From Frigoribacterium faeni (GTDB taxonomy: Bacteria > Actinomycetota > Actinomycetes > Actinomycetales > Microbacteriaceae), in assembly GCF_011761235.1 (NCBI RefSeq), contig NZ_JAAOYW010000001.1, positions 868,781 through 932,780 of the forward strand: DNA of 64,000 bases, read 5' to 3'. Under the pieces are notes generated by a model. That model ran no database searches and was not told the DNA's origin. It saw only the letters and a program-made list of their open reading frames with translations. A program made the position numbers and the translations under genes. Position 1 is the stretch's first letter; each line of letters opens with the position of its first letter. Positions 1 to 64,000 of this stretch are shown here, piece after piece.

Positions 1-726
1 GACGAAGCGCGCGTCGACGCTCGTCGGGGTGCCGCCCACCTGGCGACGCATCTTGACGCGCCAGGTGCCGTCGGCGAGCTTGGTCAGCCCCGTCACGCGG
101 TGGTCGAGCTCGATCCGCGCCTCGTTCTCCTCGAGGTAGGTGAGCAGCAGGCGGGTCAGGCTGCCGAAGTCGACGTCGGTGCCCGCGGCGATGCGCGTCG
201 CCGCGATGGGCTGGTCCTTCGCGCGGCCGACGATGAGCGCCGGCGCCCACGTGCGGATGACGGAGGCGTCGGTGCTGAACTCGATGCCCGCGAACAGCGG
301 GTGGTCGCGCAGCGCCTCGTGCCGCTTGCGCAGGTACTCGACGTTCGCCTCGCCCCAGACGAAGCTCATGTGCGGCGTGGAGTTGATGAAGGCGGAGGGC
401 TCGGGCAGGGCGCCCTCGGCGACGAGGAACGACCAGAACTGCCGCGACACCTGGAACTGCTCGTTGACCTTCACGGCGCTGCTGGTGTCGATCGAGCCGT
501 CGGCGCGCTCGGGCGTGTAGTTGAGCTCGCAGAGGGCCGAGTGGCCCGTGCCCGCGTTGTTCCACGGGTTGCTCGACTCTTGTGCCACGTCGCCGAGCGC
601 CTCGTAGACCTGGATCGTCCACGTCGGCTCGAGCTGCTTGATCATGGCGCCCAGGGTGGCGCTCATGACGCCGGCCCCGATGAGGGCGACGTCGACGGGC
701 TTCGTTGCCTTCGATGCTTCGGTCAC
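1..726 (-). CDS. mqo: Malate:quinone oxidoreductase, 5' part only
   Basis: Membrane-associated FAD enzyme that oxidises malate to oxaloacetate and feeds electrons to the quinone pool, linking the citric acid cycle to respiration. The window holds the first 242 codons; the family is about 490-500 residues, so the C-terminal half lies outside. Visible are an N-terminal dinucleotide-binding segment (IGAGVMSATLG, near residues 16-26), the family block SSNPWNNAGTGHSALCE, and NSTPHMSFVWG. I chose GTG at 724-726 because a TAGACT hexamer (734-739) lies seven bases upstream and no Shine-Dalgarno is present, which suggests a leaderless mRNA. Identification rests on sequence motifs I recognise; it is confident. 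The next gene on this strand (SGNH lipoprotein) begins further upstream and is separated by 55 bases. Confidence 0.93.
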   Translation of the reverse strand, partial: MTEASKATKPVDVALIGAGVMSATLGAMIKQLEPTWTIQVYEALGDVAQESSNPWNNAGTGHSALCELNYTPERADGSIDTSSAVKVNEQFQVSRQFWSFLVAEGALPEPSAFINSTPHMSFVWGEANVEYLRKRHEALRDHPLFAGIEFSTDASVIRTWAPALIVGRAKDQPIAATRIAAGTDVDFGSLTRLLLTYLEENEARIELDHRVTGLTKLADGTWRVKMRRQVGGTPTSVDARFV

Positions 727-781
727 GAGGAGCAGTCTAGGCGTCGCGTCTGGGTGCCGGACGGCCGAGCCGTCCGGTGCG

Positions 782-1459
782 TCACAGCCCGAGCGTGGTC
801 AGCTCGGCGTCCATGCGCCGGGCCATCTCCGCGTAGCCGTCGTCGTTCGGGTGCAGCCCGTCGGCGGCCATCCACTCGGGGTGCCCCTCGAGCCAGCGCG
901 AGGCCCCGGGCACCCAGTCCGCGCCCACGTCGAGCGCGGCGTCGTGGACCCAGCCCGCGATGACGTCGACGCTCTCGGGGCGCTCGTCGGTGTACCAGAA
1001 CGGCTCGACGACGACGAGGCGCGCGTCGGGCAGGGCGCCCGCGATCCGGTCGAGGTCGGCGCCGATCTGGTCGTGGATCTCGTCGGCCCGGGCGTCGTAC
1101 GAGAAGGAGTCGTTCAGCCCCATCGTGACGACCACGATGTCCGGGTCGGCGGCGACGACGAGGCCGGGCAGGTCCCCGCCCTCGAACGACGTGCGGTGGT
1201 TGACGAAGCCGAGGCCGTTGACGCTCGGGTTGTACTCCCGCCAGCCGCGCTCCTCGCTGATGATCGTCGACCAGCGCAGCGACGGGTCGGAGGCGCCCGT
1301 CCCGAGCGTGTACGAGTCGCCGTAGAACGCGACGAGCGGACCGTCCCCCGCGGGCACGGACTGCGACGCGGCGGGCTGCTCCGCCGCCGGGGCGGCACAG
1401 CCCGTCAGCACGGCGACGGAGGCGACGAGGGCGGCGAGGCCGGACGTGAGACGGGTCAT
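782..1459 (-). CDS. SGNH/GDSL-family hydrolase, predicted lipoprotein
   Basis: 225 residues. The N-terminus is a lipoprotein signal peptide with a lipobox ending LTGC (Cys21), so the mature protein should be anchored to the outer face of the membrane. The SGNH catalytic blocks are present in order: GDSY with Ser49 (block I), GLND with Asn116 (block III), and DGLHPN with Asp200 and His203 (block V). Such proteins are esterases or lipases acting on acyl or acetyl esters; the substrate cannot be told. The length is typical for single-domain members. It sits between mqo and asd, both on the same strand, but neither suggests a substrate. No clear Shine-Dalgarno is visible before ATG 1459. Confidence 0.85.
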   Translation of the reverse strand: MTRLTSGLAALVASVAVLTGCAAPAAEQPAASQSVPAGDGPLVAFYGDSYTLGTGASDPSLRWSTIISEERGWREYNPSVNGLGFVNHRTSFEGGDLPGLVVAADPDIVVVTMGLNDSFSYDARADEIHDQIGADLDRIAGALPDARLVVVEPFWYTDERPESVDVIAGWVHDAALDVGADWVPGASRWLEGHPEWMAADGLHPNDDGYAEMARRMDAELTTLGL

Positions 1460-1510
1460 GCCGGGGGTTCGGAGCCACGCCGGGCGCGGTTCGGGAGCCG
1501 CCTGTCTCGA

Positions 1511-1553
1511 CGACCGAGGAGGCGCCGGTCGCCGACCCGCGCCTCCTCGGTCG
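1511..1553. terminator. Perfect 15-bp inverted repeat after asd
   Basis: Arms 1511-1525 and 1539-1553 are perfectly complementary, with a 13-base loop, and lie directly downstream of the asd stop. There is no U-tract, as is common in high-GC actinobacteria. The stem contains GGAGGCGC and its complement, the octamer that also forms the stems at 11161-11207 and 45475-45509. Confidence 0.7.
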
Positions 1554-1564
1554 CGGTCGCGACC

Positions 1565-4114
<2,550 letters not shown>

Positions 4115-4127
4115 CTAGCGTGGGGGC

Positions 4128-4937
4128 ATGACCGACGCCGCCGCGGACGCCCGCGGATCCGCCAGCCGCCTCCAGGACAGCCGTCCCCTCCGCACGCTCG
4201 CCCGCGTGGGGTTCGCGATGAACGGCCTGCTCCACGTCCTGATCGGCGGGATCGCCCTCGGCGTCGCGACCGGTGGGGGCGGCGAGGCCGACCAGGGCGG
4301 CGCGCTCGGCCAGCTCGCGTCGCGCCCCGGCGGCGCCGCGGTGCTCTGGGTGGTCGTCGTCGGCCTGTGGGCCCTCGGACTGTTCCAGCTGCTCGAGGCC
4401 GCCCTGGTGCGGGGCACCGACAAGGAGGCGTGGGCCGAGCGCGCGAAGGAGGGCGGCAAGGGCGTCGCCTACGTCGCCGTCGGGGTGACGGCCTTCACGT
4501 TCGCCCGGGGCGGCTCGTCGGACAGCTCGGACCAGACGCAGAGCCTCAGCTCGCGCCTGATCGGCACGCCGGGCGGGGTGGTGCTGCTCGTGGCGCTCGC
4601 CCTCGCCGTCGTCGCGATCGGGGTCTACTTCGTGGTCAAGGGGGTGCGGCAGAAGTTCCGCGAGGACCTCGTCGTGCCGTCCGGCACGGCCGGCCGCGCC
4701 ACCGTGGCCCTCGGGGTCGTCGGCTACGTGGCCAAGGGCGTCGCGATCGCGGTGGTCGGCGTGCTGTTCGCGGTGGCGGCGTTCACCGCCGACCCGGACG
4801 AGGCCACCGGCCTCGACGGCGCGCTCAAGGCGCTGGCGGGCCTGCCTGCCGGCGTGGTGGTGCTGTCGGTCGTCGCGGCCGGGCTGATCGCCTTCGGCCT
4901 CTACAGCGTCGTCCGGGCCCGGCGCGCCCGGCTCTGA
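4128..4937 (+). CDS. DUF1206 multi-pass membrane protein
   Basis: 269 residues with about six membrane segments arranged as three similar helical pairs (first pair near residues 30-50 and 68-90), the pattern of DUF1206 proteins. No biochemical function is known for the family. The start is ATG 4128: TAGCGT (4116-4121) lies exactly six bases upstream, so the mRNA is probably leaderless. Transcribed divergently from lysC across a 185-base spacer, and convergent with recR, with only 24 bases between the stops. Internal glycine- and serine-rich linkers separate the helical pairs. Confidence 0.8.
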   Translation: MTDAAADARGSASRLQDSRPLRTLARVGFAMNGLLHVLIGGIALGVATGGGGEADQGGALGQLASRPGGAAVLWVVVVGLWALGLFQLLEAALVRGTDKEAWAERAKEGGKGVAYVAVGVTAFTFARGGSSDSSDQTQSLSSRLIGTPGGVVLLVALALAVVAIGVYFVVKGVRQKFREDLVVPSGTAGRATVALGVVGYVAKGVAIAVVGVLFAVAAFTADPDEATGLDGALKALAGLPAGVVVLSVVAAGLIAFGLYSVVRARRARL

Positions 4938-4961
4938 CGCTGGGCCAGGTCGGGCCGGCGG

Positions 4962-5561
4962 CTACTCGGAGACGAGGCGCCGCCCCTCGAACGCCCGCCC
5001 GAGGGTGACCTCGTCGGCGTACTCGAGGTCGCCGCCGACGGGCAGTCCCGACGCGAGTCGGGTGACGCGGAGCCCGAACGGGGCGAGCATGCGCGACAGG
5101 TACGTCGCGGTCGCCTCGCCCTCGAGGTTCGGGTCGGTCGCGATGATGACCTCCTGCACCGTGTCGTCGGCCAGCCGCTGCACGAGCTGGCGGATGCGCA
5201 GGTCGTCCGGGCCGATGCCGTCGATGGGGCTGATCGCCCCGCCGAGCACGTGGTACAGGCCCCTGAACTCGCGGGTGCGCTCGATGGCCTGGACGTCTTT
5301 CGCCTCCTCGACCACGCAGATCGTGGCCGGCGACCGTCGGGGGTCGCGGCAGATGCCGCAGGTCTCCTGTTCGGTCACGTTGCCGCAGATCTCGCAGAAG
5401 CGCACCTTCGTGCGCACGTCGACGAGCAGCTCGGACAGCCGGGTGGTGTCGTACGTCTCGGTCTGCAGGATGTGGAAGGCGATGCGCTGCGCCGACTTCG
5501 GGCCGATGCCGGGGAGCCGGCCGAACTCGTCGATCAGCTCCTGGACGATTCCCTCGTACAC
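4962..5561 (-). CDS. recR: Recombination mediator RecR
   Basis: 199 residues, full length. Helps load RecA at single-strand gaps with RecF and RecO. It begins with the helix-hairpin-helix segment [18 protein letters not shown], followed by a four-cysteine zinc motif (CEIC and CGIC, residues about 57-71) and a Toprim domain ([19 protein letters not shown]). The start is GTG 5561, three bases after the dnaX stop codon, so the two genes are cotranscribed and recR translation is likely coupled to dnaX. This dnaX-recR order is conserved in many bacteria. Confidence 0.97.
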
Positions 5562-5564
5562 GGA

Positions 5565-8063
5565 CTACTCGCTTCCCTGAGGCGTGACGCGGGGTGCGAT
5601 CGTCTCTTCTTCGATGAACTGGGCGCCGAGGATCTCGCGCACGACGGCCTCGCCGTAGCGGGAACCGGCGGGGATGCCCCGTCGGGGGTCGCCGGCCGCG
5701 GCACGGCGCTGCCCGGCGCTCGCCCCGGTGGAGGGCGCGGCGGCGGGCTGGCCCGCCCCGCCGGTCGGGGCCGACGAGCCGGGCCGCGTCGCCGGGGTCG
5801 ACGGCGCCGGCGGCGCCACGTCGACGGGCGGCGGGGCCGCGTCGACCGTGGGAGCCCCGCCGGGGGGCTCCTCGGTGATGTACTCGGGCTCGTCGGGCTC
5901 GGGGGGCGGGGTCTGCGGGATCGTCGCGACGTCCCAGCCGGTCACCGGCCCCGAGGAGGCGGGGGTCGACCCGGCGGGACGCGCCGACCTGCCGGAGGAG
6001 GAGGCGGGCGCCCGGGTCGGCGCCGCGGCGGGCGCTCGCTCGGACGTGGGCTCGGGTGCGGCCGGGCTCGCGGGCCGCGGCTCGGCCGACACGGGCTGCG
6101 GCTCGGGAGCCGACGTCGGTCGGGCGGCCGAGGACGACTCGGTCGGGGCGACCGCGGCGGCCGCCGCGGGGGCAGGGCCGTCGCCGGCGCCCTCGACGCG
6201 GGCGATGTACTTGACGCGGACGCCCAGTACCTGCTGGATGGCCCGTCGGAGGTGCTCGCTGACGCCCTCGCCGGCGCCCTCGGGCTTCTTGAACGCCTCG
6301 ACGTCGTGGGCGCTCGGGAACGTCAGCGTGAGCACGTCGTCGGCGTAGCCCTGCACGCTGGCCGTGACGACCACCATCCAGGCCGTGCGACGGGCCTTCT
6401 CGACGACCTCGACGATCTCGGGCCAGGCGTCGCGCATCTGCTGCAGCGACACGGGGCCGACCGGGGACGCGGAGGCGCCCGCCGGCGGGACGGCGCCCTC
6501 GACGGGAGGCGTCCGGGCCCAGGCGGCCGAGTGCGCCGCGGTCGGGGTGGCGGGCTCCGAGGCGGAGGACCCGTCGTCGGGCGCGGCCGACGCTGGCGTC
6601 GTCGCCTGCGCGGAGACGGCCCCCGGCGCCGAGTCGCGGCCGGGCGTCGAGACGCTCTCGGCGGCGGCCGGACGCGACGGCGCGACGGCGCCCCACGCCG
6701 CCGAGGCCGCGGCGGGGTCGGACGTGCTCGTCGTCGTGGCACGGGCGGCGTCGGAGCCGGGGCTCGAGCCGGCCCCCGCGCCGGCGCGGCCGGCGGCCCC
6801 GGCCTGCGGCTGAGCGCCGGATCGCGGAGCGGCCGTCGACGTGCTCGCCGGGGCGGCGGACGCCGCCGGCAGCGGGTGGACGGTGTCGCCCGCGGCGCCG
6901 TCGACGCCGACGCGGCGCTCGAGCCGCTCGACGCGGGCGAGCGCGCCGCGCGTGGTCTCGTCGGCCTCGGGCACGAGGACGCGCGCGATCATCAGCTCGA
7001 GGTGCAGTCGGGGCGACGTCGCGCCCGTCATGTCGGTCAGGGCCCGGTTGACGACGTCGGCGGAGCGCGAGAGCTCGGCGGCGCCGAACGCGTGCGACTG
7101 CTGCACGAGCCGGTCGAGCTCTTCGGGCGTGATGCCGCGGAGCACCGCGGAGGCGCCCTCGACGGTCGCGCCGACGACGATGAGGTCGCGGAGGCGCTCG
7201 AGCAGGTCCTCCACGAAGCGACGAGGGTCTTGACCGGTCTGGACGACGCGGTCGACGGCCGCGAAGGCCGCCGCGCCGTCGCGCTGCCCGAGGGCGACGA
7301 CGACGTCGTCGAGGAGGGCGGCGTGCGTGTAGCCGAGCAGGGCCACGGCGCGCTCGTACTCGATGCCGTCGTCGTCGCTGCCGGCCATCAGCTGGTCGAG
7401 CAGCGAGAGGGTGTCGCGGACGGACCCGCCGCCCGCCCGGACGACCAGCGGCAGGACGCCGGGGGCCGCGGCGACGCCCTCGCTCTCGCTGAGCTGCTGC
7501 ACGTACTCGAGCATCTGCGCCGGGGGCACGAGACGGAACGGGTAGTGGTGCGTGCGGGAGCGGATGGTGCCGATGACCTTGTCGGGCTCGGTCGTCGCGA
7601 AGATGAACTTGACGTGCTCGGGCGGCTCTTCGACGACCTTGAGCAGGGCGTTGAACCCCTGCGGCGTGACCATGTGGGCCTCGTCGAGGATGAAGATCTT
7701 GAAGCGGTCGCGCGCGGGGGCGAAGACGGCGCGGTCGCGGATGTCGCGGGCGTCGTCGACGCCGTTGTGGCTGGCGGCGTCGATCTCGATGACGTCGAGC
7801 GAGCCGCCGCCGTCGCGCGCGAGCTCGACGCACGAGGGGCAGACGCCGCACGGGGTGTCGGTCGGGCCCTCGGCGCAGTTCAGGCAGCGGGCGAGGATGC
7901 GGGCCGACGTGGTCTTGCCGCAGCCCCTCGGACCGCTGAACAGGTACGCGTGGTTGACCCGGTCGGCTCGCAGTGCGGTGCGGAGCGGATCGGTCACCTG
8001 CGACTGTCCGATCAGCTCGGCGAAGTTCTCTGGCCGGTAACGGCGATACAGGGCGGTGACCAC
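5565..8063 (-). CDS. dnaX: DNA polymerase III subunits gamma/tau
   Basis: Clamp-loader ATPase of the replicative polymerase. 832 residues. The AAA+ part fills the first 370 residues: Walker A GPRGCGKTT at 44-52, a four-cysteine zinc module (CLNC, CGVCPSC, residues 60-77), and DEAH of Walker B. The tail is a long Ala/Pro/Ser/Thr-rich linker broken by a conserved domain (about 520-600), followed by a short C-terminal segment. I start it at GTG 8063 rather than at any of the farther upstream in-frame starts: the protein then opens with the family signature ALYRRYRPENF, and TACTCT (8070-8075) lies exactly six bases upstream, giving a leaderless mRNA. I see no slippery site for a shorter gamma form. 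Confidence 0.96.
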   Translation of the reverse strand: MVTALYRRYRPENFAELIGQSQVTDPLRTALRADRVNHAYLFSGPRGCGKTTSARILARCLNCAEGPTDTPCGVCPSCVELARDGGGSLDVIEIDAASHNGVDDARDIRDRAVFAPARDRFKIFILDEAHMVTPQGFNALLKVVEEPPEHVKFIFATTEPDKVIGTIRSRTHHYPFRLVPPAQMLEYVQQLSESEGVAAAPGVLPLVVRAGGGSVRDTLSLLDQLMAGSDDDGIEYERAVALLGYTHAALLDDVVVALGQRDGAAAFAAVDRVVQTGQDPRRFVEDLLERLRDLIVVGATVEGASAVLRGITPEELDRLVQQSHAFGAAELSRSADVVNRALTDMTGATSPRLHLELMIARVLVPEADETTRGALARVERLERRVGVDGAAGDTVHPLPAASAAPASTSTAAPRSGAQPQAGAAGRAGAGAGSSPGSDAARATTTSTSDPAAASAAWGAVAPSRPAAAESVSTPGRDSAPGAVSAQATTPASAAPDDGSSASEPATPTAAHSAAWARTPPVEGAVPPAGASASPVGPVSLQQMRDAWPEIVEVVEKARRTAWMVVVTASVQGYADDVLTLTFPSAHDVEAFKKPEGAGEGVSEHLRRAIQQVLGVRVKYIARVEGAGDGPAPAAAAAVAPTESSSAARPTSAPEPQPVSAEPRPASPAAPEPTSERAPAAAPTRAPASSSGRSARPAGSTPASSGPVTGWDVATIPQTPPPEPDEPEYITEEPPGGAPTVDAAPPPVDVAPPAPSTPATRPGSSAPTGGAGQPAAAPSTGASAGQRRAAAGDPRRGIPAGSRYGEAVVREILGAQFIEEETIAPRVTPQGSE

Positions 8064-8167
8064 GGGACAAGAGTAGTCGGGGCCGCCGACGTCCGTGCCG
8101 GAGGACGCCCGACGCGACCCCCCATCGGGGGTGGGCGGCACCCCTGGCGCACGTCGCGACTCCGCGG

Positions 8168-8173
8168 TATCTT
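8168..8173 (+). promoter_or_regulatory. Possible -10 element upstream of the alternate-signal protein gene
   Basis: TATCTT sits 117 bases before the start codon at 8290 in a spacer that is otherwise GC-rich. No convincing -35 is visible. It would leave a long leader. Weak call. Confidence 0.3.
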
Positions 8174-8289
8174 CATCGCACCGGGCGTGCCTCACCACCA
8201 CGCGCCGACCCGCCTCACCAGCGGGGACGCCCCGGTCGCGACCCACCCTCGCGGCCCACCGGCCAGGATCAGGATCAGGAGACACCCGC

Positions 8290-8907
8290 ATGTCCGCAGC
8301 CACGGCGTCCTCGCGCGCCCACCGCCTCTCCGTCTCGGGCAAGGTCAGGGCCGTGCTGGCCCTGGGCACCGTGCTCGGGCTCGGCACCGTCGCCACCCTC
8401 GCGGCGTTCACCGACACCGTCACCGCGACCGGCAGCTTCAGCACCGGCGTCCTCGACCTCAAGCTCAACGACCAGGACTCGACGACGGCCCTCACCGGCC
8501 TGACGATGACGGCCGCGAAGCCCGGGGACACGACCTACGCGCTCCTCACGGTCAAGAACGCCGGCTCGCTCCCGTTCGGCTACACGTACGCGACGACGAG
8601 CACGACGGGCACCGACCCCCAGGTGCTCGCCGCGGCGCTCAACTTCGGCGTCGCCAGCCTCGGCACGGCCGCCGACACCAGCACGGCGCCGACCTGCAAC
8701 GCGGGCGCCTTCACGGCGGCGACCACGGTGGTCACCGCGGCGACGACGAAGCTCAGCGCTGGCCCGGCGACCGCCGCGCCCCGCCCCCTGGGCGTCGGCC
8801 AGGTCGAGTACCTCTGCGTCCGCGCGGAGGTCGCCCCCGACGCCGGCAACGCGGTGCAGGCCAAGAGCGTGACCGCGACCATGACGGTCACCGCCACCCA
8901 GCAGTAG
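8290..8907 (+). CDS. Exported protein with alternate (SipW-type) signal sequence
   Basis: 205 residues. The start ATG 8290 follows a good AGGAG eight bases upstream; the open frame further upstream has no such site. Residues 17-40 are a hydrophobic stretch ending TLAAFTDTVTA, followed by GSFSTGVLDLKLN. This A-F-x-D ... F-x-x-G-x-L-x-L pattern is that of TasA/CalY-like and actinobacterial alternate-signal proteins, cleaved by SipW-type peptidases rather than the usual one. The remainder is a Thr/Ala-rich beta-type domain with two cysteines (CNAG, YLCVR). The gene for a SipW-type peptidase follows 157 bases later on the same strand, so this is the likely substrate. Biological role unknown; relatives form fibres or surface layers in Bacillus. 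Confidence 0.8.
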   Translation: MSAATASSRAHRLSVSGKVRAVLALGTVLGLGTVATLAAFTDTVTATGSFSTGVLDLKLNDQDSTTALTGLTMTAAKPGDTTYALLTVKNAGSLPFGYTYATTSTTGTDPQVLAAALNFGVASLGTAADTSTAPTCNAGAFTAATTVVTAATTKLSAGPATAAPRPLGVGQVEYLCVRAEVAPDAGNAVQAKSVTATMTVTATQQ

Positions 8908-8916
8908 CCCTCGGCC

Positions 8917-8966
8917 CCCGCCTCCCAGGGCGGGCGTCCCGGAGCCCCCGCCTCCCTAGGCGGACG
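8917..8966 (+). terminator. Two tandem GC hairpins between substrate and peptidase genes
   Basis: CCCGCC/GGCGGG around 8917-8934 and CCGCCT/AGGCGG around 8949-8962, each with a short loop, follow the stop at 8907. They may terminate transcription or reduce it before the peptidase gene, a plausible way to make more substrate than protease. The two hairpins are themselves approximate direct repeats. Confidence 0.45.
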
Positions 8967-9064
8967 CGGCCCGGACAGGGAGCGGCGGAGTCCGGCGTCG
9001 GGTGCCCGACTCCGCCGTTCCCCCCACGATCCACCTGCCCGACGCTCGACGAGGGGAGCCACCG

Positions 9065-10177
9065 ATGGCGTCCTCCCCCGGGCGCGCGCGGCACGACCGG
9101 CCGCCGCTCGACCACGCCCGCCGGTCGGCACGGGCGCGCTTCGTCGCGCGCGAGGTCGTCCTGTGGGCCGGCGCCCTGACGGGAGTGGTCTGCCTGACCG
9201 CCGCGGCCCTCGCGGTCGTCGCCGGGGTGACGCCCCTCGTGTTCCGCTCGGGGTCGATGTCGCCGGGCATCCCCACCGGCGCGCTCGCCCTGGCGAAGAC
9301 CGTCCCGGCCTCGGAGGTGCGCCCGGGCGACGTCGTGAGCGTCCCGCGCGCGGACGGCGTCCGGGTGACCCACCGCGTGGTCGAGGCGGACGACGCGGGC
9401 GGCGCCTCCCGCTCGCTCGTGCTCAAGGGCGACGCGAACCCGGTCACCGACCCCGAGCCCGTCGTCGTCGCGGAGGCGGACCGCGTCTTCTGGTCGACGC
9501 CGCGGCTCGGCGAGTGGGTCGACCAGGCGCTGCGTCCGGGCTGGGTGTTCGTCGTCGGGACGCTCTTCGGCATGCTGGCGATGATCGGCTTCCGGCGCCC
9601 GGGCCCCGACGAGCTCGCGGCGACCGCGCGCGACGTGCCGCCCGGAGCCGACGAGGGAGCCGAGGAGGCGCCCGCCGGTCGCGAGGACGGGCCGCGCCAC
9701 GCTGCCGGCCGGCACCGGACCTCCGGCGCCGCCGTGGTCTCGGGCGTCGTCGCCCTGGCTCTCGCGGCCGCGCTCGCCGCCGCTCCCCCGGAGCCGACCC
9801 TCGCCGCCTTCGCGGACACCTCGCGCGGCACCTCGACCCTCAAGACCGGCAGCCTGGTGGCCGCGTCGACCCTGACCTGCACGGGCGGCGGGGCGCTGGG
9901 TTCCCCGACCCTGACCTGGTCGGCCCCCGCGAGCTCCGGGGGCGTCGCCCCCTCAGGGTGGCGGATCCTCAAGGACGGCGCGACGGTCGCCACGACGTCG
10001 ACCGGGACGGCGACGTCGTACCCCCTGTCGGGGTCGCTGCTGGGCGGGGGCACCTCCACCTATCGCGTGCAGGCGATCGTGGGGACGGCGCCCTGGACGT
10101 CGCCGCAGTCTCCCGGGTACTCGGTGACGCTCGTGACCCTGGGCCTCGGCTCGGTCTGCAACGCCCCCGTCACCTGA
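9065..10177 (+). CDS. SipW-type signal peptidase fused to an alternate-signal substrate-like domain
   Basis: 370 residues. ATG 9065 has GGGGAG seven bases upstream. Membrane segment at 31-57, then a type I signal peptidase core: Ser64 in SGSM, His103 in VTHRV in the position where bacterial enzymes have lysine (the ER/SipW form), and the KGDAN box at 121-125. A second membrane segment lies at 158-176. After a charged linker comes a third hydrophobic stretch (221-242) ending LAAFADTSRGTSTLKTGSLVA, the same kind of alternate signal as in the protein encoded at 8290, followed by a Ser/Thr/Gly-rich fibronectin-like domain (residues 270-370). Protease and apparent cognate substrate are thus one polypeptide, in one uninterrupted frame. 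Confidence 0.82.
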   Translation: MASSPGRARHDRPPLDHARRSARARFVAREVVLWAGALTGVVCLTAAALAVVAGVTPLVFRSGSMSPGIPTGALALAKTVPASEVRPGDVVSVPRADGVRVTHRVVEADDAGGASRSLVLKGDANPVTDPEPVVVAEADRVFWSTPRLGEWVDQALRPGWVFVVGTLFGMLAMIGFRRPGPDELAATARDVPPGADEGAEEAPAGREDGPRHAAGRHRTSGAAVVSGVVALALAAALAAAPPEPTLAAFADTSRGTSTLKTGSLVAASTLTCTGGGALGSPTLTWSAPASSGGVAPSGWRILKDGATVATTSTGTATSYPLSGSLLGGGTSTYRVQAIVGTAPWTSPQSPGYSVTLVTLGLGSVCNAPVT

Positions 10178-10270
10178 CCCGCAGCGCCGCAGCGCCCGTG
10201 CAGAGGCGGCGCCTCCCTCGAGTACGCGACCGGCCAACCCTGTCTCGACCAGGCAGGAGGCCACGCCGCA

Positions 10271-10291
10271 GTGCCGCAGGGGCGGCGGCAC
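10271..10291 (+). terminator. Hairpin after the peptidase gene
   Basis: GTGCCGC (10271-10277) and GCGGCAC (10285-10291) form a perfect 7-bp stem downstream of the stop at 10177. It could end the peptidase transcript before the convergent SRP RNA gene. No U-tract on this strand. Confidence 0.4.
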
Positions 10292-10301
10292 GTCAAAAAG
10301 A

Positions 10302-10392
10302 AGCAGCTCCTCACGCACCCGCCAGAGCCCGGTTGCCCTTGCTGCGTTTCCGCCCTGGGGGAGTTGGCCTGGATGGCGCCACGTGAGGAGCC
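10302..10392 (-). ncRNA. ffs: Signal recognition particle RNA, small bacterial type
   Basis: On the minus strand the SRP apical loop is unmistakable: CCAGGGCGGAAACGCAGCAAGGGCAACC, quoted here only by its key parts GGAAA and GCAGCAAGGG (about 10330-10355). The ends pair perfectly (GCTCCTCACG at the 5' side near 10391 with CGTGAGGAGC at the 3' side near 10304), giving a hairpin of about 91 bases that matches the small SRP RNA of actinobacteria. It binds Ffh and directs membrane proteins to SecYEG. A T-rich run (CTTCTTTTT) just after the 3' end acts as terminator. End positions are good to a few bases. Location about 2 kb from dnaX is typical. Confidence 0.93.
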
Positions 10393-10398
10393 TCGAGA

Positions 10399-10404
10399 AG
10401 TTTA
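10399..10404 (-). promoter_or_regulatory. -10 element of the SRP RNA gene
   Basis: TAAACT on the minus strand lies seven bases before the deduced 5' end of the SRP RNA at about 10392. No recognisable -35 is present. Confidence 0.65.
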
Positions 10405-10449
10405 GCGGGTGCTGGGCGCCTCGCGCGACCCGGGGTGTTGCCTGGGTGC

Positions 10450-11130
10450 ATGAGAATCGTCATCGCCGGAGGACACGGCAAGATCGCCCAGCTCCTCGAA
10501 CGCCGACTCGCCGACGCCGGGCACGACCCGGTGGGCATCGTCCGCAACCCCGACCACACGTCCGACCTCGAGGCGGCGGGTGCCCGTGCGCTCGTGCTCG
10601 ACCTGGAGCAGACCGACGTCGAGACCCTCGCGGGCCACCTCGACGGCGCCGACGCCGTGGTGTTCGCGGCCGGCGGCGGGGGCGGCAGCGGCGCGGAGCG
10701 CAAGCTCACGATCGACCGCGACGGGGCGATCCTGTTGGCCGACGCCGCCGAGAAGGCCGGCGTCTCGCGCTACGTGATGGTGTCCGCGTTCGGCACGGAC
10801 GACTTCGACCCCGAGGCGGCCCAGCTGCCCGCCGAGGACGACGACGCCGTCTACCAGGTCTACATGCGCGCGAAGAGCGAGGCCGACGCCGACCTGCGTG
10901 CCCGTGACGGCCTCGACTGGACGATCGTCCGCCCCGGCGGCCTCACGGACGACGCCGGCACCGGCCAGGTGACGGTCGGCCAGAAGGTCGAGCGCGGCAC
11001 GGTCCCCCGTGCCGACGTCGCCGAGGTCATCGCGACGGCGATCGTCGAGGGCACGGCCGTCCGGACGCAGTTCGAGCTGATCTCGGGCGAGACCGGCGTC
11101 TCGGACGCGCTCGCCACCATCAAGTACTAG
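10450..11130 (+). CDS. NAD(P)-binding atypical short-chain reductase (NmrA-like)
   Basis: 226 residues. Rossmann fold with the glycine motif IAGGHGKIAQ at residues 5-14, a poly-glycine loop near residue 77, and the YVMVSAFG strand plus an MRAKSEAD helix where extended SDRs carry Tyr-x-x-x-Lys (here Y..RAK). WTIVRPGGL is the usual substrate-side block. Members of this group reduce or sense nicotinamide dinucleotides and quinones; the substrate is unknown. ATG 10450 is preferred to a start 15 bases upstream because a TTGCCT hexamer lies exactly six bases before it. It is divergent from ffs and convergent with ackA, separated by a strong terminator. Confidence 0.8.
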   Translation: MRIVIAGGHGKIAQLLERRLADAGHDPVGIVRNPDHTSDLEAAGARALVLDLEQTDVETLAGHLDGADAVVFAAGGGGGSGAERKLTIDRDGAILLADAAEKAGVSRYVMVSAFGTDDFDPEAAQLPAEDDDAVYQVYMRAKSEADADLRARDGLDWTIVRPGGLTDDAGTGQVTVGQKVERGTVPRADVAEVIATAIVEGTAVRTQFELISGETGVSDALATIKY

Positions 11131-11160
11131 AGGTCGGACCGGGGCCTGCCCCGCCGTCGA

Positions 11161-11207
11161 CGAGAGAGGCCCCGGAGGCGCGACGTGCGCCTCCGGGGCC
11201 TCTCTCG
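11161..11207. terminator. Bidirectional terminator, perfect 21-bp stem
   Basis: Arms 11161-11181 and 11187-11207 are perfectly complementary with a 5-base loop, between convergent genes ending at 11130 and 11224. The inner part of the stem is GGAGGCGC/GCGCCTCC. Confidence 0.9.
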
Positions 11208-11223
11208 TCCCGTGACGGCCGGG

Positions 11224-12417
11224 TCAGCTGAGCGCCGCAGCCTGTCGCGCGATCTCGAGCTCCTCGTTCGTCGGGACGACGAGCACCTCGACGGACGCGC
11301 CCTCGGGCGAGATGCGGCGGGCGTCGCGGGAGGCGAGTTCGTTGCGGTCGTCGTCGACGCGGATGCCGAAGAAGTCGAGCCCGGCGAGGGTGCGACGACG
11401 CAGCAGCGCGTTGTTCTCGCCGACGCCGGCGGTGAACACGACGGCGTCGAGGCCGCCGAGCTGCGCGACGTACGCGCCGACGTAGTGGCGGATCCTGTGG
11501 CGGTAGACGGCGAGCGCCGACTCGGAGACGGCGTCGCCGCGCGAGGCGCTGTCCTGCACGTCGCGCATGTCGCCGCTGCCGGTGAGCCCGAGCAGGCCGC
11601 TGCCCTTGTTGAGCAGGGTCTCGAGCTCGTCGAAGCCGAGGCCGGCCTCGCGGTGCAGGTGGAACACGGCGGCGGGGTCGATGTCGCCCGAGCGGGTGCC
11701 CATGACGAGGCCCTCGAGCGGGGTCATGCCCATGCTCGTCTCGATCGAGCGGCCGCCGTCGATCGCGGCGGCCGACGCCCCGTTGCCGAGGTGCAGCACG
11801 ATGATCTTGAGCTCGGCGAGCGGGCGTCCGAGGAACTCGGCGGTCTTCTCCGAGACGTACTTGTGCGACGTGCCGTGGAACCCGAAGCGGCGCACGTGGT
11901 GCTTCGCCGCCAGCTCGGCGTCGATCGCGTAGGTGTACGCGGCGGGGGCCAGGGTCTGGTGGAACGCCGTGTCGAAGACGGCCACGTGGGGCACGTCGGC
12001 GAACGCCTCCTTGGCGGCCCGGATGCCCTGCAGGTTGGCCGGGTTGTGCAGCGGGGCGAGTGCCGAGAGCCGGTCGATGGCCGCCTCGACGTCGTCGGTG
12101 ACGACGGTGGCGCGGTCGAACTCGACTCCCCCGTGCACGACGCGGTGGCCGACGGCGACGGGCGGGTGCTCGTCGAACGACGGGCCCTGGGCGGCGAACG
12201 CGGTCATCATCGCCTCGAAGCCCGCGGCGTGGTCGGCGATCGGCTGCGAGTCGTTGCTGCTCTCGTCGCCGGTGAGGTGGTTGCGGTGCCGGGTCTGGCC
12301 CACCGCCTCCCCGATCCGCTCGACGAGCCCCGAGGCGAGCGTCGTCTCGCCGTCGAGCTCGATCAGCTGGTACTTGAACGACGACGAGCCGGAGTTGACG
12401 ACGAGCACTGCGCTCAC
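11224..12417 (-). CDS. ackA: Acetate kinase
   Basis: Interconverts acetate plus ATP with acetyl phosphate plus ADP; with Pta it produces or consumes acetate. 397 residues, the usual length. It opens with the phosphate-binding VNSGSSSFKY, has the signature RFGFHGTSHKYVS and the adenosine-site block HLGNGASAAAIDGG. The start is GTG 12417, which overlaps the pta stop by four bases (GTGA, 12414-12417), so ackA is translated by coupling to pta. A much longer in-frame upstream extension is only an antisense-like open frame within pta and is rejected. Confidence 0.97.
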   Translation of the reverse strand: MSAVLVVNSGSSSFKYQLIELDGETTLASGLVERIGEAVGQTRHRNHLTGDESSNDSQPIADHAAGFEAMMTAFAAQGPSFDEHPPVAVGHRVVHGGVEFDRATVVTDDVEAAIDRLSALAPLHNPANLQGIRAAKEAFADVPHVAVFDTAFHQTLAPAAYTYAIDAELAAKHHVRRFGFHGTSHKYVSEKTAEFLGRPLAELKIIVLHLGNGASAAAIDGGRSIETSMGMTPLEGLVMGTRSGDIDPAAVFHLHREAGLGFDELETLLNKGSGLLGLTGSGDMRDVQDSASRGDAVSESALAVYRHRIRHYVGAYVAQLGGLDAVVFTAGVGENNALLRRRTLAGLDFFGIRVDDDRNELASRDARRISPEGASVEVLVVPTNEELEIARQAAALS

Positions 12418-14543
12418 GGGGTGGTCCCTTCGGTGGTGGTGGTCTCGGTGCCGGCCTGGATGGCGGTGATGGCGACCGTGTTGACGATGTCGCCGACGAG
12501 GGCGCCGCGCGAGAGGTCGTTGATCGGCTTGCGGAGGCCCTGCAGGATGGGCCCGATCGCGACCGCGCCGGCGCTGCGCTGCACGGCCTTGTACGTGTTG
12601 TTGCCGGTGTTGAGGTCCGGGAAGATGAACACGGTGGCCCGCCCGGCGACCTCCGAGTCGGGCATCTTCGCCGCGGCGACGACCGGGTCGGCCGCGGCGT
12701 CGTACTGGATCGGCCCCTCGACCAGCAGGTCGGGCCGTCGCTCGCGCACGAGCGCGGTCGCGGCGCGCACCTTCTCGACGTCGGCGCCCGAGCCGCTGTC
12801 GCCGGTGCTGTAGCTGAGCATGGCGACGCGCGGCTCGATGCCGAACTGCACGGCGGTCTCGGCCGACGAGATGGCGATGTCGGCGAGCTGCTCGGCGGTG
12901 GGGTCGGGGATGACGGCGCAGTCGCCGTAGACGAGCACGCGGTCGGCGAGCGCCATGAGGAACACGCTCGACACGACGCCGACGCCGGGCACCGTCTTGA
13001 TCACCTCGAAGGCGGGGCGGATGGTGTGGGCCGTCGTGTGCGCGGCGCCGGACACCATGCCGTCGGCGAGGCCCAGCTTGACCATCATCGTGCCGAAGTA
13101 CGAGACGTCGGTGACGGTGTCCATCGCCATCGACGCCGAGATGCCCTTGTGGGCGCGCAGCTTGGCGTACTCGGCGGCGAACCGGACCTGCAGGCTGGCG
13201 TCGAAGGGATCGAGCACGCGGGCGTCGGCGAGGTCGAGGCCGAGCTCGGCGCCGCGGGCCCGCACGACCGTCTCGTCGCCGAGCAGGGTCAGGTCGGCGA
13301 CGCCGCGCTGCAGCAGCGTCGACGCGGCACGGAGGATGCGGTCGTCGTCGCCCTCGGGCAGCACGATGTGCTTCTTCACGCTGCGGGCGCGCTCGAGCAG
13401 CTGGTGCTCGAACATCAGCGGCGTGACGACGCCGGACGGGCTGACCTCGAGCAGGCGCAGCAGCTCGGCGCCGTCGACGTGGGTCTCGAACAGCGACAGC
13501 GCCAGGTCGTACTTGCGGGGCGAGTCGGCGGCGAGGCGGCCCCGCGTCTGCGTGATCGCGAGGGCCGTGTCGTAGGTGCCGAGCTCGCTGCGGGCGATGG
13601 GCAGGGTGCTGCCGAGGCCCTCGACGAGGCGGTCGACCTGGGGCGCGAGCTCGAAGCCGCCGTTGAGCACGACGGCGGCGAGCGACGGGAACGTCTCGGA
13701 GGCGTGGGCCAGCACCGTCGCGACGAGCACGTCGGACCGGTCGCCGGGCACCACGACGACCGCGCCCTCGATGAGGCGGGGCAGCACGTTCTCCATCGAC
13801 ATGGCCGCCACGACGACGCCCTCGACCTCGCGGTCGAGCAGCGCCTCGTCGCCGCGCACGAAGGTCGACCCGGTCGCGTCGAGCACGGCGCGCACGGTCG
13901 GGGCCACGAGGAGGCGGTCCTCCGGCAGGGCCCAGACGGGCACGGCACCCGAGGGGCTCGCCGCCAGCGCCTGGCCGATGCCGTCGACCACGTCGTCGAG
14001 GTGCTCGGGCTCGACGCGGTTCGCGACGACGGCGAGCAGGCTGGCGTGCTCCGACCGGAGCTCGGCGGTGGTGACCTCGGCCACCTGCCGCATGTCGGCG
14101 CCGGTGCGGGCGGTCGTGCCGTCGGCGGCGCTGCGGCCGCCGAGAACGAGCAGCACGGGGGCGCCGAGGTTGGCGGCCACCCGGGCGTTGAACGACAGCT
14201 CGGTGGGGCTGCCGACGTCGGTGTAGTCGGAGCCGATGACGACGACGGCGTCGCACTGCCGCTCGACCGCCGAGAACCGGCTGACGATGGCGGCGAGCGC
14301 CTCGTCGGGGTCGCGGTGCACGTCGTCGTAGGTGACGCCGACGCACTCGTCGTAGTCGAGGTCGACGCTGTCGTGCGCGAGCAGCAGCTCGAGCACGTAG
14401 TCGCGCTCGCGCGTCGACCGCGCGACGGGCCGGAACACCCCCACCCGGCCGACCTCGTGGCTCAGGGTGTCGAGCACGCCGAGGGCGATGGTCGACTTGC
14501 CGGTGTGGCCTTCTGCGGACGTGATGTAGATGCGGGTGGACAC
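12414..14543 (-). CDS. pta: Phosphate acetyltransferase, long form
   Basis: Transfers acetyl between CoA and phosphate; forms the Pta-AckA pathway with the next gene. 709 residues, as in long Pta enzymes: an N-terminal P-loop-like domain (TSAEGHTGKSTIALG, residues 8-22), a DRTGG-type middle domain, and the catalytic PTA domain from about residue 375 (LPEGDDDRI, GMVSGAAHTTAHTIRPA, SYSTGDSGSG). Start is GTG 14543; TAGGCT lies seven bases upstream, suggesting a leaderless mRNA. The N-terminal domain is regulatory in the enzymes studied. Confidence 0.96.
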   Translation of the reverse strand: MSTRIYITSAEGHTGKSTIALGVLDTLSHEVGRVGVFRPVARSTRERDYVLELLLAHDSVDLDYDECVGVTYDDVHRDPDEALAAIVSRFSAVERQCDAVVVIGSDYTDVGSPTELSFNARVAANLGAPVLLVLGGRSAADGTTARTGADMRQVAEVTTAELRSEHASLLAVVANRVEPEHLDDVVDGIGQALAASPSGAVPVWALPEDRLLVAPTVRAVLDATGSTFVRGDEALLDREVEGVVVAAMSMENVLPRLIEGAVVVVPGDRSDVLVATVLAHASETFPSLAAVVLNGGFELAPQVDRLVEGLGSTLPIARSELGTYDTALAITQTRGRLAADSPRKYDLALSLFETHVDGAELLRLLEVSPSGVVTPLMFEHQLLERARSVKKHIVLPEGDDDRILRAASTLLQRGVADLTLLGDETVVRARGAELGLDLADARVLDPFDASLQVRFAAEYAKLRAHKGISASMAMDTVTDVSYFGTMMVKLGLADGMVSGAAHTTAHTIRPAFEVIKTVPGVGVVSSVFLMALADRVLVYGDCAVIPDPTAEQLADIAISSAETAVQFGIEPRVAMLSYSTGDSGSGADVEKVRAATALVRERRPDLLVEGPIQYDAAADPVVAAAKMPDSEVAGRATVFIFPDLNTGNNTYKAVQRSAGAVAIGPILQGLRKPINDLSRGALVGDIVNTVAITAIQAGTETTTTEGTTP

Positions 14544-14591
14544 GTCGTCCAGCCTACGTCCGGCGGGCTCCGAGGTGCCGGGGAGGGGGCG

Positions 14592-14810
14592 TCAGGAGTA
14601 GTCGTGCTGCGCGACGCCGAGCGACCGGTAGACGGCCTTGTCGCCGGTGGAGCTGTCGGTGTCGAGCTCCCAGTTGACGTCGTCGCCGCCGTCGGCCGCG
14701 GGGCGGACGAGGCTCTTCTGCGGCTCGCCGCCGATCGACTCGAGCTGCTCGGTGCGGGCCTCCTGGCCGTCGTCGCCGAGGAAGGATGCGGTGTAGGTGT
14801 CGTCGCTCAT
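14592..14810 (-). CDS. Small acidic hypothetical protein
   Basis: 72 residues, rich in Asp, Glu and Gly, without membrane segments or cysteines. I do not recognise a family. It is a credible gene: ATG 14810 lies exactly six bases after a TAGCGT hexamer, the same leaderless layout as its neighbours, and the frame has normal high-GC codon use. It ends 49 bases before pta on the same strand, is divergent from the acetyltransferase at 14892, and the two promoters share an 81-base spacer. Acidic proteins of this size may bind partners or ions, but nothing here decides that. Confidence 0.65.
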   Translation of the reverse strand: MSDDTYTASFLGDDGQEARTEQLESIGGEPQKSLVRPAADGGDDVNWELDTDSSTGDKAVYRSLGVAQHDYS

Positions 14811-14891
14811 GCCCCGACGCTACGCGCCGAGCACGGGCCCGCGTCCAGGAGCGGACTGCGCGGCCGGCGCCGCTCCTCCTAGGCTCGGTCC

Positions 14892-15398
14892 ATGCTGATC
14901 CGTCCTGCCGTCGAGTCCGACCTGCCCGGGGTCCTCGAGATCCACGCCGACGCGGTCGCGCACTCGACCGCCATCTGGACCGACGTCGTGCCCGACCTGC
15001 AGGGCCGCCGCGACTGGCTCGCCGCGCACAGCCGGCCCGGCACCGCCGCCCTCGTCGCCGTCGAGGGCGACCTCGTCGTCGGGTACGCGAGCTTCGGACC
15101 CTTCCACGCGAAGGACGGCTACCGGCACACCGTCGAGAACAGCGTCTACGTGCGCGAGGGCCACCAGGGCGCCGGCATCGGCCGCAGCCTGCTGGAGGCG
15201 CTGGTCGCCGGAGCCACGGAGGCGGGCCACCACGTCATGGTCGCCCTGGTCGAGGCCGGCAACGAGGGCTCGGTGCGGCTGCACCGGTCGCTGGGCTTCG
15301 AGGACGCGGGCCTGCTGCGCGAGGTCGGCGTCAAGTTCGGGCGCTGGCTCGACCTGCGGTACATGACCCTGTCGCTCGACGCGACCGCCGCCTCCTAG
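14892..15398 (+). CDS. GNAT N-acetyltransferase, phosphinothricin-acetyltransferase-like
   Basis: 168 residues, one GNAT domain. The acetyl-CoA pyrophosphate loop is HQGAGIG (91-97), and the sequence matches the Pat/Bar branch (VENSVYVREGHQGAGIGRSLL, then a block around NEGSVRLHRSLGFEDAG cut here to its core SVRLHRSLGF). Such enzymes N-acetylate methionine sulfoximine, phosphinothricin or related amines; the true substrate is not known. ATG 14892 lies exactly six bases after TAGGCT (14880-14885), a leaderless start. It is followed by a cluster of hairpins and the convergent tRNA-Ser gene. Confidence 0.85.
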   Translation: MLIRPAVESDLPGVLEIHADAVAHSTAIWTDVVPDLQGRRDWLAAHSRPGTAALVAVEGDLVVGYASFGPFHAKDGYRHTVENSVYVREGHQGAGIGRSLLEALVAGATEAGHHVMVALVEAGNEGSVRLHRSLGFEDAGLLREVGVKFGRWLDLRYMTLSLDATAAS

Positions 15399-15408
15399 CC
15401 GGGAACGA

Positions 15409-15440
15409 GCGATGGCCCTCCCGCAGGGACGGGCCATCGC
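15409..15440. terminator. Hairpin after the acetyltransferase gene
   Basis: GCGATGGCCC (15409-15418) and GGGCCATCGC (15431-15440) form a perfect 10-bp stem, with CTCCC/GGGA extending it, a few bases after the stop at 15398. Confidence 0.7.
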
Positions 15441-15487
15441 GATCGCGGCGCAGCCGCCGCGCCGCGAGGCGCCAGACGGGCACAGAG

Positions 15488-15526
15488 CACGAATGGCCCC
15501 TCCCGAAGGGAAGAGCCATTCTCGTG
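15488..15526. terminator. Hairpin directly 3' of tRNA-Ser
   Basis: CACGAATGGC and GCCATTCTCGTG pair with a two-base bulge, and TCCC/GGGA extends the stem. It begins at the tRNA 3' end on the minus strand. Stem sequence ATGGC(CC) is shared with the hairpin at 15409-15440. Confidence 0.7.
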
Positions 15527-15611
15527 CGGAGGATAGGGGATTCGAACCCCTGAGGGCTTGCACCCAACACGCTTTCCAAGCGTGCGCCATAGGCCACTAG
15601 GCGAATCCTCC
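15527..15611 (-). tRNA. tRNA-Ser, anticodon GGA
   Basis: 85 bases on the minus strand. Acceptor stem GGAGGAT/ATCCTCC with discriminator G, as expected for serine tRNAs; anticodon stem CACGC/GCGTG around the loop TTGGAAA, giving anticodon GGA (reads UCC and UCU); a long variable arm; and T-arm GGGGTTCGAATCCCC. CCA is not encoded. Confidence 0.96.
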
Positions 15612-15705
15612 AGGGCGGGCGACGGCATGACCGGCGCTCGACCTCGTCCATGGTAGCGGACGCCGCGGGCCCTCGCGGACGCGTCCGTCGACGTAGCATC
15701 GTCGG

Positions 15706-16077
15706 ATGGACTCCCCCGCCTCCGCCCGCGTCGACAGCTGGCTGTGGGCCGTGCGCGTCTACAAGACGCGGTCGGCGGCGACCAGCGGCTGCCGCGCCGG
15801 GCACGTGCGGGTCAACGGCGAGCGGGTCAAGGCGTCGCAGTCGGTGCGCCCGGGCGACGAGGTGCGCGTGCGGGTGGCCGGGTTCGACCGGATCCTCGTC
15901 GTGCGCACCTGCCTCGTGAAGCGGGTGGGCGCCTCCGTCGCGGCCGAGGCGATGACCGACCTGACTCCCCCGCCGCCGCCCCGCGAGGAGGCCGCCGCGG
16001 TGCCGGTGCGCGACCGCGGCGCGGGTCGCCCGACGAAGCGCGAGCGGCGCGACCTCGAGAAGCTCCGCGACCGGTGA
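15706..16077 (+). CDS. S4-domain RNA-binding protein, Hsp15-like
   Basis: 123 residues. An S4 domain fills residues 8-65 (RVDSWLWAVRVYKTRSAA, then GHVRVNGERVKAS), as in heat-shock protein Hsp15, which binds stalled 50S subunits carrying nascent chain-tRNA. The C-terminus is a proline-rich linker and a basic tail (RPTKRERRDLEKLRDR) likely to touch RNA. ATG 15706 lies exactly six bases after TAGCAT (15694-15699), so the mRNA is probably leaderless. Divergent from the tRNA-Ser gene, with a 94-base spacer. Family assignment is firm; the ribosome-rescue role is inferred from the family. Confidence 0.88.
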   Translation: MDSPASARVDSWLWAVRVYKTRSAATSGCRAGHVRVNGERVKASQSVRPGDEVRVRVAGFDRILVVRTCLVKRVGASVAAEAMTDLTPPPPPREEAAAVPVRDRGAGRPTKRERRDLEKLRDR

Positions 16078-16246
16078 CGCGGCGCCTCCGACGCCCTCAC
16101 GGGGTCGGCGGCGAGCCCGACTTTCGCGGACCGGACAGAGCGGTCGGGGCCGGGCACCGCCTCCCCTATGATCAGCGACGGCAGGTCGTCGGGGTGACGA
16201 CCGTCCTCTCTGAGGGGGGAGGCAGCCGACGGCCGAGGGGGCTGAC

Positions 16247-16870
16247 ATGATGACCCGCGTCCCGCGCGACGACTTCGAGGTGATCGCCGTGCCCCGGCAC
16301 ACGATCGCCCGCAGCGCCGTGCTCACGGGCGTCTTCAGCCTCGCGCCCGTGCTCGTCGCCCTGCTGTGGCTCACGTGGTCGACCGGCCGCTGGCCCGCCG
16401 TGCTCTGGGTCGCCGACGTGGCGGTCGTCGCGGGCCTGCTCATGTACTGGCGGTTCCGGGTGTCGTACGCCGCCGTCACCGCGACCGAGTTCTTCAAGCG
16501 CGGCTGGTTGCCGGGCACCGTCCGGCTGCCCCGCGACTCCGTCGCGACCGTGCTCGTGGCCCACACCTACCGCGGCGCGTCGACCGAGACCGTGCCCCAG
16601 CTCGTCGCCCTCGACGACGACGGCCAGGTGCTGTTCCGGATGCGGGGCGGCTACTGGTCGGAAGAGGCGATCGCCGCGGTGACCGAGGCGCTCGGCAGCG
16701 CCGTCACCACCGTCTCGCGCCCCATGTCGGCCGCCGAGTTCTACCGCACCTGGCCCGAGAGCCGGTCGTGGTACGAGGGGCGTCGCTGGCTCAGCACGAG
16801 CCTCGTCGTGCTGGCCTTCGCCGCCGCGTCGGGCGTGCTCGTGCTCGTCTGGCGCGCCTTCACCGGCTGA
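16247..16870 (+). CDS. Membrane protein with a PH-like cytoplasmic domain
   Basis: 207 residues. Two membrane segments near 25-47 and 52-68, a soluble beta-rich middle (about 75-165) resembling the bacterial PH-like domains that follow such helical pairs, and a last membrane segment at 185-203. Start ATG 16247 (ATG 16250 is also possible) has a GAGGGGG five bases upstream. A TATGAT hexamer at about 16166-16171 could be the -10. No function can be proposed. It converges on the HerA-like gene, with 45 bases between the stops. Confidence 0.65.
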   Translation: MMTRVPRDDFEVIAVPRHTIARSAVLTGVFSLAPVLVALLWLTWSTGRWPAVLWVADVAVVAGLLMYWRFRVSYAAVTATEFFKRGWLPGTVRLPRDSVATVLVAHTYRGASTETVPQLVALDDDGQVLFRMRGGYWSEEAIAAVTEALGSAVTTVSRPMSAAEFYRTWPESRSWYEGRRWLSTSLVVLAFAAASGVLVLVWRAFTG

Positions 16871-16915
16871 GGGCCGGCGGCTGGCCACCTGGGCCGCGGC
16901 CGCAGCACCCCGCTC

Positions 16916-18814
16916 TCAGCGCCGGCGCAGCGTCCCGAAGATGCCCTTGACGACCTCGCGCACGATCGTCTTGCCCGCGGCCGAGCCGAGCACGTCGCCG
17001 AGCACGTCGCCGGAGCCCCGCCCCCGCGACGACGAGGACGACCGGGTCGAGCCCGCCCGACGGGCACGCGTCTGCGCGGCGGCCCGCTCGGCCTTCTCGA
17101 ACTCGCGTTGCTGCCGCTCGTACTCGGCCTGGGCCGCCCGGCGCTCCTTCTCGGCCGCCTTCAGGGCCGCGGCGTCGGCCTTCTCGCGGGCCGCCGCCTC
17201 CTTCGCCTCGAGGAGGAGCGCCTCCTGACGGGCGGTGGCCTCGTCGAGCTCGCGCCGGCGCAGGGCGGCCGCCTCGAGCTTGCGGGCGAGCATCTCGCGC
17301 GCCGAGTCACGGTCGACGGGCGTGCCGTAGACCGGCCAGAGGGGCGACGCCGCGACGCGCGCGGCCATCTCGTCGGCGGGCAACGGCGACATCGAGCCCT
17401 GCGGGGCGCGCACGCGGGTCCAGGCGACCGGGCTGGGGGCGCCCTTCTCGGTCATCACGGTGACCACCGCCTCCCCCGTGCCCAGGCCGGTCAGCACCGC
17501 GCCGAGGTCGTACTCGCTGGTGGGGTACGTCGAGACCGTCGCCCGCAGCGCCTTCGCGTCGTCGGGCGTGAAGGCCCGCAGCTGGTGCTGGATGCGCGAG
17601 CCGAGCTGGGCGAGCACGTCGGCGGGGACGTCCTTCGGGGTCTGCGTCACGAACACGATGCCGACGCCCTTCGAGCGGATCAGGCGCACCGTGCGGGTGA
17701 CCTGCTCGAGGAAAGCGTCGGAGGCGCCCGCGAACAGCAGGTGCGCCTCGTCGAAGAAGAAGACGAGCTTCGGCCGCTCGAGGTCGCCCACCTCGGGCAG
17801 GTCGTTGTAGAGGTCGGCGAGCAGCCACATCAGGAACGTCGAGAACACCGCCGGCCGGTCGATCACGCCCGGCAGCTCGAGCAGGCTCACGATGCCCCGG
17901 CCGTCGGCGGCCGTGCGGAGGAACACCGCCGTGTCGATCTCGGGCTCGCCGAAGAAGCGGTCGGCGCCCTGGTCGGCGAAGCCGATCAGCTCGCGCAGCA
18001 CGACCCCCACCGTCGCCTTGCTCAGCCCGCCGAGGCCCGCGAGCTCGGCCTTGCCGTCGTCGCTGGTGAGGAACGTCAGCACGCTGCGCAGGTCGGCCAG
18101 GTCGAGCAGCGGCAGCCCCGCCTGCTCGGCGTAGTGGAACACGAGGCCGAGGCTGGATTCTTGCGTGTCGTTGAGGCCGAGGACCTTGCTCAGCAGCACC
18201 GGGCCGAAGCCGCTCACGGTCGCCCGCACCGGGATGCCCCCGCCGCCGTCGCCGAGGCCGAAGAACTCGGCCGGCGCCGCGAGCGGTGCCCAGTCCTGTC
18301 CGATGCCCCGGGTGCGCGCCAGCAGCTTCTCGCTCGACTCGCCCGGCGCCGCGAGGCCGGAGAGGTCGCCCTTGACGTCGGCGGCGAAGACCGGCACCCC
18401 GGCCGCCGAGAGCTGCTCGGCGAGCACCTGCAGCGTCTTGGTCTTGCCCGTGCCCGTCGCCCCCGCGATCAGGCCGTGCCGGTTGAGCATGCCGAGGGGG
18501 ATGCGCACGGGCACGTCGGCGAGCGCGTCGCCGTCGACGAGCGCGCCGATCTCGAGGGCCGGGCCCTCGGTGGCGTAGCCGGCGCGCACGGCATCGACCG
18601 CCGCGGGCGACAGCAGCCCCGAGGAGGCGGTGGCCGGGGCGACGGGAGCGGGGGCGTCCTGCACCGCCTCCGCCGCCTCCTTCGCCGCGGCCTGCGCCTC
18701 GGCGGCGAGCTGCTCGGCACGGGCGAGCGCCGCCTCCGCGTCGCGCTTCGCCTGCTCCGCGGCGGCGACCGCGGCGGCGGCCTCCGCCCTGGCCTGCTCG
18801 AGGGGGTCCGTCAT
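16916..18814 (-). CDS. HerA-like ATPase (DUF853 family)
   Basis: 632 residues. N-terminal 60 residues are an Ala/Glu-rich coiled coil, then a linker, then a HerA/FtsK-type ATPase core: Walker A GATGTGKT at 118-125 and Walker B FFFDEAH near 350, followed by a second coiled coil of Glu/Arg/Ala repeats (about 505-590) and a C-terminal segment. Archaeal HerA is a DNA-end-processing translocase working with NurA; the role of the bacterial DUF853 members is not settled. ATG 18814 lies exactly six bases after TAGGCT, a leaderless start. No nuclease partner is adjacent. Confidence 0.85.
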   Translation of the reverse strand: MTDPLEQARAEAAAAVAAAEQAKRDAEAALARAEQLAAEAQAAAKEAAEAVQDAPAPVAPATASSGLLSPAAVDAVRAGYATEGPALEIGALVDGDALADVPVRIPLGMLNRHGLIAGATGTGKTKTLQVLAEQLSAAGVPVFAADVKGDLSGLAAPGESSEKLLARTRGIGQDWAPLAAPAEFFGLGDGGGGIPVRATVSGFGPVLLSKVLGLNDTQESSLGLVFHYAEQAGLPLLDLADLRSVLTFLTSDDGKAELAGLGGLSKATVGVVLRELIGFADQGADRFFGEPEIDTAVFLRTAADGRGIVSLLELPGVIDRPAVFSTFLMWLLADLYNDLPEVGDLERPKLVFFFDEAHLLFAGASDAFLEQVTRTVRLIRSKGVGIVFVTQTPKDVPADVLAQLGSRIQHQLRAFTPDDAKALRATVSTYPTSEYDLGAVLTGLGTGEAVVTVMTEKGAPSPVAWTRVRAPQGSMSPLPADEMAARVAASPLWPVYGTPVDRDSAREMLARKLEAAALRRRELDEATARQEALLLEAKEAAAREKADAAALKAAEKERRAAQAEYERQQREFEKAERAAAQTRARRAGSTRSSSSSRGRGSGDVLGDVLGSAAGKTIVREVVKGIFGTLRRR

Positions 18815-18823
18815 GGGGTCAGC

Positions 18824-19543
18824 CTAGGCACCCGCACCGTCACGCGTCTGCCACGCCCAGCCGCGGCCCCGCACGCGTTCCTGCTCGGCGAGCAGCCGGT
18901 GCGCCACCGGCGCCCACAGCACGACGGCGACGCCCGCTCCGATCAGCAGCCCGCCGATCGTGTCCGTGAGCCAGTGCGCGCCCAGGTAGGTGCGGCTGAG
19001 CAACATGAGCACGGTCCAGACGACGCCCGCGGCCCAGACCCACACCCGGCGCAGCACGACGCCGAGCACGACGGCGAGCGTCGCGGCGTTCGCGGTGTGG
19101 CCCGACGGGAACGAGCCGTAGTCGCTCACCACGAGGATCTCGGTCGGCCGCGCCCGGCCGAACGTGTGCTTGATCACCTGCACCACGCCGGCGCTCAGGG
19201 CGCACGCGGCGATCCAGTACAGGGCGGCCCAGGGCCGACGCCGCAGCAGGAACACGACCGCGACCCCGATCGGCACGACGAACACGCCGATCAGCCCTGC
19301 GCCGACGGTGTCGAAGACGAGGGCGGGCGCGATCCAGAAGGCGCTGCGGTGCTCGACGAGCTCGTTCATGAACCGCTCGTCGATGCCGAGCCGGCCCGCA
19401 CGGGCCGTCACGACGACGCCGATCAGCAGCACGACTCCGATCGCACCGAGGGCGCTGAAGACCCACCAGCGGCGCTGCACCCGGCGGGCGACCGCCGCCT
19501 CGCGGACCGTGGGCTGCTTGGGGGCGAGGGGCGAGGCGTCCAT
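18824..19543 (-). CDS. PAP2-family membrane phosphatase
   Basis: 239 residues, about six membrane segments. The three catalytic motifs of the PAP2/undecaprenyl-pyrophosphate phosphatase type are present: KHTFGRARP, PSGHT and SRTYLGAHWLTD. Relatives dephosphorylate lipid phosphates such as undecaprenyl pyrophosphate or phosphatidic acid; the substrate is not evident. ATG 19543 lies exactly six bases after a TACTGT hexamer. It ends nine bases before the HerA-like gene on the same strand, yet that gene has its own leaderless promoter overlapping this end. Confidence 0.88.
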   Translation of the reverse strand: MDASPLAPKQPTVREAAVARRVQRRWWVFSALGAIGVVLLIGVVVTARAGRLGIDERFMNELVEHRSAFWIAPALVFDTVGAGLIGVFVVPIGVAVVFLLRRRPWAALYWIAACALSAGVVQVIKHTFGRARPTEILVVSDYGSFPSGHTANAATLAVVLGVVLRRVWVWAAGVVWTVLMLLSRTYLGAHWLTDTIGGLLIGAGVAVVLWAPVAHRLLAEQERVRGRGWAWQTRDGAGA

Positions 19544-19676
19544 CCGCCGACAGTACCGACGGAGGCGCGGGTCGGCCCACGCAGGTCGGCCGGGGCCTCC
19601 TGCGGTCCGGTCGCGCGCCTCCTCGTGGCCGGTCGGGCCCCGTGGCGTGCCCGGTCCGCGACCGGTCGTCGCCGGC

Positions 19677-19712
19677 TGCGCCCGCTGCGCGCGCTGCGCC
19701 CGCTGCGCCTAT
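19677..19712. repeat. Four tandem 9-base units GCTGCGCNN
   Basis: GCTGCGCCC, GCTGCGCGC, GCTGCGCCC and GCTGCGCCT follow one another directly in the spacer before the exporter stop at 19715. A separate inverted pair GGAGGCGCG (19561-19569) and CGCGCCTCC (19614-19622) lies in the same 171-base spacer. Confidence 0.6.
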
Positions 19713-19714
19713 GC

Positions 19715-20944
19715 CTAGTGGGCGAGGGCGGGCACCGTGCGTGGACGCACCAGCAGCCACAGGCTGAGGATGGCGACCGACGAGGTGACCATCATCACGC
19801 TGCCCATCGGCACCGCCGAGTCGATGCCGAGGAACCCCACGACCGGCGAGATCAGCCCGGCCAGCCCGAAGTTGAGGGCGCCGAGCAGGGAGGCGGCGGT
19901 GCCGGCCTCCTTGCCGTGGTTCGCGAGGCCCAGCACCTGCACCTGCGGAAAAGTGAACCCGCACGCGGCGATGAAGAACCAGAGCGGCACGAGGATGCCG
20001 AGCAGCCCCACGTGCAACGAGTCGAGCAGCACGATGAGGCCGGCGGTGACGAAGAGCACCGTGGTCGAGGCGGCGATGATGTAGGCGGGCGGCACGCGGC
20101 GGGCCAGGCGCGAGCTCACCTGGACGCCCACGACGATGCCGAGCGAGTTCACCGCGAAGAGGTAGCCGTACTGCTGGGCGTCGAGGCCGTAGACGTCCTG
20201 GAACAGGAACGACGAGGCCGACAGGTACGTGAACAGGCCCGAGAAGACCATCGCGCCGATGAGCGCGACGCCGACGAAGACGCGGTCGCTGAAGAGCGCC
20301 TTGTAGCGCTGCCGGAGGGTCGTGTGGCCGGCGCCGTGGCGGGCCGACTCGGGCAGGGTCTCGACGATGAGGAACACCGCGGCGAGCAGGATCAGCACCC
20401 CGTAGGCGACGAGGAACCAGAAGATGCCCCGCCAGTCGGTGAACCGGAGCAGCTGCGACCCGATGACCGGGGCGAGCACGGGCGCGAGGCCGGTGACGAG
20501 CGCCAGGCGGGACAGCATGCGCACGAGCGGCAGCCCGCCGAAGAGGTCGCGCACCGTCGCCATGGCGACGACGCCGCCGGCCGCCGCTCCCATGCCCTGC
20601 AGCACGCGGAAGACGCCGAGCCAGGCGATGTCGGGCGCCGCGGCGGCGCCGATGCTCGCGGCGATGTGCACCGCCGTGGCCACGATGAGGGGCAGTCGCC
20701 GACCGACCTTGTCGCTCCACGGGCCGACGAGCAGCTGCCCGACGCCGAAGCCGATGGTCGTCGCCGTGAGCGTGAGCTGCACGAGGCCCGCCGAGACCGC
20801 GAGGTCGTCCTCGAGCGACGGGAACGCGGGGAGGTACAGGTCGATGGTGAGCGGGCCGAGCGCGGTCAGGGCGCCCAGCACGACCACGTAGACCAGGCGC
20901 TGACGACGGGTCAGGGCGTCTCCGGGGTGGACGACGATGCTCAC
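19715..20944 (-). CDS. Bcr/CflA-family drug exporter (MFS)
   Basis: 409 residues, twelve membrane segments. The N-terminus (TIDLYLPAFPSLEDDL in helix 1) and the GPWSDKVGRRLPL loop between helices 2 and 3 are typical of the Bcr/CflA branch of 12-helix proton-driven drug exporters. Start GTG 20944 has GAGGAA eight bases upstream. It is divergent from a TetR regulator at 21234, a frequent arrangement in which the regulator represses the exporter until the drug binds. Near-palindromic candidates TCGAATCGGTTCGA (20978-20991) and the 18-mer at 21135-21152 lie in the shared spacer. Confidence 0.9.
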   Translation of the reverse strand: MSIVVHPGDALTRRQRLVYVVVLGALTALGPLTIDLYLPAFPSLEDDLAVSAGLVQLTLTATTIGFGVGQLLVGPWSDKVGRRLPLIVATAVHIAASIGAAAAPDIAWLGVFRVLQGMGAAAGGVVAMATVRDLFGGLPLVRMLSRLALVTGLAPVLAPVIGSQLLRFTDWRGIFWFLVAYGVLILLAAVFLIVETLPESARHGAGHTTLRQRYKALFSDRVFVGVALIGAMVFSGLFTYLSASSFLFQDVYGLDAQQYGYLFAVNSLGIVVGVQVSSRLARRVPPAYIIAASTTVLFVTAGLIVLLDSLHVGLLGILVPLWFFIAACGFTFPQVQVLGLANHGKEAGTAASLLGALNFGLAGLISPVVGFLGIDSAVPMGSVMMVTSSVAILSLWLLVRPRTVPALAH

Positions 20945-21134
20945 GGGGTTTCCTCACGGCGGGCTGCCCGGGCGCGCTCGAATCGGTTCGATCCGACGTC
21001 GCGCACCCAGGAGGCGATGGTGGGTGGGAGGGGTGACGACACCCGACGGTGGGCGCGCTCGACGACGATCGTAGCCCCGAGGCGGCCGCTCGCGACAGGG
21101 CCGGCGTCGGCGACGCGCCTCGACACGGCCTGGT

Positions 21135-21152
21135 CGAGACCGACGCGTCTCG
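21135..21152. promoter_or_regulatory. Candidate TetR operator
   Basis: CGAGAC-N6-GTCTCG palindrome (21135-21152). A TAGGCT hexamer (21161-21166) just downstream is the probable -10 of the TetR gene, so the palindrome covers its -35 region. Inference from position and symmetry only. Confidence 0.45.
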
Positions 21153-21233
21153 AGCGCCGCTAGGCTCAGCAGAGCTGCCGGCTCACCGTCCGGCCCGCAC
21201 CGTTCCACACCGCACGACACCGAGGAGGCCTCC

Positions 21234-21803
21234 ATGGTCGACGCCCGCATCGTCCAGACGACGAAGGCCCTGCACGGCGCCGTCGTCGAGCTCGCCTCGA
21301 AGCAGGCCGTGTCGTCGATCACGGTCGCCGACGTCACCCGCGCGGCGGGCATCAACCGCGCGACGTTCTACAGCCACGCGACCTCGCCCGGCGGGCTGCT
21401 CACCGACGTCATCACGCCCGAGCTCGACCAGATCCGGCTCGACGACCAGGCCGCCCGGGCCGCGTCGACCGGCGACGACGGCGCCGAGATCACCCGCCGC
21501 GCGGTCGAGCGGGTCGTCGACCACGTCGTCCGCTACCGCGACATGTACCGCCTCGCCCTGCCCGACGCGCTCGACGCCTCCATCCACAAGGCCCTCGCGA
21601 CGCACTTCGAGACGTCGTCGTTGCAGCACATCGAGCGCCTGCCCGAGGGGTCGCTGCCCGAGGGCGTGTCGGTGCACATCGCGGCCGGCTACTTCGCACA
21701 CGCCCTGGTCGGCGCCATCGAGGCCTGGCTGTGCGGCAAGCGCACGAGCCGCAAGGCCCTGCTCGACACGATCACGGCGATGACGCCGAGCTGGTGGCAG
21801 TGA
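21234..21803 (+). CDS. TetR-family transcriptional regulator
   Basis: 189 residues. N-terminal helix-turn-helix at about 20-48 (SITVADVTRAAGINRATFYSH), a well-kept TetR recognition helix, and an all-helical ligand domain. ATG 21234 has AGGAGG eight bases upstream, so unlike many neighbours this mRNA has a leader. It is divergent from the Bcr/CflA exporter and is the obvious candidate regulator for it; the ligand is unknown. An 18-bp palindrome overlapping its own promoter suggests autoregulation. Confidence 0.9.
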   Translation: MVDARIVQTTKALHGAVVELASKQAVSSITVADVTRAAGINRATFYSHATSPGGLLTDVITPELDQIRLDDQAARAASTGDDGAEITRRAVERVVDHVVRYRDMYRLALPDALDASIHKALATHFETSSLQHIERLPEGSLPEGVSVHIAAGYFAHALVGAIEAWLCGKRTSRKALLDTITAMTPSWWQ

Positions 21804-21816
21804 CGCCCGTCGCAGG

Positions 21817-22428
21817 CTAGCGCGCGCCGGTCGGGTCGGGCGCGCCGGTCACGGACTGGCTCGCGCCGGTGGCGGCGTCGCCCTCGGCGTCGAGCTCGAC
21901 CACGGCCGGGCCGAGACGCAGCACCCCGTCGGTGAGCGGCTCGCAGCGCATGCCGCCGAGACCGCGCAGCGCCCGGAACGCGCCCGGGGCGAGCACGTGG
22001 TCCATCCACGCGCACGGGTTCGCCGGGCGGGTCGCCCGCAGCAGCACGGGGCCGTCTCCGGTGTCGAGGCTGATCACGCGGCCGCGCAGCGAGTCGACGT
22101 CGAGCCCGCGCGTCACGACGTTGCGCCGTGCCGCGACGGCGTCGAGGGGGCGGTCGAGGCCGAGGAGGCGCGCCGCCGTCTCGAGGGACTCCGCCGCGAG
22201 CAGCGTCACCGACGCGCCCCGGTGCGCGGGCTTGGCGAAGTAGCGGTCGCCGACGATGCCGAGGCCGGCGCGGACCTCGACGCTCTCGTGCAGCTCGGGG
22301 CCGGCCGGGTGCGGCTCGGGGCCGTCGGCGGGGCGGCCGACGTAGCGGGAGCGGGGCGACGCGAGCAGCAGCTCGATCGTGACCGGGGGCGCGGTCCGCA
22401 CCGTCGCCTCCTCGTCCTGCTCGCTCAC
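21817..22428 (-). CDS. MOSC-domain protein
   Basis: 203 residues. A beta-barrel MOSC domain (as at the C-terminus of molybdenum cofactor sulfurase) with the conserved cysteine in NPCAWMD and the blocks GIVGDRYF and RNVVTRG. MOSC proteins bind sulfur and molybdopterin-type ligands. I start it at GTG 22428 because a TACGGT hexamer lies exactly six bases upstream, the leaderless layout seen at many starts here; the longer open frame has no support. Converges on the TetR gene with 13 bases between the stops. No molybdenum-cofactor genes are nearby. Confidence 0.8.
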   Translation of the reverse strand: MSEQDEEATVRTAPPVTIELLLASPRSRYVGRPADGPEPHPAGPELHESVEVRAGLGIVGDRYFAKPAHRGASVTLLAAESLETAARLLGLDRPLDAVAARRNVVTRGLDVDSLRGRVISLDTGDGPVLLRATRPANPCAWMDHVLAPGAFRALRGLGGMRCEPLTDGVLRLGPAVVELDAEGDAATGASQSVTGAPDPTGAR

Positions 22429-22447
22429 GGCACCACCGTACCGGCCT

Positions 22448-22517
22448 CGACGGCGGGTGTTCCGGGCCGAGGGCGGGTCGCCGACGACCCGCCCTCGAAC
22501 AGGAACACCCGCCCTCG
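22448..22517. repeat. 70-bp palindromic repeat, copy A
   Basis: Long imperfect hairpin made of four copies of the unit CGAGGGCGGGT in alternating orientation: outer arms 22448-22463 with 22502-22517 (one mismatch), an unpaired GGGC/AACA step, inner arms of 13 bp, loop 22481-22484. About 65 of 70 bases are identical to copy B at 23559-23628, in the same orientation. The two copies bracket the gene at 22632. Confidence 0.9.
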
Positions 22518-22631
22518 GCGGGGACGGCGCGCGTCTCGTGGCGCCTCCACAGGACGGCGTGGACGCCGCACGCCCCACAGTCGCCCCGCAGCGTGGCCCC
22601 ACCCGGTGACGATCTCGTCGACCATCCGACG

Positions 22632-23549
22632 ATGGACACGACGCCCCACTCCTCCCCCGCCACGCTCACCCGGGTCCACGACTTCGACCGCCGCGACCGA
22701 CGGCGGGCGTCCGCCGAGGGCGTGTTGACCCGACTACGGCGGGGAAGCTACGTCGACTCCCACGAGTGGGTCGGGCTGCGCCGTGACGAGCAGGCACGCG
22801 CGTTCGTCCGGGAGGTGGTGCTGCGGCGGCCGGGCGACGTCCTGGTGAGCCACGTCTCCGCAGCCGTCCTGTACGGACTGCCCCTCGTCGGGCGTGTGGT
22901 CGAACAGGTCGATTCGCTGCGCTTCGACGTCAGCGGCGGGCGGTCGGAGTCCTCCTTGCGGGCTCACCGCAGCCGGCTCGTGTGCTCGGCGGTCGACCTC
23001 GACGGGGTGCACGTCACCCCGGCGGTCCGGACGCTCGTGGACGTCGCCCTCACCGAGCCCCTCGTGACCAGCGTCGCCGCCATCGACGCGGCGCTCGCGC
23101 GCGGCCTGGTCGACGCCGAGGAGCTGGCCGTCGAGCTGGCTCGACACGGCCGAGCACGTGGGCTCGTGCGGGCCCGCGCGGCGATGACCGTGTCCTCCTC
23201 GGGGTCGCTCTCGCCCCTCGAGTCGCTCAGCGCGGTCCGCATGTACCAGGGGCACCTGCTGAGACCGGCACAGCAGGTGCGGTTCCCGTCGCGCTGCGAC
23301 GGCCACTACGAGGTCGACTTCTTCTGGCGGCGCCTACGGCTCATCGGCGAGGCCGACGGCGACGAGAAGTACTTCCTCGACGGGACCGACCGAGCCAGGG
23401 AGGCGGTGCTCGCCGAGAAGGGACGCGAGGACGACCTGCGCGATCTGGGCAACGATGTCGTCCGCTGGGGGTGGGACGAGGCGTGGCGCCCCGGTGCCCT
23501 CTGCCGGAAGCTCGAGGCCCGCGGCGTCCCGGTGGGTGCGCCGTGGTGA
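22632..23549 (+). CDS. AbiEi-like N-terminus plus DUF559/Vsr-like nuclease domain
   Basis: 305 residues. Residues 20-140 resemble the AbiEi-type antitoxin region found in many actinobacterial proteins: a winged-helix edge GVLTRLRRGSYV, SHVSAAVLYGLPL, and TPAVRTLVDVA. Residues 195-285 look like the DUF559/Vsr-like PD-(D/E)xK fold: Glu197, Asp229 in EVDFFW, Glu240, Asp242 and Lys246 in GEADGDEKYF, so the catalytic residues appear intact. ATG 22632 lies six bases after GACCAT. No cognate AbiEii toxin is adjacent. The gene is bracketed by two nearly identical 70-bp palindromes. Function is unknown; nuclease activity is inferred from motif resemblance. A paralogue with the same layout is at 45847. 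Confidence 0.75.
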   Translation: MDTTPHSSPATLTRVHDFDRRDRRRASAEGVLTRLRRGSYVDSHEWVGLRRDEQARAFVREVVLRRPGDVLVSHVSAAVLYGLPLVGRVVEQVDSLRFDVSGGRSESSLRAHRSRLVCSAVDLDGVHVTPAVRTLVDVALTEPLVTSVAAIDAALARGLVDAEELAVELARHGRARGLVRARAAMTVSSSGSLSPLESLSAVRMYQGHLLRPAQQVRFPSRCDGHYEVDFFWRRLRLIGEADGDEKYFLDGTDRAREAVLAEKGREDDLRDLGNDVVRWGWDEAWRPGALCRKLEARGVPVGAPW

Positions 23550-23558
23550 GCACGAGGT

Positions 23559-23628
23559 CGAGGGCGGGTGTTCCGGGCCGAGGGCGGGTCGCCACGGACC
23601 CGCCCTCGAACCGGAACACCCGCCCTCG
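23559..23628. repeat. 70-bp palindromic repeat, copy B
   Basis: Arms of 18 bp (23559-23576 with 23611-23628) and 12 bp (23579-23590 with 23597-23608), all perfect, separated by one unpaired GC/AA step, with a 6-base loop. It starts ten bases after the stop of the gene at 22632. Same family as 22448-22517. Confidence 0.93.
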
Positions 23629-23670
23629 GCGAGGGGTGCGCTCGGGTGGGCGGGTGCGGGCGGGGACGGC

Positions 23671-23707
23671 GAGAGCCGACCGCCCTGGTGCAGGGCGATC
23701 GGCTCTC
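23671..23707. terminator. Bidirectional terminator after chvE
   Basis: Arms 23671-23686 and 23692-23707 pair over 16 bp with one mismatch and a 5-base loop. It lies between the convergent gene ends at 23549 and 23735 and is unrelated in sequence to the 70-bp palindromes. Confidence 0.85.
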
Positions 23708-23734
23708 GTGTTGGTGCTGGTGGTGCGGGTGGCG

Positions 23735-24832
23735 CTACTTCGTCAGCGGGCCCAGGGTGGGGTCGTTGGCGTACGCCTCGGCGGCGTTCTCCTTGGTGAC
23801 GATCTGCGGGGGCAGCAGGTAGGCCGGGACGATCTTCGAGCCGTTGTCGTACGACTCGTCGTCGTTGGTCTCGGCCTTGTCGCCCTCGGACAGCGAGGTC
23901 ACCATGGCGATGGCCTGCTTGACCAGGTTGCGGGTGTCCTTGTTGATGGTGGAGTACTGCACGCCCTCCATGATCGACTTGACCGACTCGACCTCGGAGT
24001 CCTGACCAGTGACGACCGGGACGGTCTTGCCGGCGGTCTGCACCGACGTGATGATGGCGCGGGCCAGCGTGTCGTTGGGGCTCAGGACGCCGTCGAGCTC
24101 AGCCGAGCTGTAGGTGCTGGTGAGCAGCGAGTCCATGCGGCGCTGGGCGTTCTCGGCCTTCCAGCCGTCGGTCGCCGTCTGCTTGATGTCGGTCTGGCCG
24201 GACGCGACGACGACGGTGCCGTCGTCGATGGCCGGCTGCAGGACGCTCATGGCGCCGTCGAAGAACACGGCGGAGTTGGCGTCGTCCGACGAGCCGGAGA
24301 ACAGCTCGATGTTGTACGGGCCCTCGGCCTTCTTGGCCTTCATGCCGTCGAGCAGGGCCTGGCCCTGGAGCTCGCCGACCTTGAAGTTGTCGTAGGCGAC
24401 GTAGTAGTCGACGTCCTCGGTGTTGAGGATGAGACGGTCGTAGGCGATGACGACGGCGCCGGCGTCGTGCGCCGCCTTGACCTGGGTGCCGAGCTGGGCA
24501 CCGTCGGTCGCACCGATGATGATCACCTTCGCGCCCTTGGTCACCATCGACTGGATCTCTTCCTGCTGGTTCGCGACGGTGCCGGAGGCGGCCGCGTACT
24601 GCACGTCGGGCTTGAAGCCCGCCTCGGTGAGGCCGTCGGTGAACAGGTCGCCGGCGAGGACCCAGTTCTCGCTGGTCTTCGCGGGCAGGGCCACGCCGAT
24701 GGTCGAGCCCTGCTCGAAGCCCGAGGCCGCGTCGGACGAACCGGCGTCGGTGCGAGCCGAGTTCGAGCAGCCGCTCAGGATCAGCGTCGTTGCTGCGGCG
24801 ACCGCCATGGTCGCCAGCGCGATTTTGCGCAT
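23735..24832 (-). CDS. chvE: Sugar ABC transporter substrate-binding lipoprotein (ChvE type)
   Basis: 365 residues. Lipoprotein signal with LSGC (Cys22), so it is tethered outside the membrane. The mature part is a type I periplasmic-binding fold (GVALPAKTSENWVLAGD, VIIIGATDGAQLG, VPVVTGQDSEVES) of the ChvE class, which binds several monosaccharides (glucose, galactose, arabinose, xylose in Agrobacterium). It is the last gene of the gguA-gguB-chvE operon, 100 bases after gguB. The sugar specificity here is unknown. The terminator at 23671-23707 ends the operon. Confidence 0.9.
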   Translation of the reverse strand: MRKIALATMAVAAATTLILSGCSNSARTDAGSSDAASGFEQGSTIGVALPAKTSENWVLAGDLFTDGLTEAGFKPDVQYAAASGTVANQQEEIQSMVTKGAKVIIIGATDGAQLGTQVKAAHDAGAVVIAYDRLILNTEDVDYYVAYDNFKVGELQGQALLDGMKAKKAEGPYNIELFSGSSDDANSAVFFDGAMSVLQPAIDDGTVVVASGQTDIKQTATDGWKAENAQRRMDSLLTSTYSSAELDGVLSPNDTLARAIITSVQTAGKTVPVVTGQDSEVESVKSIMEGVQYSTINKDTRNLVKQAIAMVTSLSEGDKAETNDDESYDNGSKIVPAYLLPPQIVTKENAAEAYANDPTLGPLTK

Positions 24833-24932
24833 GCTGTGTCTACTTTCTTGTAGGGGGGATTGCAGGTGGGAGCGGGTGCTCCCGGGGAATGCGCGCCCGG
24901 CCGTCGGTGGACGGGCGCACGGAGGTGCGGGT

Positions 24933-26315
24933 CTAGTTGGGCGTGGTCGACTTGGGTCGCTGCACGTCGGTCAGGTCGCCGTTCGGCTGGACGGCGCCGG
25001 CGGGGGCGTCCGTCGTCGAGCCGACGCCGGACTGGCGCCCGGCGGTCGAGGTCTCGACCGAGGCGGCCGGGGCCGCGACGCCGTCCTTGTCGCGACGGAG
25101 GCCGCGGGTCAGGAAGCCCGTGATGGACGGGCGGCCCTGGCTCTTGTTGTAGACGTCGACGGCGACGGCGATCAGCAGCACGAGGCCCTTGATCATCTGC
25201 ACCTTGTCGGAGCCGACGCCCATCAGCTGGAGGCCGTTGTTGAGCACGGCGATGACGAAGCCACCGACGATCGACCCGGTCACGGTGCCGATGCCGCCGG
25301 CGACGGCCGCGCCGCCGATGAAGACCGACGCGATCGCGTCGAGCTCCCAGTTCAGGCCGTCCTGGGGGCCGGAGGCGCCGGCGCGGGCGACGTAGATCAT
25401 GCCCGCGAGAGCGGCCAGGACCGACATGTTCATCATCACGAAGAAGTTGACGCGCTTCGCGTTCACGCCCGACAGCTCGGCGGCGTGCGAGTTGCCGCCG
25501 ACCGCGTAGATGTGGCGGCCGAAGATCGTGTTCTGGGTGACGAAGCCGTAGACCAGCACCAGCACGCCCAGGATGATGCCCGAGATGGGGAACGAGGTGC
25601 CGACGCGGCCGCCGCCGAAGAGCGTGGCTGCGTAGAGGATGATCGCGACGAGCACGGCGAGCTTGACGAAGCTGACCCACAGGGGCGCCATCTCGGAGCC
25701 CATGGTGCGCTGCACCCGGCGGAGGCGGAACTCGCGCCAGACGACGACCGCGGCCAGCAGGAGGCCGAGCAGCAGCGTCGCGTTGTTGTAGCCCGTGTTC
25801 GGCCCGAACTCGGGCAGGTAGCCGGCGCCGATGACGGTGTAGCCCTCGGGCACGGGCAGCGTGGTCGCGTTGCCGACGAACTGGTTCGCACCGCGGAACA
25901 GCAGCATGCCCGCCAGGGTCACGATGAAGGCGGGGACGCCCACGTAGGCGACCCAGAAGCCCTGCCAGGCGCCGATCGCCGCGCCGACGACGAGGCCGAA
26001 GACGATGGCGACGGGCCACGGGAAGTTCCACGTCGTCATGGAGGTCGCGACCATGATGCCGACGAAGGCGGCGACGGAGCCGACCGAGAGGTCGATGTGC
26101 CCGGCGACGATGACCATCACCATGCCGATGGCGAGGATCAGGATGTACGAGTACTGGCTGACCAGGGCGATCAGGTTCGTCGGCTCGAGCGTCAGCCCGC
26201 CGGTGAGGAACTGGAAGATCACGATGGCGACGACGAGCGTCGCGATCATGCCGAACTGGCGAGCGTTCGAGGTGTTGCCGCCGAACACCTTCTTCAGGTC
26301 TTTGATTCCGCTCAT
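24933..26315 (-). CDS. gguB: Sugar ABC transporter permease (GguB type)
   Basis: 460 residues. Membrane-spanning permease of the branched-chain/ribose (RbsC) family with about ten or eleven helices, and a long N-terminal half typical of GguB rather than RbsC. The last 50 residues (after about 405) form a hydrophilic Ala/Ser/Thr-rich tail that I do not recognise from the family. ATG 26315 overlaps the gguA stop by four bases (ATGA), so the two are translationally coupled. Together with GguA and ChvE it forms a multiple-monosaccharide importer. Confidence 0.9.
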
Positions 26316-27871
26316 GCGGCCTGCTCCTTCTTCTTCGACGTCATGGTGCGCATGAGCGTCTCGGCGTCGGCGTCCGCCGCGTCGATCTCGTTGGTGACGG
26401 TGCCCTCGAAGATCGTGTAGATCCGGTCGGAGAGCCCCAGCAGCTCGGGCAGCTCGGACGAGATGACGATCACGCCTTTGCCCTGGGCTGCGAGCTGGTT
26501 GATGATGTTGTAGATCTCGAACTTGGCGCCCACGTCGATGCCGCGGGTCGGCTCGTCGAGGATGAGCAGGTCGGGGTCGGTGAACATCCACTTCGCCAGC
26601 ACGACCTTCTGCTGGTTGCCGCCCGAGAGCTTGGCGACGCCCTCGTCGACGGTGGGCGTCTTGACCCGGAGGCTCTTGCGGTAGTCCTCGGCGATCGAGT
26701 GCTCTTCGTAGGTGTTCACCACGGAGGCGCGCGAGATCTTGCTGAGCTTGGCCGCCACGGTCGAGCGCTTGATGTCGTCGAGCAGGTTGAGGCCGAGCAC
26801 CTTGCGGTCCTCGGAGACGTACGCGAGCCCGTGGTCGATGGCGTCGCGGACGTTCTTGATCTCGATCCGCTCGCCGTCCTTGACGATCTCGCCGGACACG
26901 AACTGACCGTAGGAGCGTCCGAAGATGCTCATGGCGAGCTCGGTGCGCCCGGCGCCCATCAGGCCGGCGAGGCCGACGATCTCGCCCTTGCGCACGGTGA
27001 TCGACGAGCCCTTGCAGACGAACCGCTCGGCGGTCTGCGGGTGGCGGACCCACCAGTCCTTGACCTCGAAGAAGACCTCGCCGATCGACGGGGTGCGGTC
27101 GGGGAACCGGCTCGCGAGGTTGCGGCCGACCATGCCGCGGATGATGCGGTCCTCGTTCACGCCGTCAGCCTTGACGTCGAGGGTCTCGATCGTCTTGCCG
27201 TCGCGGATGATGGTGATCGAGTCGGCGATCGCCTCGATCTCGTTGAGCTTGTGGCTGATCATGATCGACGAGATGCCGCGGCCCTTGAGCCCGCGGATCA
27301 GGTCGAGCAGGTGCTGCGAGTCGGCCTCGTTGAGAGCCGCGGTGGGCTCGTCGAGGATGAGCAGCTTCACGTTCTTGTTCAGCGCCTTGGCGATCTCGAC
27401 CAGCTGCTGCTTGCCGACGCCGAGGTTCTTGATGGCCGTGTCGGGGTCGTCCTTGAGGCCCACCCGGGCGAGCAGGTCGACGGAGCGCGTCTTCGCGGCC
27501 TGCCAGTCGATGGCGCCGAAGCGCGTCGGCTCGTTGCCGAGGAAGATGTTCTCGGTGATGCTCAGCTCGGGGATGAGCGCCAGCTCCTGGTGGATGATGA
27601 CGATGCCGGCGGACTCGCTCGACTTGATGTCGCGGAACTTCTGCACCTCGCCCTGGTAGACGATGTCGCCGGCGTAGGTGCCGAACGGGTAGACCCCGGA
27701 GAGCACCTTCATCAGCGTCGACTTGCCGGCGCCGTTCTCGCCGCAGATCGCGTGCACCTCGCCCGCGCGCACCTGCATCGACACGTCGTCGAGCGCCTTG
27801 ACGCCGGGGAACTCCTTGGTGATGGAGCGCATCTCGAGGATAACGGGTGAGTCAACGGCCACGGCCGGCAC
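26312..27871 (-). CDS. gguA: Sugar ABC transporter ATPase with two nucleotide-binding domains (GguA type)
   Basis: 519 residues, two ABC domains in tandem as in RbsA/MglA/GguA. The first has a complete Walker A ([12 protein letters not shown], near residue 44), signature and Walker B ([11 protein letters not shown]). The second has the altered Walker A usual for these proteins ([11 protein letters not shown]), signature LSGGNQQKV and [12 protein letters not shown]. First gene of the importer operon. GTG 27871 is the likely start, with GCGGGG just upstream. The promoter and a LacI operator lie about 180 bases upstream at 28028-28085. Confidence 0.93.
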
Positions 27872-28027
27872 CCCCGCGGTTCCCGCTCATCGTGATCTGT
27901 GCTGCGCGCACGCTGACCTCCATGTATCGACCTCGTCGTCGTCACCGTCGGCCGGGGCCGTCGGGAACCTTCGTCTTCTCTCGTCGCCCTGGGCCCGAGC
28001 CCTTCGAGAGGGCCCGTGGCGCGCAGG

Positions 28028-28043
28028 ATGTGACCGTTCACAC
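28028..28043. promoter_or_regulatory. LacI-type operator of the sugar importer operon
   Basis: ATGTGACCGTTCACAC, a near-palindrome centred on the CG step, located about +7 to +22 from the predicted transcription start of gguA. It matches the operator at 29152-29167 at 14 of 16 positions. Confidence 0.75.
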
Positions 28044-28056
28044 CGCGACTGGAGCA

Positions 28057-28085
28057 AAGCTAATCCCGGCGGGGGTCGCTGTCAA
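28057..28085 (-). promoter_or_regulatory. Promoter of the gguA-gguB-chvE operon
   Basis: On the minus strand TTGACA (28080-28085) and TAGCTT (28057-28062) are separated by exactly 17 bases. The start should be near 28050, leaving a leader of about 180 bases. It is the best sigma-70-type promoter in the window. Confidence 0.8.
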
Positions 28086-28109
28086 ATGCCCCGGTCCACC
28101 GCGTGTCGG

Positions 28110-29129
28110 CTAGAGGAACCAGGGTCGCGCGGTCGAGCCGCGGACGACCAGCTCGGGGGCGATCAGGGTGCGTCCCTGCACCGCCTCGCCCCCGAGCTCG
28201 GCGAGGACGAGCTCGACCGCCCGGCGGCCGATCAGAGCGAAGTCCTGGCGCACCGTCGTCAGCGGCGGCCAGAGGTGCGGGGCCGTGGGCGAGTCGTCGA
28301 AGCCGACGACGCTGACCTCGCGCGGCACGTCGACGCCGGCCTCCCTGAAGGCGTGCAGCAGGCCGACGGCCATCAGGTCGTTCGCCGAGAACACGGCGGT
28401 GAAGTCGCGTCGCCGCAGCAGCTCGCGGCCGGCCAGGTAGCCGAAGTCGGCCGTCAGGTCGCCCAGGATGGGCGGCTCGACGGGCAGGTCGGCCTCGGCC
28501 ATCTCGAAGAGGAACCCCTGCATGCGCTCGTCCGCCTCGATCCAGTCCTGCGGACCGGCCACGTGGACGATGTGCTTGTGCCCGAGGTCGATGAGGTGAC
28601 GGGTGGCCAGCCGGGCGCCGGCGTGCTGGTCGACGGCGAGGCTGCGGGCGCCGGTGCGCGGCGACGAGTCGAGCGCGACGATCGGCACCCGGAGCTCGAG
28701 CTCGTCGAGCACGGCGAAGAACTTGCGCTGGGGGGCGATGACGATGATCGCCTCCACGGCCTGGTTGCTCAGCAGCTCGATGCTGGCGCGGACGTCGTCG
28801 TCGGCCCTCGAGGTGCTGGCGATGCTCAGCCGGTACCCCGCGGCCCGCGCCTCGACCTCGATCGCGTTGACCATGGTCTGCGGCCCGAAGTGGACGTTCT
28901 GCAGCGTCAGCACGCCGATCGCCTTCGACCGGCTCGTCGAGAGGGCCCGCGCGGCCTGGTTCGGCCGGTAGCCGATCTGCTCGATCACGTCGAGGACGCG
29001 CTGCCGGGTGGCGGGCCGGATGCTGGGGCTGTCGTTGAGCACGCGCGACACGGTCTGGTACGAGACGCCGGCCAGGGCCGCGACGTCGCGGATGTTGGGA
29101 GCGCGCACCTTCTCGACCTCGTGCTTCAC
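28110..29129 (-). CDS. LacI-family transcriptional repressor of the sugar importer
   Basis: 339 residues. LacI helix-turn-helix at 13-34 (NIRDVAALAGVSYQTVSRVL) with the hinge helix (NQAARALSTSRS), then a type I periplasmic-binding-like ligand domain. GTG 29129 is chosen over the farther GTG at 29165: it has GGAG five bases upstream, and the longer start would place the operator at 29152-29167 inside the coding region. It lies directly upstream of the importer operon on the same strand and both promoters carry the same 16-bp operator, so it should repress both. The inducer is presumably the transported sugar. Confidence 0.92.
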   Translation of the reverse strand: MKHEVEKVRAPNIRDVAALAGVSYQTVSRVLNDSPSIRPATRQRVLDVIEQIGYRPNQAARALSTSRSKAIGVLTLQNVHFGPQTMVNAIEVEARAAGYRLSIASTSRADDDVRASIELLSNQAVEAIIVIAPQRKFFAVLDELELRVPIVALDSSPRTGARSLAVDQHAGARLATRHLIDLGHKHIVHVAGPQDWIEADERMQGFLFEMAEADLPVEPPILGDLTADFGYLAGRELLRRRDFTAVFSANDLMAVGLLHAFREAGVDVPREVSVVGFDDSPTAPHLWPPLTTVRQDFALIGRRAVELVLAELGGEAVQGRTLIAPELVVRGSTARPWFL

Positions 29130-29151
29130 ATCGCTCCATCGCTGATCGGCG

Positions 29152-29167
29152 ATGTGACCGTACACAT
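29152..29167. promoter_or_regulatory. LacI-type operator at the repressor's own promoter
   Basis: ATGTGACCGTACACAT, palindromic at 12 of 16 positions. A CATAAT -10 (29183-29188, minus strand) lies upstream, so the site sits just downstream of the transcription start, where binding would block initiation or elongation. Implies autoregulation. Confidence 0.75.
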
Positions 29168-29182
29168 CGCGCGCTGCAGACC

Positions 29183-29188
29183 ATTATG
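29183..29188 (-). promoter_or_regulatory. -10 element of the LacI gene
   Basis: CATAAT on the minus strand, about 55 bases before the chosen start codon. No good -35 seen. Confidence 0.55.
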
Positions 29189-29233
29189 CAGACTCGCGCG
29201 GGTGCCCCTCGACCGAGGCACGAGGAGGCGCGC

Positions 29234-30616
29234 TCAGCGACCGCGCGGAGCTCCCCGACCGCTGACCAGCAGCGCCGTGAGGGCGACGACCGCCGCGACG
29301 GCGAAGCACGCGACGAAGGCGCGCGGCTCGTCGGCACCGCCCAGCTGGAGGAACGCCGCGCCCGTCACGGCCAGGGCGATCGCCGAGCCCGACGAGTCGG
29401 CGATGGTCAGCGCCGAGCTGTTGAAGCCCTTCTCGTCGTCGCCCGACCAGCGCAGCACGAGCACCGAGAAGCGCGGGTACATGAAGCCCATCCCCGCGCC
29501 GGCGAGGGCCCACCCCGCGATGACGACGGCCGGGTGGAGGTGCCACAGGGCGGAGCCGCCCGCCGAGAGCACGCCCACCAGCACGAGGACGATGCCGACG
29601 CGGATGCCGGTGCGCTGCGCGACCCGGTCGCCGAGCCTGCCCTGGGCCCAGCTGGCACCCGCCCAGGCGACGGCCCCGAGCGTCAGGGTGATGCCCGAGG
29701 CGGCCGGCGCGAAGCCGTACTGGGCCGACAGCATGTAGGGCAGGTAGACGTCGCTGCCGAGGAACGCCGCCCCGACGAGGCCGCGGAGCAGCACGAGCGC
29801 GGGCACCCCGGCCGCGGCCACGAGGGCGCCCCGGGGCAGCAGCGGGCGCAGGGCCACCACGAGCACGACGACGGCGGCCGCGAGGACGGCCGCCGCGGCG
29901 GCCAGGGGCAGCTCGGAGAGCAGGTTGAGGGCCATGACGGCCGCGGCGGCGGCCACCGACCAGGCGATGCGCCCGAGGCTCCAGGGCACGCGCCGACCGC
30001 CCTCGCCGGGCAGGGTGGGCGGGATGCGCCTGAGGCTCGGCAGGATCATCGCGAAGGCGGGCACGGCGACCACCAGCGCGCCGAGGAACACCCAGTGCCA
30101 GCTCGCGGCCTCGGCCACGGTGCCCGCGACGACGGGGCCGACGAGCCCCGGCACCACCCACGCCGCGGCGAAGCCCGCGAAGATCGACGGGTGCAGGGCG
30201 GGCGGGTAGAGCCGCGACACCATCACGTACAGGCCCACGATGACGGCACCGCTGCCGAGGCCCTGCACGAGTCGGCCGAGCAGCAGCACGGTCATGTCGG
30301 GCGCGGTGCCCACGATGCCGAGGCCCACCGCGAACAGCAGCATGGAGGCGGTGACCACGACCCGGGGGCCGCTGCGGTCGGCCCAGTTGCCGGCCACGAC
30401 CATCCCGACGACGCCGGAGGCGAGGGGCGCCGCGAAGGCGACCGAGTAGAGCGCCTCGCCGTCGAGCTCGCGCGCGATGACCGGCATCACCGTCGTGATC
30501 GCCAGCGACTCGAACGCCGCGATGCCGATCAGCGCCACCATGCCGAGCGTCGCCAGCCGGTAGGCCGGCGAGAGCACGCCGCCGTCGGGCAGCGTGCTCT
30601 CGCGGGCGGTGGTCAT
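29234..30616 (-). CDS. MFS transporter, 14-helix drug exporter type
   Basis: 460 residues with about fourteen membrane segments. Helix 1 carries FESLAITTVMPVIARELDG and the loop GNWADRSGPRVVV is the MFS signature between helices 2 and 3; GRLVQGLGSGAVIVGLYV is the helix 4-5 motif of drug:proton antiporters. Substrate unknown. ATG 30616 lies exactly six bases after TAGGGT, a leaderless start. It is followed by the LacI gene in the same direction, 104 bases on, but has no evident link to sugar uptake. Confidence 0.87.
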   Translation of the reverse strand: MTTARESTLPDGGVLSPAYRLATLGMVALIGIAAFESLAITTVMPVIARELDGEALYSVAFAAPLASGVVGMVVAGNWADRSGPRVVVTASMLLFAVGLGIVGTAPDMTVLLLGRLVQGLGSGAVIVGLYVMVSRLYPPALHPSIFAGFAAAWVVPGLVGPVVAGTVAEAASWHWVFLGALVVAVPAFAMILPSLRRIPPTLPGEGGRRVPWSLGRIAWSVAAAAAVMALNLLSELPLAAAAAVLAAAVVVLVVALRPLLPRGALVAAAGVPALVLLRGLVGAAFLGSDVYLPYMLSAQYGFAPAASGITLTLGAVAWAGASWAQGRLGDRVAQRTGIRVGIVLVLVGVLSAGGSALWHLHPAVVIAGWALAGAGMGFMYPRFSVLVLRWSGDDEKGFNSSALTIADSSGSAIALAVTGAAFLQLGGADEPRAFVACFAVAAVVALTALLVSGRGAPRGR

Positions 30617-30661
30617 GCCCTCACCCTAGGCGGGGCCTCCGACGTCCGAGGCGCGGCCGGG

Positions 30662-31825
30662 TCAGCCTTGGGCGCGGTCGAGCGCCTGCCGCACGTCGGC
30701 CAGCAGGTCGGCGACGTCCTCGATGCCGACCGACAGGCGCACCACGGTGTCGGGGACCTCGAGCTCGGTGCCGCGCACCGAGGCGTGGGTCATCTCGGTC
30801 GGGTAGCCGATCAGCGACTCGACGCCGCCGAGCGACTCGGCGAGCTGGAACAGCTCGGTCGACTCGGCGAACCGGCGGGCCGCCGCGGCGCCGGCCGAGA
30901 GCGACACGGAGAGCATGCCGCCGAAGGCGCTCATCTGGCGGGCAGCGAGCTCGTGCCCCGGGTGCGACTCGAGGCCCGGGTAGAAGACGCGCTCGATCGC
31001 GGGGTGCCCCTCGAGGGCCCGGGCGATCTCGAGGGCGTTCGACGAGTGGCGCTCGACCCGGACGGCGAGGGTCTTGATGCCCCGCACGGTGAGCCACGCC
31101 TCCATGGGGGCCGAGACCGCCCCCGCCCCGAACTGGACGAAGCCGATCTTCTCGGCGAGCTCGGCGTCGCGGACGACGACCGCGCCGCCCACCACGTCGG
31201 AGTGCCCGCCGATGTACTTCGTGGTCGAGTGCACGACGACGTCGGCGCCGAGCGACAGCGGCCGCTGCAGGGCGGGCGACGCGAAGGTGTTGTCGACGAC
31301 GACGAGGGCGCCGGCGGCGTGGCCGATCTCGGCGAGCGCCGTGACGTCGCTGATCTTCATCAGCGGGTTGCTCGGGGTCTCGACCCAGAGCACGTCGGTC
31401 TCGCCGGGGCGCACGGCCGCGCGCACGGCGTCGAGGTCGGTCATCTCGACGGTCTCGAGCGTGACGCCCCAGGGCGTCCAGACTCGGTTCACGAGCCGGT
31501 GCGTACCGCCGTAGACGTCGTTGCCCATGACCACCCGCGACCCGGGGCGCAGCACGGAGCGCAGCAGCGCGTCCTCCGCCGCGAGGCCGGAGGCGAAGCT
31601 GTAGGCGGCGGTGCCGCCCTCGAGCGAGGCCAGCAGCTCCTGCAGGGAGTCGCGGGTCGGGTTCGCCGAGCGCGCGTACTCGTAGCCGTCGCGGAACCCG
31701 CCGATGCCGTCCTGCACGAAGGTGGACGACTGGTAGATGGGCTGCACGACGGCGCCGGTGCGGGAGTCGGGCTCCTGCCCGGCGTGGATGGCCCTGGTCG
31801 AGAAGCCGTGGTCGGGGGTGCTCAT
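30662..31825 (-). CDS. metB: Cystathionine gamma-synthase or gamma-lyase
   Basis: 387 residues, PLP-dependent Cys/Met-metabolism family. The PLP lysine is Lys203 in HSTTKYIGGHSD; the phosphate-binding FASGLAAEDA and the ARSANPTR block near the N-terminus are intact. Family members either join O-acylhomoserine and cysteine to cystathionine or cleave cystathionine; sequence alone does not separate them reliably. Pairing with cystathionine beta-synthase just upstream (81 bases, same strand) favours reverse transsulfuration, where this enzyme would act as the gamma-lyase. Start ATG 31825 with GAAGGA upstream. Confidence 0.9.
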   Translation of the reverse strand: MSTPDHGFSTRAIHAGQEPDSRTGAVVQPIYQSSTFVQDGIGGFRDGYEYARSANPTRDSLQELLASLEGGTAAYSFASGLAAEDALLRSVLRPGSRVVMGNDVYGGTHRLVNRVWTPWGVTLETVEMTDLDAVRAAVRPGETDVLWVETPSNPLMKISDVTALAEIGHAAGALVVVDNTFASPALQRPLSLGADVVVHSTTKYIGGHSDVVGGAVVVRDAELAEKIGFVQFGAGAVSAPMEAWLTVRGIKTLAVRVERHSSNALEIARALEGHPAIERVFYPGLESHPGHELAARQMSAFGGMLSVSLSAGAAAARRFAESTELFQLAESLGGVESLIGYPTEMTHASVRGTELEVPDTVVRLSVGIEDVADLLADVRQALDRAQG

Positions 31826-31867
31826 GGTGGTGTCCTTCGGTGGGGCCGGGTCGCGCGCGGCGCGCGG

Positions 31868-31922
31868 GTCAGGAGGAGCGGCGCAGGTCGGGAGGAGCGG
31901 CGCGGGTCAGGAGGAGAGGAAC
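31868..31922. repeat. Three tandem 19-base repeats at the cbs 3' end
   Basis: GTCAGGAGGAGCGGCGC (from 31868), GTCGGGAGGAGCGGCGC (from 31887) and GTCAGGAGGAGAGGAAC (from 31906). The third copy is the cbs stop codon region itself, so the first two look like duplications of the gene end into the spacer. Confidence 0.75.
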
Positions 31923-33271
31923 GCCAGCACGTCGTGCCGGGTGACCACGCCGGCGGGCTTGCCGTCGTCGGTGACGAGCAGCGCGTCCGTCGTCTCGAGC
32001 GCGGTGCGCGCCACGGCCACGGAGTCGTTGATGCCGATCAGCGGCAGCGGGGCGCCGACGACGGTCGACAGGGCGTCGCCCATGCTCGCTCCCCCGGCGA
32101 AGACGGCCTCGAGCAGCGTCTTCTCCTCGACGGCGCCGACGACCTCGCCGATGACGACGGGCGGCTCGGCGGAGAGGACGGGCATCTGCGAGACGCCGTA
32201 CGTCGTCATGATGTCGATGACGTCGTGCAGGGTGTCGGACGGGTGGGCGTGCACCAGGTCGGGCAGCGCGCCCGTCTTCGAGGCGAGCAGGTCGCGCACG
32301 GTGCGCTCGTCGACCTTGTCGGCGAAGCCGTACGAGCGCATCCACGCGTCGTTGAAGATCTTGCCGAGGTAGCCGCGGCCGCCGTCGGGCAGCAGCACGA
32401 CGACGACGTCGTCCGGGCCGAGCTCGCGGGCGACGTCGAGGGCAGCGGCGACGGCGAGGCCGGACGAGCCGCCGACGAGCAGTCCCTCCTCGCGGGCGAG
32501 GCGTCGGGTCAGCTCGAACGAGCGGGCGTCGGAGGCGGCGATGATGCGGTCGACGACGCTCGGGTCGTAGGCCGACGGCCAGAAGTCCTCGCCGACGCCC
32601 TCGACGAGGTACGGGCGGCCGGTGCCGCCGCTGTAGACGCTGCCCTCGGGGTCGGCGCCGATGATCTGCACGCTGCCGCCGGACACCTCCTTGAGGTAGC
32701 GGCCGGTGCCGCTGATGGTGCCGCCGGTGCCGACGCCCGCGACGAAGTGCGTCACGCGGCCGTCGGTGTCGCGCCAGATCTCGGGCCCGGTCGTCTCGTA
32801 GTGGCTCTGCGGCCCGGCGGGGTTGGCGTACTGGTTCGGCTTGAACGCACCGGGGATCTCGCGGACGAGGCGGTCGCTGACGCTGTAGTACGACTCGGGG
32901 CTCGACGGCTCGACGGCCGTCGGGGTGACGACGATCTCGGCACCGTAGGCCTTGAGCACGTTGCGCTTGTCGTCGCCGACCTTGTCGGGCAGCACGAAGA
33001 CGCAGCGGTAGCCGCGCTGCTGGGCGACCAGCGCCAGGCCGACGCCGGTGTTGCCGCTCGTCGGCTCGACGATCGTGCCGCCGGGGAGCAGCAGGCCGTC
33101 GCGCTCGGCGGCGTCGACGATGCGGGTCGCGATCCTGTCCTTCGACGAGCCGCCGGGGTTGAGGTACTCGACCTTGACCAGCACCGTGGCCGTTATGCCC
33201 TCGGTGACCTTGTTGAGCTTGACGAGCGGGGTGTCGCCCACCAGGTCGAGGACTGTCTCGGCGTACTTCAC
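31907..33271 (-). CDS. cbs: Cystathionine beta-synthase
   Basis: 454 residues. Condenses serine (or O-acetylserine) with homocysteine to cystathionine. The fold type II PLP domain carries Lys44 in NPGGSSKDRIATR and the phosphate loop EPTSGNTGVG; two C-terminal CBS domains (about 335-454) form the regulatory Bateman module. GTG 33271 is chosen because of AAGGAG nine bases upstream. The -10 TAGACT (33374-33379) gives a leader of about 95 bases. Cotranscribed with metB. Confidence 0.94.
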   Translation of the reverse strand: MKYAETVLDLVGDTPLVKLNKVTEGITATVLVKVEYLNPGGSSKDRIATRIVDAAERDGLLLPGGTIVEPTSGNTGVGLALVAQQRGYRCVFVLPDKVGDDKRNVLKAYGAEIVVTPTAVEPSSPESYYSVSDRLVREIPGAFKPNQYANPAGPQSHYETTGPEIWRDTDGRVTHFVAGVGTGGTISGTGRYLKEVSGGSVQIIGADPEGSVYSGGTGRPYLVEGVGEDFWPSAYDPSVVDRIIAASDARSFELTRRLAREEGLLVGGSSGLAVAAALDVARELGPDDVVVVLLPDGGRGYLGKIFNDAWMRSYGFADKVDERTVRDLLASKTGALPDLVHAHPSDTLHDVIDIMTTYGVSQMPVLSAEPPVVIGEVVGAVEEKTLLEAVFAGGASMGDALSTVVGAPLPLIGINDSVAVARTALETTDALLVTDDGKPAGVVTRHDVLAFLSS

Positions 33272-33604
33272 GGGTGCTCCTTCACGGCTGTCCCGGTCGA
33301 GTCCGGCGCCGTCGTGGGGCGCGCGGACCGGGTGTCGGGCGGGGGTGCGGGGACTCGTCTCCCTGCCCACCCGAGTCTACCGGCGGCCCCGTCGTGTGAC
33401 GGGGCGAGTCCGGCCGCCGCTCGCGACGGCCGCTCGACGTCGAGCCGGCTGTGACGGGCTTCCCAGACATGTGTGGGACAAATCGGTGACACATCCACGA
33501 TGTCCGCCGCCGCACGGCGCGCGCTCTCCCCCCGGACGCGCCGACGAGGCAGACTGAGCGGGCACCGTCAGACCCCGAGATCCCCGACACCAGAGGACCC
33601 ACCC
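33272..33604. other. Divergent spacer between cbs and the DUF3105 gene (333 bases)
   Basis: No gene seen. It holds the cbs -10 TAGACT (33374-33379, minus strand), a palindrome CCCCGTC-GTGT-GACGGGG (33387-33404) at the place of the cbs -35, and a near-palindrome CCCAGACATGTGTGGG (33462-33477) upstream of the DUF3105 gene. Either palindrome may be an operator; the regulators are unknown. Confidence 0.55.
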
Positions 33605-34294
33605 GTGGCCAGCAGCGAGAAGAAGAACAAGGGCGCGACGCCCGACCCGAGCTCGATGACCGTCAAGCAGCAGCGGGACGCGCGCCGGCAGGAGAAGGTC
33701 GCCGCGCTCAAGCGCGAGCAGGCCAGGTCGAAGCGCAACCGGACCATCGGCATCGTCACCGCCTCCGTGGCGGGCGCCGCGGCGATCGCGCTCATCGTCA
33801 CCGTCGTGGTGACGAGCGGCACGCCCCGGGCCGACCGCGGCGACATCGACGTCGCCGGCGTGCAGACCTGGGACGACCTCACCGCGAACCACGTCCAGGG
33901 CACCGTCGACTACGAGATGACTCCCCCGGCCGGCGGCGACCACGCCGCCGTCTGGATGAACTGCGGCGTCTACACCGAGCCCGTGCCGAACGAGAACGCG
34001 GTGCACGACCTCGAGCACGGCGCCATCTGGTTCACCTACGACCCGGCCCAGGTCACCGACGAGCAGATCGAGCAGATCACCGACCTCGCCCCGTCCACCT
34101 ACTCGGTCGTGTCGCCCTACGAGGGCATGGACTCCCCCATGGCCGTCAGCGCCTGGGGTGCCCAGCTGGCCTTCGACGATCCCGAGGACGACGCCGTCTC
34201 CGACTTCGTCACGAAGTACTGGAAGTCGTCGGACGCCCCCGAGCCCGGCGCCCCCTGCACGAACGGCGTCGACGGCCCCGGCAAGGTGTCGTGA
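33605..34294 (+). CDS. DUF3105 protein, membrane-anchored
   Basis: 229 residues. A basic, coiled-coil-like N-terminus (residues 19-46) on the cytoplasmic side, one membrane segment at 47-70, then an exported DUF3105 domain with the conserved MNCGVYTEPVPNENAVHDLEHG block, rich in potential metal ligands (Cys, His). GTG 33605 follows a GAGGA. The stop overlaps the start of the DUF305 gene (GTGA), so the two are translated together; this pairing recurs in actinobacteria. A role in metal, perhaps copper, handling is inferred from the His/Cys blocks and the partner family, not shown. Confidence 0.85.
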   Translation: MASSEKKNKGATPDPSSMTVKQQRDARRQEKVAALKREQARSKRNRTIGIVTASVAGAAAIALIVTVVVTSGTPRADRGDIDVAGVQTWDDLTANHVQGTVDYEMTPPAGGDHAAVWMNCGVYTEPVPNENAVHDLEHGAIWFTYDPAQVTDEQIEQITDLAPSTYSVVSPYEGMDSPMAVSAWGAQLAFDDPEDDAVSDFVTKYWKSSDAPEPGAPCTNGVDGPGKVS

Positions 34295-35007
34295 CGGACG
34301 ACCTCGACGACGTGACGGCCGAGGCGGGCGCGACGGGCGCCTCCTCGGGTCGTCGTCTGCGGCTGGTGCTGGCCGCCGCCGTGGCGCTGCTGCTCGTGCT
34401 CGGCACGGGCGTCGCCGTGGGCCGCCTCACCTCGTCGGCCCCCGTCGTGCCCGGCACGAACAGCGTCGAGGCCGGCTTCGCCCGCGACATGCAGGTGCAC
34501 CACGAGCAGGCGGTCGAGATGTCGTTCGCCGTCCGCGACCGGTCGACCTCGGACGACGTGCGCACCATCGCCTACGACATCGCGGCGACCCAGTCGCAGC
34601 AGGCGGGCCAGATGTACGCCTGGCTCGAGGTGTGGGGCGTGCCGCAGGCCCCCTCGCAGCCGACCATGACGTGGATGACGCAGCCGACGCTCGACGGCCA
34701 GCTCTCGGGCCACGAGCACGGCGGCGGCACGTCCGGCTCGCCCGCGCCGAGCCACGTGCCGGGCGACCCGATGCCCGGGCTCGCCAGCCCCGAGCAGATG
34801 GCGCGGCTGCGCGCGGCCGACGGCGTCGACGCCGAACGGCTCTACCTGACGCTCATGATCGACCACCACCTCGGCGGCATCGAGATGGCGGAGGCCGTGC
34901 TCGCGCGCAGCGACGACCCGCAGGTCGACGCCTTCGCCACCGGCATGATCGCGACCCAGCGCAGCGACGTCGACGCGATGCGGGCCATGCTCGCGCTGCG
35001 CGGCTGA
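34291..35007 (+). CDS. DUF305 protein, exported helical four-His type
   Basis: 238 residues. One N-terminal membrane segment (23-45) and an outside domain of ferritin-like helices with the repeated DUF305 signature: MQVHHEQAVEMS and MIDHHLGGIEMAEAV, each a His-His-rich helix. Several DUF305 proteins lie in copper-resistance operons. A Gly/Ser/Pro/His linker separates the two helical halves. Starts at GTG 34291 within the previous gene's stop region. Transport or storage function is not established. Confidence 0.87.
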   Translation: MTDDLDDVTAEAGATGASSGRRLRLVLAAAVALLLVLGTGVAVGRLTSSAPVVPGTNSVEAGFARDMQVHHEQAVEMSFAVRDRSTSDDVRTIAYDIAATQSQQAGQMYAWLEVWGVPQAPSQPTMTWMTQPTLDGQLSGHEHGGGTSGSPAPSHVPGDPMPGLASPEQMARLRAADGVDAERLYLTLMIDHHLGGIEMAEAVLARSDDPQVDAFATGMIATQRSDVDAMRAMLALRG

Positions 35008-35068
35008 GCGGGGCACACAGTCGAGGAGGCGCGGCGCCGGCGACGAGCACCGGTCGCCTCGCCCTCGC

Positions 35069-36508
35069 TCAGGCCCCCAGGCGACCCAGCCCCGTCGGCG
35101 CCCCGCCGGCCGCCTCGACGACGTCCCGCGCGGCAGCCCGTCGGCGGTCGATGACCTGGCCGAGCTCGCGGGCCAGCCGCGGCCGCGCCCGGACCAGGGC
35201 GTCGAGCGTGTCGCCGGGGACGACGAGCACCGCGACCTCCGAGACCGCCACGGCCCGGGTGGTCGTGGGCTCGCGCGTGAGGGCGGTCTGGCCGACGAAG
35301 TCGCCCTGCTCGACGCGCGTCACGGGCAGCACGGCCCCGTCCGGCCGGGGCACGCCGAGCGCCACGGCGCCGCTCAGCACGAACCGCAGCGCCTCGGGCA
35401 CGACGCCGAGCGGCAGCAGGACCTCGCCCGCCGCGTACCGCTCGAGCCGCACCGACGGCACGAGCGCCGGGACGTCGTCGCTGGTCAGCTGCAGGGTCGG
35501 CGCGACGGCCGCCACGGCCTGCTCGACGCGCTCCGGCGTGGGGAACGCGTCGGTGGTGTCGCCGTCGAGGCCGAGGCCCGCGCGGCGTGCGGCGTACCAG
35601 AGCCAGCCGCGCAGGGTCGCCAGAGACGACGCCTCCTGGGCGGGTCCGCGCACCTCGTACGAGACCTCGTAGGCCGCGCCGCCCAGCGGCACGGCGACGG
35701 GCGACGTGCCCGGCCAGAGCTCGGGCAGGCCGCCCGCGACCCGCTGCAGCAGCCCGACCACCTCGGCGGGGGCGTCGTCGGTGGTGAAGGTGACCGGCGC
35801 TGTGACGGTGTAGCTGCCGTCGCCCCGGCTGAGGTTCGTGAACGACGAGCCGGCGAGCGCGGCGTTCGGCGTGATCTGCACGCCGTTGCCCGTGTCGATG
35901 TGCACGGCCCGCCAGTTGACCTGGACCACCCGCCCCCGGACGCCGCCGGCGTCGAGCCAGTCGCCGAGCCGGAACGGCTGCTCGAAGAGCAGCAGCAGGC
36001 CGGAGACGACGCTGCCGACGGCGCCCTGCAGGGCGAGGCCGAGCACGATCGAGGTGACGCCGAGGGCGGTGAACAGCCCGGCGACGTCGGTGCCCCACAC
36101 CGTGCTGAACAACACGGCCAGCCCGATGGCGATGAGCACGATCCGGCCGATGTCGACGAAGATCGACGGGAGGCGGTCGCGCCAGCTGCCCTTCTCGGCG
36201 TTGGTGAAGAGCGCGAGGTTCACCGCGTTCAGCACGGCCACGATGACGAGGAACCCGAAGGCGGTCGCCGCGACGCGCGTCCAGGTGAAGTCGTCCGAGT
36301 CGACCGCGAGGGTCACCTGGGCGAGCAGCACCGCGACCGCGGCCGTCGGCACGACGTAGGTGCGCAGCAGCCGGACGACGCGCGCGGCCGGGGAGCCCCG
36401 CCGCTGCAGTCCGCTCGCGACCTCGGTGAGCACGATGAGCAGCACCGGCAGACCCACCACCACGGCGAGGACGGGCCCGAACCAGGGCTGCTGCCAGAGC
36501 GGGGTCAT
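35069..36508 (-). CDS. MscS-type channel with C-terminal cyclic-nucleotide-binding domain
   Basis: 479 residues. Four membrane segments (10-30, 50-70, 78-100, 116-137), then the MscS pore helix and beta domain (ALGVTSIVLGLALQGAVGSVVSG at about 148-170 in core form, and PFRLGDWL). From about 345 to 460 lies a cyclic-nucleotide-binding domain: GDFVGQTAL (402-410) and Arg418 in the position that binds the cyclic phosphate. This is the bCNG architecture, a channel of the MscS family gated or modulated by cAMP. The ATG at 36508 shares one base with the stop of the receptor cyclase upstream (TGATG), so the channel and the putative maker of its ligand are one translational unit. Confidence 0.88.
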   Translation of the reverse strand: MTPLWQQPWFGPVLAVVVGLPVLLIVLTEVASGLQRRGSPAARVVRLLRTYVVPTAAVAVLLAQVTLAVDSDDFTWTRVAATAFGFLVIVAVLNAVNLALFTNAEKGSWRDRLPSIFVDIGRIVLIAIGLAVLFSTVWGTDVAGLFTALGVTSIVLGLALQGAVGSVVSGLLLLFEQPFRLGDWLDAGGVRGRVVQVNWRAVHIDTGNGVQITPNAALAGSSFTNLSRGDGSYTVTAPVTFTTDDAPAEVVGLLQRVAGGLPELWPGTSPVAVPLGGAAYEVSYEVRGPAQEASSLATLRGWLWYAARRAGLGLDGDTTDAFPTPERVEQAVAAVAPTLQLTSDDVPALVPSVRLERYAAGEVLLPLGVVPEALRFVLSGAVALGVPRPDGAVLPVTRVEQGDFVGQTALTREPTTTRAVAVSEVAVLVVPGDTLDALVRARPRLARELGQVIDRRRAAARDVVEAAGGAPTGLGRLGA

Positions 36509-38781
36509 CAGGCGGCCGGCCGCTCGAGGCGGTAGACGCGCTGCTCGCCCGTCTGGGTGGTCACGGTGCCCGAGTCGGTCGCCGGGACCGCGTCGCCGAT
36601 CTTCTGCACGACGCGTTCGGTCGCGTAGATGCCCGCCTGCGACGAGACGTCCTGCACCCGGTGGGCCAGGGTGACGGCGTCGCCCCACATGTCGTAGACC
36701 ATGCTCGTGCGCCCGACGAGACCGCTCGTCACCTCCCCGGTGTCGAGGCCGGCCCGGAGCGCGACGCGCGACCCGTTCGTCGCGTTGAAGCGCTCGATGA
36801 TCGACTGCAGCTCGAGCGTGAAGTCGACCACGCGCCGGGCGTTGTCGATGCGAGGCACGGCCAGGCCGCAGCTGGCCAGGTAGCCGCGCTGGCTGCTGCG
36901 CACCTTCTCGACGCCGAGACGCTCGGCGGCCTCGTCGAACGACCGCCAGAGGCCGTCGAGCAACGCGAGCGTCTCGCCCGTGCGGAGGCCGCGGCTGAAG
37001 TCGTCGAACCCGACGACGTCCGCGTAGACCACGGCCACGTCGGTGTGGTCCTCGGCGATCGTCTCCTCGCCCTCCTTGTAGCGCTTGGCCAGCGCCTCCG
37101 GCATGAGGGTCAGCAGCAGGCGGTCGTTCTCGCGTCGCTGCTCGTCGATCAGGTCCTGCTTGACCTTCAGGCTGCGGCTCATGTCGTTGAAGGCGGTGCC
37201 CAGCTCGCTGAACTCGTCGTGTCCCCTGACCGGCACCTCGACGCCGATCTCGCCGCCGCTGACCCGGTTGACGGCGCCCTGGAGGCGGCGCACCGGTCGC
37301 ACGAACACCTGCGCGAGCAGCAGCGAGAGCAGCGAGACGACGAGGATGATCGCCGCCGTCGACAGCAGCAGGTTCCGGGTGAAGACGTCGACCGGGGCGA
37401 ACGCCTCCGAGGTGTCGACCTTGGCGACGATGACCCAGTCGAGGCCGTCGACGTCGATCGGCGCGTAGGCGGCGAGCACCTCGTTCCCGAGGTAGTCCCG
37501 GTTCACCGTGGTGCCGGTGCGTCCCTGCAGCGCGGCCTCGACGGCGGTCGTCGCGACGGGCTGCAGCAGCACCGAGCTGCCCGTGGCGACCTGCCGCTCG
37601 ACGACGTCGGTCGACGTGCCCTGCGCCACGGCGTCGTCGGCGAAGTCCTCGGGCCGCTGGATCAGCTCGCGCGACGTCGAGCGCATCGTCTCGTCCGGCC
37701 CCGCGAGGTAGGCCTCGCCGGTCGAGCCGAGCCCCTGGTCGGCCCAGCCCTCGTCGCCGGTCATCACCGAGTCGATGGTGTCGGTGGGCACCTGCACCGC
37801 GAGCACGCCCGTCACGTCGGCCCCCGACCCCACCGGGGACGCGATCCAGGCCGTGGGCACGCCGAGCGAGGGGGCGTACGGCTGGAAGTCCGTGGTGAAC
37901 GACGAGTCGACCGTGTTCGACTCGAGGGCCGTGGCCCAGACGTCGGCGAGCGCCGTCCGCGAGTACGGGCCGTCCTCGACGTTCGTGCCGAGGTCGACGC
38001 CCGAGTACGCCGAGTAGACGACGTTCCCGTCGAGGTCGAGCAGCAGCACGTCCTCGTAGCCGAGCTGGTCGACCATCTCGCGGAAGTAGTCGTGGTGCGC
38101 GGCCCTGGCCTGCGACCAGGCGCTGCCGTCGTCGGCCGTGTCGAGGGCGAGCGAGGCGTCGAAGTCGTCGTCGAAGGGCACCGTGTAGAGCGACTGCAGG
38201 TAGGTCTGCGCCGCAGACGTCGGCTCGAGCAGCGACGGGTCGGTCTGGCTGCCCGTGGCCTCGTCGAGGCGGGGCACGAAGGTGTCGGCGTAGTAGTCGA
38301 CGACGGCCTGACGGCGCGCGTCGTCGACGGGCTGCGCGTCGAGGGCCGCGAAGCCCGCGTTGAACTCGGCCGAGGCGCTGAGCGCGCTGTCGTTGCGGCT
38401 GTCGAGCACCACGGCCTGCTGCACACCCGCGAGGGTGCGCTCGACGTCGCGGGCCCGCGACTCGCGGATGCTCGTGACCTGGTCGAAGGCCGCCGCGCGG
38501 AGCGAGTCGCGGCCGTTCACGTAGCCGACGGCGCCGATGACGATCGCCGCGAGGAAGCTCACGGCGAGCAGCATGACGAGCAGGGTCGACTGGATGTCGA
38601 GCGAGCCCCGGCCGAGGGCCCGCAGCGGCGAGCGGCGTCGTGTCGTGGTGGTCTCGTCGGTGCTGCTGGTCGACACGCGTGGCCCCGTTCCCCCGGCGTC
38701 GGTCGCGCTGGCGACCTGACGCAGTCTCAACTCGTCCCCCAGGGATACCACGAGGGCGCCACCCCGTGCACGATCCGTCAC
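36508..38781 (-). CDS. Receptor-type class III adenylate/guanylate cyclase
   Basis: 757 residues. Membrane segment 66-88, a large outside sensor (about 90-460, dCache-like), membrane segment 468-492, HAMP 493-545, and a class III cyclase domain 580-757. Metal-binding Asp588 is present (VYADVVGF) and Asp697 of YDMWGD matches the base-recognition position. However the block where active enzymes have K-T-x-G-D reads RSSQRGYLASCGL (628-640), so the second metal Asp is replaced by Arg, and the usual Asn is Thr704; Arg708 is kept. Activity is therefore uncertain. The start is also uncertain: GTG 38781 gives 757 residues, but a GTG about 35 codons later is possible. Confidence 0.85.
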   Translation of the reverse strand: MTDRARGGALVVSLGDELRLRQVASATDAGGTGPRVSTSSTDETTTTRRRSPLRALGRGSLDIQSTLLVMLLAVSFLAAIVIGAVGYVNGRDSLRAAAFDQVTSIRESRARDVERTLAGVQQAVVLDSRNDSALSASAEFNAGFAALDAQPVDDARRQAVVDYYADTFVPRLDEATGSQTDPSLLEPTSAAQTYLQSLYTVPFDDDFDASLALDTADDGSAWSQARAAHHDYFREMVDQLGYEDVLLLDLDGNVVYSAYSGVDLGTNVEDGPYSRTALADVWATALESNTVDSSFTTDFQPYAPSLGVPTAWIASPVGSGADVTGVLAVQVPTDTIDSVMTGDEGWADQGLGSTGEAYLAGPDETMRSTSRELIQRPEDFADDAVAQGTSTDVVERQVATGSSVLLQPVATTAVEAALQGRTGTTVNRDYLGNEVLAAYAPIDVDGLDWVIVAKVDTSEAFAPVDVFTRNLLLSTAAIILVVSLLSLLLAQVFVRPVRRLQGAVNRVSGGEIGVEVPVRGHDEFSELGTAFNDMSRSLKVKQDLIDEQRRENDRLLLTLMPEALAKRYKEGEETIAEDHTDVAVVYADVVGFDDFSRGLRTGETLALLDGLWRSFDEAAERLGVEKVRSSQRGYLASCGLAVPRIDNARRVVDFTLELQSIIERFNATNGSRVALRAGLDTGEVTSGLVGRTSMVYDMWGDAVTLAHRVQDVSSQAGIYATERVVQKIGDAVPATDSGTVTTQTGEQRVYRLERPAA

Positions 38782-38838
38782 GAGTTCGTCACACGCGATG
38801 TCCCCCGAGCGAGTCCCGAGCCGCCGAGGAGGCGCCCG

Positions 38839-40773
38839 TCACGTCGTCGAGGCCACCTGCTGCCCGTAGAGGTCGGCGTACACGCCGCCGAGGGCGACGA
38901 GCTCGTCGTGCGTGCCGCGCTCGACGATGCGGCCGGCCGCGACGACGAAGACGACGTCCGCGTGGCGCACCGTCGAGAGGCGGTGGGCGATGGCGATCGT
39001 CGTACGCCCCCTCGCGGCCGTGTCCAGCGCCTCCTGCACGACCCGCTCGGACACGGTGTCGAGCGCGCTCGTCGCCTCGTCGAGCACGAGCACCGCCGGG
39101 TCCTTCAGCAGCACGCGCGCGATCGCGATGCGCTGCTTCTCGCCGCCCGACAGGCGGTAGCCCCGCTCGCCGACGACCGTGTCGTAGCCGTCGGGGAACG
39201 ACGCGATGGTCTCGTGGATGTTGGCCTGCCGTGCCGCCTCGAACAGCTGCTCGTCCGTGGCGTCGGGCCGCGCGTACCGCAGGTTGTCGCCGATGGTGGC
39301 GTGGAACAGGTAGGTCTCCTGGCTGACGATCCCGATGTTCTCGATCAGCGACTCCTGCCGCAGGTCGCGGACGTCGGTGCCGGCGAACCGGACGCTGCCG
39401 CCCGTCGCCTCGTAGAACCGCGGGATGAGGTACGACACCGTGGTCTTGCCCGCGCCGCTCGGCCCGACGAACGCCGCGAACTGGCCGGGCTCGATGTCGA
39501 ACGAGACCCCGCGCAGGGTGCGCTGGCCGGGCTCGGCGTCGGGGTAGGCGAACTCGACCTCGTCGAACTCGACGCGGCCGAGCTGCGCCTCGTCGACGGG
39601 ACGCGACCCCCCGCTGTCGGTGATCGCGGGGCGCAGGTCGAGGTACTCGAAGATGCGGGCGAAGAGCGCCCCCGAGGTCTGCAGGTCGAGGGCCACCCGG
39701 AGGAGCCCCATCAGCGGGAACGTCAGTCGCGCCTGCACCGTGGTGAAGGCCACGATGGTGCCGGCCGTGACGGGCACGTCGCGCAGGATGAGCCAGGCGG
39801 CCACGAGGTAGATCAGGGCCGGGATGACCGAGAGGAAGATCTGCACGACGGCGAAGAACCACTGCCCGCTCATCTGCTGGCGCACCTGCAGCCCGATCTG
39901 GGTGCGGTTCTCGGCCGAGTAGCGCTCGACCTCGCTGCGCTGCTGGTTGAAGCTCTTGGCGAGCAGGATGCCGCTGACGCTCAGGGCCTCCTGGGTGATC
40001 GCCGTCATGTCCGACAGCGACTCCTGCGTCTTCGTGGCGATGCGCGCCCTGACCTGGCCGACGCGGCGCTGGGCGACGACGAGCAGCGGCAGCAGGACGA
40101 CCGTGACGACGGTCATCTGCCAGCTGAGCACGAGCATCGACACGAACGCCGCGATGACGGTGACCGTGTTGCCGAGCACGCTCGAGATCGTGTTGCTGAG
40201 CACGTTGGCCACGCCGCCGACGTCGTTCTGCAGTCGTGACTGGATGACCCCGGTCTTCGTCCGGGTGAAGAAGGCGAGCTCCATGCGCTGCAGGTGCCCG
40301 AACAGCCGGATGCGGAGCGCGCCCATGACGCTGTTGCCGACCGTGGCCGTGAGGTACGTCTGCCAGACGCCGATCCCGGCCGAGAGCACCCAGAGGCCGA
40401 TCATCGCGCCGACGAGCTCGAGCAGCACCGGCACGTCCGGCCCGCCCGCGGGGAACAGGCCGCGGTCGAAGGCCTGCTTCGTCAGCAGCGGGGGCGCCAC
40501 GCTGACGGCCGCCCCGACGAGCACGAGCACGACCGTGACGACGAGCGCACGACGGTGCGGCGAGAAGAGCCCACGGATTCGCCGCAGCAGGTCGGGCACC
40601 TTCGGGGCCGCCGCGTTGGCGGCGCGCTGGGCCGCCGCGTCGCCGCTGGACACCCGGCCGCCGCGACCGCCCACGGGGGCGCCGCCCCCGCCGCCCGATC
40701 CCCCCCGACCACCGCCTCCTGCGCCGCCGCCCCGCATGCCGCCGCCCGACGCGACGGAGTCCATCCTGCTCAT
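38839..40773 (-). CDS. ABC exporter half-transporter (membrane domain fused to ATPase)
   Basis: 644 residues. Gly-rich low-complexity N-terminus (residues 8-43), six membrane helices, then an ABC domain with Walker A GPSGAGKTT, signature LSGGEKQR and VLVLDEATSALD. This is the MsbA/BmrA-like multidrug or lipid exporter type; a homodimer would be functional. ATG 40773 lies exactly six bases after TAGCCT, a leaderless start. It is divergent from the TPR-LuxR regulator at 40945. The substrate cannot be told. Confidence 0.92.
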   Translation of the reverse strand: MSRMDSVASGGGMRGGGAGGGGRGGSGGGGGAPVGGRGGRVSSGDAAAQRAANAAAPKVPDLLRRIRGLFSPHRRALVVTVVLVLVGAAVSVAPPLLTKQAFDRGLFPAGGPDVPVLLELVGAMIGLWVLSAGIGVWQTYLTATVGNSVMGALRIRLFGHLQRMELAFFTRTKTGVIQSRLQNDVGGVANVLSNTISSVLGNTVTVIAAFVSMLVLSWQMTVVTVVLLPLLVVAQRRVGQVRARIATKTQESLSDMTAITQEALSVSGILLAKSFNQQRSEVERYSAENRTQIGLQVRQQMSGQWFFAVVQIFLSVIPALIYLVAAWLILRDVPVTAGTIVAFTTVQARLTFPLMGLLRVALDLQTSGALFARIFEYLDLRPAITDSGGSRPVDEAQLGRVEFDEVEFAYPDAEPGQRTLRGVSFDIEPGQFAAFVGPSGAGKTTVSYLIPRFYEATGGSVRFAGTDVRDLRQESLIENIGIVSQETYLFHATIGDNLRYARPDATDEQLFEAARQANIHETIASFPDGYDTVVGERGYRLSGGEKQRIAIARVLLKDPAVLVLDEATSALDTVSERVVQEALDTAARGRTTIAIAHRLSTVRHADVVFVVAAGRIVERGTHDELVALGGVYADLYGQQVASTT

Positions 40774-40891
40774 GCACCGAGGCTACGCCCGCGGCGTGTC
40801 CCCCCACTCCTGGGGCAATCTGTCCGGCAGGCGGGCAGACGGGAACAACGCTCATTTATGCTGGGTCCAGGGTGGCTGACCACACCCTGAC

Positions 40892-40932
40892 GCCGCATTC
40901 CCCTACCCGACAGGGGAACTACCCGATGCGGC
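40892..40932 (+). promoter_or_regulatory. Hairpin in the leader of the LuxR-type gene
   Basis: GCCGCAT (40892-40898) pairs with ATGCGGC (40926-40932) and inner TTCCCCT with AGGGGAA. It ends directly before the ribosome binding site GAGGTAGG and start GTG 40945, so it may modulate translation. Upstream TTATGCT (about 40856) is a possible -10. Confidence 0.5.
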
Positions 40933-40944
40933 AGAGGTAGGACC

Positions 40945-42543
40945 GTGCGCACCCTAGACGATGCATCACCCGACCCGACCGGGGTCGAGCTCCAGCCCGC
41001 CGACGCGCGGGCCTCACTCGACGCCATCGAGCAGGCCTGGACGCAGATAGCCCCGCTGCAGGGCGCCCGCCTGCGCGAGGCCGTCCGCTCGACCCCCGAA
41101 GAACAGTGGAGCGGCCGGCCGCTCATCCTGCTGGCCCTGGCCGCGAGCTACCGCTCCGTCGGCTCCCGGTCGCGCAGCGCCGCCCTGCCGTGGTTCCGCG
41201 GCGTGGCCAAGGCCATCGACGCCGACCCCGACCTCTCGCTCGAGGTGCGCGCCGGCTACCACGTGCACCTCGGCGCCGCCCTGCGCACCCTGGGCAACCT
41301 CGTCGTCGCCCACGAGCACCTCGAGGTCGCGCGCACCCTCATCGAGAACGACCTCTCGGAGTCGATCACGGCGCGCATCGGGCTGAGCGCCTCCTTCTCG
41401 CTGCAGATCGGGCTGATCCGGCTGCACTACGGCGAGTACGACCAGGCGCAGTTCGCCCTCGGCCTCGCGTCCGGCCTCGCCGAGGAGCACCTCAGCATCG
41501 CCGAGCGCGTCGAGTGCCTCTCGGCGCTCGCCTACGTCGCCGTCCTGCTCGGCGAGTTCACGCTCGCCGACGAGCACCTCGAGCGCGTCGGCGAGCTGGC
41601 CGAGGGGACCGAGCTGCTGACGAGCTCGTTCGGCGCGCTCGGCAGGATCGCCCGGCTGCACCTCGCGCTCGAGCGCGACGAGTCGCCCGGGGGCCACGAC
41701 GCCCTCCTCGCCGACGTGCACCTCGCCGCCCGGGGCAGCGACTGGGAGGCGCTCGGCTGGTTCGCCGAGGCGGCCGTGCTGCTCGCCCAGGGCCGCTCGA
41801 TCGAGGTGCTCGACCACCTCGGCCGCATCTCGCGCCTCGTGCGCGGGTTCACGGGCGAGGTCGTCGTCGCCCGGGCCGCCACGACGGTCCGCGCCGAGAC
41901 CATGCTCCAGCTCGGCCAGCCGCAGGAGGCGCGGCGACTCGCCCAGCCCCTCTCGCCCGGCGACCGCCACATCGAGTGCCCCGCCCGCGTGCTCGCCCTC
42001 ATCCACCTGTCCACCGGCGAGGCCCAGGCGGCGCTCGCCGACCTCGAGCCCTGCCTCGCCCTCGGCGACCTGCACTCGGAGCGGACCGTCGGGCACGTGC
42101 ACGCCGTCGCCGCAGCCTCGCACCTCGCCCTCGGCGACACCGCCCAGGCCGACATCGCCTTCGACCGCGCGCTGCTCGAGGCAGGGACCTCGGGCGCCGC
42201 CTGGGTGTTCCGCACCCTGCCCGAGCCCCTGCTCGACCACCTCGTGGCACGCGCCGTGCAGCGCGAGCAGCCGCCCCTCTCCCAGGGCGTGCTGGCCCGG
42301 CTGCACTCGGTCGACGGACCGGGCGTGCCCCCGTTGGCCGAGCCGCTCAGCGACCGGGAGCTCGTCATCGTGCGGCACCTGGCGACCGGCCAGACGCTCG
42401 GCCAGATCGGCGGCCAGCTGTTCATCTCGGTGAACACGGTGAAGAGCCACGTGCGGAGCATCTACCGCAAGCTGCAGGCCTCGTCCCGACGCGAGGCGAT
42501 CGCCCGGGTGCGCCAGCTCGGGCTGCACGTCGACGACGACTGA
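40945..42543 (+). CDS. TPR-containing LuxR-family regulator
   Basis: 532 residues. The first 460 are helical repeats of the TPR/MalT kind (DEHLERVGELAEGTELL and others), with no nucleotide-binding P-loop, so it is not a full STAND/LAL ATPase. The C-terminus (about 466-530) is a LuxR helix-turn-helix: LSDRELVIVRHLATGQTLG, SVNTVKSHVRSIYRKL. Start GTG 40945 with GAGGTAGG upstream; a hairpin precedes the binding site. The target is unknown; the divergent ABC exporter at 38839 and the permease at 42674 are the nearest candidates. Confidence 0.87.
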   Translation: MRTLDDASPDPTGVELQPADARASLDAIEQAWTQIAPLQGARLREAVRSTPEEQWSGRPLILLALAASYRSVGSRSRSAALPWFRGVAKAIDADPDLSLEVRAGYHVHLGAALRTLGNLVVAHEHLEVARTLIENDLSESITARIGLSASFSLQIGLIRLHYGEYDQAQFALGLASGLAEEHLSIAERVECLSALAYVAVLLGEFTLADEHLERVGELAEGTELLTSSFGALGRIARLHLALERDESPGGHDALLADVHLAARGSDWEALGWFAEAAVLLAQGRSIEVLDHLGRISRLVRGFTGEVVVARAATTVRAETMLQLGQPQEARRLAQPLSPGDRHIECPARVLALIHLSTGEAQAALADLEPCLALGDLHSERTVGHVHAVAAASHLALGDTAQADIAFDRALLEAGTSGAAWVFRTLPEPLLDHLVARAVQREQPPLSQGVLARLHSVDGPGVPPLAEPLSDRELVIVRHLATGQTLGQIGGQLFISVNTVKSHVRSIYRKLQASSRREAIARVRQLGLHVDDD

Positions 42544-42658
42544 CCCGGCCGGTCGGCGAGGGGCCGCGGCCGGTCGGCCCGCGGAGTCGGCCGGACGGGC
42601 GACCGGGTCGGCCGGACGGCCTGCGACCGCGGCCGGTTGGCCGTCGGGGGTGGCCGAC
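42544..42658. repeat. Degenerate GGCCGG-rich repeats between regulator and permease
   Basis: The 130-base spacer is built from related units: CGGCCGGTCGGC at about 42546 and 42567, GTCGGCCGGACGG twice (about 42588 and 42608), and CGGCCGGTTGGCC near 42634. The units can pair in several ways and could form a terminator for the upstream gene. Confidence 0.5.
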
Positions 42659-42673
42659 CGATAGCCTCTCGCG

Positions 42674-44110
42674 GTGCACGACGACCTCTCCCCTGCCCCC
42701 TCCCGCCCCTCGCTCGGCACCCAGCTGCTGCGTCGCAAGCCGCTCGAGGCGTTCGCCCGCGAGGCCGAGGCGGGCGACGGCCGGGGCCTGCGCCGCACCC
42801 TCGGCGTCTGGCACCTGACGGCCATCAGCATCGGGGCGACGCTCGGCACCGGCATCCTCGTCGTGCTCGGCACGGCCGTCCCCCTCGCGGGCCCCGCCGT
42901 CTGGATGGCCTTCGTGCTCGCCGGCGTCGCCGCCCTGCTGTCGGCGCTCTCGTACGCCGAGATGGCCGGCAGCGTGCCGGTGTCCGGCTCGAGCTACAGC
43001 TACGCCTACGCGACCCTCGGCGAGGGCGTCGCCTGGGTCTGCGGCTGGTGCCTCGTGCTCGAGTACGCGGTGTCCGTCGCCGCCGTCGCGGTGGGCGCCG
43101 GGCAGTACGTCGACGAGGCGCTGCGGGTCTTCGGCCTGTCGCTGCCCGACGTCGTGGCCGGGCCTCCCGCCGAGGGCGGCCTGCTCAACCTGCCGGCCGC
43201 GGCCCTCGTCGTGCTCGCCACGCTCGTCCTCGTGCCCGGCGCCCGCGAGAGCGCGTGGGTGAACACCGTGCTCGTCGTCGTCAAGGTCGGCCTGCTGGTG
43301 TTCTTCGTCGCCGTCGCGTTCACGGCCTTCAGCTCGGGCAACTTCGAGCCCCTCGCCCCGATGGGCGCGGCAGGGGTGTCGGCCGCCGCCTCCCGCCTGT
43401 TCTTCTCGTACATCGGCTTCGACGCCGCGTCCACCGCCGGCGAGGAGGCGCGGGACGCCAAGCGGGACCTGCCCCGGGCGATCGTCGCCTCGATCGTCAT
43501 CATCACGGTGCTGTACATCCTGGTGGCCGTGGCCGCGGTCGGCGCACGGCCGTGGCAGGACTTCACCGACGGCGAGGCGACCCTCGTCACGATCGTGGCC
43601 GACATCACCGGCCAGCCGTGGGTGGCGTTCCTCTTCGCGGTGACGGCCGTCGCGGCCATCGCCTCCGTCGTGCTCACCGTGCTCTACGGGCAGACGCGCA
43701 TCTTCCTGTCGATGGCCCGCGACGGGCTCGTGCCGTCGGTGCTGGGCCGGGTGTCGCCGCGGACGCACACGCCGGTGGCCGGCACGCTGATCGTCGGCGG
43801 CGCGGTCGCCGTGACGGCGGCGTTCATCCCGCTCGGCGCCCTGGCCGACGCCACGAGCATCGGCACGCTCTTCGCGTTCGCGCTCGTCAACCTCGCGGTG
43901 ATCTGGCTGCGCCGCAACCGGCCCGAGCTCGAGCGCACGTTCCGCGTGCCGCTGTACCCGGTGGTGCCGCTGCTCGGCTTCGCGACCTGCGTGCTGCTGA
44001 TGGTGACGCTCGGCTGGGTGACTTGGGCCGCGTTCGCCGTGTGGATGGTCGTCGGCGTGGCCGTCTACGCCTTCTACGGACGCCGCCACTCGGTCGTCGC
44101 CCGCGGCTGA
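42674..44110 (+). CDS. APC-family amino acid permease
   Basis: 478 residues with about twelve membrane segments of the amino acid-polyamine-organocation family (TAISIGATLGTGILVVLG in helix 1, SSYSYAYATLGEGVAWVCGW, FFSYIGFDAASTAGEEAR). This is closest to the cationic amino acid/YfnA-like branch; the substrate is not certain. GTG 42674 lies exactly six bases after TAGCCT, a leaderless start. It converges on the rplJ-rplL operon. Confidence 0.9.
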   Translation: MHDDLSPAPSRPSLGTQLLRRKPLEAFAREAEAGDGRGLRRTLGVWHLTAISIGATLGTGILVVLGTAVPLAGPAVWMAFVLAGVAALLSALSYAEMAGSVPVSGSSYSYAYATLGEGVAWVCGWCLVLEYAVSVAAVAVGAGQYVDEALRVFGLSLPDVVAGPPAEGGLLNLPAAALVVLATLVLVPGARESAWVNTVLVVVKVGLLVFFVAVAFTAFSSGNFEPLAPMGAAGVSAAASRLFFSYIGFDAASTAGEEARDAKRDLPRAIVASIVIITVLYILVAVAAVGARPWQDFTDGEATLVTIVADITGQPWVAFLFAVTAVAAIASVVLTVLYGQTRIFLSMARDGLVPSVLGRVSPRTHTPVAGTLIVGGAVAVTAAFIPLGALADATSIGTLFAFALVNLAVIWLRRNRPELERTFRVPLYPVVPLLGFATCVLLMVTLGWVTWAAFAVWMVVGVAVYAFYGRRHSVVARG

Positions 44111-44121
44111 CGCCGCCCTCG

Positions 44122-44192
44122 GGCCCGTCGCCGTGCGGCGAGCACCGCCCGCCGCGCCTCGCGGGCCCGTTGCCGTGCGGCGGGCACCGCCC
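44122..44192. repeat. Two 30-base direct repeats
   Basis: A unit starting GGGCCCGT(C/T)GCCGTGCGGCG and ending CACCGCCC occurs at about 44124 and 44164, 40 bases apart, differing at two positions. Each has an internal hairpin (GCCG..CGGC). They lie between the permease stop and the ribosomal terminator. Confidence 0.65.
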
Positions 44193-44205
44193 CCGGGAAC
44201 GACGA

Positions 44206-44235
44206 AGGCGCCGCTCCCCGTGGGGAGCAGCGCCT
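44206..44235 (-). terminator. Terminator of the rplJ-rplL operon
   Basis: Arms 44206-44219 and 44222-44235 pair over 14 bp with one mismatch and a 2-base loop, followed on the minus strand by a T-containing stretch. It can also end the permease transcript. Confidence 0.75.
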
Positions 44236-44283
44236 CCGGCGTACTGTGCGACCGAGGTCGCGTGGGGCCTGCGGCCCCGGGGA

Positions 44284-44667
44284 CTACTTGAGGGTGACGG
44301 TGGCGCCGGCGGCCTCGAGCTGGGCCTTGGCCTTCTCGGCGGCCTCCTTGTTGGCGCCCTCGAGGACGGTGCTGGGGGCACCGTCGACGACGGCCTTCGC
44401 CTCGCCGAGGCCGAGGCTCGTGAGCGCGCGGACCTCCTTGATGACCTGGATCTTCTTGTCGCCGGCGGCCTCGAGGACGACGTCGAAGCTGTCCTTCTCC
44501 TCGACCTCCTCGGCGGGGGCGGCGGGGCCGGCGGCACCGGCAGCGGCCACGGGGGCAGCAGCGGTGACCTCGAAGACCTCTTCGAACTTCTTCACGAAGT
44601 CGCTGAGCTCGATGAGCGTGAGCTCCTTGAAGGCCTCGATCAGTTCGTCCTGCGTGAGCTTCGCCAT
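44284..44667 (-). CDS. rplL: 50S ribosomal protein L7/L12
   Basis: 127 residues, normal length. Forms the ribosome stalk, binding L10 and recruiting translation factor GTPases. N-terminal dimer domain ([22 protein letters not shown] in its core), an Ala/Gly/Pro hinge (about 37-52), and the factor-binding C-terminal domain ([20 protein letters not shown], core). It follows rplJ by 51 bases on the same strand. Preceded by AAGGAGAA. Ends in a clear terminator. Confidence 0.98.
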
Positions 44668-44718
44668 GGTGTTCTCCTTGTTGTGTTCTGTAAGTGGTGG
44701 TGGTTGCTGCGACAGCTG

Positions 44719-45234
44719 TTAGCTGTCGGCTTCCTGCTTCGCGCGCAGCGCCTCGACCGTGCGGACGGCCTGCGACAGCGGAGCGTTGAACAGGTAAGCA
44801 GCGCCGAACAGCGAGGCCTTGAAGGCGCCGGCCAGCTTGCCCAGCAGCACCTCCCGCGACTCGAGGTCGGCGAGCTTGGTGACCTCGGCCGCGGTCAGGG
44901 CGTTACCGTCGAAGTAACCGCCCTTCACGATCAGCGCGGGGTGTGCCTTGGCGAAGTCACGCATGCTCTTGGCGACGGCGACAGGGTCTCCGTGCACGAA
45001 GGCGATCGCAGAAGGTCCGACGAGCTCGTCGTCGAACGAGCTGATGCCGGCGTTGTTCGCCGCGATCTTGCTGAGCGTGTTCTTCACCACGGCGTACGTC
45101 GCGTCTGCACTGATGGAGGTGCGGAGCTCCTTGAGCTCTGCCACAGTGAGACCGCGGTACTCGGTGAGCAGAACGGCGGTCGAGCTACGGAAGTTCTCCG
45201 TGAGCTCGGCGACCGATGCTTCCTTGTTCGCCAT
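44719..45234 (-). CDS. rplJ: 50S ribosomal protein L10
   Basis: 171 residues. Base of the ribosomal stalk; binds 23S rRNA and L7/L12 dimers, and in other bacteria also its own mRNA leader to control the operon. Begins [18 protein letters not shown], with [15 protein letters not shown], and the C-terminal helix that binds L7/L12. ATG 45234 has AGGAGAG just upstream. A leader of about 225 bases with an attenuator-like hairpin precedes it. The usual upstream neighbours (rplK, rplA) are absent; a palindrome-bracketed cassette lies there. Confidence 0.98.
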
Positions 45235-45460
45235 GGCTCTCCTAAAACGTGGGTGTGCCGGCAGCCCCCGGGCACTCGCTCACGTCTCGTCCGAGGACGG
45301 GGCATGGAAAAAGCTCCGGCGCTGGCGCACGGAGCTGGATCTCGCAGAAGCGAGGAACGACTTCACACACCTGCGCTGGTCGCTCTCTCTCGAGAACCTT
45401 CGGTCTCTGTCGTCGGCACGTGAGTGCGAGCAGACAGGGACAACCGGCGGTCTTGGGCTG
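45235..45460 (-). promoter_or_regulatory. rplJ leader with intrinsic-terminator-like attenuator
   Basis: On the minus strand AGCTCCG and CGGAGCT, with GCGC/GCGC inside (45313-45336), form a strong stem followed by five T (45308-45312), inside the untranslated leader about 75 bases before the start codon. This is the layout of an attenuator. L10 or the L10-L12 complex regulates this operon in other bacteria by binding the leader; that it does so here is inferred. Confidence 0.7.
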
Positions 45461-45465
45461 GGATC

Positions 45466-45495
45466 AGACTAGACGCAGGAGGCGCGCGCGCGCAA
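45466..45495 (-). promoter_or_regulatory. Probable rplJ operon promoter
   Basis: Minus strand TTGCGC (45490-45495), 18 bases, TAGTCT (45466-45471). The -35 lies within the loop of the hairpin 45475-45509. Confidence 0.6.
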
Positions 45496-45509
45496 GTCGC
45501 GCCTCCTGC
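45475..45509. terminator. Hairpin with GGAGGCGC stem upstream of the rplJ promoter
   Basis: GCAGGAGGCGCG (45475-45486) and CGCGCCTCCTGC (45498-45509) form a perfect 12-bp stem. No gene ends here on either strand now, so it may be a leftover terminator of a former upstream gene or a promoter-overlapping control element. Confidence 0.6.
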
Positions 45510-45846
45510 GGTCGTCCCGCCCCTCACCTCCCGCGCACCGCCCCTCCCCTGCTCCCCGTCTCTGCGCCCCGTCCCCGTGCCCCGTGCGTCTTCCCTCGCA
45601 CCCCGGAGTGGGGGGGGGGGCCCCCCCCCACCCGGGGGGGGGGGGGGCGCCCGGGGGGGGGGGGGGGGGGGGGGGGGCGGGCCCCCCCCCCCCCCCCCCG
45701 CCCCCCCCCCCCCCCCCCACTCCGGGGTGCGGGGGTGGGGACGAGCCCGGCTCGCCTCTCCCCCCGAGGCGGGCCCGCGACCGTCTCGGCCCACAGGAGG
45801 CGCCCCGCTCCCCCGCAGGACGACCTGCCTCGACGATCGTGGCGGC
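45510..45846. other. Spacer before the second AbiEi/DUF559 gene (337 bases)
   Basis: No gene seen. It is dominated by the 135-base palindrome at 45597-45731, whose core is almost pure G and C. The flanks (45520-45596) are pyrimidine-rich on the plus strand. Confidence 0.7.
45597..45731. repeat. Palindrome D: shared outer arm with a homopolymeric G/C core
   Basis: Outer arms CGCACCCCGGAGTGG (45597-45611) and CCACTCCGGGGTGCG (45717-45731) are perfectly complementary. Between them about 105 bases contain one A and no T, including runs of up to roughly 27 G and 19 C. The outer arm agrees with the element downstream of the gene (GCACCCCGAAGTGG, 46929) at 13 of 14 positions. The core may be real or an assembly/read artefact at a strong hairpin. 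Confidence 0.8.
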
Positions 45847-46875
45847 ATGGCAGATCCCGATCCCCTCACCGTCCCGTTGCTCTTCGCCGCCACGCACGGT
45901 GCGCAGTCGCACGAGGCCCGCGCCCTCCGCCGGGCCGTCGCCGCCGGCGCCGTCGTCCGGGTGCGCCGGGGCGTGTTCACGGCGGTGCCGGTCTGGGGCG
46001 CGCTCGACGCCCGCGGCCGACTCGTCGTGCGGACGCGGGCCGTGGTGCTCGGCTCCGCCCGCGTGGTGGCGTCGCACGGGAGCGCCGTGGCGCTGCACGA
46101 CCTGCCCGCCGTCCGGCAGGCCGCGGACCGGGTCAGCGTCGTCGACCCCGGTCGGACGACGACGAAGGTCACGCCGACGCTGCGGACCCGTCCCGGCCCG
46201 CTCCGCGACGAGGAGGTGGTGGCCCTGTCGGGCGTCCGGGTCACCGGCCTCGAGCGCACCGCCGTCGACGTCGCCGGGACCGCGCCGTTCGCCGACGCCG
46301 TGATGTGCGTCGACGCGGTGCTCCGTCGACTGGTCCTGCCGCGGGGCCACCGGACCGGGGTCGAGGTCGACGCCGAGCTCGACCGGCACCGCGCTCGCCT
46401 CCTCGCCGCGGTCGGCGAGGGACACGGGCCGGGCCAGGTGGCCGCCCGTCGTGCGATCGCCTTCGCGTCGCCGTGGGCCGAGAACGGCGGGGAGTCGCTG
46501 GTCCGCGTCGCGCTGCACGAGCTGGGCGTCCCGGCTCCCGAGCTGCAGCGCGAGTTCGTCGTCGCCTCGGGCACCGTCCGGTGCGACTTCTACGATCCCT
46601 CCCGCCTGGCCGTGTTCGAGTTCGACGGCTTCGTGAAGTACGCGGACGCCGCCCTGCGGGGCGGGCGGACGCCGGCCGAGGTGGTGCGCGACGAGAAGCG
46701 TCGTGAGGCCGAGCTGCTCGAACGGCCCGACGTGCGGACGGTCGTGCGCGTCGAGTACCGCGACGTGGTCGATCCGCGTCGGCTGGCCCGGCTGCTGGGC
46801 CGGGCTGGCGTCCCCGTCGACCCGCGGCGCGTGACGGCGGCGGCGCGGGCCGCGCGCCTCCGCTTCGCGGCCTGA
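45847..46875 (+). CDS. AbiEi-like N-terminus plus DUF559/Vsr-like nuclease domain, second copy
   Basis: 342 residues, same architecture as the gene at 22632. AbiEi-like region: VVRVRRGVFTAV (37-48), VASHGSAVALHDLP (74-87), VTGLERTAVDVA (132-143). DUF559-like end: Glu216 in NGGESLVRVAL, Asp247 in VRCDFYD, Glu258-Asp260-Lys264 in FEFDGFVKYAD, so the PD-(D/E)xK residues are complete. The two proteins differ strongly in sequence, so this is not a recent duplication. No toxin gene is adjacent. It lies between palindrome D (45597-45731) and palindrome C (46929-46988). Function unknown; nuclease activity is inferred from motif resemblance. Confidence 0.75.
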   Translation: MADPDPLTVPLLFAATHGAQSHEARALRRAVAAGAVVRVRRGVFTAVPVWGALDARGRLVVRTRAVVLGSARVVASHGSAVALHDLPAVRQAADRVSVVDPGRTTTKVTPTLRTRPGPLRDEEVVALSGVRVTGLERTAVDVAGTAPFADAVMCVDAVLRRLVLPRGHRTGVEVDAELDRHRARLLAAVGEGHGPGQVAARRAIAFASPWAENGGESLVRVALHELGVPAPELQREFVVASGTVRCDFYDPSRLAVFEFDGFVKYADAALRGGRTPAEVVRDEKRREAELLERPDVRTVVRVEYRDVVDPRRLARLLGRAGVPVDPRRVTAAARAARLRFAA

Positions 46876-46928
46876 CGCCGCCCCGCACCCCGCGCGCGCC
46901 AGCCCCGCACCCCGCGCGCGCTCGCCCC

Positions 46929-46988
46929 GCACCCCGAAGTGGACGATGAACCCCGAAACGACGGGGTGCATCGTCCACTTCGGGGTTC
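46929..46988. repeat. Palindrome C: 60-bp hairpin downstream of the second cassette gene
   Basis: Left arm 46929-46955 and right arm 46962-46988 are complementary over 27 bp except at two symmetrical steps (GCACCCCG and AACCCCG are exchanged between arms). Loop AAACGA. Core unit ACCCCGAAGTGGACGATG. Same outer sequence as palindrome D. Confidence 0.9.
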
Positions 46989-47034
46989 ATGAGCAGCGCG
47001 CAGGTGCCGCGGCCGCACGCAGGGGCGGCAGCCC

Positions 47035-47118
47035 CGGGCGGGTGCGGCGGCGGGCGGGAGCGGGGAGGGGCGGGCGGGCGGGCGCGGCGGGAGCGGGGAG
47101 GGGCGGCAGGTGCGGCGG
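47035..47118. repeat. G-rich tandem region GGGCGGGCGGG
   Basis: Repeated GGGAGCGGGGAGGGGCGG units (about 47054 and 47087) with GGGCGGGC between them. Strongly G-skewed on the plus strand. Lies between palindrome C and the histidine kinase stop. No function apparent. Confidence 0.5.
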
Positions 47119-47132
47119 CAGCCGGGGGCACG

Positions 47133-48680
47133 TCAGGCGCGGTCGAGGGGCAGCCGCACGGTGAACACGGCCCCGGCGTCGCTGCTGTCGACCGAGACGG
47201 AGCCCCCGTGGGCGTGCGCCACGGCCTCGACGATGGCGAGCCCGAGCCCGGTCGAGCCGGCCTTGCGCGACCGCGAGCTGTCGGCCCGGGCGAAGCGCTC
47301 GAACAGCACCGGCAGCACCGCGGGGTCGATGCCCGGGCCCTCGTCGGCGACGGTGACGACGGCGCAGCGCGCCGCCTCGTCGACCGAGAGGCCCACGTGC
47401 ACCGGGGTGCGCTCGGGCGTGTGCGTGCGCGAGTTGGTGAGCAGGTTGGCGACGATCTGGTGCAGGCGCATGGCGTCGCCCGGCACGACGACGGGCTCGT
47501 CGGGCAGGACGACGTCGACGTCGTGGGTCGGGTCGGCGACAGCCGCGTCGTTGACCGCGTCGAGCACCACCCGGGTCAGGTCGACGTCGGCCACGACGAC
47601 GTCGCGGCCCTCGTCGAGGCGGGCGAGCAGCAGCAGGTCCTCGACGAGCGAGGTCATGCGCACCGACTCCGACTCGATGCGGCCCATCGCGTAGACCACG
47701 TCGTCGGGCAGGCCCGCGCCCATCCGGCGCGTCAGCTCGGCGTAGCCGCGCACCGACGCCAGGGGCGTGCGCAGCTCGTGCGAGGCGTCCGCGACGAACT
47801 GCCGCACCTTGTTCTCGCTCCGCTGCCGCGCCTCCAGCGCCGCCGCGACGTGGCCGAGCATGTGGTTGAGCGACGCGCCCACCCGGCCGACCTCGGTGCG
47901 CGTGTCGGTGTCCTGGTCGTCGACCCGTTCGGCGAGGGCGACCTCGCCGCGGTCGAGCGGCAGCTCGGCGACGCGCAGCGCCGTGTCGGACATGCGCTCG
48001 AGGGGCAGCAGGGCACGGCGCACGACCGCGTAGGCGATGAGGATGGCGACGACGAGGCCGAGCAGCGTCACGAGGGCGATCGACACGATCATGCCGGTGA
48101 CCGTGCGGGTCACGCTGTCGGTCGGCAGGCCGACGACGAGGTAGCCGGACGAGACGGTGCCGCCGCTCGGCGACGTGAGCGTCACGGGGACGGCCTCGAC
48201 GCGGTAGCCGCCGAGGTCGGAGCCGAGCGACACCGTGACCGGCCCGCCCGCGTCGGGCACGGTCGCCAGCGCCGAGGTGATCTCGTCGGTCAGCGGATCC
48301 TCGAGCTCGCCGGCCTCGGTCACCGTGAAGGCCTGCTGCACGACGTCGCCGACGAGCACGGCGGTGAACGTGCCCGGCGCCTGGCGGGGAGCGCCGAGGT
48401 CGTCCGCGTCGGGGCTCAGGCTCGGCCGCCCCGACGAGCCGCCGACGGAGGCGGCGGCCACGGCCCGCCCGGTCGCGCTCGCGAGGTCGTCGTCGAGCTG
48501 GCGCATCAGCGACCCGCGGAGCGCCACCACGCTCACCGTGCCGATGACGACGGTGAGCAGCACGACGATGGCCACGATGCTGAGGATCAGCCGGTTGCGC
48601 AGCGTGAGGGGGGCGGAGGCGCGGGGCACGCGCCCGAGGAGCCCGCCCGGGCGGGACCGGCCGGGAGCGGCCGCGCTCAC
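47133..48680 (-). CDS. Sensor histidine kinase
   Basis: 515 residues. Membrane segment 31-53, an outside sensor of about 135 residues, a second membrane segment (about 190-215), HAMP, dimerisation/phosphoacceptor domain with FVADASHELRTPL (His near residue 298), and an HATPase domain (NLLTNSRTHT, DEGPGI, GSTGLGLAIV). Similar in layout to actinobacterial TrcS/MprB-like kinases. GTG 48680 overlaps the stop of the response regulator by four bases, so the two are cotranscribed and coupled. A divergent ABC transporter pair is the probable target or sensor partner. Confidence 0.93.
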   Translation of the reverse strand: MSAAAPGRSRPGGLLGRVPRASAPLTLRNRLILSIVAIVVLLTVVIGTVSVVALRGSLMRQLDDDLASATGRAVAAASVGGSSGRPSLSPDADDLGAPRQAPGTFTAVLVGDVVQQAFTVTEAGELEDPLTDEITSALATVPDAGGPVTVSLGSDLGGYRVEAVPVTLTSPSGGTVSSGYLVVGLPTDSVTRTVTGMIVSIALVTLLGLVVAILIAYAVVRRALLPLERMSDTALRVAELPLDRGEVALAERVDDQDTDTRTEVGRVGASLNHMLGHVAAALEARQRSENKVRQFVADASHELRTPLASVRGYAELTRRMGAGLPDDVVYAMGRIESESVRMTSLVEDLLLLARLDEGRDVVVADVDLTRVVLDAVNDAAVADPTHDVDVVLPDEPVVVPGDAMRLHQIVANLLTNSRTHTPERTPVHVGLSVDEAARCAVVTVADEGPGIDPAVLPVLFERFARADSSRSRKAGSTGLGLAIVEAVAHAHGGSVSVDSSDAGAVFTVRLPLDRA

Positions 48681-49423
48681 GACGTGGGCTTGATGACGTA
48701 GCCCACGCCGCGCACGGTGTGGATCATCGCCTCTTCTCCCGCGTCGATCTTCTTGCGGAGGTACGAGATGTAGATCTCGACGACGCTCGACTTGCCGCCG
48801 AAGTCGTAGCTCCAGACCCGGTCGAGGATCTGCGCCTTGCTCAGCACCCGTCGCGGGTTGCGCATCAGGAACCGCAGCAGCTCGAACTCGGTCGCGGTGA
48901 GCTCGACCTCGCGGCCGCCGCGGTGCACCTCGTAGCTCTCCTCGTCGAGCACGAGGTCGCCCACGACGATGCGGCTGTCCCCGGCCTCGCTGACGGCCGA
49001 GGCTGAGCGGCGGATGAGCCCGCGCAGCCGCGCGACGACCTCCTCGAGGGAGAACGGCTTCGTCACGTAGTCGTCGCCGCCGGCCGTGAGGCCCGAGACC
49101 CTGTCCTCGACGGAGTCCTTGGCGGTGAGGAACAGGATGGGCGTGTCGTCGCCGCCGGCACGCAGCCGGCCCAGCACCTGGATGCCGTCGATGTCGGGCA
49201 GCATCCAGTCGAGCACGATGGCGTCGGGCTGGAACTCACGGGCCAGCGCGAGCGCCCCCTGACCGTCGGCGGCGGCCTTGACGTCCCACCCCTCGTAGCG
49301 CAGGGCCATCGAGAGGAGGTCGGTGAGGCTGTTCTCGTCGTCGACGACGAGGACGCGGAGGGGCGAGCCGTCGGCCCGGGTGAGTCGGGGAGCCGGTGCG
49401 GGGGTGGGGGTCGTCGTGGTCAC
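48677..49423 (-). CDS. OmpR/PhoB-family response regulator
   Basis: 248 residues. Receiver domain with acidic pair DDE (28-30), phosphoacceptor Asp72 in VLDWMLPD and Lys in LTAKDS; DNA-binding winged helix at about 145-245 (VELTATEFELLRFLMRNPRRVLS core, SSVVEIYISYLRKKI). Start GTG 49423; a GAAGCT hexamer lies exactly six bases upstream. First gene of the two-component operon, divergent from the ABC permease gene at 49593. Direct repeats GATGCGTCA (49469-49477) and GATGCCTCA (49484-49492) in the shared spacer are candidate binding sites. Confidence 0.95.
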   Translation of the reverse strand: MTTTTPTPAPAPRLTRADGSPLRVLVVDDENSLTDLLSMALRYEGWDVKAAADGQGALALAREFQPDAIVLDWMLPDIDGIQVLGRLRAGGDDTPILFLTAKDSVEDRVSGLTAGGDDYVTKPFSLEEVVARLRGLIRRSASAVSEAGDSRIVVGDLVLDEESYEVHRGGREVELTATEFELLRFLMRNPRRVLSKAQILDRVWSYDFGGKSSVVEIYISYLRKKIDAGEEAMIHTVRGVGYVIKPTS

Positions 49424-49468
49424 GCACTCAGCTTCGAGCCGGTTCCTATGAACGGACTGTGCCGCACC

Positions 49469-49492
49469 GATGCGTCAGCTGCGGATGCCTCA
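49469..49492. promoter_or_regulatory. Candidate response-regulator binding repeats
   Basis: Direct repeats GATGCGTCA and GATGCCTCA, 15 bases start to start, near the spacing usual for OmpR-family sites, between the divergent regulator and transporter genes. An inverted pair CCTATGA (49445-49451) and TCATAGG (49490-49496) overlaps. A TAGCGT hexamer (49539-49544) is the likely -10 of the transporter. Confidence 0.4.
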
Positions 49493-49592
49493 TAGGGACT
49501 TCATCGACGGCCCATCGGCTGCTGCGAGGACGCCTCCCTAGCGTCGCCTCCGTCCCGATCCCCCGGATCCCCCCTGCACCGAGGAGACCCCC

Positions 49593-51110
49593 TTGTTCCT
49601 GACCTACCTGTTCCGAGAGCTGAGCAACAGACGCAGGCAGACCGTCGTCGTCGCGGCGGGCATCGCCCTCGCCATCGCCCTCGTCATCGTCGTGAGCGGC
49701 GTCGCGGCCGGCGTGCGGAACGCCCAGTCGTCCGTGCTCCAGTCCGTCTACGGCGTCGGCACCGACATCACGATCACCCAGGCCGCCGAGCCCGGCGACG
49801 GCGGGCCCGGCCAGCAGTTCGCCTTCGGCTCGGGCGACGGCACCACCACCGACGACGGCAGCACCGAGGTCGCCCAGAGCACCCTCACGGCCGCCCGCGG
49901 CACGGCGACGTTCGACTCGTCCGCCCTGGCCACGGTGCAGGGCGTCGACGGCGTCTCCGCCGCGACGGCCACCCTGAGCCTGCAGTCCTCGACCTTCTCG
50001 GGCACGCTGCCCGACTTCTCCCAGGGCACAGGAGGCGCGGGCACCGACGGCGCGACCGGCGACGGCACCGGCACGGGCACCCCGCCCGCGCCTCCCACCG
50101 GCGGTGCCGACGGCGCCGGCGGCAGCTCGTTCGACGTCGACCAGTTCTCGGTCACGGGCCTCGACCCCGCCGCCGACGCCGTCGGTCCGCTGACCAGCGC
50201 GTCGGTCGTCGACGGCCGCGGCCTCGCCGCGGACGACGCCGGCGCCGACGTGGTCGTGCTCGACCAGACGTACGCGACCGGGGCCGACCTCGCCGTCGGC
50301 GACACCCTCGCCGTCGGCGGCACCGACCTCTCGGTCGTGGGGATCGTCGCGTCCACCTCGTCCGACGCGGCCACCGCCTCCGACGCCTACGTGCCCCTCG
50401 ACCCGGCGCAGGCCCTCAGCGGGCTGACCGACCAGGTCAGCGACGTGTACGTCACCGCGGCGAGCGCGAGCGACGTCGACGCCCTCGCGGCGGACCTCGA
50501 GACGGCGCTGCCCGACGCCACGGTGAGCACGCAGTCCGAGCTCGCGTCGAGCGTGTCCGGGTCGCTGTCGACCGCCTCCGACCTGGTCGCGAAGCTCGGC
50601 ACCTGGCTGTCGGTGATCGTGCTCGCCGCGGCGTTCCTCATCGCGATCCTGTTCACCGTGTCCGGCGTCGGCCGACGCACCCGCGAGTTCGGCACCCTCA
50701 AGGCCCTCGGCTGGAGCGACGGCCGCATCTCCCGCCAGGTGGCCGGCGAGTCGCTCGTGCAGGGCCTCGTGGGCGGTCTCGTCGGCGTGGCCGTCGGCCT
50801 CGTCGGCCTGCTCGTCGTCAACGCGGTCGCGCCGACCCTGACCGCGGCGGCGACCACCGCGGCGGCCGGGCCGGGAGCCGCCGGTGCGGGCGCGGCCGCC
50901 GGCGCAGGAGGCGGCGCCCCGACCGGGGGCGGCCCCGGCCAGCAGATGGTGCAGGCCACGACGGACGTCGTGCTGCACGCGCCCGTGACGGTCTCGGTCG
51001 TGCTGCTCGCCGTCGGGCTGGCGCTCGTCGGCGGACTGCTCGCCGGCGCCGTGGGCAGCTGGCGCGCGTCGCGCCTCCGCCCGGCCGAGGCGCTGCGGAG
51101 CGTCGCGTGA
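49593..51110 (+). CDS. ABC transporter permease, MacB/FtsX type
   Basis: 505 residues. N-terminal membrane segment (about 18-40), a large outside domain (45-325) that is rich in Ser, Thr, Asp and Gly with a Gly/Pro linker near 145-175, and three C-terminal membrane segments (about 340-365, 392-415, 470-492), the FtsX layout. Start TTG 49593 with GAGGAG seven bases upstream. Its stop overlaps the start of the ATPase gene (GTGA). Divergent from the two-component system, which suggests peptide or envelope-stress sensing and detoxification as in other MacB-like systems; that is inference. Confidence 0.9.
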   Translation: MFLTYLFRELSNRRRQTVVVAAGIALAIALVIVVSGVAAGVRNAQSSVLQSVYGVGTDITITQAAEPGDGGPGQQFAFGSGDGTTTDDGSTEVAQSTLTAARGTATFDSSALATVQGVDGVSAATATLSLQSSTFSGTLPDFSQGTGGAGTDGATGDGTGTGTPPAPPTGGADGAGGSSFDVDQFSVTGLDPAADAVGPLTSASVVDGRGLAADDAGADVVVLDQTYATGADLAVGDTLAVGGTDLSVVGIVASTSSDAATASDAYVPLDPAQALSGLTDQVSDVYVTAASASDVDALAADLETALPDATVSTQSELASSVSGSLSTASDLVAKLGTWLSVIVLAAAFLIAILFTVSGVGRRTREFGTLKALGWSDGRISRQVAGESLVQGLVGGLVGVAVGLVGLLVVNAVAPTLTAAATTAAAGPGAAGAGAAAGAGGGAPTGGGPGQQMVQATTDVVLHAPVTVSVVLLAVGLALVGGLLAGAVGSWRASRLRPAEALRSVA

Positions 51111-51874
51111 CCGGGGCGGACGCCGCCGCGACCCACCCGACCACCGCGACCGACACCACCCACCCGACCACCGCCTCCGGAGGCAGCTCCCCCATGTACA
51201 CGCTCACCGCCGTCACCAAGACCTACGCCCAGAAGAAGCGCACCGTGACCGCCCTCGACGGGGTCGACCTCGAGATCCCGGCCGGGCAGATGGTCGCGAT
51301 CCAGGGGCCGACCGGCGGGGGCAAGTCGACGCTGCTGCAGATGCTCGGCGCGCTCGACCGGCCGACGAGCGGCACCGTGCGGCTCGGCGACGCCGACCTC
51401 TCGACGGCGGGCGACCGCGCGCTGGCCGCCGTGCGGGCCCGCGAGATCGGCTTCGTGTTCCAGGGGTTCAACCTGATCCCGACGCTCACGGCGGCCGAGA
51501 ACGTCGAGACCGCGTTCGCCGACGCGTCGACCCCCCGGGCCGAGCGGCGGTCACGGGCGACGGAGGCGCTGGCCGCGGTCGGGCTCGCGGAGCGGGCGGA
51601 CCACCTGCCGGGCGAGCTCTCCGGGGGCCAGCAGCAGCGGGTCGCGATCGCGCGCGCCCTGGTCGGGCAGCCGACGGTGCTGCTCGCCGACGAGCCCACC
51701 GGGTCGCTCGACGAGGCCACGCGCGACGAGATCATGGACCTGCTCGAGTCCGTCTGGCGCGACCGCGGGCTCACGCTCGTGATCGTCACCCACGACTCGG
51801 CCGTGGCCCGGCGCGCCCAGCGCCGCCTGCGGATCGCGGGCGGCACGGTGACCGAGCTGCAGCCCGCCGCGTGA
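51107..51874 (+). CDS. ABC transporter ATPase, MacB/LolD type
   Basis: 255 residues. Walker A GPTGGGKST, signature LSGGQQQRVAIARAL, Walker B VLLADEPTGSLD, His in VTHDSAV: a complete ATPase of the MacB/LolD group that partners FtsX-type permeases. GTG 51107 overlaps the permease stop. The first 29 residues are a Thr/His-rich stretch not seen in relatives; an alternative start at ATG 51194 (MYTLTAVTKTY) with GGAGGCAGC upstream would remove it. Confidence 0.93.
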   Translation: MTGADAAATHPTTATDTTHPTTASGGSSPMYTLTAVTKTYAQKKRTVTALDGVDLEIPAGQMVAIQGPTGGGKSTLLQMLGALDRPTSGTVRLGDADLSTAGDRALAAVRAREIGFVFQGFNLIPTLTAAENVETAFADASTPRAERRSRATEALAAVGLAERADHLPGELSGGQQQRVAIARALVGQPTVLLADEPTGSLDEATRDEIMDLLESVWRDRGLTLVIVTHDSAVARRAQRRLRIAGGTVTELQPAA

Positions 51875-51902
51875 CGACCGGGCCGGGCTCGACGCGTGCC
51901 GA

Positions 51903-52868
51903 TCAGCCGCGCGGGTAGTCGACGCAGGCGAAGCGCGTCGAGTCCGGCGCCCAGCACGGCACGTTGACGGTGCCCTGCCCGCCGAGCAGCCGCAGCACGT
52001 CGCGCGGCCGCTCGCCCGGCGTCGGCAGCCCGTCGGCGCCGAGCGGCAGGGTGCGCAGCACGACGTCGTGGTCCTCGGGGTGGCCGAGGGTGCCCGCCGG
52101 GTAGGCCAGCCAGAGCAGGGTCGACCCGTCGGGCGACACGTGCGGGAACCAGTCGACGAACTCGTCGTCGGTCACCTGCACGAGCCCCTCGCCGTCGACC
52201 CCGACGCGGAACAGCTGCGCGTGGCCCGCGACCCCGCCGGAGGCCCGCTCCGAGTTGAACCACAGCCACCGCCCGTCGGGCGAGAACTCGGCGCCGTCGT
52301 CGGGGTGCCCGTCGGCGGTGACGTCGGTGGCGGTGCCGTCGGCCACCGAGACCAGCGCGACGTTCGTCCGCCACCGGGCCCGCGCCTCCTCGGATCCGGG
52401 GTCGGCGACCGGGTCGGGCAGGGCGCCGACGACGACGCTGAGCGTCGCGCCGTCGGGCGAGACGCCGTGCAGGTAGTTCTTGTGGGCGCGGCCCTCGGGG
52501 TGCGGGCGCGTCACGCGGCGGGCGGCTCCCCCGGTCTCGACGCCGTCCCACGGCACCTCGTAGAGGTGGCCGTCGCGGCCGCTCACGAACACGCTGCCCT
52601 GGTCGGGCGCGACGACGTGGTCGTTGTTGATCTCGGGCACGTCGCCCATCGGCACCGGCACGAGGGCGGTCTCGTCGACGCCGCGGGCGTCGGCGGGCAA
52701 GCGCCAGAGCAGCCCGTCGGCGTTGACGACGAGCCACCGGCCGTCGGGGCTCCAGTTCGGCGCCTCGACGAGCACCGTCGCGCTCTCGAGCACGACCTCG
52801 GCGGTGCCGGCGGCAGGGTCGACGACGAGCAGGCGGCTCGTCTGTCCGGGCTGGAGGGTGCGGGGCAC
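51903..52868 (-). CDS. PD40/TolB-like beta-propeller protein
   Basis: 321 residues. Five or six WSPDG-type repeats (WSPDGRWLVVN, VSPDGATLSVV, FSPDGRWLWFN, VSPDGSTLLWL, WAPDSTRFACV) mark a TolB-like propeller. No signal peptide, so it is likely cytoplasmic. Proteins like this occur in catabolic operons, some annotated as oligogalacturonate-lyase-like. It is the last gene of the eight-gene operon that starts at 60615. Start GTG 52868. A catalytic role cannot be assigned. Confidence 0.78.
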   Translation of the reverse strand: MPRTLQPGQTSRLLVVDPAAGTAEVVLESATVLVEAPNWSPDGRWLVVNADGLLWRLPADARGVDETALVPVPMGDVPEINNDHVVAPDQGSVFVSGRDGHLYEVPWDGVETGGAARRVTRPHPEGRAHKNYLHGVSPDGATLSVVVGALPDPVADPGSEEARARWRTNVALVSVADGTATDVTADGHPDDGAEFSPDGRWLWFNSERASGGVAGHAQLFRVGVDGEGLVQVTDDEFVDWFPHVSPDGSTLLWLAYPAGTLGHPEDHDVVLRTLPLGADGLPTPGERPRDVLRLLGGQGTVNVPCWAPDSTRFACVDYPRG

Positions 52869-52887
52869 GGGGGTCTCTCTTCTCGTC

Positions 52888-52982
52888 GTCCAGGAACGGG
52901 GGCGGGCTGGTTCCTGACCGGTGCACGGTTCAGGACGCCGCCTCCTCGCCTCGCGCCGCCTCAGGACGGATGTTCCTGAACG
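52888..52982. repeat. Cluster of five GTTCAGGA/TCCTGAAC-like half sites
   Basis: Variants CAGGAAC (52891), GTTCCTGAC (52910), GTTCAGGAC (52928), TCAGGACG (52961) and GTTCCTGAACG (52972) alternate in orientation within 95 bases of the spacer between two operon genes. They can form hairpins or act as binding sites. Confidence 0.55.
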
Positions 52983-53015
52983 GGGAGAGCAGCGGGGCGG
53001 GGGGCAGGGCGGGGG

Positions 53016-54029
53016 CTACTGGTTCGAGAAGGCGGAGTCGAAGGAGGCGGCGGGCCGCGGCCAGAGCAGCGAGCGCACGTGCGCCAGCGCCTCGGGCGCA
53101 CCGTGCAGGCGGTCCATGCCGGCGTCCTCCCACTCGATCGAGATCGGGCCGTCGTAGCCGATCGAGTCGAGGGTGCGGAACGCGGACTCCCAGTCGACGT
53201 CGCCGTGGCCGGTCGAGACGAAGTCCCAGCCGCGCCGCGGGTCGCCCCAGGGCAGGTGCGAGCCGAGCACGCCGGCCCGGCCGCCGCCCGGGCGGATGCG
53301 CGTGTCCTTGCAGTCGACGTGGTAGATGCGGTCGGCGAAGTCGACGATGAAGCCGATCGTGTCGACGCCCTGCCAGAGCATGTGCGACGGGTCCCAGTTG
53401 AAGCCGAAGGAGGCGCGGTGCCCGATGGCCTCGACGGCCCGGACGCTCGTCCAGTGGTCGTAGGCGATCTCGGACGGGTGCACCTCGTGGGCGAAGCGCA
53501 CCCCCTCGCCGTCGAACACGTCGAGGATCGGGTCCCAGCGGCGGGCGAAGTCCTCGTAGCCGGCGTCGATGACGCTCTCGGGCACGGGCGGGAACATCGC
53601 CACGTAGGGCCAGATCGACGAGCCGGTGAACCCGACGACCGTGTCGACGCCCATGCGGCGGGCGACCCGGGCGGCCCGCTTCATGTCCTCCGCGGCGCGC
53701 CGACGGACGCCCTCGGGGTCGCCGTCGCCCCACGTGCTCGGCCGCACGATCGCCTGGTGCCGGAAGTCGATGGGGTCGTCGCAGACCGCCTGCCCGGTGA
53801 GGTGGTTCGAGATGGCCCAGACGCCGAGCCCGTGGCGGTCGAGCACGTCGAGGCGGCTGCGCAGGTACGCGTCGTCCTCGTCGGCCCGCTCGAGGTCGAG
53901 GTGGTCGCCCGACGCGGCGATCTCGAGGCCGTCGTAGCCCCACCCCGCGGCGAGCGCCGCGACCTCCTCGAACGGCAGGTCGGCCCACTGGCCGGTGAAC
54001 AGCGTGACGGGGTGCGAGCTCTCGCCCAT
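53016..54029 (-). CDS. Sugar phosphate isomerase/epimerase-like TIM-barrel protein (first)
   Basis: 337 residues. Xylose-isomerase-like TIM barrel (AP endonuclease 2 family) with the metal-ligand blocks expected: GWGYDGLEIAASGDH, HEVHPSEI, NWDPSHMLWQG, HVDCKDTRI and ISIEWEDAG. Family members isomerise, epimerise or eliminate at sugar carbons. ATG 54029 with GAGAGG eight bases upstream is chosen over a longer open frame. It lies 68 bases after the Gfo/Idh gene. With two Gfo/Idh oxidoreductases and a second TIM-barrel protein it fits an oxidation-elimination type glycoside pathway (inference). Confidence 0.87.
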   Translation of the reverse strand: MGESSHPVTLFTGQWADLPFEEVAALAAGWGYDGLEIAASGDHLDLERADEDDAYLRSRLDVLDRHGLGVWAISNHLTGQAVCDDPIDFRHQAIVRPSTWGDGDPEGVRRRAAEDMKRAARVARRMGVDTVVGFTGSSIWPYVAMFPPVPESVIDAGYEDFARRWDPILDVFDGEGVRFAHEVHPSEIAYDHWTSVRAVEAIGHRASFGFNWDPSHMLWQGVDTIGFIVDFADRIYHVDCKDTRIRPGGGRAGVLGSHLPWGDPRRGWDFVSTGHGDVDWESAFRTLDSIGYDGPISIEWEDAGMDRLHGAPEALAHVRSLLWPRPAASFDSAFSNQ

Positions 54030-54097
54030 GCGTGCCTCTCTCGTCGGCGGTGCGCCGGAGCCCGGCGCACCTCCATCCTGTCCCACGCGGCGGTCGC

Positions 54098-55273
54098 TCA
54101 CGTGGGCACGTCGACCCAGCGCCGCTCGGCGGCGGCGAGCAGGACACTCTCGGTGACGACGACGGCCCGGCGACCGTCGTCGAAGCGGGGCAGCCCCTCC
54201 GGCTCGCCGCCGCGCACGGCGTCGTGCACGTCGCGGACGAACGCGGTGAAGGCGTCGAGGTAGCCCATCGGGTGGCCGGCGGGCAGCGTCGACAGGCGGG
54301 CGGCGTCGGGGGCGAGCAGCGCGGCGTCCCGCGGCACGACCACCGAGCCGAGCCGACGCCCGACCCAGAGCCGGTCGGGCTCCTCCTGCGAGAACTCGAG
54401 GCTCTCGGCCGTGCCGGCGACGTCGACGAGGAGGCGGTTCTTGCGTCCCGGCGCCACCTGCGACACGAAGACGGTCCCGATCGCCCCCGCGGTCGTGCGG
54501 AAGACGACGCCCGCCTCGTCCTCGGTGTCGACGGCCCGGCCGCCGCGCACGTCGTGGACGCGGTCGAGGACGGCCGACACGCTCGCGATCCGGTCGCCGA
54601 GCACGAACTCGAGCAGGTCGACGAGGTGGCTGCCGATGTCGGCGAAGGCCCGCGAGGGCCCGCCCGCGGCCGAGTCGACGCGCCAGTCGACGTCGTCGAC
54701 CTCGAGCAGCCAGTCCTGCAGGTAGCTGCCGCGGACGCTGAGCACGCGGCCGGTGGCTCCCGAGGCCACCCTGGCCCGCGCCTCCCGCACCATCGGGTGG
54801 TACCGGTAGACGAAGGGCACCGCGGCGACCGTGCCCGCGGCGGCGGCCGCCCGGACGAGGGCGTCCGCCTCGACGGCCGAGACCGCGAGGGGCTTCTCGC
54901 AGACGACGTGCTTGCCCGCGGCCAGCGCGGCGAGGGCCAGCTCGGCGTGCACAGAGTTCGGGGCGCAGACGTGCACGACGTCGACGCCGGGGTCGTCGAG
55001 CAGGTCCTGCACGCTCTCGTGCGCGGTGGCGACGCCGAGGGCGTCCGCCGCGCGGGCGGCGCTGTCCGGGCCGGACGACGCCACCGCGACCACGTGGGCC
55101 CCCGCGGCCCGCGCGGCGGCGGTGTGCACGCGGCCCATGAAGCCGCCGCCCACGACGCCGACGCGGAGGGGCGCGACCCGGGCCGCGCCTCCCCCGGTCG
55201 TGGCCGAGGAGGCGCGCCTGCGGTCGGGCGCCACGGTCGCGGTCCCGGGCGGCGCCTCCCCCACGTCGGTCAC
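54098..55273 (-). CDS. Gfo/Idh/MocA-family oxidoreductase (first)
   Basis: 391 residues. Rossmann fold with VGVVGGGFMGRVH at about 38-50, the catalytic EKP in VVCEKPLAV, and the C-terminal Gfo/Idh/MocA alpha/beta domain. NAD(P)-dependent oxidation or reduction of a sugar or polyol. The first 35 residues before the fold are Ala/Thr/Arg-rich; GTG 55273 is the farthest start and a shorter product is possible. Located 33 bases after the permease gene in the operon. Confidence 0.9.
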   Translation of the reverse strand: MTDVGEAPPGTATVAPDRRRASSATTGGGAARVAPLRVGVVGGGFMGRVHTAAARAAGAHVVAVASSGPDSAARAADALGVATAHESVQDLLDDPGVDVVHVCAPNSVHAELALAALAAGKHVVCEKPLAVSAVEADALVRAAAAAGTVAAVPFVYRYHPMVREARARVASGATGRVLSVRGSYLQDWLLEVDDVDWRVDSAAGGPSRAFADIGSHLVDLLEFVLGDRIASVSAVLDRVHDVRGGRAVDTEDEAGVVFRTTAGAIGTVFVSQVAPGRKNRLLVDVAGTAESLEFSQEEPDRLWVGRRLGSVVVPRDAALLAPDAARLSTLPAGHPMGYLDAFTAFVRDVHDAVRGGEPEGLPRFDDGRRAVVVTESVLLAAAERRWVDVPT

Positions 55274-55306
55274 GGCGATCCCGTCACTGCACCCGGTCCG
55301 GCGTCG

Positions 55307-56146
55307 TCACTTGACGGCGCCGGAGGACAGGCCGGTGATGAGGTGCTTCTGCACGAGCATGAACCCGATCAGCACCGGCAGCGACACGACGACCGAGGCG
55401 GCCATCAGCTGGTTCCAGTAGACGTCCTGCTGCGACGCGTAGGCCCGGAGCCCGATCGACAGGGTGCGGGTGTCCTTGCTCGTGAGCACCGAGGCGAAGA
55501 GCACCTCGCCCCAGGCCGTGATGAACGCGTAGACCGCGACGGCGATGATGCCGGGCTTGGCCACGGGGATGATCACGCGGAACAGGGCGCCGAGGCGGCC
55601 GGTGCCGTCGATCATCGAGGCCTCCTCGAGCTCCTTCGGGATCGAGGCGAAGTAGCCCGTCAGCATCCAGATCGAGAACGGCAGGCTGAACGTCATGTAC
55701 GTGATGATCAGGCCCAGGTAGCTGCCCGTGAGCTGCACCCCGACCGTGCGCTGGATCTGCACGAAGATGAGGAACAGCGGCAGCAGGAACAGGATGCCGG
55801 GGAACATCTGGGTCGACAGCACGACCAGGCTGAAGCTGCGCTGCCCCCGGAACCGCAGGCGGGCCAGCGAGTACGCGGCCAGCACGGCCATCGCCACCGA
55901 CAGGATCGTCGCCGACACCGTCACGATCAGGCTGTTCTTGAAGTACGACGCCAGGGGCACGGTCTGCCAGATCTGCACGTACGGCTCGAGGGTGACGCGC
56001 GAGGGGATCCAGGTGAAGAGCCCCTGCACGTCGGCCAGCGGCTTGATCGACGTCGTGAGCACCACGTACAGCGGCACGATCACGACGAGCGACAGGAACG
56101 CCAGCCCGAAGAAGCGGAAGACCTTGAAGCCACGTGTCTCAATCAT
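55307..56146 (-). CDS. Carbohydrate ABC transporter permease (MalG type)
   Basis: 279 residues, six membrane segments. The cytoplasmic EAA loop that docks the ATPase reads [20 protein letters not shown] (about 184-203). CUT1-family inner permease; pairs with the MalF-type protein whose stop it overlaps by eight bases. No ATPase gene is in the operon, so it presumably uses a shared MsiK-like ATPase encoded elsewhere, as is common in actinobacteria. Confidence 0.95.
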
Positions 56147-57137
56147 CGTTCTGTTGCCCCTTCGGGAGGACCATGCGGATGTAGAACGCCGACGCGATCA
56201 GCAGCACGACCAGGAGCATCACGCTCATGGCGCCGCCGAGGCCGAAGTTCCAGTTGTTGAAGCTCTGCTGGTAGATCAACGGCGAGATGAGCGTCGCCTG
56301 CTCGGGCGACGCCGGGCCGAAGAGCACGTAGGGCACGTTGAACTGGTTGAAGATCCACAGGCTCATGATCAGCAGCAGCACCGCATTGGCCGGCTTGACC
56401 ATCGGCAGGGTGATCTGCGTGAACTGCTTCCAGAGGCTGGCGCCGTCGAGGCTCGCGGCCTCGTAGACGTCGCCCGGGATGTTCTGCAGCGCGGCCAGCA
56501 GCATGAGGAACGCGAACGGCCAGAACTGCCACGCCGTGACGATGACGATGGCCCAGAACGAGTTGCCGCCGAGGAGCCAGAACGGACGGTCCTGGAGGAT
56601 CCCCAGGTCGTCGACGAGGAACCGGTTGATGGCGCCGTCGCGCTGGTTGAACATGAAGGCCCAGGCGATCGTCCCGACGTAGGACGGCAGGGCGTACGGC
56701 ACGAGGAACAGGGTGCGCAGCAGGCCGCGTCCCTTGAACGAGCTCGTGAGCAGCACCGCGCCGAGCATGCCCATGCTCCAGGCGATGGCGACGACGATGA
56801 CGGTGAAGAGCAGGGTGCGGCCGAGGGCCCCGTAGAGCTGGCCGGCGATCGGCGAGCTCGGGTCGAGGGCCGTGACGAAGTTGCGCAGGCCCACGAAGGG
56901 CGCGTTGACCCAGTTGGCGATGCTGAGCTGGTTGAGCGTGATGAAGGCGATCCAGACGCCCAGCACCATCGGGACGATGTGGACGAGCAGCTCGGCCAGG
57001 GCCGCGGGCGCGACCAGGAAGTACGGCAGGAACGAGCGGTGCTTCTTGCGGGTCGCCGGCTCGAGCGGCGCCTGCTGGTGCGGGTCGGGCGCCGATTCCT
57101 TCTCGGCGGTGGCGGGGGGCAGAACGTTGACGGTCAT
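56139..57137 (-). CDS. Carbohydrate ABC transporter permease (MalF type)
   Basis: 332 residues, six membrane segments after a hydrophilic N-terminus of about 30 residues with several prolines. The EAA loop is VYEAASLDGASLWKQFTQIT. CUT1-family partner of the MalG-type protein. It lies 88 bases after the solute-binding protein gene; a long imperfect hairpin in between (57161-57210) may lower permease expression relative to the binding protein. Start ATG 57137 with GAGAGGA upstream. Confidence 0.95.
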   Translation of the reverse strand: MTVNVLPPATAEKESAPDPHQQAPLEPATRKKHRSFLPYFLVAPAALAELLVHIVPMVLGVWIAFITLNQLSIANWVNAPFVGLRNFVTALDPSSPIAGQLYGALGRTLLFTVIVVAIAWSMGMLGAVLLTSSFKGRGLLRTLFLVPYALPSYVGTIAWAFMFNQRDGAINRFLVDDLGILQDRPFWLLGGNSFWAIVIVTAWQFWPFAFLMLLAALQNIPGDVYEAASLDGASLWKQFTQITLPMVKPANAVLLLIMSLWIFNQFNVPYVLFGPASPEQATLISPLIYQQSFNNWNFGLGGAMSVMLLVVLLIASAFYIRMVLPKGQQNDD

Positions 57138-57160
57138 GACGGTCCTCTCGGGCGGGGCAG

Positions 57161-57210
57161 GGGGGCCCGCCCGGCCGACAGCAGTGGGGCTGTCGACCGG
57201 ACGGGTCCCC
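57161..57210 (-). terminator. Intra-operon hairpin after the binding-protein gene
   Basis: CCGGCCGACAG (57171-57181) and CTGTCGACCGG (57190-57200) pair with one mismatch; further pairing extends to 57161 and 57210. Probably partial termination or mRNA stabilisation. Confidence 0.6.
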
Positions 57211-57225
57211 GCACGGTGGGACGGG

Positions 57226-58554
57226 CTACTGACCCGAGCTCATCTGGCTGTTCGCGTCCTCGAGGGCCGACTTCACGTCGGCCTCGCTGACGGAGCCGCC
57301 CTGGGCTGCGGTGGCGAGGAGGTCCTTGATCGCGGTGCCGACCAGGGTCTCCATCTGTCCCTCGGAGGGGTAGAGGGGCATGGGCTGGGCGTGGTCCTCG
57401 AGGATCGTCTGCTTCAGCTTGATGACGTCGGTCTGGAACGCCGGGTCGTCGTAGGCGGCCGTGACCACCGGCAGCGAGCCGAACGACTCGTTGAGGTACT
57501 TCTGCTCGTCGTCGCTCGTGAGGTGCTTGACGAAGTCGATCGCCGCCTCCTTGTTGCCCGAGTTCTCGAACACGCTGACGTTGATGCCGGCGACGTGGCT
57601 CTGCGTGCCCTCGAGGCCGGTGGCGTCGGCGGTCTCCATCGGCACGGGCGCGGCGGCGTAGTCGGTGAAGTCGCGCGACTTGAGGTTGTCGCCGGGGGCC
57701 TGGTCGAAGAACATCGCGGCCTGGCCGTCGGCGAACGTGGCGGCCATGTCGGCGCCGTTGACGCTCTCGGCGTCGGAGGGCGAGACCACCTTGTCGACGG
57801 CCATCAGGTCGACCCACTCCTTGACGCCGGCGACCACGCCGTCGTTGCCGAAGTCGGGGTTCCCGTCGTCGTCGTAGAGCGAGCCGCCGTTCTGCAGGCC
57901 GCGGACGAAGGCCTGGTGGGCGTTGTTCGAGATGCTCGACCCGGCCATGGTGACGCCCCACTGGTCGATCTGGCCGTCGCCGTCGGTGTCGACGGTCAGC
58001 TTCTTCGCGTCCTCGACGAACTCGTCCCAGGTCGCCGGGGGCTCGGCGATGCCCGCCGCCTCGAACATCGCGGTGTTGTAGTACAGCGAGTACGACAGGC
58101 CGTAGATCGGCACGGAGGTCGGGGCCTGGCCCTCGGCGCCGCCCGTGGCGAAGCTCGACTGGACGAAGCGGTCCTGGCCGCCGATCTGCTCGAGGGCGTC
58201 GCCCTCCCACGGCACGAACGCGCCGCTGGACTGCAGCGACACCGCCCACGTGTTGCCGATGTTGAGCACGTCGGGGCCCTCGCCGCTCGAGACGGCGGTG
58301 AGGATGCGGTTGTAGAGGTCGGACCACGGGATGACCTCGAGGTCGACCTCGATGCCCGTCTCGTCGGTGTAGCGGTCGATCGACTCCTGCAGGATCTCTG
58401 CGTCGCGCTCGACGGTCGGTGCCTGGTTGCTGGCCCAGTAGGTGATGGTCTGGTCGTCGCCGCTGCCGCCGGAGGCGGAACAGGCGGTCATCGACCCGAC
58501 CGCGACGACGCCTGTGGCGAGGGCGGCGACCCAGCGGAACTTCTTCGTGTTCAT
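57226..58554 (-). CDS. Extracellular solute-binding lipoprotein (CUT1)
   Basis: 442 residues. Lipoprotein signal peptide with lipobox SMTAC (Cys25), then a type II periplasmic-binding fold ([26 protein letters not shown]-like [20 protein letters not shown] region). Binds the carbohydrate for the MalFG-type permeases. Start ATG 58554 preceded by AGGAGA. Two direct copies of GTCTCTTCTTCGAG lie just upstream of the binding site. The ligand is unknown. Confidence 0.93.
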
Positions 58555-58567
58555 GTCTTCTCCTGGT

Positions 58568-58597
58568 GTCTCTTCTTCGAGAGGTCTCTTCTTCGAG
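58568..58597. repeat. Two 14-base direct repeats in the leader of the binding-protein gene
   Basis: GTCTCTTCTTCGAG at 58568-58581 and 58584-58597, directly upstream (minus strand) of the AGGAG site. Farther upstream GTGCGGTG also repeats three times (58614-58655). Could be a regulatory site or slippage product. Confidence 0.5.
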
Positions 58598-58686
58598 CGG
58601 GGGAAGTGCTGTCGTGCGGTGCTGCTGTGGTGGTGCGGTGCTGCGGGTGGTGCGGTGGGCGGGACGGGGAGGGGCGCGGGGCCCCG

Positions 58687-58721
58687 CGGCGGGCCGGCTC
58701 GTCGTCGAGGCCGGCCCGCCG
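58687..58721 (-). terminator. Perfect 12-bp hairpin after the second Gfo/Idh gene
   Basis: CGGCGGGCCGGC (58687-58698) and GCCGGCCCGCCG (58710-58721), 11-base loop, five bases after the stop at 58727. It separates the first two operon genes from the transporter genes and may attenuate or stabilise the message. Confidence 0.7.
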
Positions 58722-58726
58722 ACGGA

Positions 58727-59881
58727 TCAGCGGAGGGTGGCGACCGACGGGTCCCAGTCCTCCGGCAGCTCGGGGGTCGCCTCGAGCGACGACTCGACCG
58801 CGACCGACTCGCCGCGCTCGGCGGACTCGGCCAGCGAGACCATGACGTCGAGCACGTGGAACGCCAGCTCGCCGGGGACCCGCTCGCGACGGCCCTCGCG
58901 GATCGCCTGGGCGAGCTCGGCCACGCCGGTGCCGCGGGTGAAGGTCGACCCCGAGGCGGGCACGACGGTCGGCTGCTCGCCGCCGGTGTGCACGACCGTG
59001 TCGCCCTCGAACTCGTTCGGGTCGGGGAACACGGCGGTGCCCTCGGTGCCCGCGATCTCGACGAAGCCGGCGCGGGCCAGCTTCGAGTCGAAGCTGAAGA
59101 CGGCCTGCGCGCTCGCGCCGCTCTCGAACTGGATCAGCGCGCTGATGTGCGTCGGCACCTCGACCGGGAACTCGGTGCCCGCCTTCGGGCCCGAGCCGAT
59201 GACGCGCGTCTCGCGGGCCTTCGAGGAGGTGGCGGTCACCTTCGCGACCGGGCCGAAGACCTGCACGAGGGTCGTGAGGTAGTACGGGCCCACGTCGAAC
59301 ATCGGCCCGGCGCCGTGGGCGAAGAGGAACTCGGGGCTCGGGTGCCACGACTCGGGCCCGGGCACCTGGAACAGGGCCAGGCCGGTGAGGGGCGTGCCGA
59401 CGTCGCCGCGGCGGACGACGCGGAGCCCCGTCTGGATGCCCGCTCCGAGGAACGTGTCGGGAGCGACGGCGACCCGGACCCCCGCCTCCTCCGCGGCCCG
59501 GAGCAGCCGGGCGCCGCTCTCGCGGTCGAGCGCGTAGGGCTTCTCGCCCCAGACGTGCTTGCCCGCCGCGACGGCCTGCAGCGCGACGTCGACGTGGGCG
59601 GCCGGGATGGTCAGGTTGACGACGATCTCGACGCCGTCGTGGGCGAGCAGCTCGGCGACCGACCCGCTGCCGGGCACGCCCCACTTCTCGGCCTGCGCGG
59701 CGGCGCGGGGCTCGTCGATGTCGGCGACGAACAGCACCTCGAGGTCGGGGAACTGCGTGAGGTTGCCGAGGTACTGGTCGCTGATCACGCCGGCGCCGAT
59801 GACGCCGACCCCGACCGGGCCGGTGCGGGCGTCGCGGGCGGCGACGGCGTCGGTGGTGACGCCGGTGGTGGTGTCGGTCAT
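58727..59881 (-). CDS. Gfo/Idh/MocA-family oxidoreductase (second)
   Basis: 384 residues. After a Thr/Ala-rich lead of about 22 residues the Rossmann motif [17 protein letters not shown] appears, with EKP in VWGEKPYAL and a C-terminal Gfo/Idh domain. Differs clearly from the paralogue at 54098, so the two probably catalyse different redox steps on the same carbon skeleton. ATG 59881 overlaps the stop of the TIM-barrel gene by four bases (ATGA). Confidence 0.92.
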
Positions 59882-60615
59882 GCGCGGACTCCCTGGAGGT
59901 ACTCGAAGCTGTCGGCGAGGGCGGTGAAGACGTCGCCGCGCGTGTCGTCGAGCTCGACGACGGCGAGGGCCTGCGGCGCGGCACGGAGGATGTCGCGCAC
60001 CGGCATCACGCCCTTGCCGACGGCGACCTGCTCGGCGTCGTCCTTGCTCTTGGGGCCGTCCTTGACGTGCAGGAAGCGCACCTGGTCGCCCAGGCGGGCC
60101 AGCAGCTCGGCGGCGTCGACGCCGCCGACCTCGACCCAGTAGGTGTCGACCTCGAGCACGACGCCGGCCGGCAGGGCCGCGGCGAAGACCTCGAGGGCGG
60201 GGGTGCCGTCGATGACGGACTCGAGCTCGAACTCGTGGTTGTGGTAGCCGACGGTGAGCCCGTGCGCCGCGGCGGCGTCCGAGATGGCGACGAACTCGGC
60301 GGCGACGGCCTCGACGTCCTCGCGGGTGACCCAGCGGGTCTCGTCGACGTGCGGGTCGATGACGGTGCCGACGCCCAGGCGGACGGCCGCCTCGAAGATC
60401 GGCTCGAGGTCCTGGCCGACGAGCTTCGCGTGGGCGCTCGGCGCGGTGAGCCCCGCGGCGGCCAGCGCCTCGGCGTACTCGTCGACGCGCTCGACGAAGC
60501 CCCACGGCTCGACCTGCGTGTAGCCGATGTCGGCGAGCCGCTGGAGGGTGCCGGGCAGGTCGGCCGCGATGGCGTCCCTGACCGTGTAGAGCTGGACCGA
60601 GATCGGTGATGTCAC
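59878..60615 (-). CDS. Sugar phosphate isomerase/epimerase-like TIM-barrel protein (second)
   Basis: 245 residues, short single-barrel member. Begins ISVQLYTVRDAIAADLPGTL, typical of the IolE/hydroxypyruvate-isomerase-like group; metal ligands in YHNHEFEL, LEVDTYWVEVGG, HVKDGPKS and VVELDD. First gene of the catabolic operon, translationally coupled to the Gfo/Idh gene behind it. Start GTG 60615. Probably an isomerase, epimerase, dehydratase or 3-keto-sugar lyase. Confidence 0.88.
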   Translation of the reverse strand: MTSPISVQLYTVRDAIAADLPGTLQRLADIGYTQVEPWGFVERVDEYAEALAAAGLTAPSAHAKLVGQDLEPIFEAAVRLGVGTVIDPHVDETRWVTREDVEAVAAEFVAISDAAAAHGLTVGYHNHEFELESVIDGTPALEVFAAALPAGVVLEVDTYWVEVGGVDAAELLARLGDQVRFLHVKDGPKSKDDAEQVAVGKGVMPVRDILRAAPQALAVVELDDTRGDVFTALADSFEYLQGVRA

Positions 60616-60673
60616 CTGGGGGACTCCTCTTCGAGTGGGCGGACGCGGTGTCGCCGCCCCTCGCTCGGGGGTC

Positions 60674-60687
60674 GATCACCGCTGATC
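60674..60687. promoter_or_regulatory. Candidate operator of the ROK repressor
   Basis: GATCA-N4-TGATC at the predicted transcription start of the catabolic operon, 59 bases before its first start codon, in the spacer shared with the ROK gene. Confidence 0.45.
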
Positions 60688-60694
60688 GTGACCG

Positions 60695-60723
60695 ACCATA
60701 GGACCACTTCTGTCGGAGCGCAA
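60695..60723 (-). promoter_or_regulatory. Promoter of the eight-gene catabolic operon
   Basis: Minus strand TTGCGC (60718-60723), 17 bases, TATGGT (60695-60700). Transcription would start near 60688, leaving a leader of about 70 bases. Confidence 0.65.
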
Positions 60724-60789
60724 GCAAAAGTCGTCACAGATCGGCGCCCTTGTCTCGGACGTCGCCCCGGGCTGTGCTTTACTGCTCCC

Positions 60790-61980
60790 ATGTCCGACAC
60801 GACGCGGCCCTCCGCGCTCGGCGGCACGGGGGCCAGCGAGCTCTTCCAGCTGCTGCGCGACGGTCGCCCGCGCACCCGGGCCGAGCTCGCCGCGATGACG
60901 GGCCTCGCCCGCTCGACCGTCGGCCTGCGCCTGGACGCCCTCACCGGGCTCGGCCTCGTCGGCCCCTTCGCCGACGCCGTCTCGACCGGCGGTCGCCCGC
61001 CCTCCCGCGTCGCGCTCGTGCCCTCGGCCCGGGTCGTGCTCGGGGCCGACTTCGGGGCCGGGCACCTCAACCTCGTGCTCACCGACCTCGTGGGCGAGGC
61101 CCTGACCGGGCGCCGCTCGCTGCTCGACATCGCCGACGGCCCCGAGGCCGTGCTGACGACCATGGTCGCCGAGGCCGACGCCCTCCTCGCCGAGCTGGGC
61201 CGCACCCGCCGCGACCTCATCGGCGTCGGGATCGGGCTGCCGGGCCCGGTGCAGTTCAGCACCGGCCGGCCCGTCGCGCCGCCGATCATGCCCGGCTGGG
61301 ACGGCTTCGACGTGCCCGGCTGGGTGCGCGGCCACCTCGACGTCCCCGTGCTCGTCGACAACGACGTCAACATCATGGCCCTAGGCGAGCGCAGCTTCGC
61401 GTGGCCCGACGTCGACCACTTCCTCTTCGTCAAGGTGGCCACCGGCATCGGCTCCGGCATCATCTCGGGCGGTCGCCTGCAGCGCGGCGCGCAGGGCATC
61501 GCCGGCGACATCGGCCACGTGCAGGTGCCCCGCGGCGCGGGCATCCCCTGCCACTGCGGCAACGTCGGCTGCCTCGAGGCCGTCGCCTCGGGCCCGGCGA
61601 TCGCCGCCGCCCTGCGCCGCGAGGGGATCGACGTGCCCGGCGGCGCCGAGGTCGTCGACCTCGTCCGCGCCGGCGACATCGCGGCCATCCAGGCCGTGCG
61701 CCAGGCCGGCCGCGACATCGGCGAGGTGCTCACGGCCTGCGTCAACATGATCAACCCCTCGACGATCGCCATCGGCGGCTCGATGGCCCAGGCCGGCGAG
61801 CACCTCATCGCGGGCGTGCGCGAGGTCGTCTACTCGCGGTCGATGCCCCTCGCCACCGAGCACCTCAGCATCGTGCAGTCGCGCTCGGGCGAGAAGGCCG
61901 CCGTGATCGGGGCGAGCATGCTGGCGATCCACCACGCCCTCTCCCCCGCGGCCATCGACGAGCTCGCCGCCGCGGTCTGA
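60790..61980 (+). CDS. ROK-family transcriptional regulator
   Basis: 396 residues. N-terminal winged helix (residues 15-65: RTRAELAAMTGLARSTVGLRL core), then a ROK sugar-kinase-like domain with DFGAGHLNLVL, GVGIGLPGPV, DNDVNIMALGE, and the zinc motif CHCGNVGCLE. A ROK protein with this extra DNA-binding domain is a repressor (XylR/NagC-like), not a kinase. ATG 60790 lies exactly six bases after TTTACT (60778-60783), a leaderless start. Divergent from the catabolic operon, so the likely regulator of that operon; the inducer is presumably its sugar. Confidence 0.93.
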   Translation: MSDTTRPSALGGTGASELFQLLRDGRPRTRAELAAMTGLARSTVGLRLDALTGLGLVGPFADAVSTGGRPPSRVALVPSARVVLGADFGAGHLNLVLTDLVGEALTGRRSLLDIADGPEAVLTTMVAEADALLAELGRTRRDLIGVGIGLPGPVQFSTGRPVAPPIMPGWDGFDVPGWVRGHLDVPVLVDNDVNIMALGERSFAWPDVDHFLFVKVATGIGSGIISGGRLQRGAQGIAGDIGHVQVPRGAGIPCHCGNVGCLEAVASGPAIAAALRREGIDVPGGAEVVDLVRAGDIAAIQAVRQAGRDIGEVLTACVNMINPSTIAIGGSMAQAGEHLIAGVREVVYSRSMPLATEHLSIVQSRSGEKAAVIGASMLAIHHALSPAAIDELAAAV

Positions 61981-61994
61981 CCCGTCGTCGCCCG

Positions 61995-62060
61995 GCCCGG
62001 GTCCGGCCCCCGGCCCCGGCCCCGGCCCCGGCACCGACAGGCACCGGCACCGGCCCCTTC
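61995..62060. repeat. Tandem CCCCGG and GGCACC repeats after the ROK gene
   Basis: Five consecutive CCCCGG-type units (about 62008-62032) followed by three GGCACCG units. Within a 143-base spacer that also holds GAGGAGGCGC at 62074. Simple-sequence region; may act as a terminator. Confidence 0.5.
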
Positions 62061-62123
62061 ACCGAGCCGACACGAGGAGGCGCCCTGTCGCGACCAGCCC
62101 CGCTCACGAGGGACAATGGAGGC

Positions 62124-62834
62124 ATGTCCGTCGTCCAGCCCATGCTCTCGCTCTGGGACGACGACGAGACCCCCGCCGCGCCTCCCGTGCCTCGCCGTCC
62201 CGCGCACGAGCTGAGGGTGCTCGCCGACTCGACCGACCGCATCGCCTGGCTGCGGGCCCGCAGCCGCGGCATCACCGCCACCGACGTCGCCCGCCTCTCG
62301 AGCCCCCGTGCCGTCCAGGCCGTCGTGCTCGACAAGATGTACGGCAACGGCTTCGGCGGCAACGCGTACACCGACCACGGCCGTGCCCGCGAGCCCGAGA
62401 TCGCCCGCTGGGTGCTGTCCGAGCACCGCATCGCGCCCAGCTCGAAGCTGTTCCACGCCCACGAGCAGCAGCGCCACCTCGCGACCCCCGACGGCGTCGC
62501 GGTCCGCGACGACGGCACCGTCGAGCTGTGCGAGATCAAGACCACGAAGAAGGCCTGGTCGAGCATCCCCCGCTCGTACCTGCGGCAGGTCTTCTGGCAG
62601 CAGTACGTCCTCGGGGCCGAGCGCACCCTCGTCGTGTGGGAGCAGCACCTCGACTTCGTGCCGCTCGACGCCGTGCCGCAGTGCCGCTGGGTCGACCGTG
62701 ACGACGACGAGATCCACCGCCTCGTGGGGCTCGCCGACACCGTCCTCGACACGCTCGCCCGCCAGGCCCCCGTCGATCCGTTCGCGCCCGGCGTGCGGGC
62801 GTACGAGCCGCCGCCCTACGACCCGCTGCGCTGA
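62124..62834 (+). CDS. YqaJ-family (lambda exonuclease-like) nuclease
   Basis: 236 residues. PD-(D/E)xK fold of the YqaJ/RecE-like group: ITATDVARL (50-58), GRAREPEIARW (Glu90, Glu92), TPDGVAV (Asp123), ELCEIKTTKKAW (Glu137, Lys139) and the helix QVFWQQY with Gln155 and Gln159. Phage relatives chew DNA ends for single-strand annealing with a RecT/Bet partner. No partner or phage gene is nearby, so this is a stand-alone chromosomal version of unknown role. ATG 62124 lies exactly six bases after GACAAT. Its last 19 bases overlap the end of the gene on the other strand. Confidence 0.85.
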   Translation: MSVVQPMLSLWDDDETPAAPPVPRRPAHELRVLADSTDRIAWLRARSRGITATDVARLSSPRAVQAVVLDKMYGNGFGGNAYTDHGRAREPEIARWVLSEHRIAPSSKLFHAHEQQRHLATPDGVAVRDDGTVELCEIKTTKKAWSSIPRSYLRQVFWQQYVLGAERTLVVWEQHLDFVPLDAVPQCRWVDRDDDEIHRLVGLADTVLDTLARQAPVDPFAPGVRAYEPPPYDPLR

Positions 62835-63490
62835 CGCCCCGCGGCCGCCTGCGCGGGCTCCGGCACGTCGACCCGCAGCACCCGGAGGCGGCTGACCGCG
62901 ATCGCCCCCGCGCCGAGCGCCGCGATCACGACGGCGATCACCACGCACCAGATCGCCGCCCCGCCCGCACCGAGGCGCTCGACGTCGAGGAACGGGTACG
63001 GCACGAACGACGAGCCCCGCAGCAGCACGACGACGAGCCAGACGAGCGGGTACACGAGCAGCACCCCGAGGCGCCTCCACGCGACGGGCCGTCGGTCGCC
63101 GACGACGACCCAGTCGAGCAGCGCGAACAGCGGGACCCACCGGTGCAGCACGTCGTTCGACCACGCGACGTTGAACGAGTTGGCGAGCGCCGCGTCGACG
63201 AGCAACGTGTTGTAGACGATGCCCGTCGTGACCATGTACGTCGCGGCGGCCGCGCGCAGCAGGACGCTCCACCCGGGAGCGGGCCGACGGCGCAGCAGGA
63301 ACACGGCGCCGACGACGAAGGCGACGGCGGCGACGAGGTTCGACTGGATCGTGAAGTAGCCGAAGAAGTTCGCGAACTGGTAGGTCGGGCTCTGCACGCT
63401 GCGCGCCAGCTGGGCCACGACGGCGACGACCACGGCGAGGGCCGCGAGCAGGCGCAGCACGGCGGGCACGACGGCGGGGACGGTTCTCAT
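62816..63490 (-). CDS. Pr6Pr family membrane protein
   Basis: 224 residues with six membrane segments (about 10-30, 43-65, 78-97, 113-130, 140-158, 180-204). The blocks QFANFFGYFTIQSN in helix 2 and the LHRWVPLFALLDWV segment are typical of the FAR-17a/AIG1-like and Pr6Pr proteins, whose function is not established. ATG 63490 is chosen because TACGGT lies exactly six bases upstream; the longer open frame is not supported. Tail-to-tail overlap of 19 bases with the YqaJ gene. Confidence 0.8.
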   Translation of the reverse strand: MRTVPAVVPAVLRLLAALAVVVAVVAQLARSVQSPTYQFANFFGYFTIQSNLVAAVAFVVGAVFLLRRRPAPGWSVLLRAAAATYMVTTGIVYNTLLVDAALANSFNVAWSNDVLHRWVPLFALLDWVVVGDRRPVAWRRLGVLLVYPLVWLVVVLLRGSSFVPYPFLDVERLGAGGAAIWCVVIAVVIAALGAGAIAVSRLRVLRVDVPEPAQAAAGRQRSGS

Positions 63491-63566
63491 GCCGACACCG
63501 TAGCGAGGTTTCGCCAGACGGTGACACCCGTGAAACACGTGCGAATCATCCGCTGTCGACACTGGG

Positions 63567-63580
63567 GGGACGGTCGTCCC
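63567..63580. promoter_or_regulatory. Palindrome upstream of the oxidoreductase gene
   Basis: GGGACG-GT-CGTCCC, 32 bases before the start codon at 63613. A possible operator or leader hairpin. Confidence 0.35.
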
Positions 63581-63612
63581 TGACGGACGACGCGGACGGA
63601 CAGGGGAGCCCG

Positions 63613-64000
63613 ATGACGCACACGACGATGCGTGCCATGGTGATCGAGAAGACGGGCGGGCCGGAGGTGCTGGTCGCGGCCGACGTGCCGAGGCCGTGCC
63701 GGGTGGGCTCGGACGTGCTGGTGAAGGTGCACGCGGCCGGAGTCGCCCGCGTCGACGCCGAGGCCCGCGCCGGCCGTGCCGACAGCGGCGGCGTCCGCTC
63801 CTGGCCCGCCGTGCTCGGCCACGACTTCAGCGGCGTCGTGGTCGAGGCGCCGTACGCGGCGCACCCGCTGCGCCCGGGCGACGAGGTGTTCGGCATGGCC
63901 GCGTTCCCGCACACGAACGGCACCTACGCCGAGTACATCAGCGTCCCGGCCACGTCGGTGGCCCGCAAGCCGGCGTCGCTCTCGCACGTCGAGGCGGCCG
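63613..64000 (+). CDS. MDR-family oxidoreductase (quinone reductase-like), 5' part
   Basis: The first 129 codons. GroES-like N-terminal domain of the medium-chain dehydrogenase/reductase superfamily: MRAMVIEKTGGPEVLVAADVP (core), VLVKVHAAGVARVDAEARAG, VLGHDFSGVVVE, and GDEVFGMA. The residue pattern (no cysteine after AAGV, no GHE) is that of zinc-independent NADPH:quinone or enoyl reductases. ATG 63613 has GGGGAG eight bases upstream. The nucleotide-binding domain lies beyond the window. Divergent from the Pr6Pr gene. Confidence 0.85.
   Translation, partial: MTHTTMRAMVIEKTGGPEVLVAADVPRPCRVGSDVLVKVHAAGVARVDAEARAGRADSGGVRSWPAVLGHDFSGVVVEAPYAAHPLRPGDEVFGMAAFPHTNGTYAEYISVPATSVARKPASLSHVEAA

Follow-up and report, generated by a model that had tools for sequence, protein, structure and literature searches.

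The 64-kb window analysed here, i.e., the whole stretch of DNA under study, is part of a Frigoribacterium genome (referred to as G000) and contains two genes encoding AbiEi/PD-(D/E)xK nuclease-like proteins, each found between long palindromes (Table 1). In agreement with the initial annotation, the 70-bp palindromes A and B are in the same orientation, have the same base at 65 of 70 positions (60 of 70 in comparison with the reverse complement) and are built as four-unit hairpins with 30 of 35 Watson-Crick pairs each, and gene calls also agree that a single gene is located between them. The layout of A is 11-9-12-6-12-9-11 (unit-spacer-unit-loop-unit-spacer-unit) and B is built alike; each contains four CGAGGGCGGGT units, one of which, in A, has a single mismatch. 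With up to two mismatches allowed, the 16-base sequence CGAGGGCGGGTGTTCC is matched six times in the window, four of them in A and B, against 0.12 matches expected from shuffles. An ungapped detector identified five long hairpins in the window, compared with one and none in two Markov-simulated sequences. Four of the five adjoin the two AbiEi-like genes, one of these four being a G/C run (45634-45718) that is probably artefactual.

Table 1. Positions of the two nuclease-like genes and their palindromes in the 64-kb window.
Feature	Position	Strand	Remarks
Segment without counterpart at the syntenic G008 site	22445-23657	none	boundaries approximate to a few bases
Palindrome A	22448-22517	none	70 bp; family 1 (unit CGAGGGCGGGT); 5' of the AbiEi/PD-(D/E)xK gene
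AbiEi/PD-(D/E)xK nuclease-like gene	22632-23549	+	ATG at 22632, stop at 23549; in-frame GTG at 22593 upstream as alternative start
Palindrome B	23559-23628	none	70 bp; family 1; starts 9 bp past the stop codon
Left palindrome, second cassette	45598-45731	none	outer arms GCACCCCGGAGTGG / CCACTCCGGGGTGC
Second AbiEi/PD-(D/E)xK nuclease-like gene	45847-46875	+	33% identity to the first gene in the alignment
Right palindrome, second cassette	46931-46986	none	family CACCCCGAAGTGGACGATG; further genome copies (L036)

The protein encoded between A and B has an N-terminal AbiEi-like part and a C-terminal Vsr-like core with E210, D242 and E253-x-D255-G-x-x-K259 (numbered from the GTG). Fifteen residues are invariant in an alignment of 22 sequences, including E210, D242, E253, D255, G256, K259 and R278. 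At E 0.01, PADLOC AbiEi models match all 22 aligned members, which upholds the AbiEi-like region annotated initially, and Pfam matches AbiEi_4 in 8 and DUF559 in 1 of the 22; AbiEi_4 is under its Pfam cut-off in the single case where the cut-off was given. On the PADLOC models, the protein is assigned as a putative AbiEi. The DUF559/Vsr-like domain also annotated is backed by its invariant E210, D242, E253 and K259, but not by the Pfam DUF559 model, for which this protein scores 17 bits against a cut-off of 20.6. A fold search with the predicted structure (mean pLDDT of 78) returned an R2 retrotransposon protein, Vsr and I-Bth0305I together with unrelated proteins. The matches to PDB folds are weak (best E value of 0.012, none at 0.001, with Vsr and I-Bth0305I at 0.07-0.29), and a sequence search of solved structures in the PDB gave no match at E 1 or better. 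By these structure matches, the helix-strand order of the model and the residue pattern, the predicted C-terminal domain weakly resembles a Vsr-like, restriction-endonuclease-like fold.

Named relatives of the gene are found in ACAM 257 (73% identity), followed by PhB24, PhB116 and CFBP 13712 (41-44%), and no second close copy was found in G000. The dN/dS ratio is 0.29 against the counterpart in G001 and ranges from 0.17 to 0.33 over five pairs; the protein is thus under purifying selection. The neighbours of the cassette encode MOSC and Peripla_BP_4 proteins. A plasmid or phage cassette was considered and rejected, with one match among 72,556 plasmid records (27% identity) and none among 50,697 phage records.

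The second cassette, annotated at 45597-46988 with another palindrome family, was confirmed on its right side, where the palindrome is sound (24 of 25 pairs), but only in part on its left side, where only the outer arms (at approximately 45598 and 45731) look real and the G/C-run centre is probably an artefact. G/C (or N) runs are found inside the palindromes of one family (window 45612-45718; L037:5656-5785; L047:1706-1910; L036 near 4330). They probably arose as artefacts of sequencing or assembly where hairpins are strong, and a two-colour dark-cycle effect is our guess at their cause. Long palindromes adjoin every one of six G000 genes, the first gene and five paralogs, and belong to six different families, with the units CGAGGGCGGGT, CACCCCGAAGTGGACGATG, CGACGGGCGAGTTCGTC, ACACCCCGTTCGCCG, GCACCGGGTTCCGTACACTGCACC (one side only) and GAACCCCGTTCCGTTCAAAGAACC; a profile search gave a seventh G000 match outside this set of six. 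In 240 kb of control DNA from G000, 16 hairpins were detected, seven of them scoring at least 10, and the other four DUF559 matches of G000 (L102-L105) have no matched palindrome pair. Next to one paralog, a 60-bp palindrome is present in four tandem copies with a spacing of approximately 170 bp (L099:1844-2418). Two unrelated palindrome families also stand repeatedly side by side in G000, like mosaic BIME repeats (C2:400639/400749, 723445/723516, 723710/723781 and 735831/735991; C4:116868/116981).

A search with the 70-mer, as the initial annotation had proposed, revealed 30 full-length copies of family 1 in G000, every one exactly 70 bp long, and at E 1e-6 the family is found in 5 of the 60 genomes searched, all 5 within the 16 of the genus. 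Only A and B adjoin the gene at 22632-23549; the other 28 copies do not, so that the palindrome is not confined to this gene. The flanks of the copies are mutually unrelated and their ends are precise, with a pyrimidine directly 5' and a purine directly 3' in all 30. In a check for GTAG/CGTC tags, made on family 1 only, CGAG starts 24 copies, CTCG ends 26 and both are found in 21. No target-site duplication was detected in family 1: a shared flank of at least 3 bases is present in 1 of the 30 copies versus 0.58 in shuffles. The first 891 kb of one contig (C1:1-891000, 28% of the genome) contain none of the 30 copies and none of those listed for two other dispersed families; the GC skew in G000 gives no clear placement of origin or terminus. 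In G008, tandem partial matches to family-1 units approximately 20 bp apart are located at C1:1010500-1012000 (L172). Five adjacent pairs or clusters of family-1 copies elsewhere in G000, G001 and G008 have no gene of the protein family (E 1e-3) between them.

By the gene calls of a home-made codon-usage caller trained on G000, 29 of the 30 copies are intergenic (16 in tandem, 8 in convergent and 5 in divergent gaps) and one lies within a predicted gene. If the gene were non-mobile and the palindromes were bidirectional terminators or insulators of the ordinary kind, strong, GC-rich hairpins such as these and the eight convergent gaps would be expected, but the copies between divergent genes largely refute a terminator-only reading. 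Moreover, no T run was found next to the hairpins, the neighbouring gene has a separate hairpin of its own (23670-23708) and, unlike independent terminators, the other 28 copies share 84-94% identity with A or B at a fixed length, all of which makes this explanation very improbable. A known RNA was also ruled out, as the Rfam matches in the 64-kb window at gathering thresholds are an SRP RNA and one tRNA only.

Conservation within family 1 was analysed in an alignment of 67 copies from five species, consisting of the 30 copies of G000 plus 37 further unique matches out of 41, the four omitted being poor or out of register. Almost no variation is seen in the units, but the spacers vary, partly with compensation. 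Paired cells amount to 88% compared with 39-53% in slid controls, and 77 cells are changed on both sides, versus a shuffled mean of 55 and with none of 500 shuffles reaching 77. Base pairs that carry such a two-sided change are no more numerous than in shuffles (10 versus 9.1; 189 of 500). Because the shuffles keep the relatedness among copies, the covariation is support rather than proof. The spacer is nearly uniform across the 30 G000 copies and diverse in G008, despite several sites that are common by position, which suggests that copies may be rewritten within a genome.

Matches to the protein family are found in 47 of the 60 Microbacteriaceae genomes searched. We compared 60 loci, of which 40 are high-scoring homologs (class I; the best 48 in the profile search minus six G000 matches and two from G060, one of the latter on a contig expected to be too short) and 20 are lower-scoring homologs (class II; 20 of the 25 listed with E values from 2.1e-28 to 2.4e-23, three gene fragments and two loci being omitted). 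Hairpins scoring at least 10 number 58 (32 in class I and 26 in class II) at distances of up to 500 bp from the gene, versus 5 (4 and 1, respectively) over the adjoining 3.5 kb to either side. With a gapped detector and a threshold set at the 95th percentile of 780 control windows of the same loci, which are mostly coding, palindromes exceed the threshold on at least one side of the gene at 52 loci (34 of 40 in class I, 18 of 20 in class II) and on both sides at 36 (23 of 40 and 13 of 20); none exceeds it at the remaining 8. At 31 of the 36 two-sided loci the two flanks match each other above the 99th percentile of cross-locus pair similarity, and at 5 they do not. A fairer control is given by 123 other genes of the same loci, of which 20 have a palindrome on at least one side, 1 on both and none a matched pair; among other intergenic gaps of at least 70 bp at these loci, 17 of 121 qualify. 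Distant homologs in Raineyella, Frankiales and Frankiaceae (L122-L125) have a weak hairpin within 500 bp in 1 of 4 cases and none in 3 of 4. The initial annotation had allowed that the palindromes might occur widely with no tie to DUF559 genes. They are indeed widespread, with 30 copies in G000, but the link is strong when viewed from the gene side.

Each of eight palindromes flanking a gene, drawn from seven genomes that represent seven genera, has further copies in its own genome, and among the matches listed none was found in the genomes of the other six genera. With the flanks of the gene included, the listed places of the eight families number at least 15, 2, 19, 4, 4, 8, 11 and 2, respectively. 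A ninth family (GACACCGCCGAGTG...) occupies at least 21 places in G000 (L046:1820-1881 and 20 further places listed), and no partner gene was found for it. Such an abundant family without known partner would be expected if other machinery moved the palindromes and the gene family merely sat at their landing places or shared hypervariable sites, as would the position of most family-1 copies away from the gene and the presence of family 1 in species without a close gene ortholog (G004, G008 and G012, where the best homologs have 44% identity in G008 and 43% in G012, and none is found at E 1e-30 in G004). The gene as such a bystander is nevertheless rather improbable, given that the hairpin excess collapses past 500 bp and is absent at other genes and gaps of the same loci, that flanks are alike within a locus and different between loci of one genome and that no Y1_Tnp domain is found in the genus genomes.

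The position and construction of the palindromes bear on a further explanation, in which an AbiEi-type regulator uses the palindromes as its own operators, the dispersed copies are regulon or titration sites and the nuclease serves, for example, in defence. Of the 5' palindromes, 26 of 42 end 10-151 bases ahead of the farthest in-frame ATG or GTG, and 13 of 42 are downstream of it, where that start is probably too early. Direct repeats are present in the arms of 20 of 40 class I palindromes (shuffled mean of 1.8), 15 of the 20 at a distance of 19-20 bp, and in 3 of 30 class II arms. Thus, many class I palindromes consist of four units two helical turns apart, and those of class II are mostly plain hairpins. 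An autoregulator would account for the frequent palindrome upstream of the start codon, for a unit spacing that suits binding to one face of duplex DNA and for the AbiEi matches (all 22 members with PADLOC models and 8 of them with Pfam AbiEi_4, at E 0.01). It leaves unexplained the matched second palindrome at or near the stop codon (in 38 of 46 cases it starts at -58 to +45 relative to that codon), the 24 of 30 family-1 copies in tandem or convergent gaps, the precise ends of copies within unrelated flanks and the invariant nuclease residues. We regard this autoregulator or decoy, the main rival, as unlikely. Protein and palindrome similarity are correlated within the genus (rho of 0.51, 0 of 2000 permutations, n=18), which is partly vertical descent at shared loci; over all genera the correlation is not significant (rho of 0.07, 148 of 2000 permutations, n=52).

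Comparison of related species shows that the cassette is gained or lost: the gene and both palindromes are missing in 8 of the 9 examined, contrary to an alternative named in the initial annotation, in which all relatives would carry the same gene and flanks. In G008, bases 3-1045 and 2259-3601 of the query (positions 21400-25000) are adjacent. The gap between the flank alignments is 5 bases in G008, a clean junction, and 23-139 bases in the other seven empty relatives. The check for empty sites and target duplication was positive for the former, with one clean junction, but revealed no duplication. Of the self-contained mobile cassette suggested initially, gain or loss is borne out, but the cassette is no multicopy mobile unit: a second close copy of the gene is not found in G000 and 28 of 30 palindrome copies are elsewhere. 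Target-site duplication is lacking as well. In G001, the gene is at the same place with identical units and different spacers. As the neighbouring gene is 97.4% identical between G001 and G008 and 94.2% between each of them and G000, G001 and G008 are the closer pair, and either the cassette was lost cleanly in G008 or it was gained more than once. Two regions that were compared contain approximately seven sites of family 1, of which three are common to G000, G001 and G008 and three to the sister pair G001 and G008. Such sharing by position indicates that spread is slow or old. A third region has one site in G000 that is missing in G001, one in G000 and G001 that is missing in G008 and one in G001 and G008 that is missing in G000. 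No direct movement of a palindrome or cassette was observed in these species comparisons.

Between G000 and G001, synonymous divergence is 0.74 for the gene and 0.16-0.38 for five neighbours. In a second syntenic clade (three pairs), it is 1.07-1.26 for the gene versus 0.34-0.67 for neighbours, a range that leaves out two comparisons seemingly misaligned in frame; in a fourth pair, G008 and PhB116, it is 0.37 for the gene. The raised divergence, to which codon bias may contribute, fits a turnover independent of the host genome.

The partner enzymes of REPIN/RAYT (REPtron) systems are IS200/IS605-related tyrosine transposases of the Y1/HUH type; RAYT genes are known as single-copy genes, and orphan REP families are known. 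REPIN/RAYT systems are described as short, dispersed extragenic palindromes of inverted units with repeat-flanked partner genes and several repeat types per organism (PMC3116915, PMC3733652). The palindromes described here are likewise dispersed and extragenic (29 of 30 family-1 copies are intergenic, and 8 of 8 other gene-flanking families have further copies), the gene is flanked by one repeat family (31 of 36 two-sided loci versus 0 of 123 other genes), and one partner gene with private palindromes, several systems per genome and one partnerless family are found. The REP/RAYT analogy with a nuclease-like partner, drawn from the sequence of the window in the initial annotation, is thereby extended: the link is family-wide, the matched pairs are gene-specific and each paralog has a different palindrome. 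In contrast to REPIN/RAYT, the partner is an AbiEi and PD-(D/E)xK protein and not a Y1 transposase, and the palindromes have a greater length, with either four units at intervals of 19-20 bp (many of class I) or two plain arms (class II). At E 0.01, Y1_Tnp (PF01797) was not found in any of the 16 genus genomes (the control was positive in 6 of 14 known genomes), by which a RAYT-driven REP was ruled out.

Other known systems share single features. The C-terminal nuclease fold gives weak matches to the R2 nickase and to Vsr-like homing endonucleases of the EDxHD type, e.g., I-Bth0305I. Homing endonucleases are described as mobilising their own reading frames (PMC3943268). They cut the uninvaded allele at their insertion site, and for the present cassette alleles lacking it are found in related species. 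The gene described here, however, is intergenic, not within an intron or intein, is bracketed by its own repeated palindromes, has an AbiEi-like N-terminus and is found in a cassette without a second gene such as one for a reverse transcriptase. The AbiE type IV toxin-antitoxin system is similar in that the N-terminal part matches AbiEi models, but only one gene with a fused nuclease domain is present between the palindromes, and the neighbours of this cassette encode MOSC and Peripla_BP_4 proteins, not AbiEii. Gene-less copies and an enzyme gene between copies of one repeat also recall MITEs and their autonomous parents, from which the present system differs in lacking target-site duplications, in having repeats that are palindromic over their whole length instead of terminal inverted repeats and in an enzyme gene that is not multicopy. 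In the open-access full-text literature searched, no published description of the link between the nuclease gene and palindromes and no paper naming both DUF559 and AbiEi were found.

Since no Y1 transposase is found in the genus genomes, we propose an endonuclease-driven system. With moderate confidence, we favour a REPIN-like repeat system with a dedicated AbiEi and Vsr-like PD-(D/E)xK enzyme, which is not a known REP-type transposase. That it represents a new class of bacterial mobile repeat, in which private palindromes are spread and homogenised by AbiEi-Vsr-like endonucleases with several systems per genome, is a broader proposal to which we give even chances. Such a system would consist of two parts: a gene for an AbiEi-type N-terminal DNA-binding part joined to a C-terminal Vsr-like PD-(D/E)xK nuclease, and a private family of palindromes of approximately 60-75 bp, two bracketing the gene and further copies in intergenic regions elsewhere. 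We infer that the protein binds the unit and cuts, and that cutting drives spread or homogenisation. Probably acting as a dimer or tetramer, the protein would recognise the CGAGGGCGGGT unit either in the duplex or in a hairpin extruded from it, within a site of four such units with two-fold symmetry whose direct copies are 20 bp (approximately two helical turns) apart, and would nick or cut at the palindrome. Repair that copies the palindrome would then place the element at new intergenic sites and make the copies within one genome alike. To our knowledge, no joining activity is known for PD-(D/E)xK enzymes, so integration would need host repair. Nicking or cutting together with host repair would stand in place of transposase chemistry, and each enzyme lineage would carry and rewrite its own palindrome family. 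A two-fold symmetric site of such length is plausible, given that a review describes I-Bth0305I as dimerising on a target that spans almost 60 bp (PMC3943268).

These results tie a common protein family to private palindrome families and provide a concrete, testable candidate enzyme for the spread of palindromes outside the RAYT world. They also point to a function for numerous genes with the appearance of solitary AbiEi antitoxins, and offer many natural enzyme-site pairs in which the joint change of a nuclease and its DNA site can be studied.
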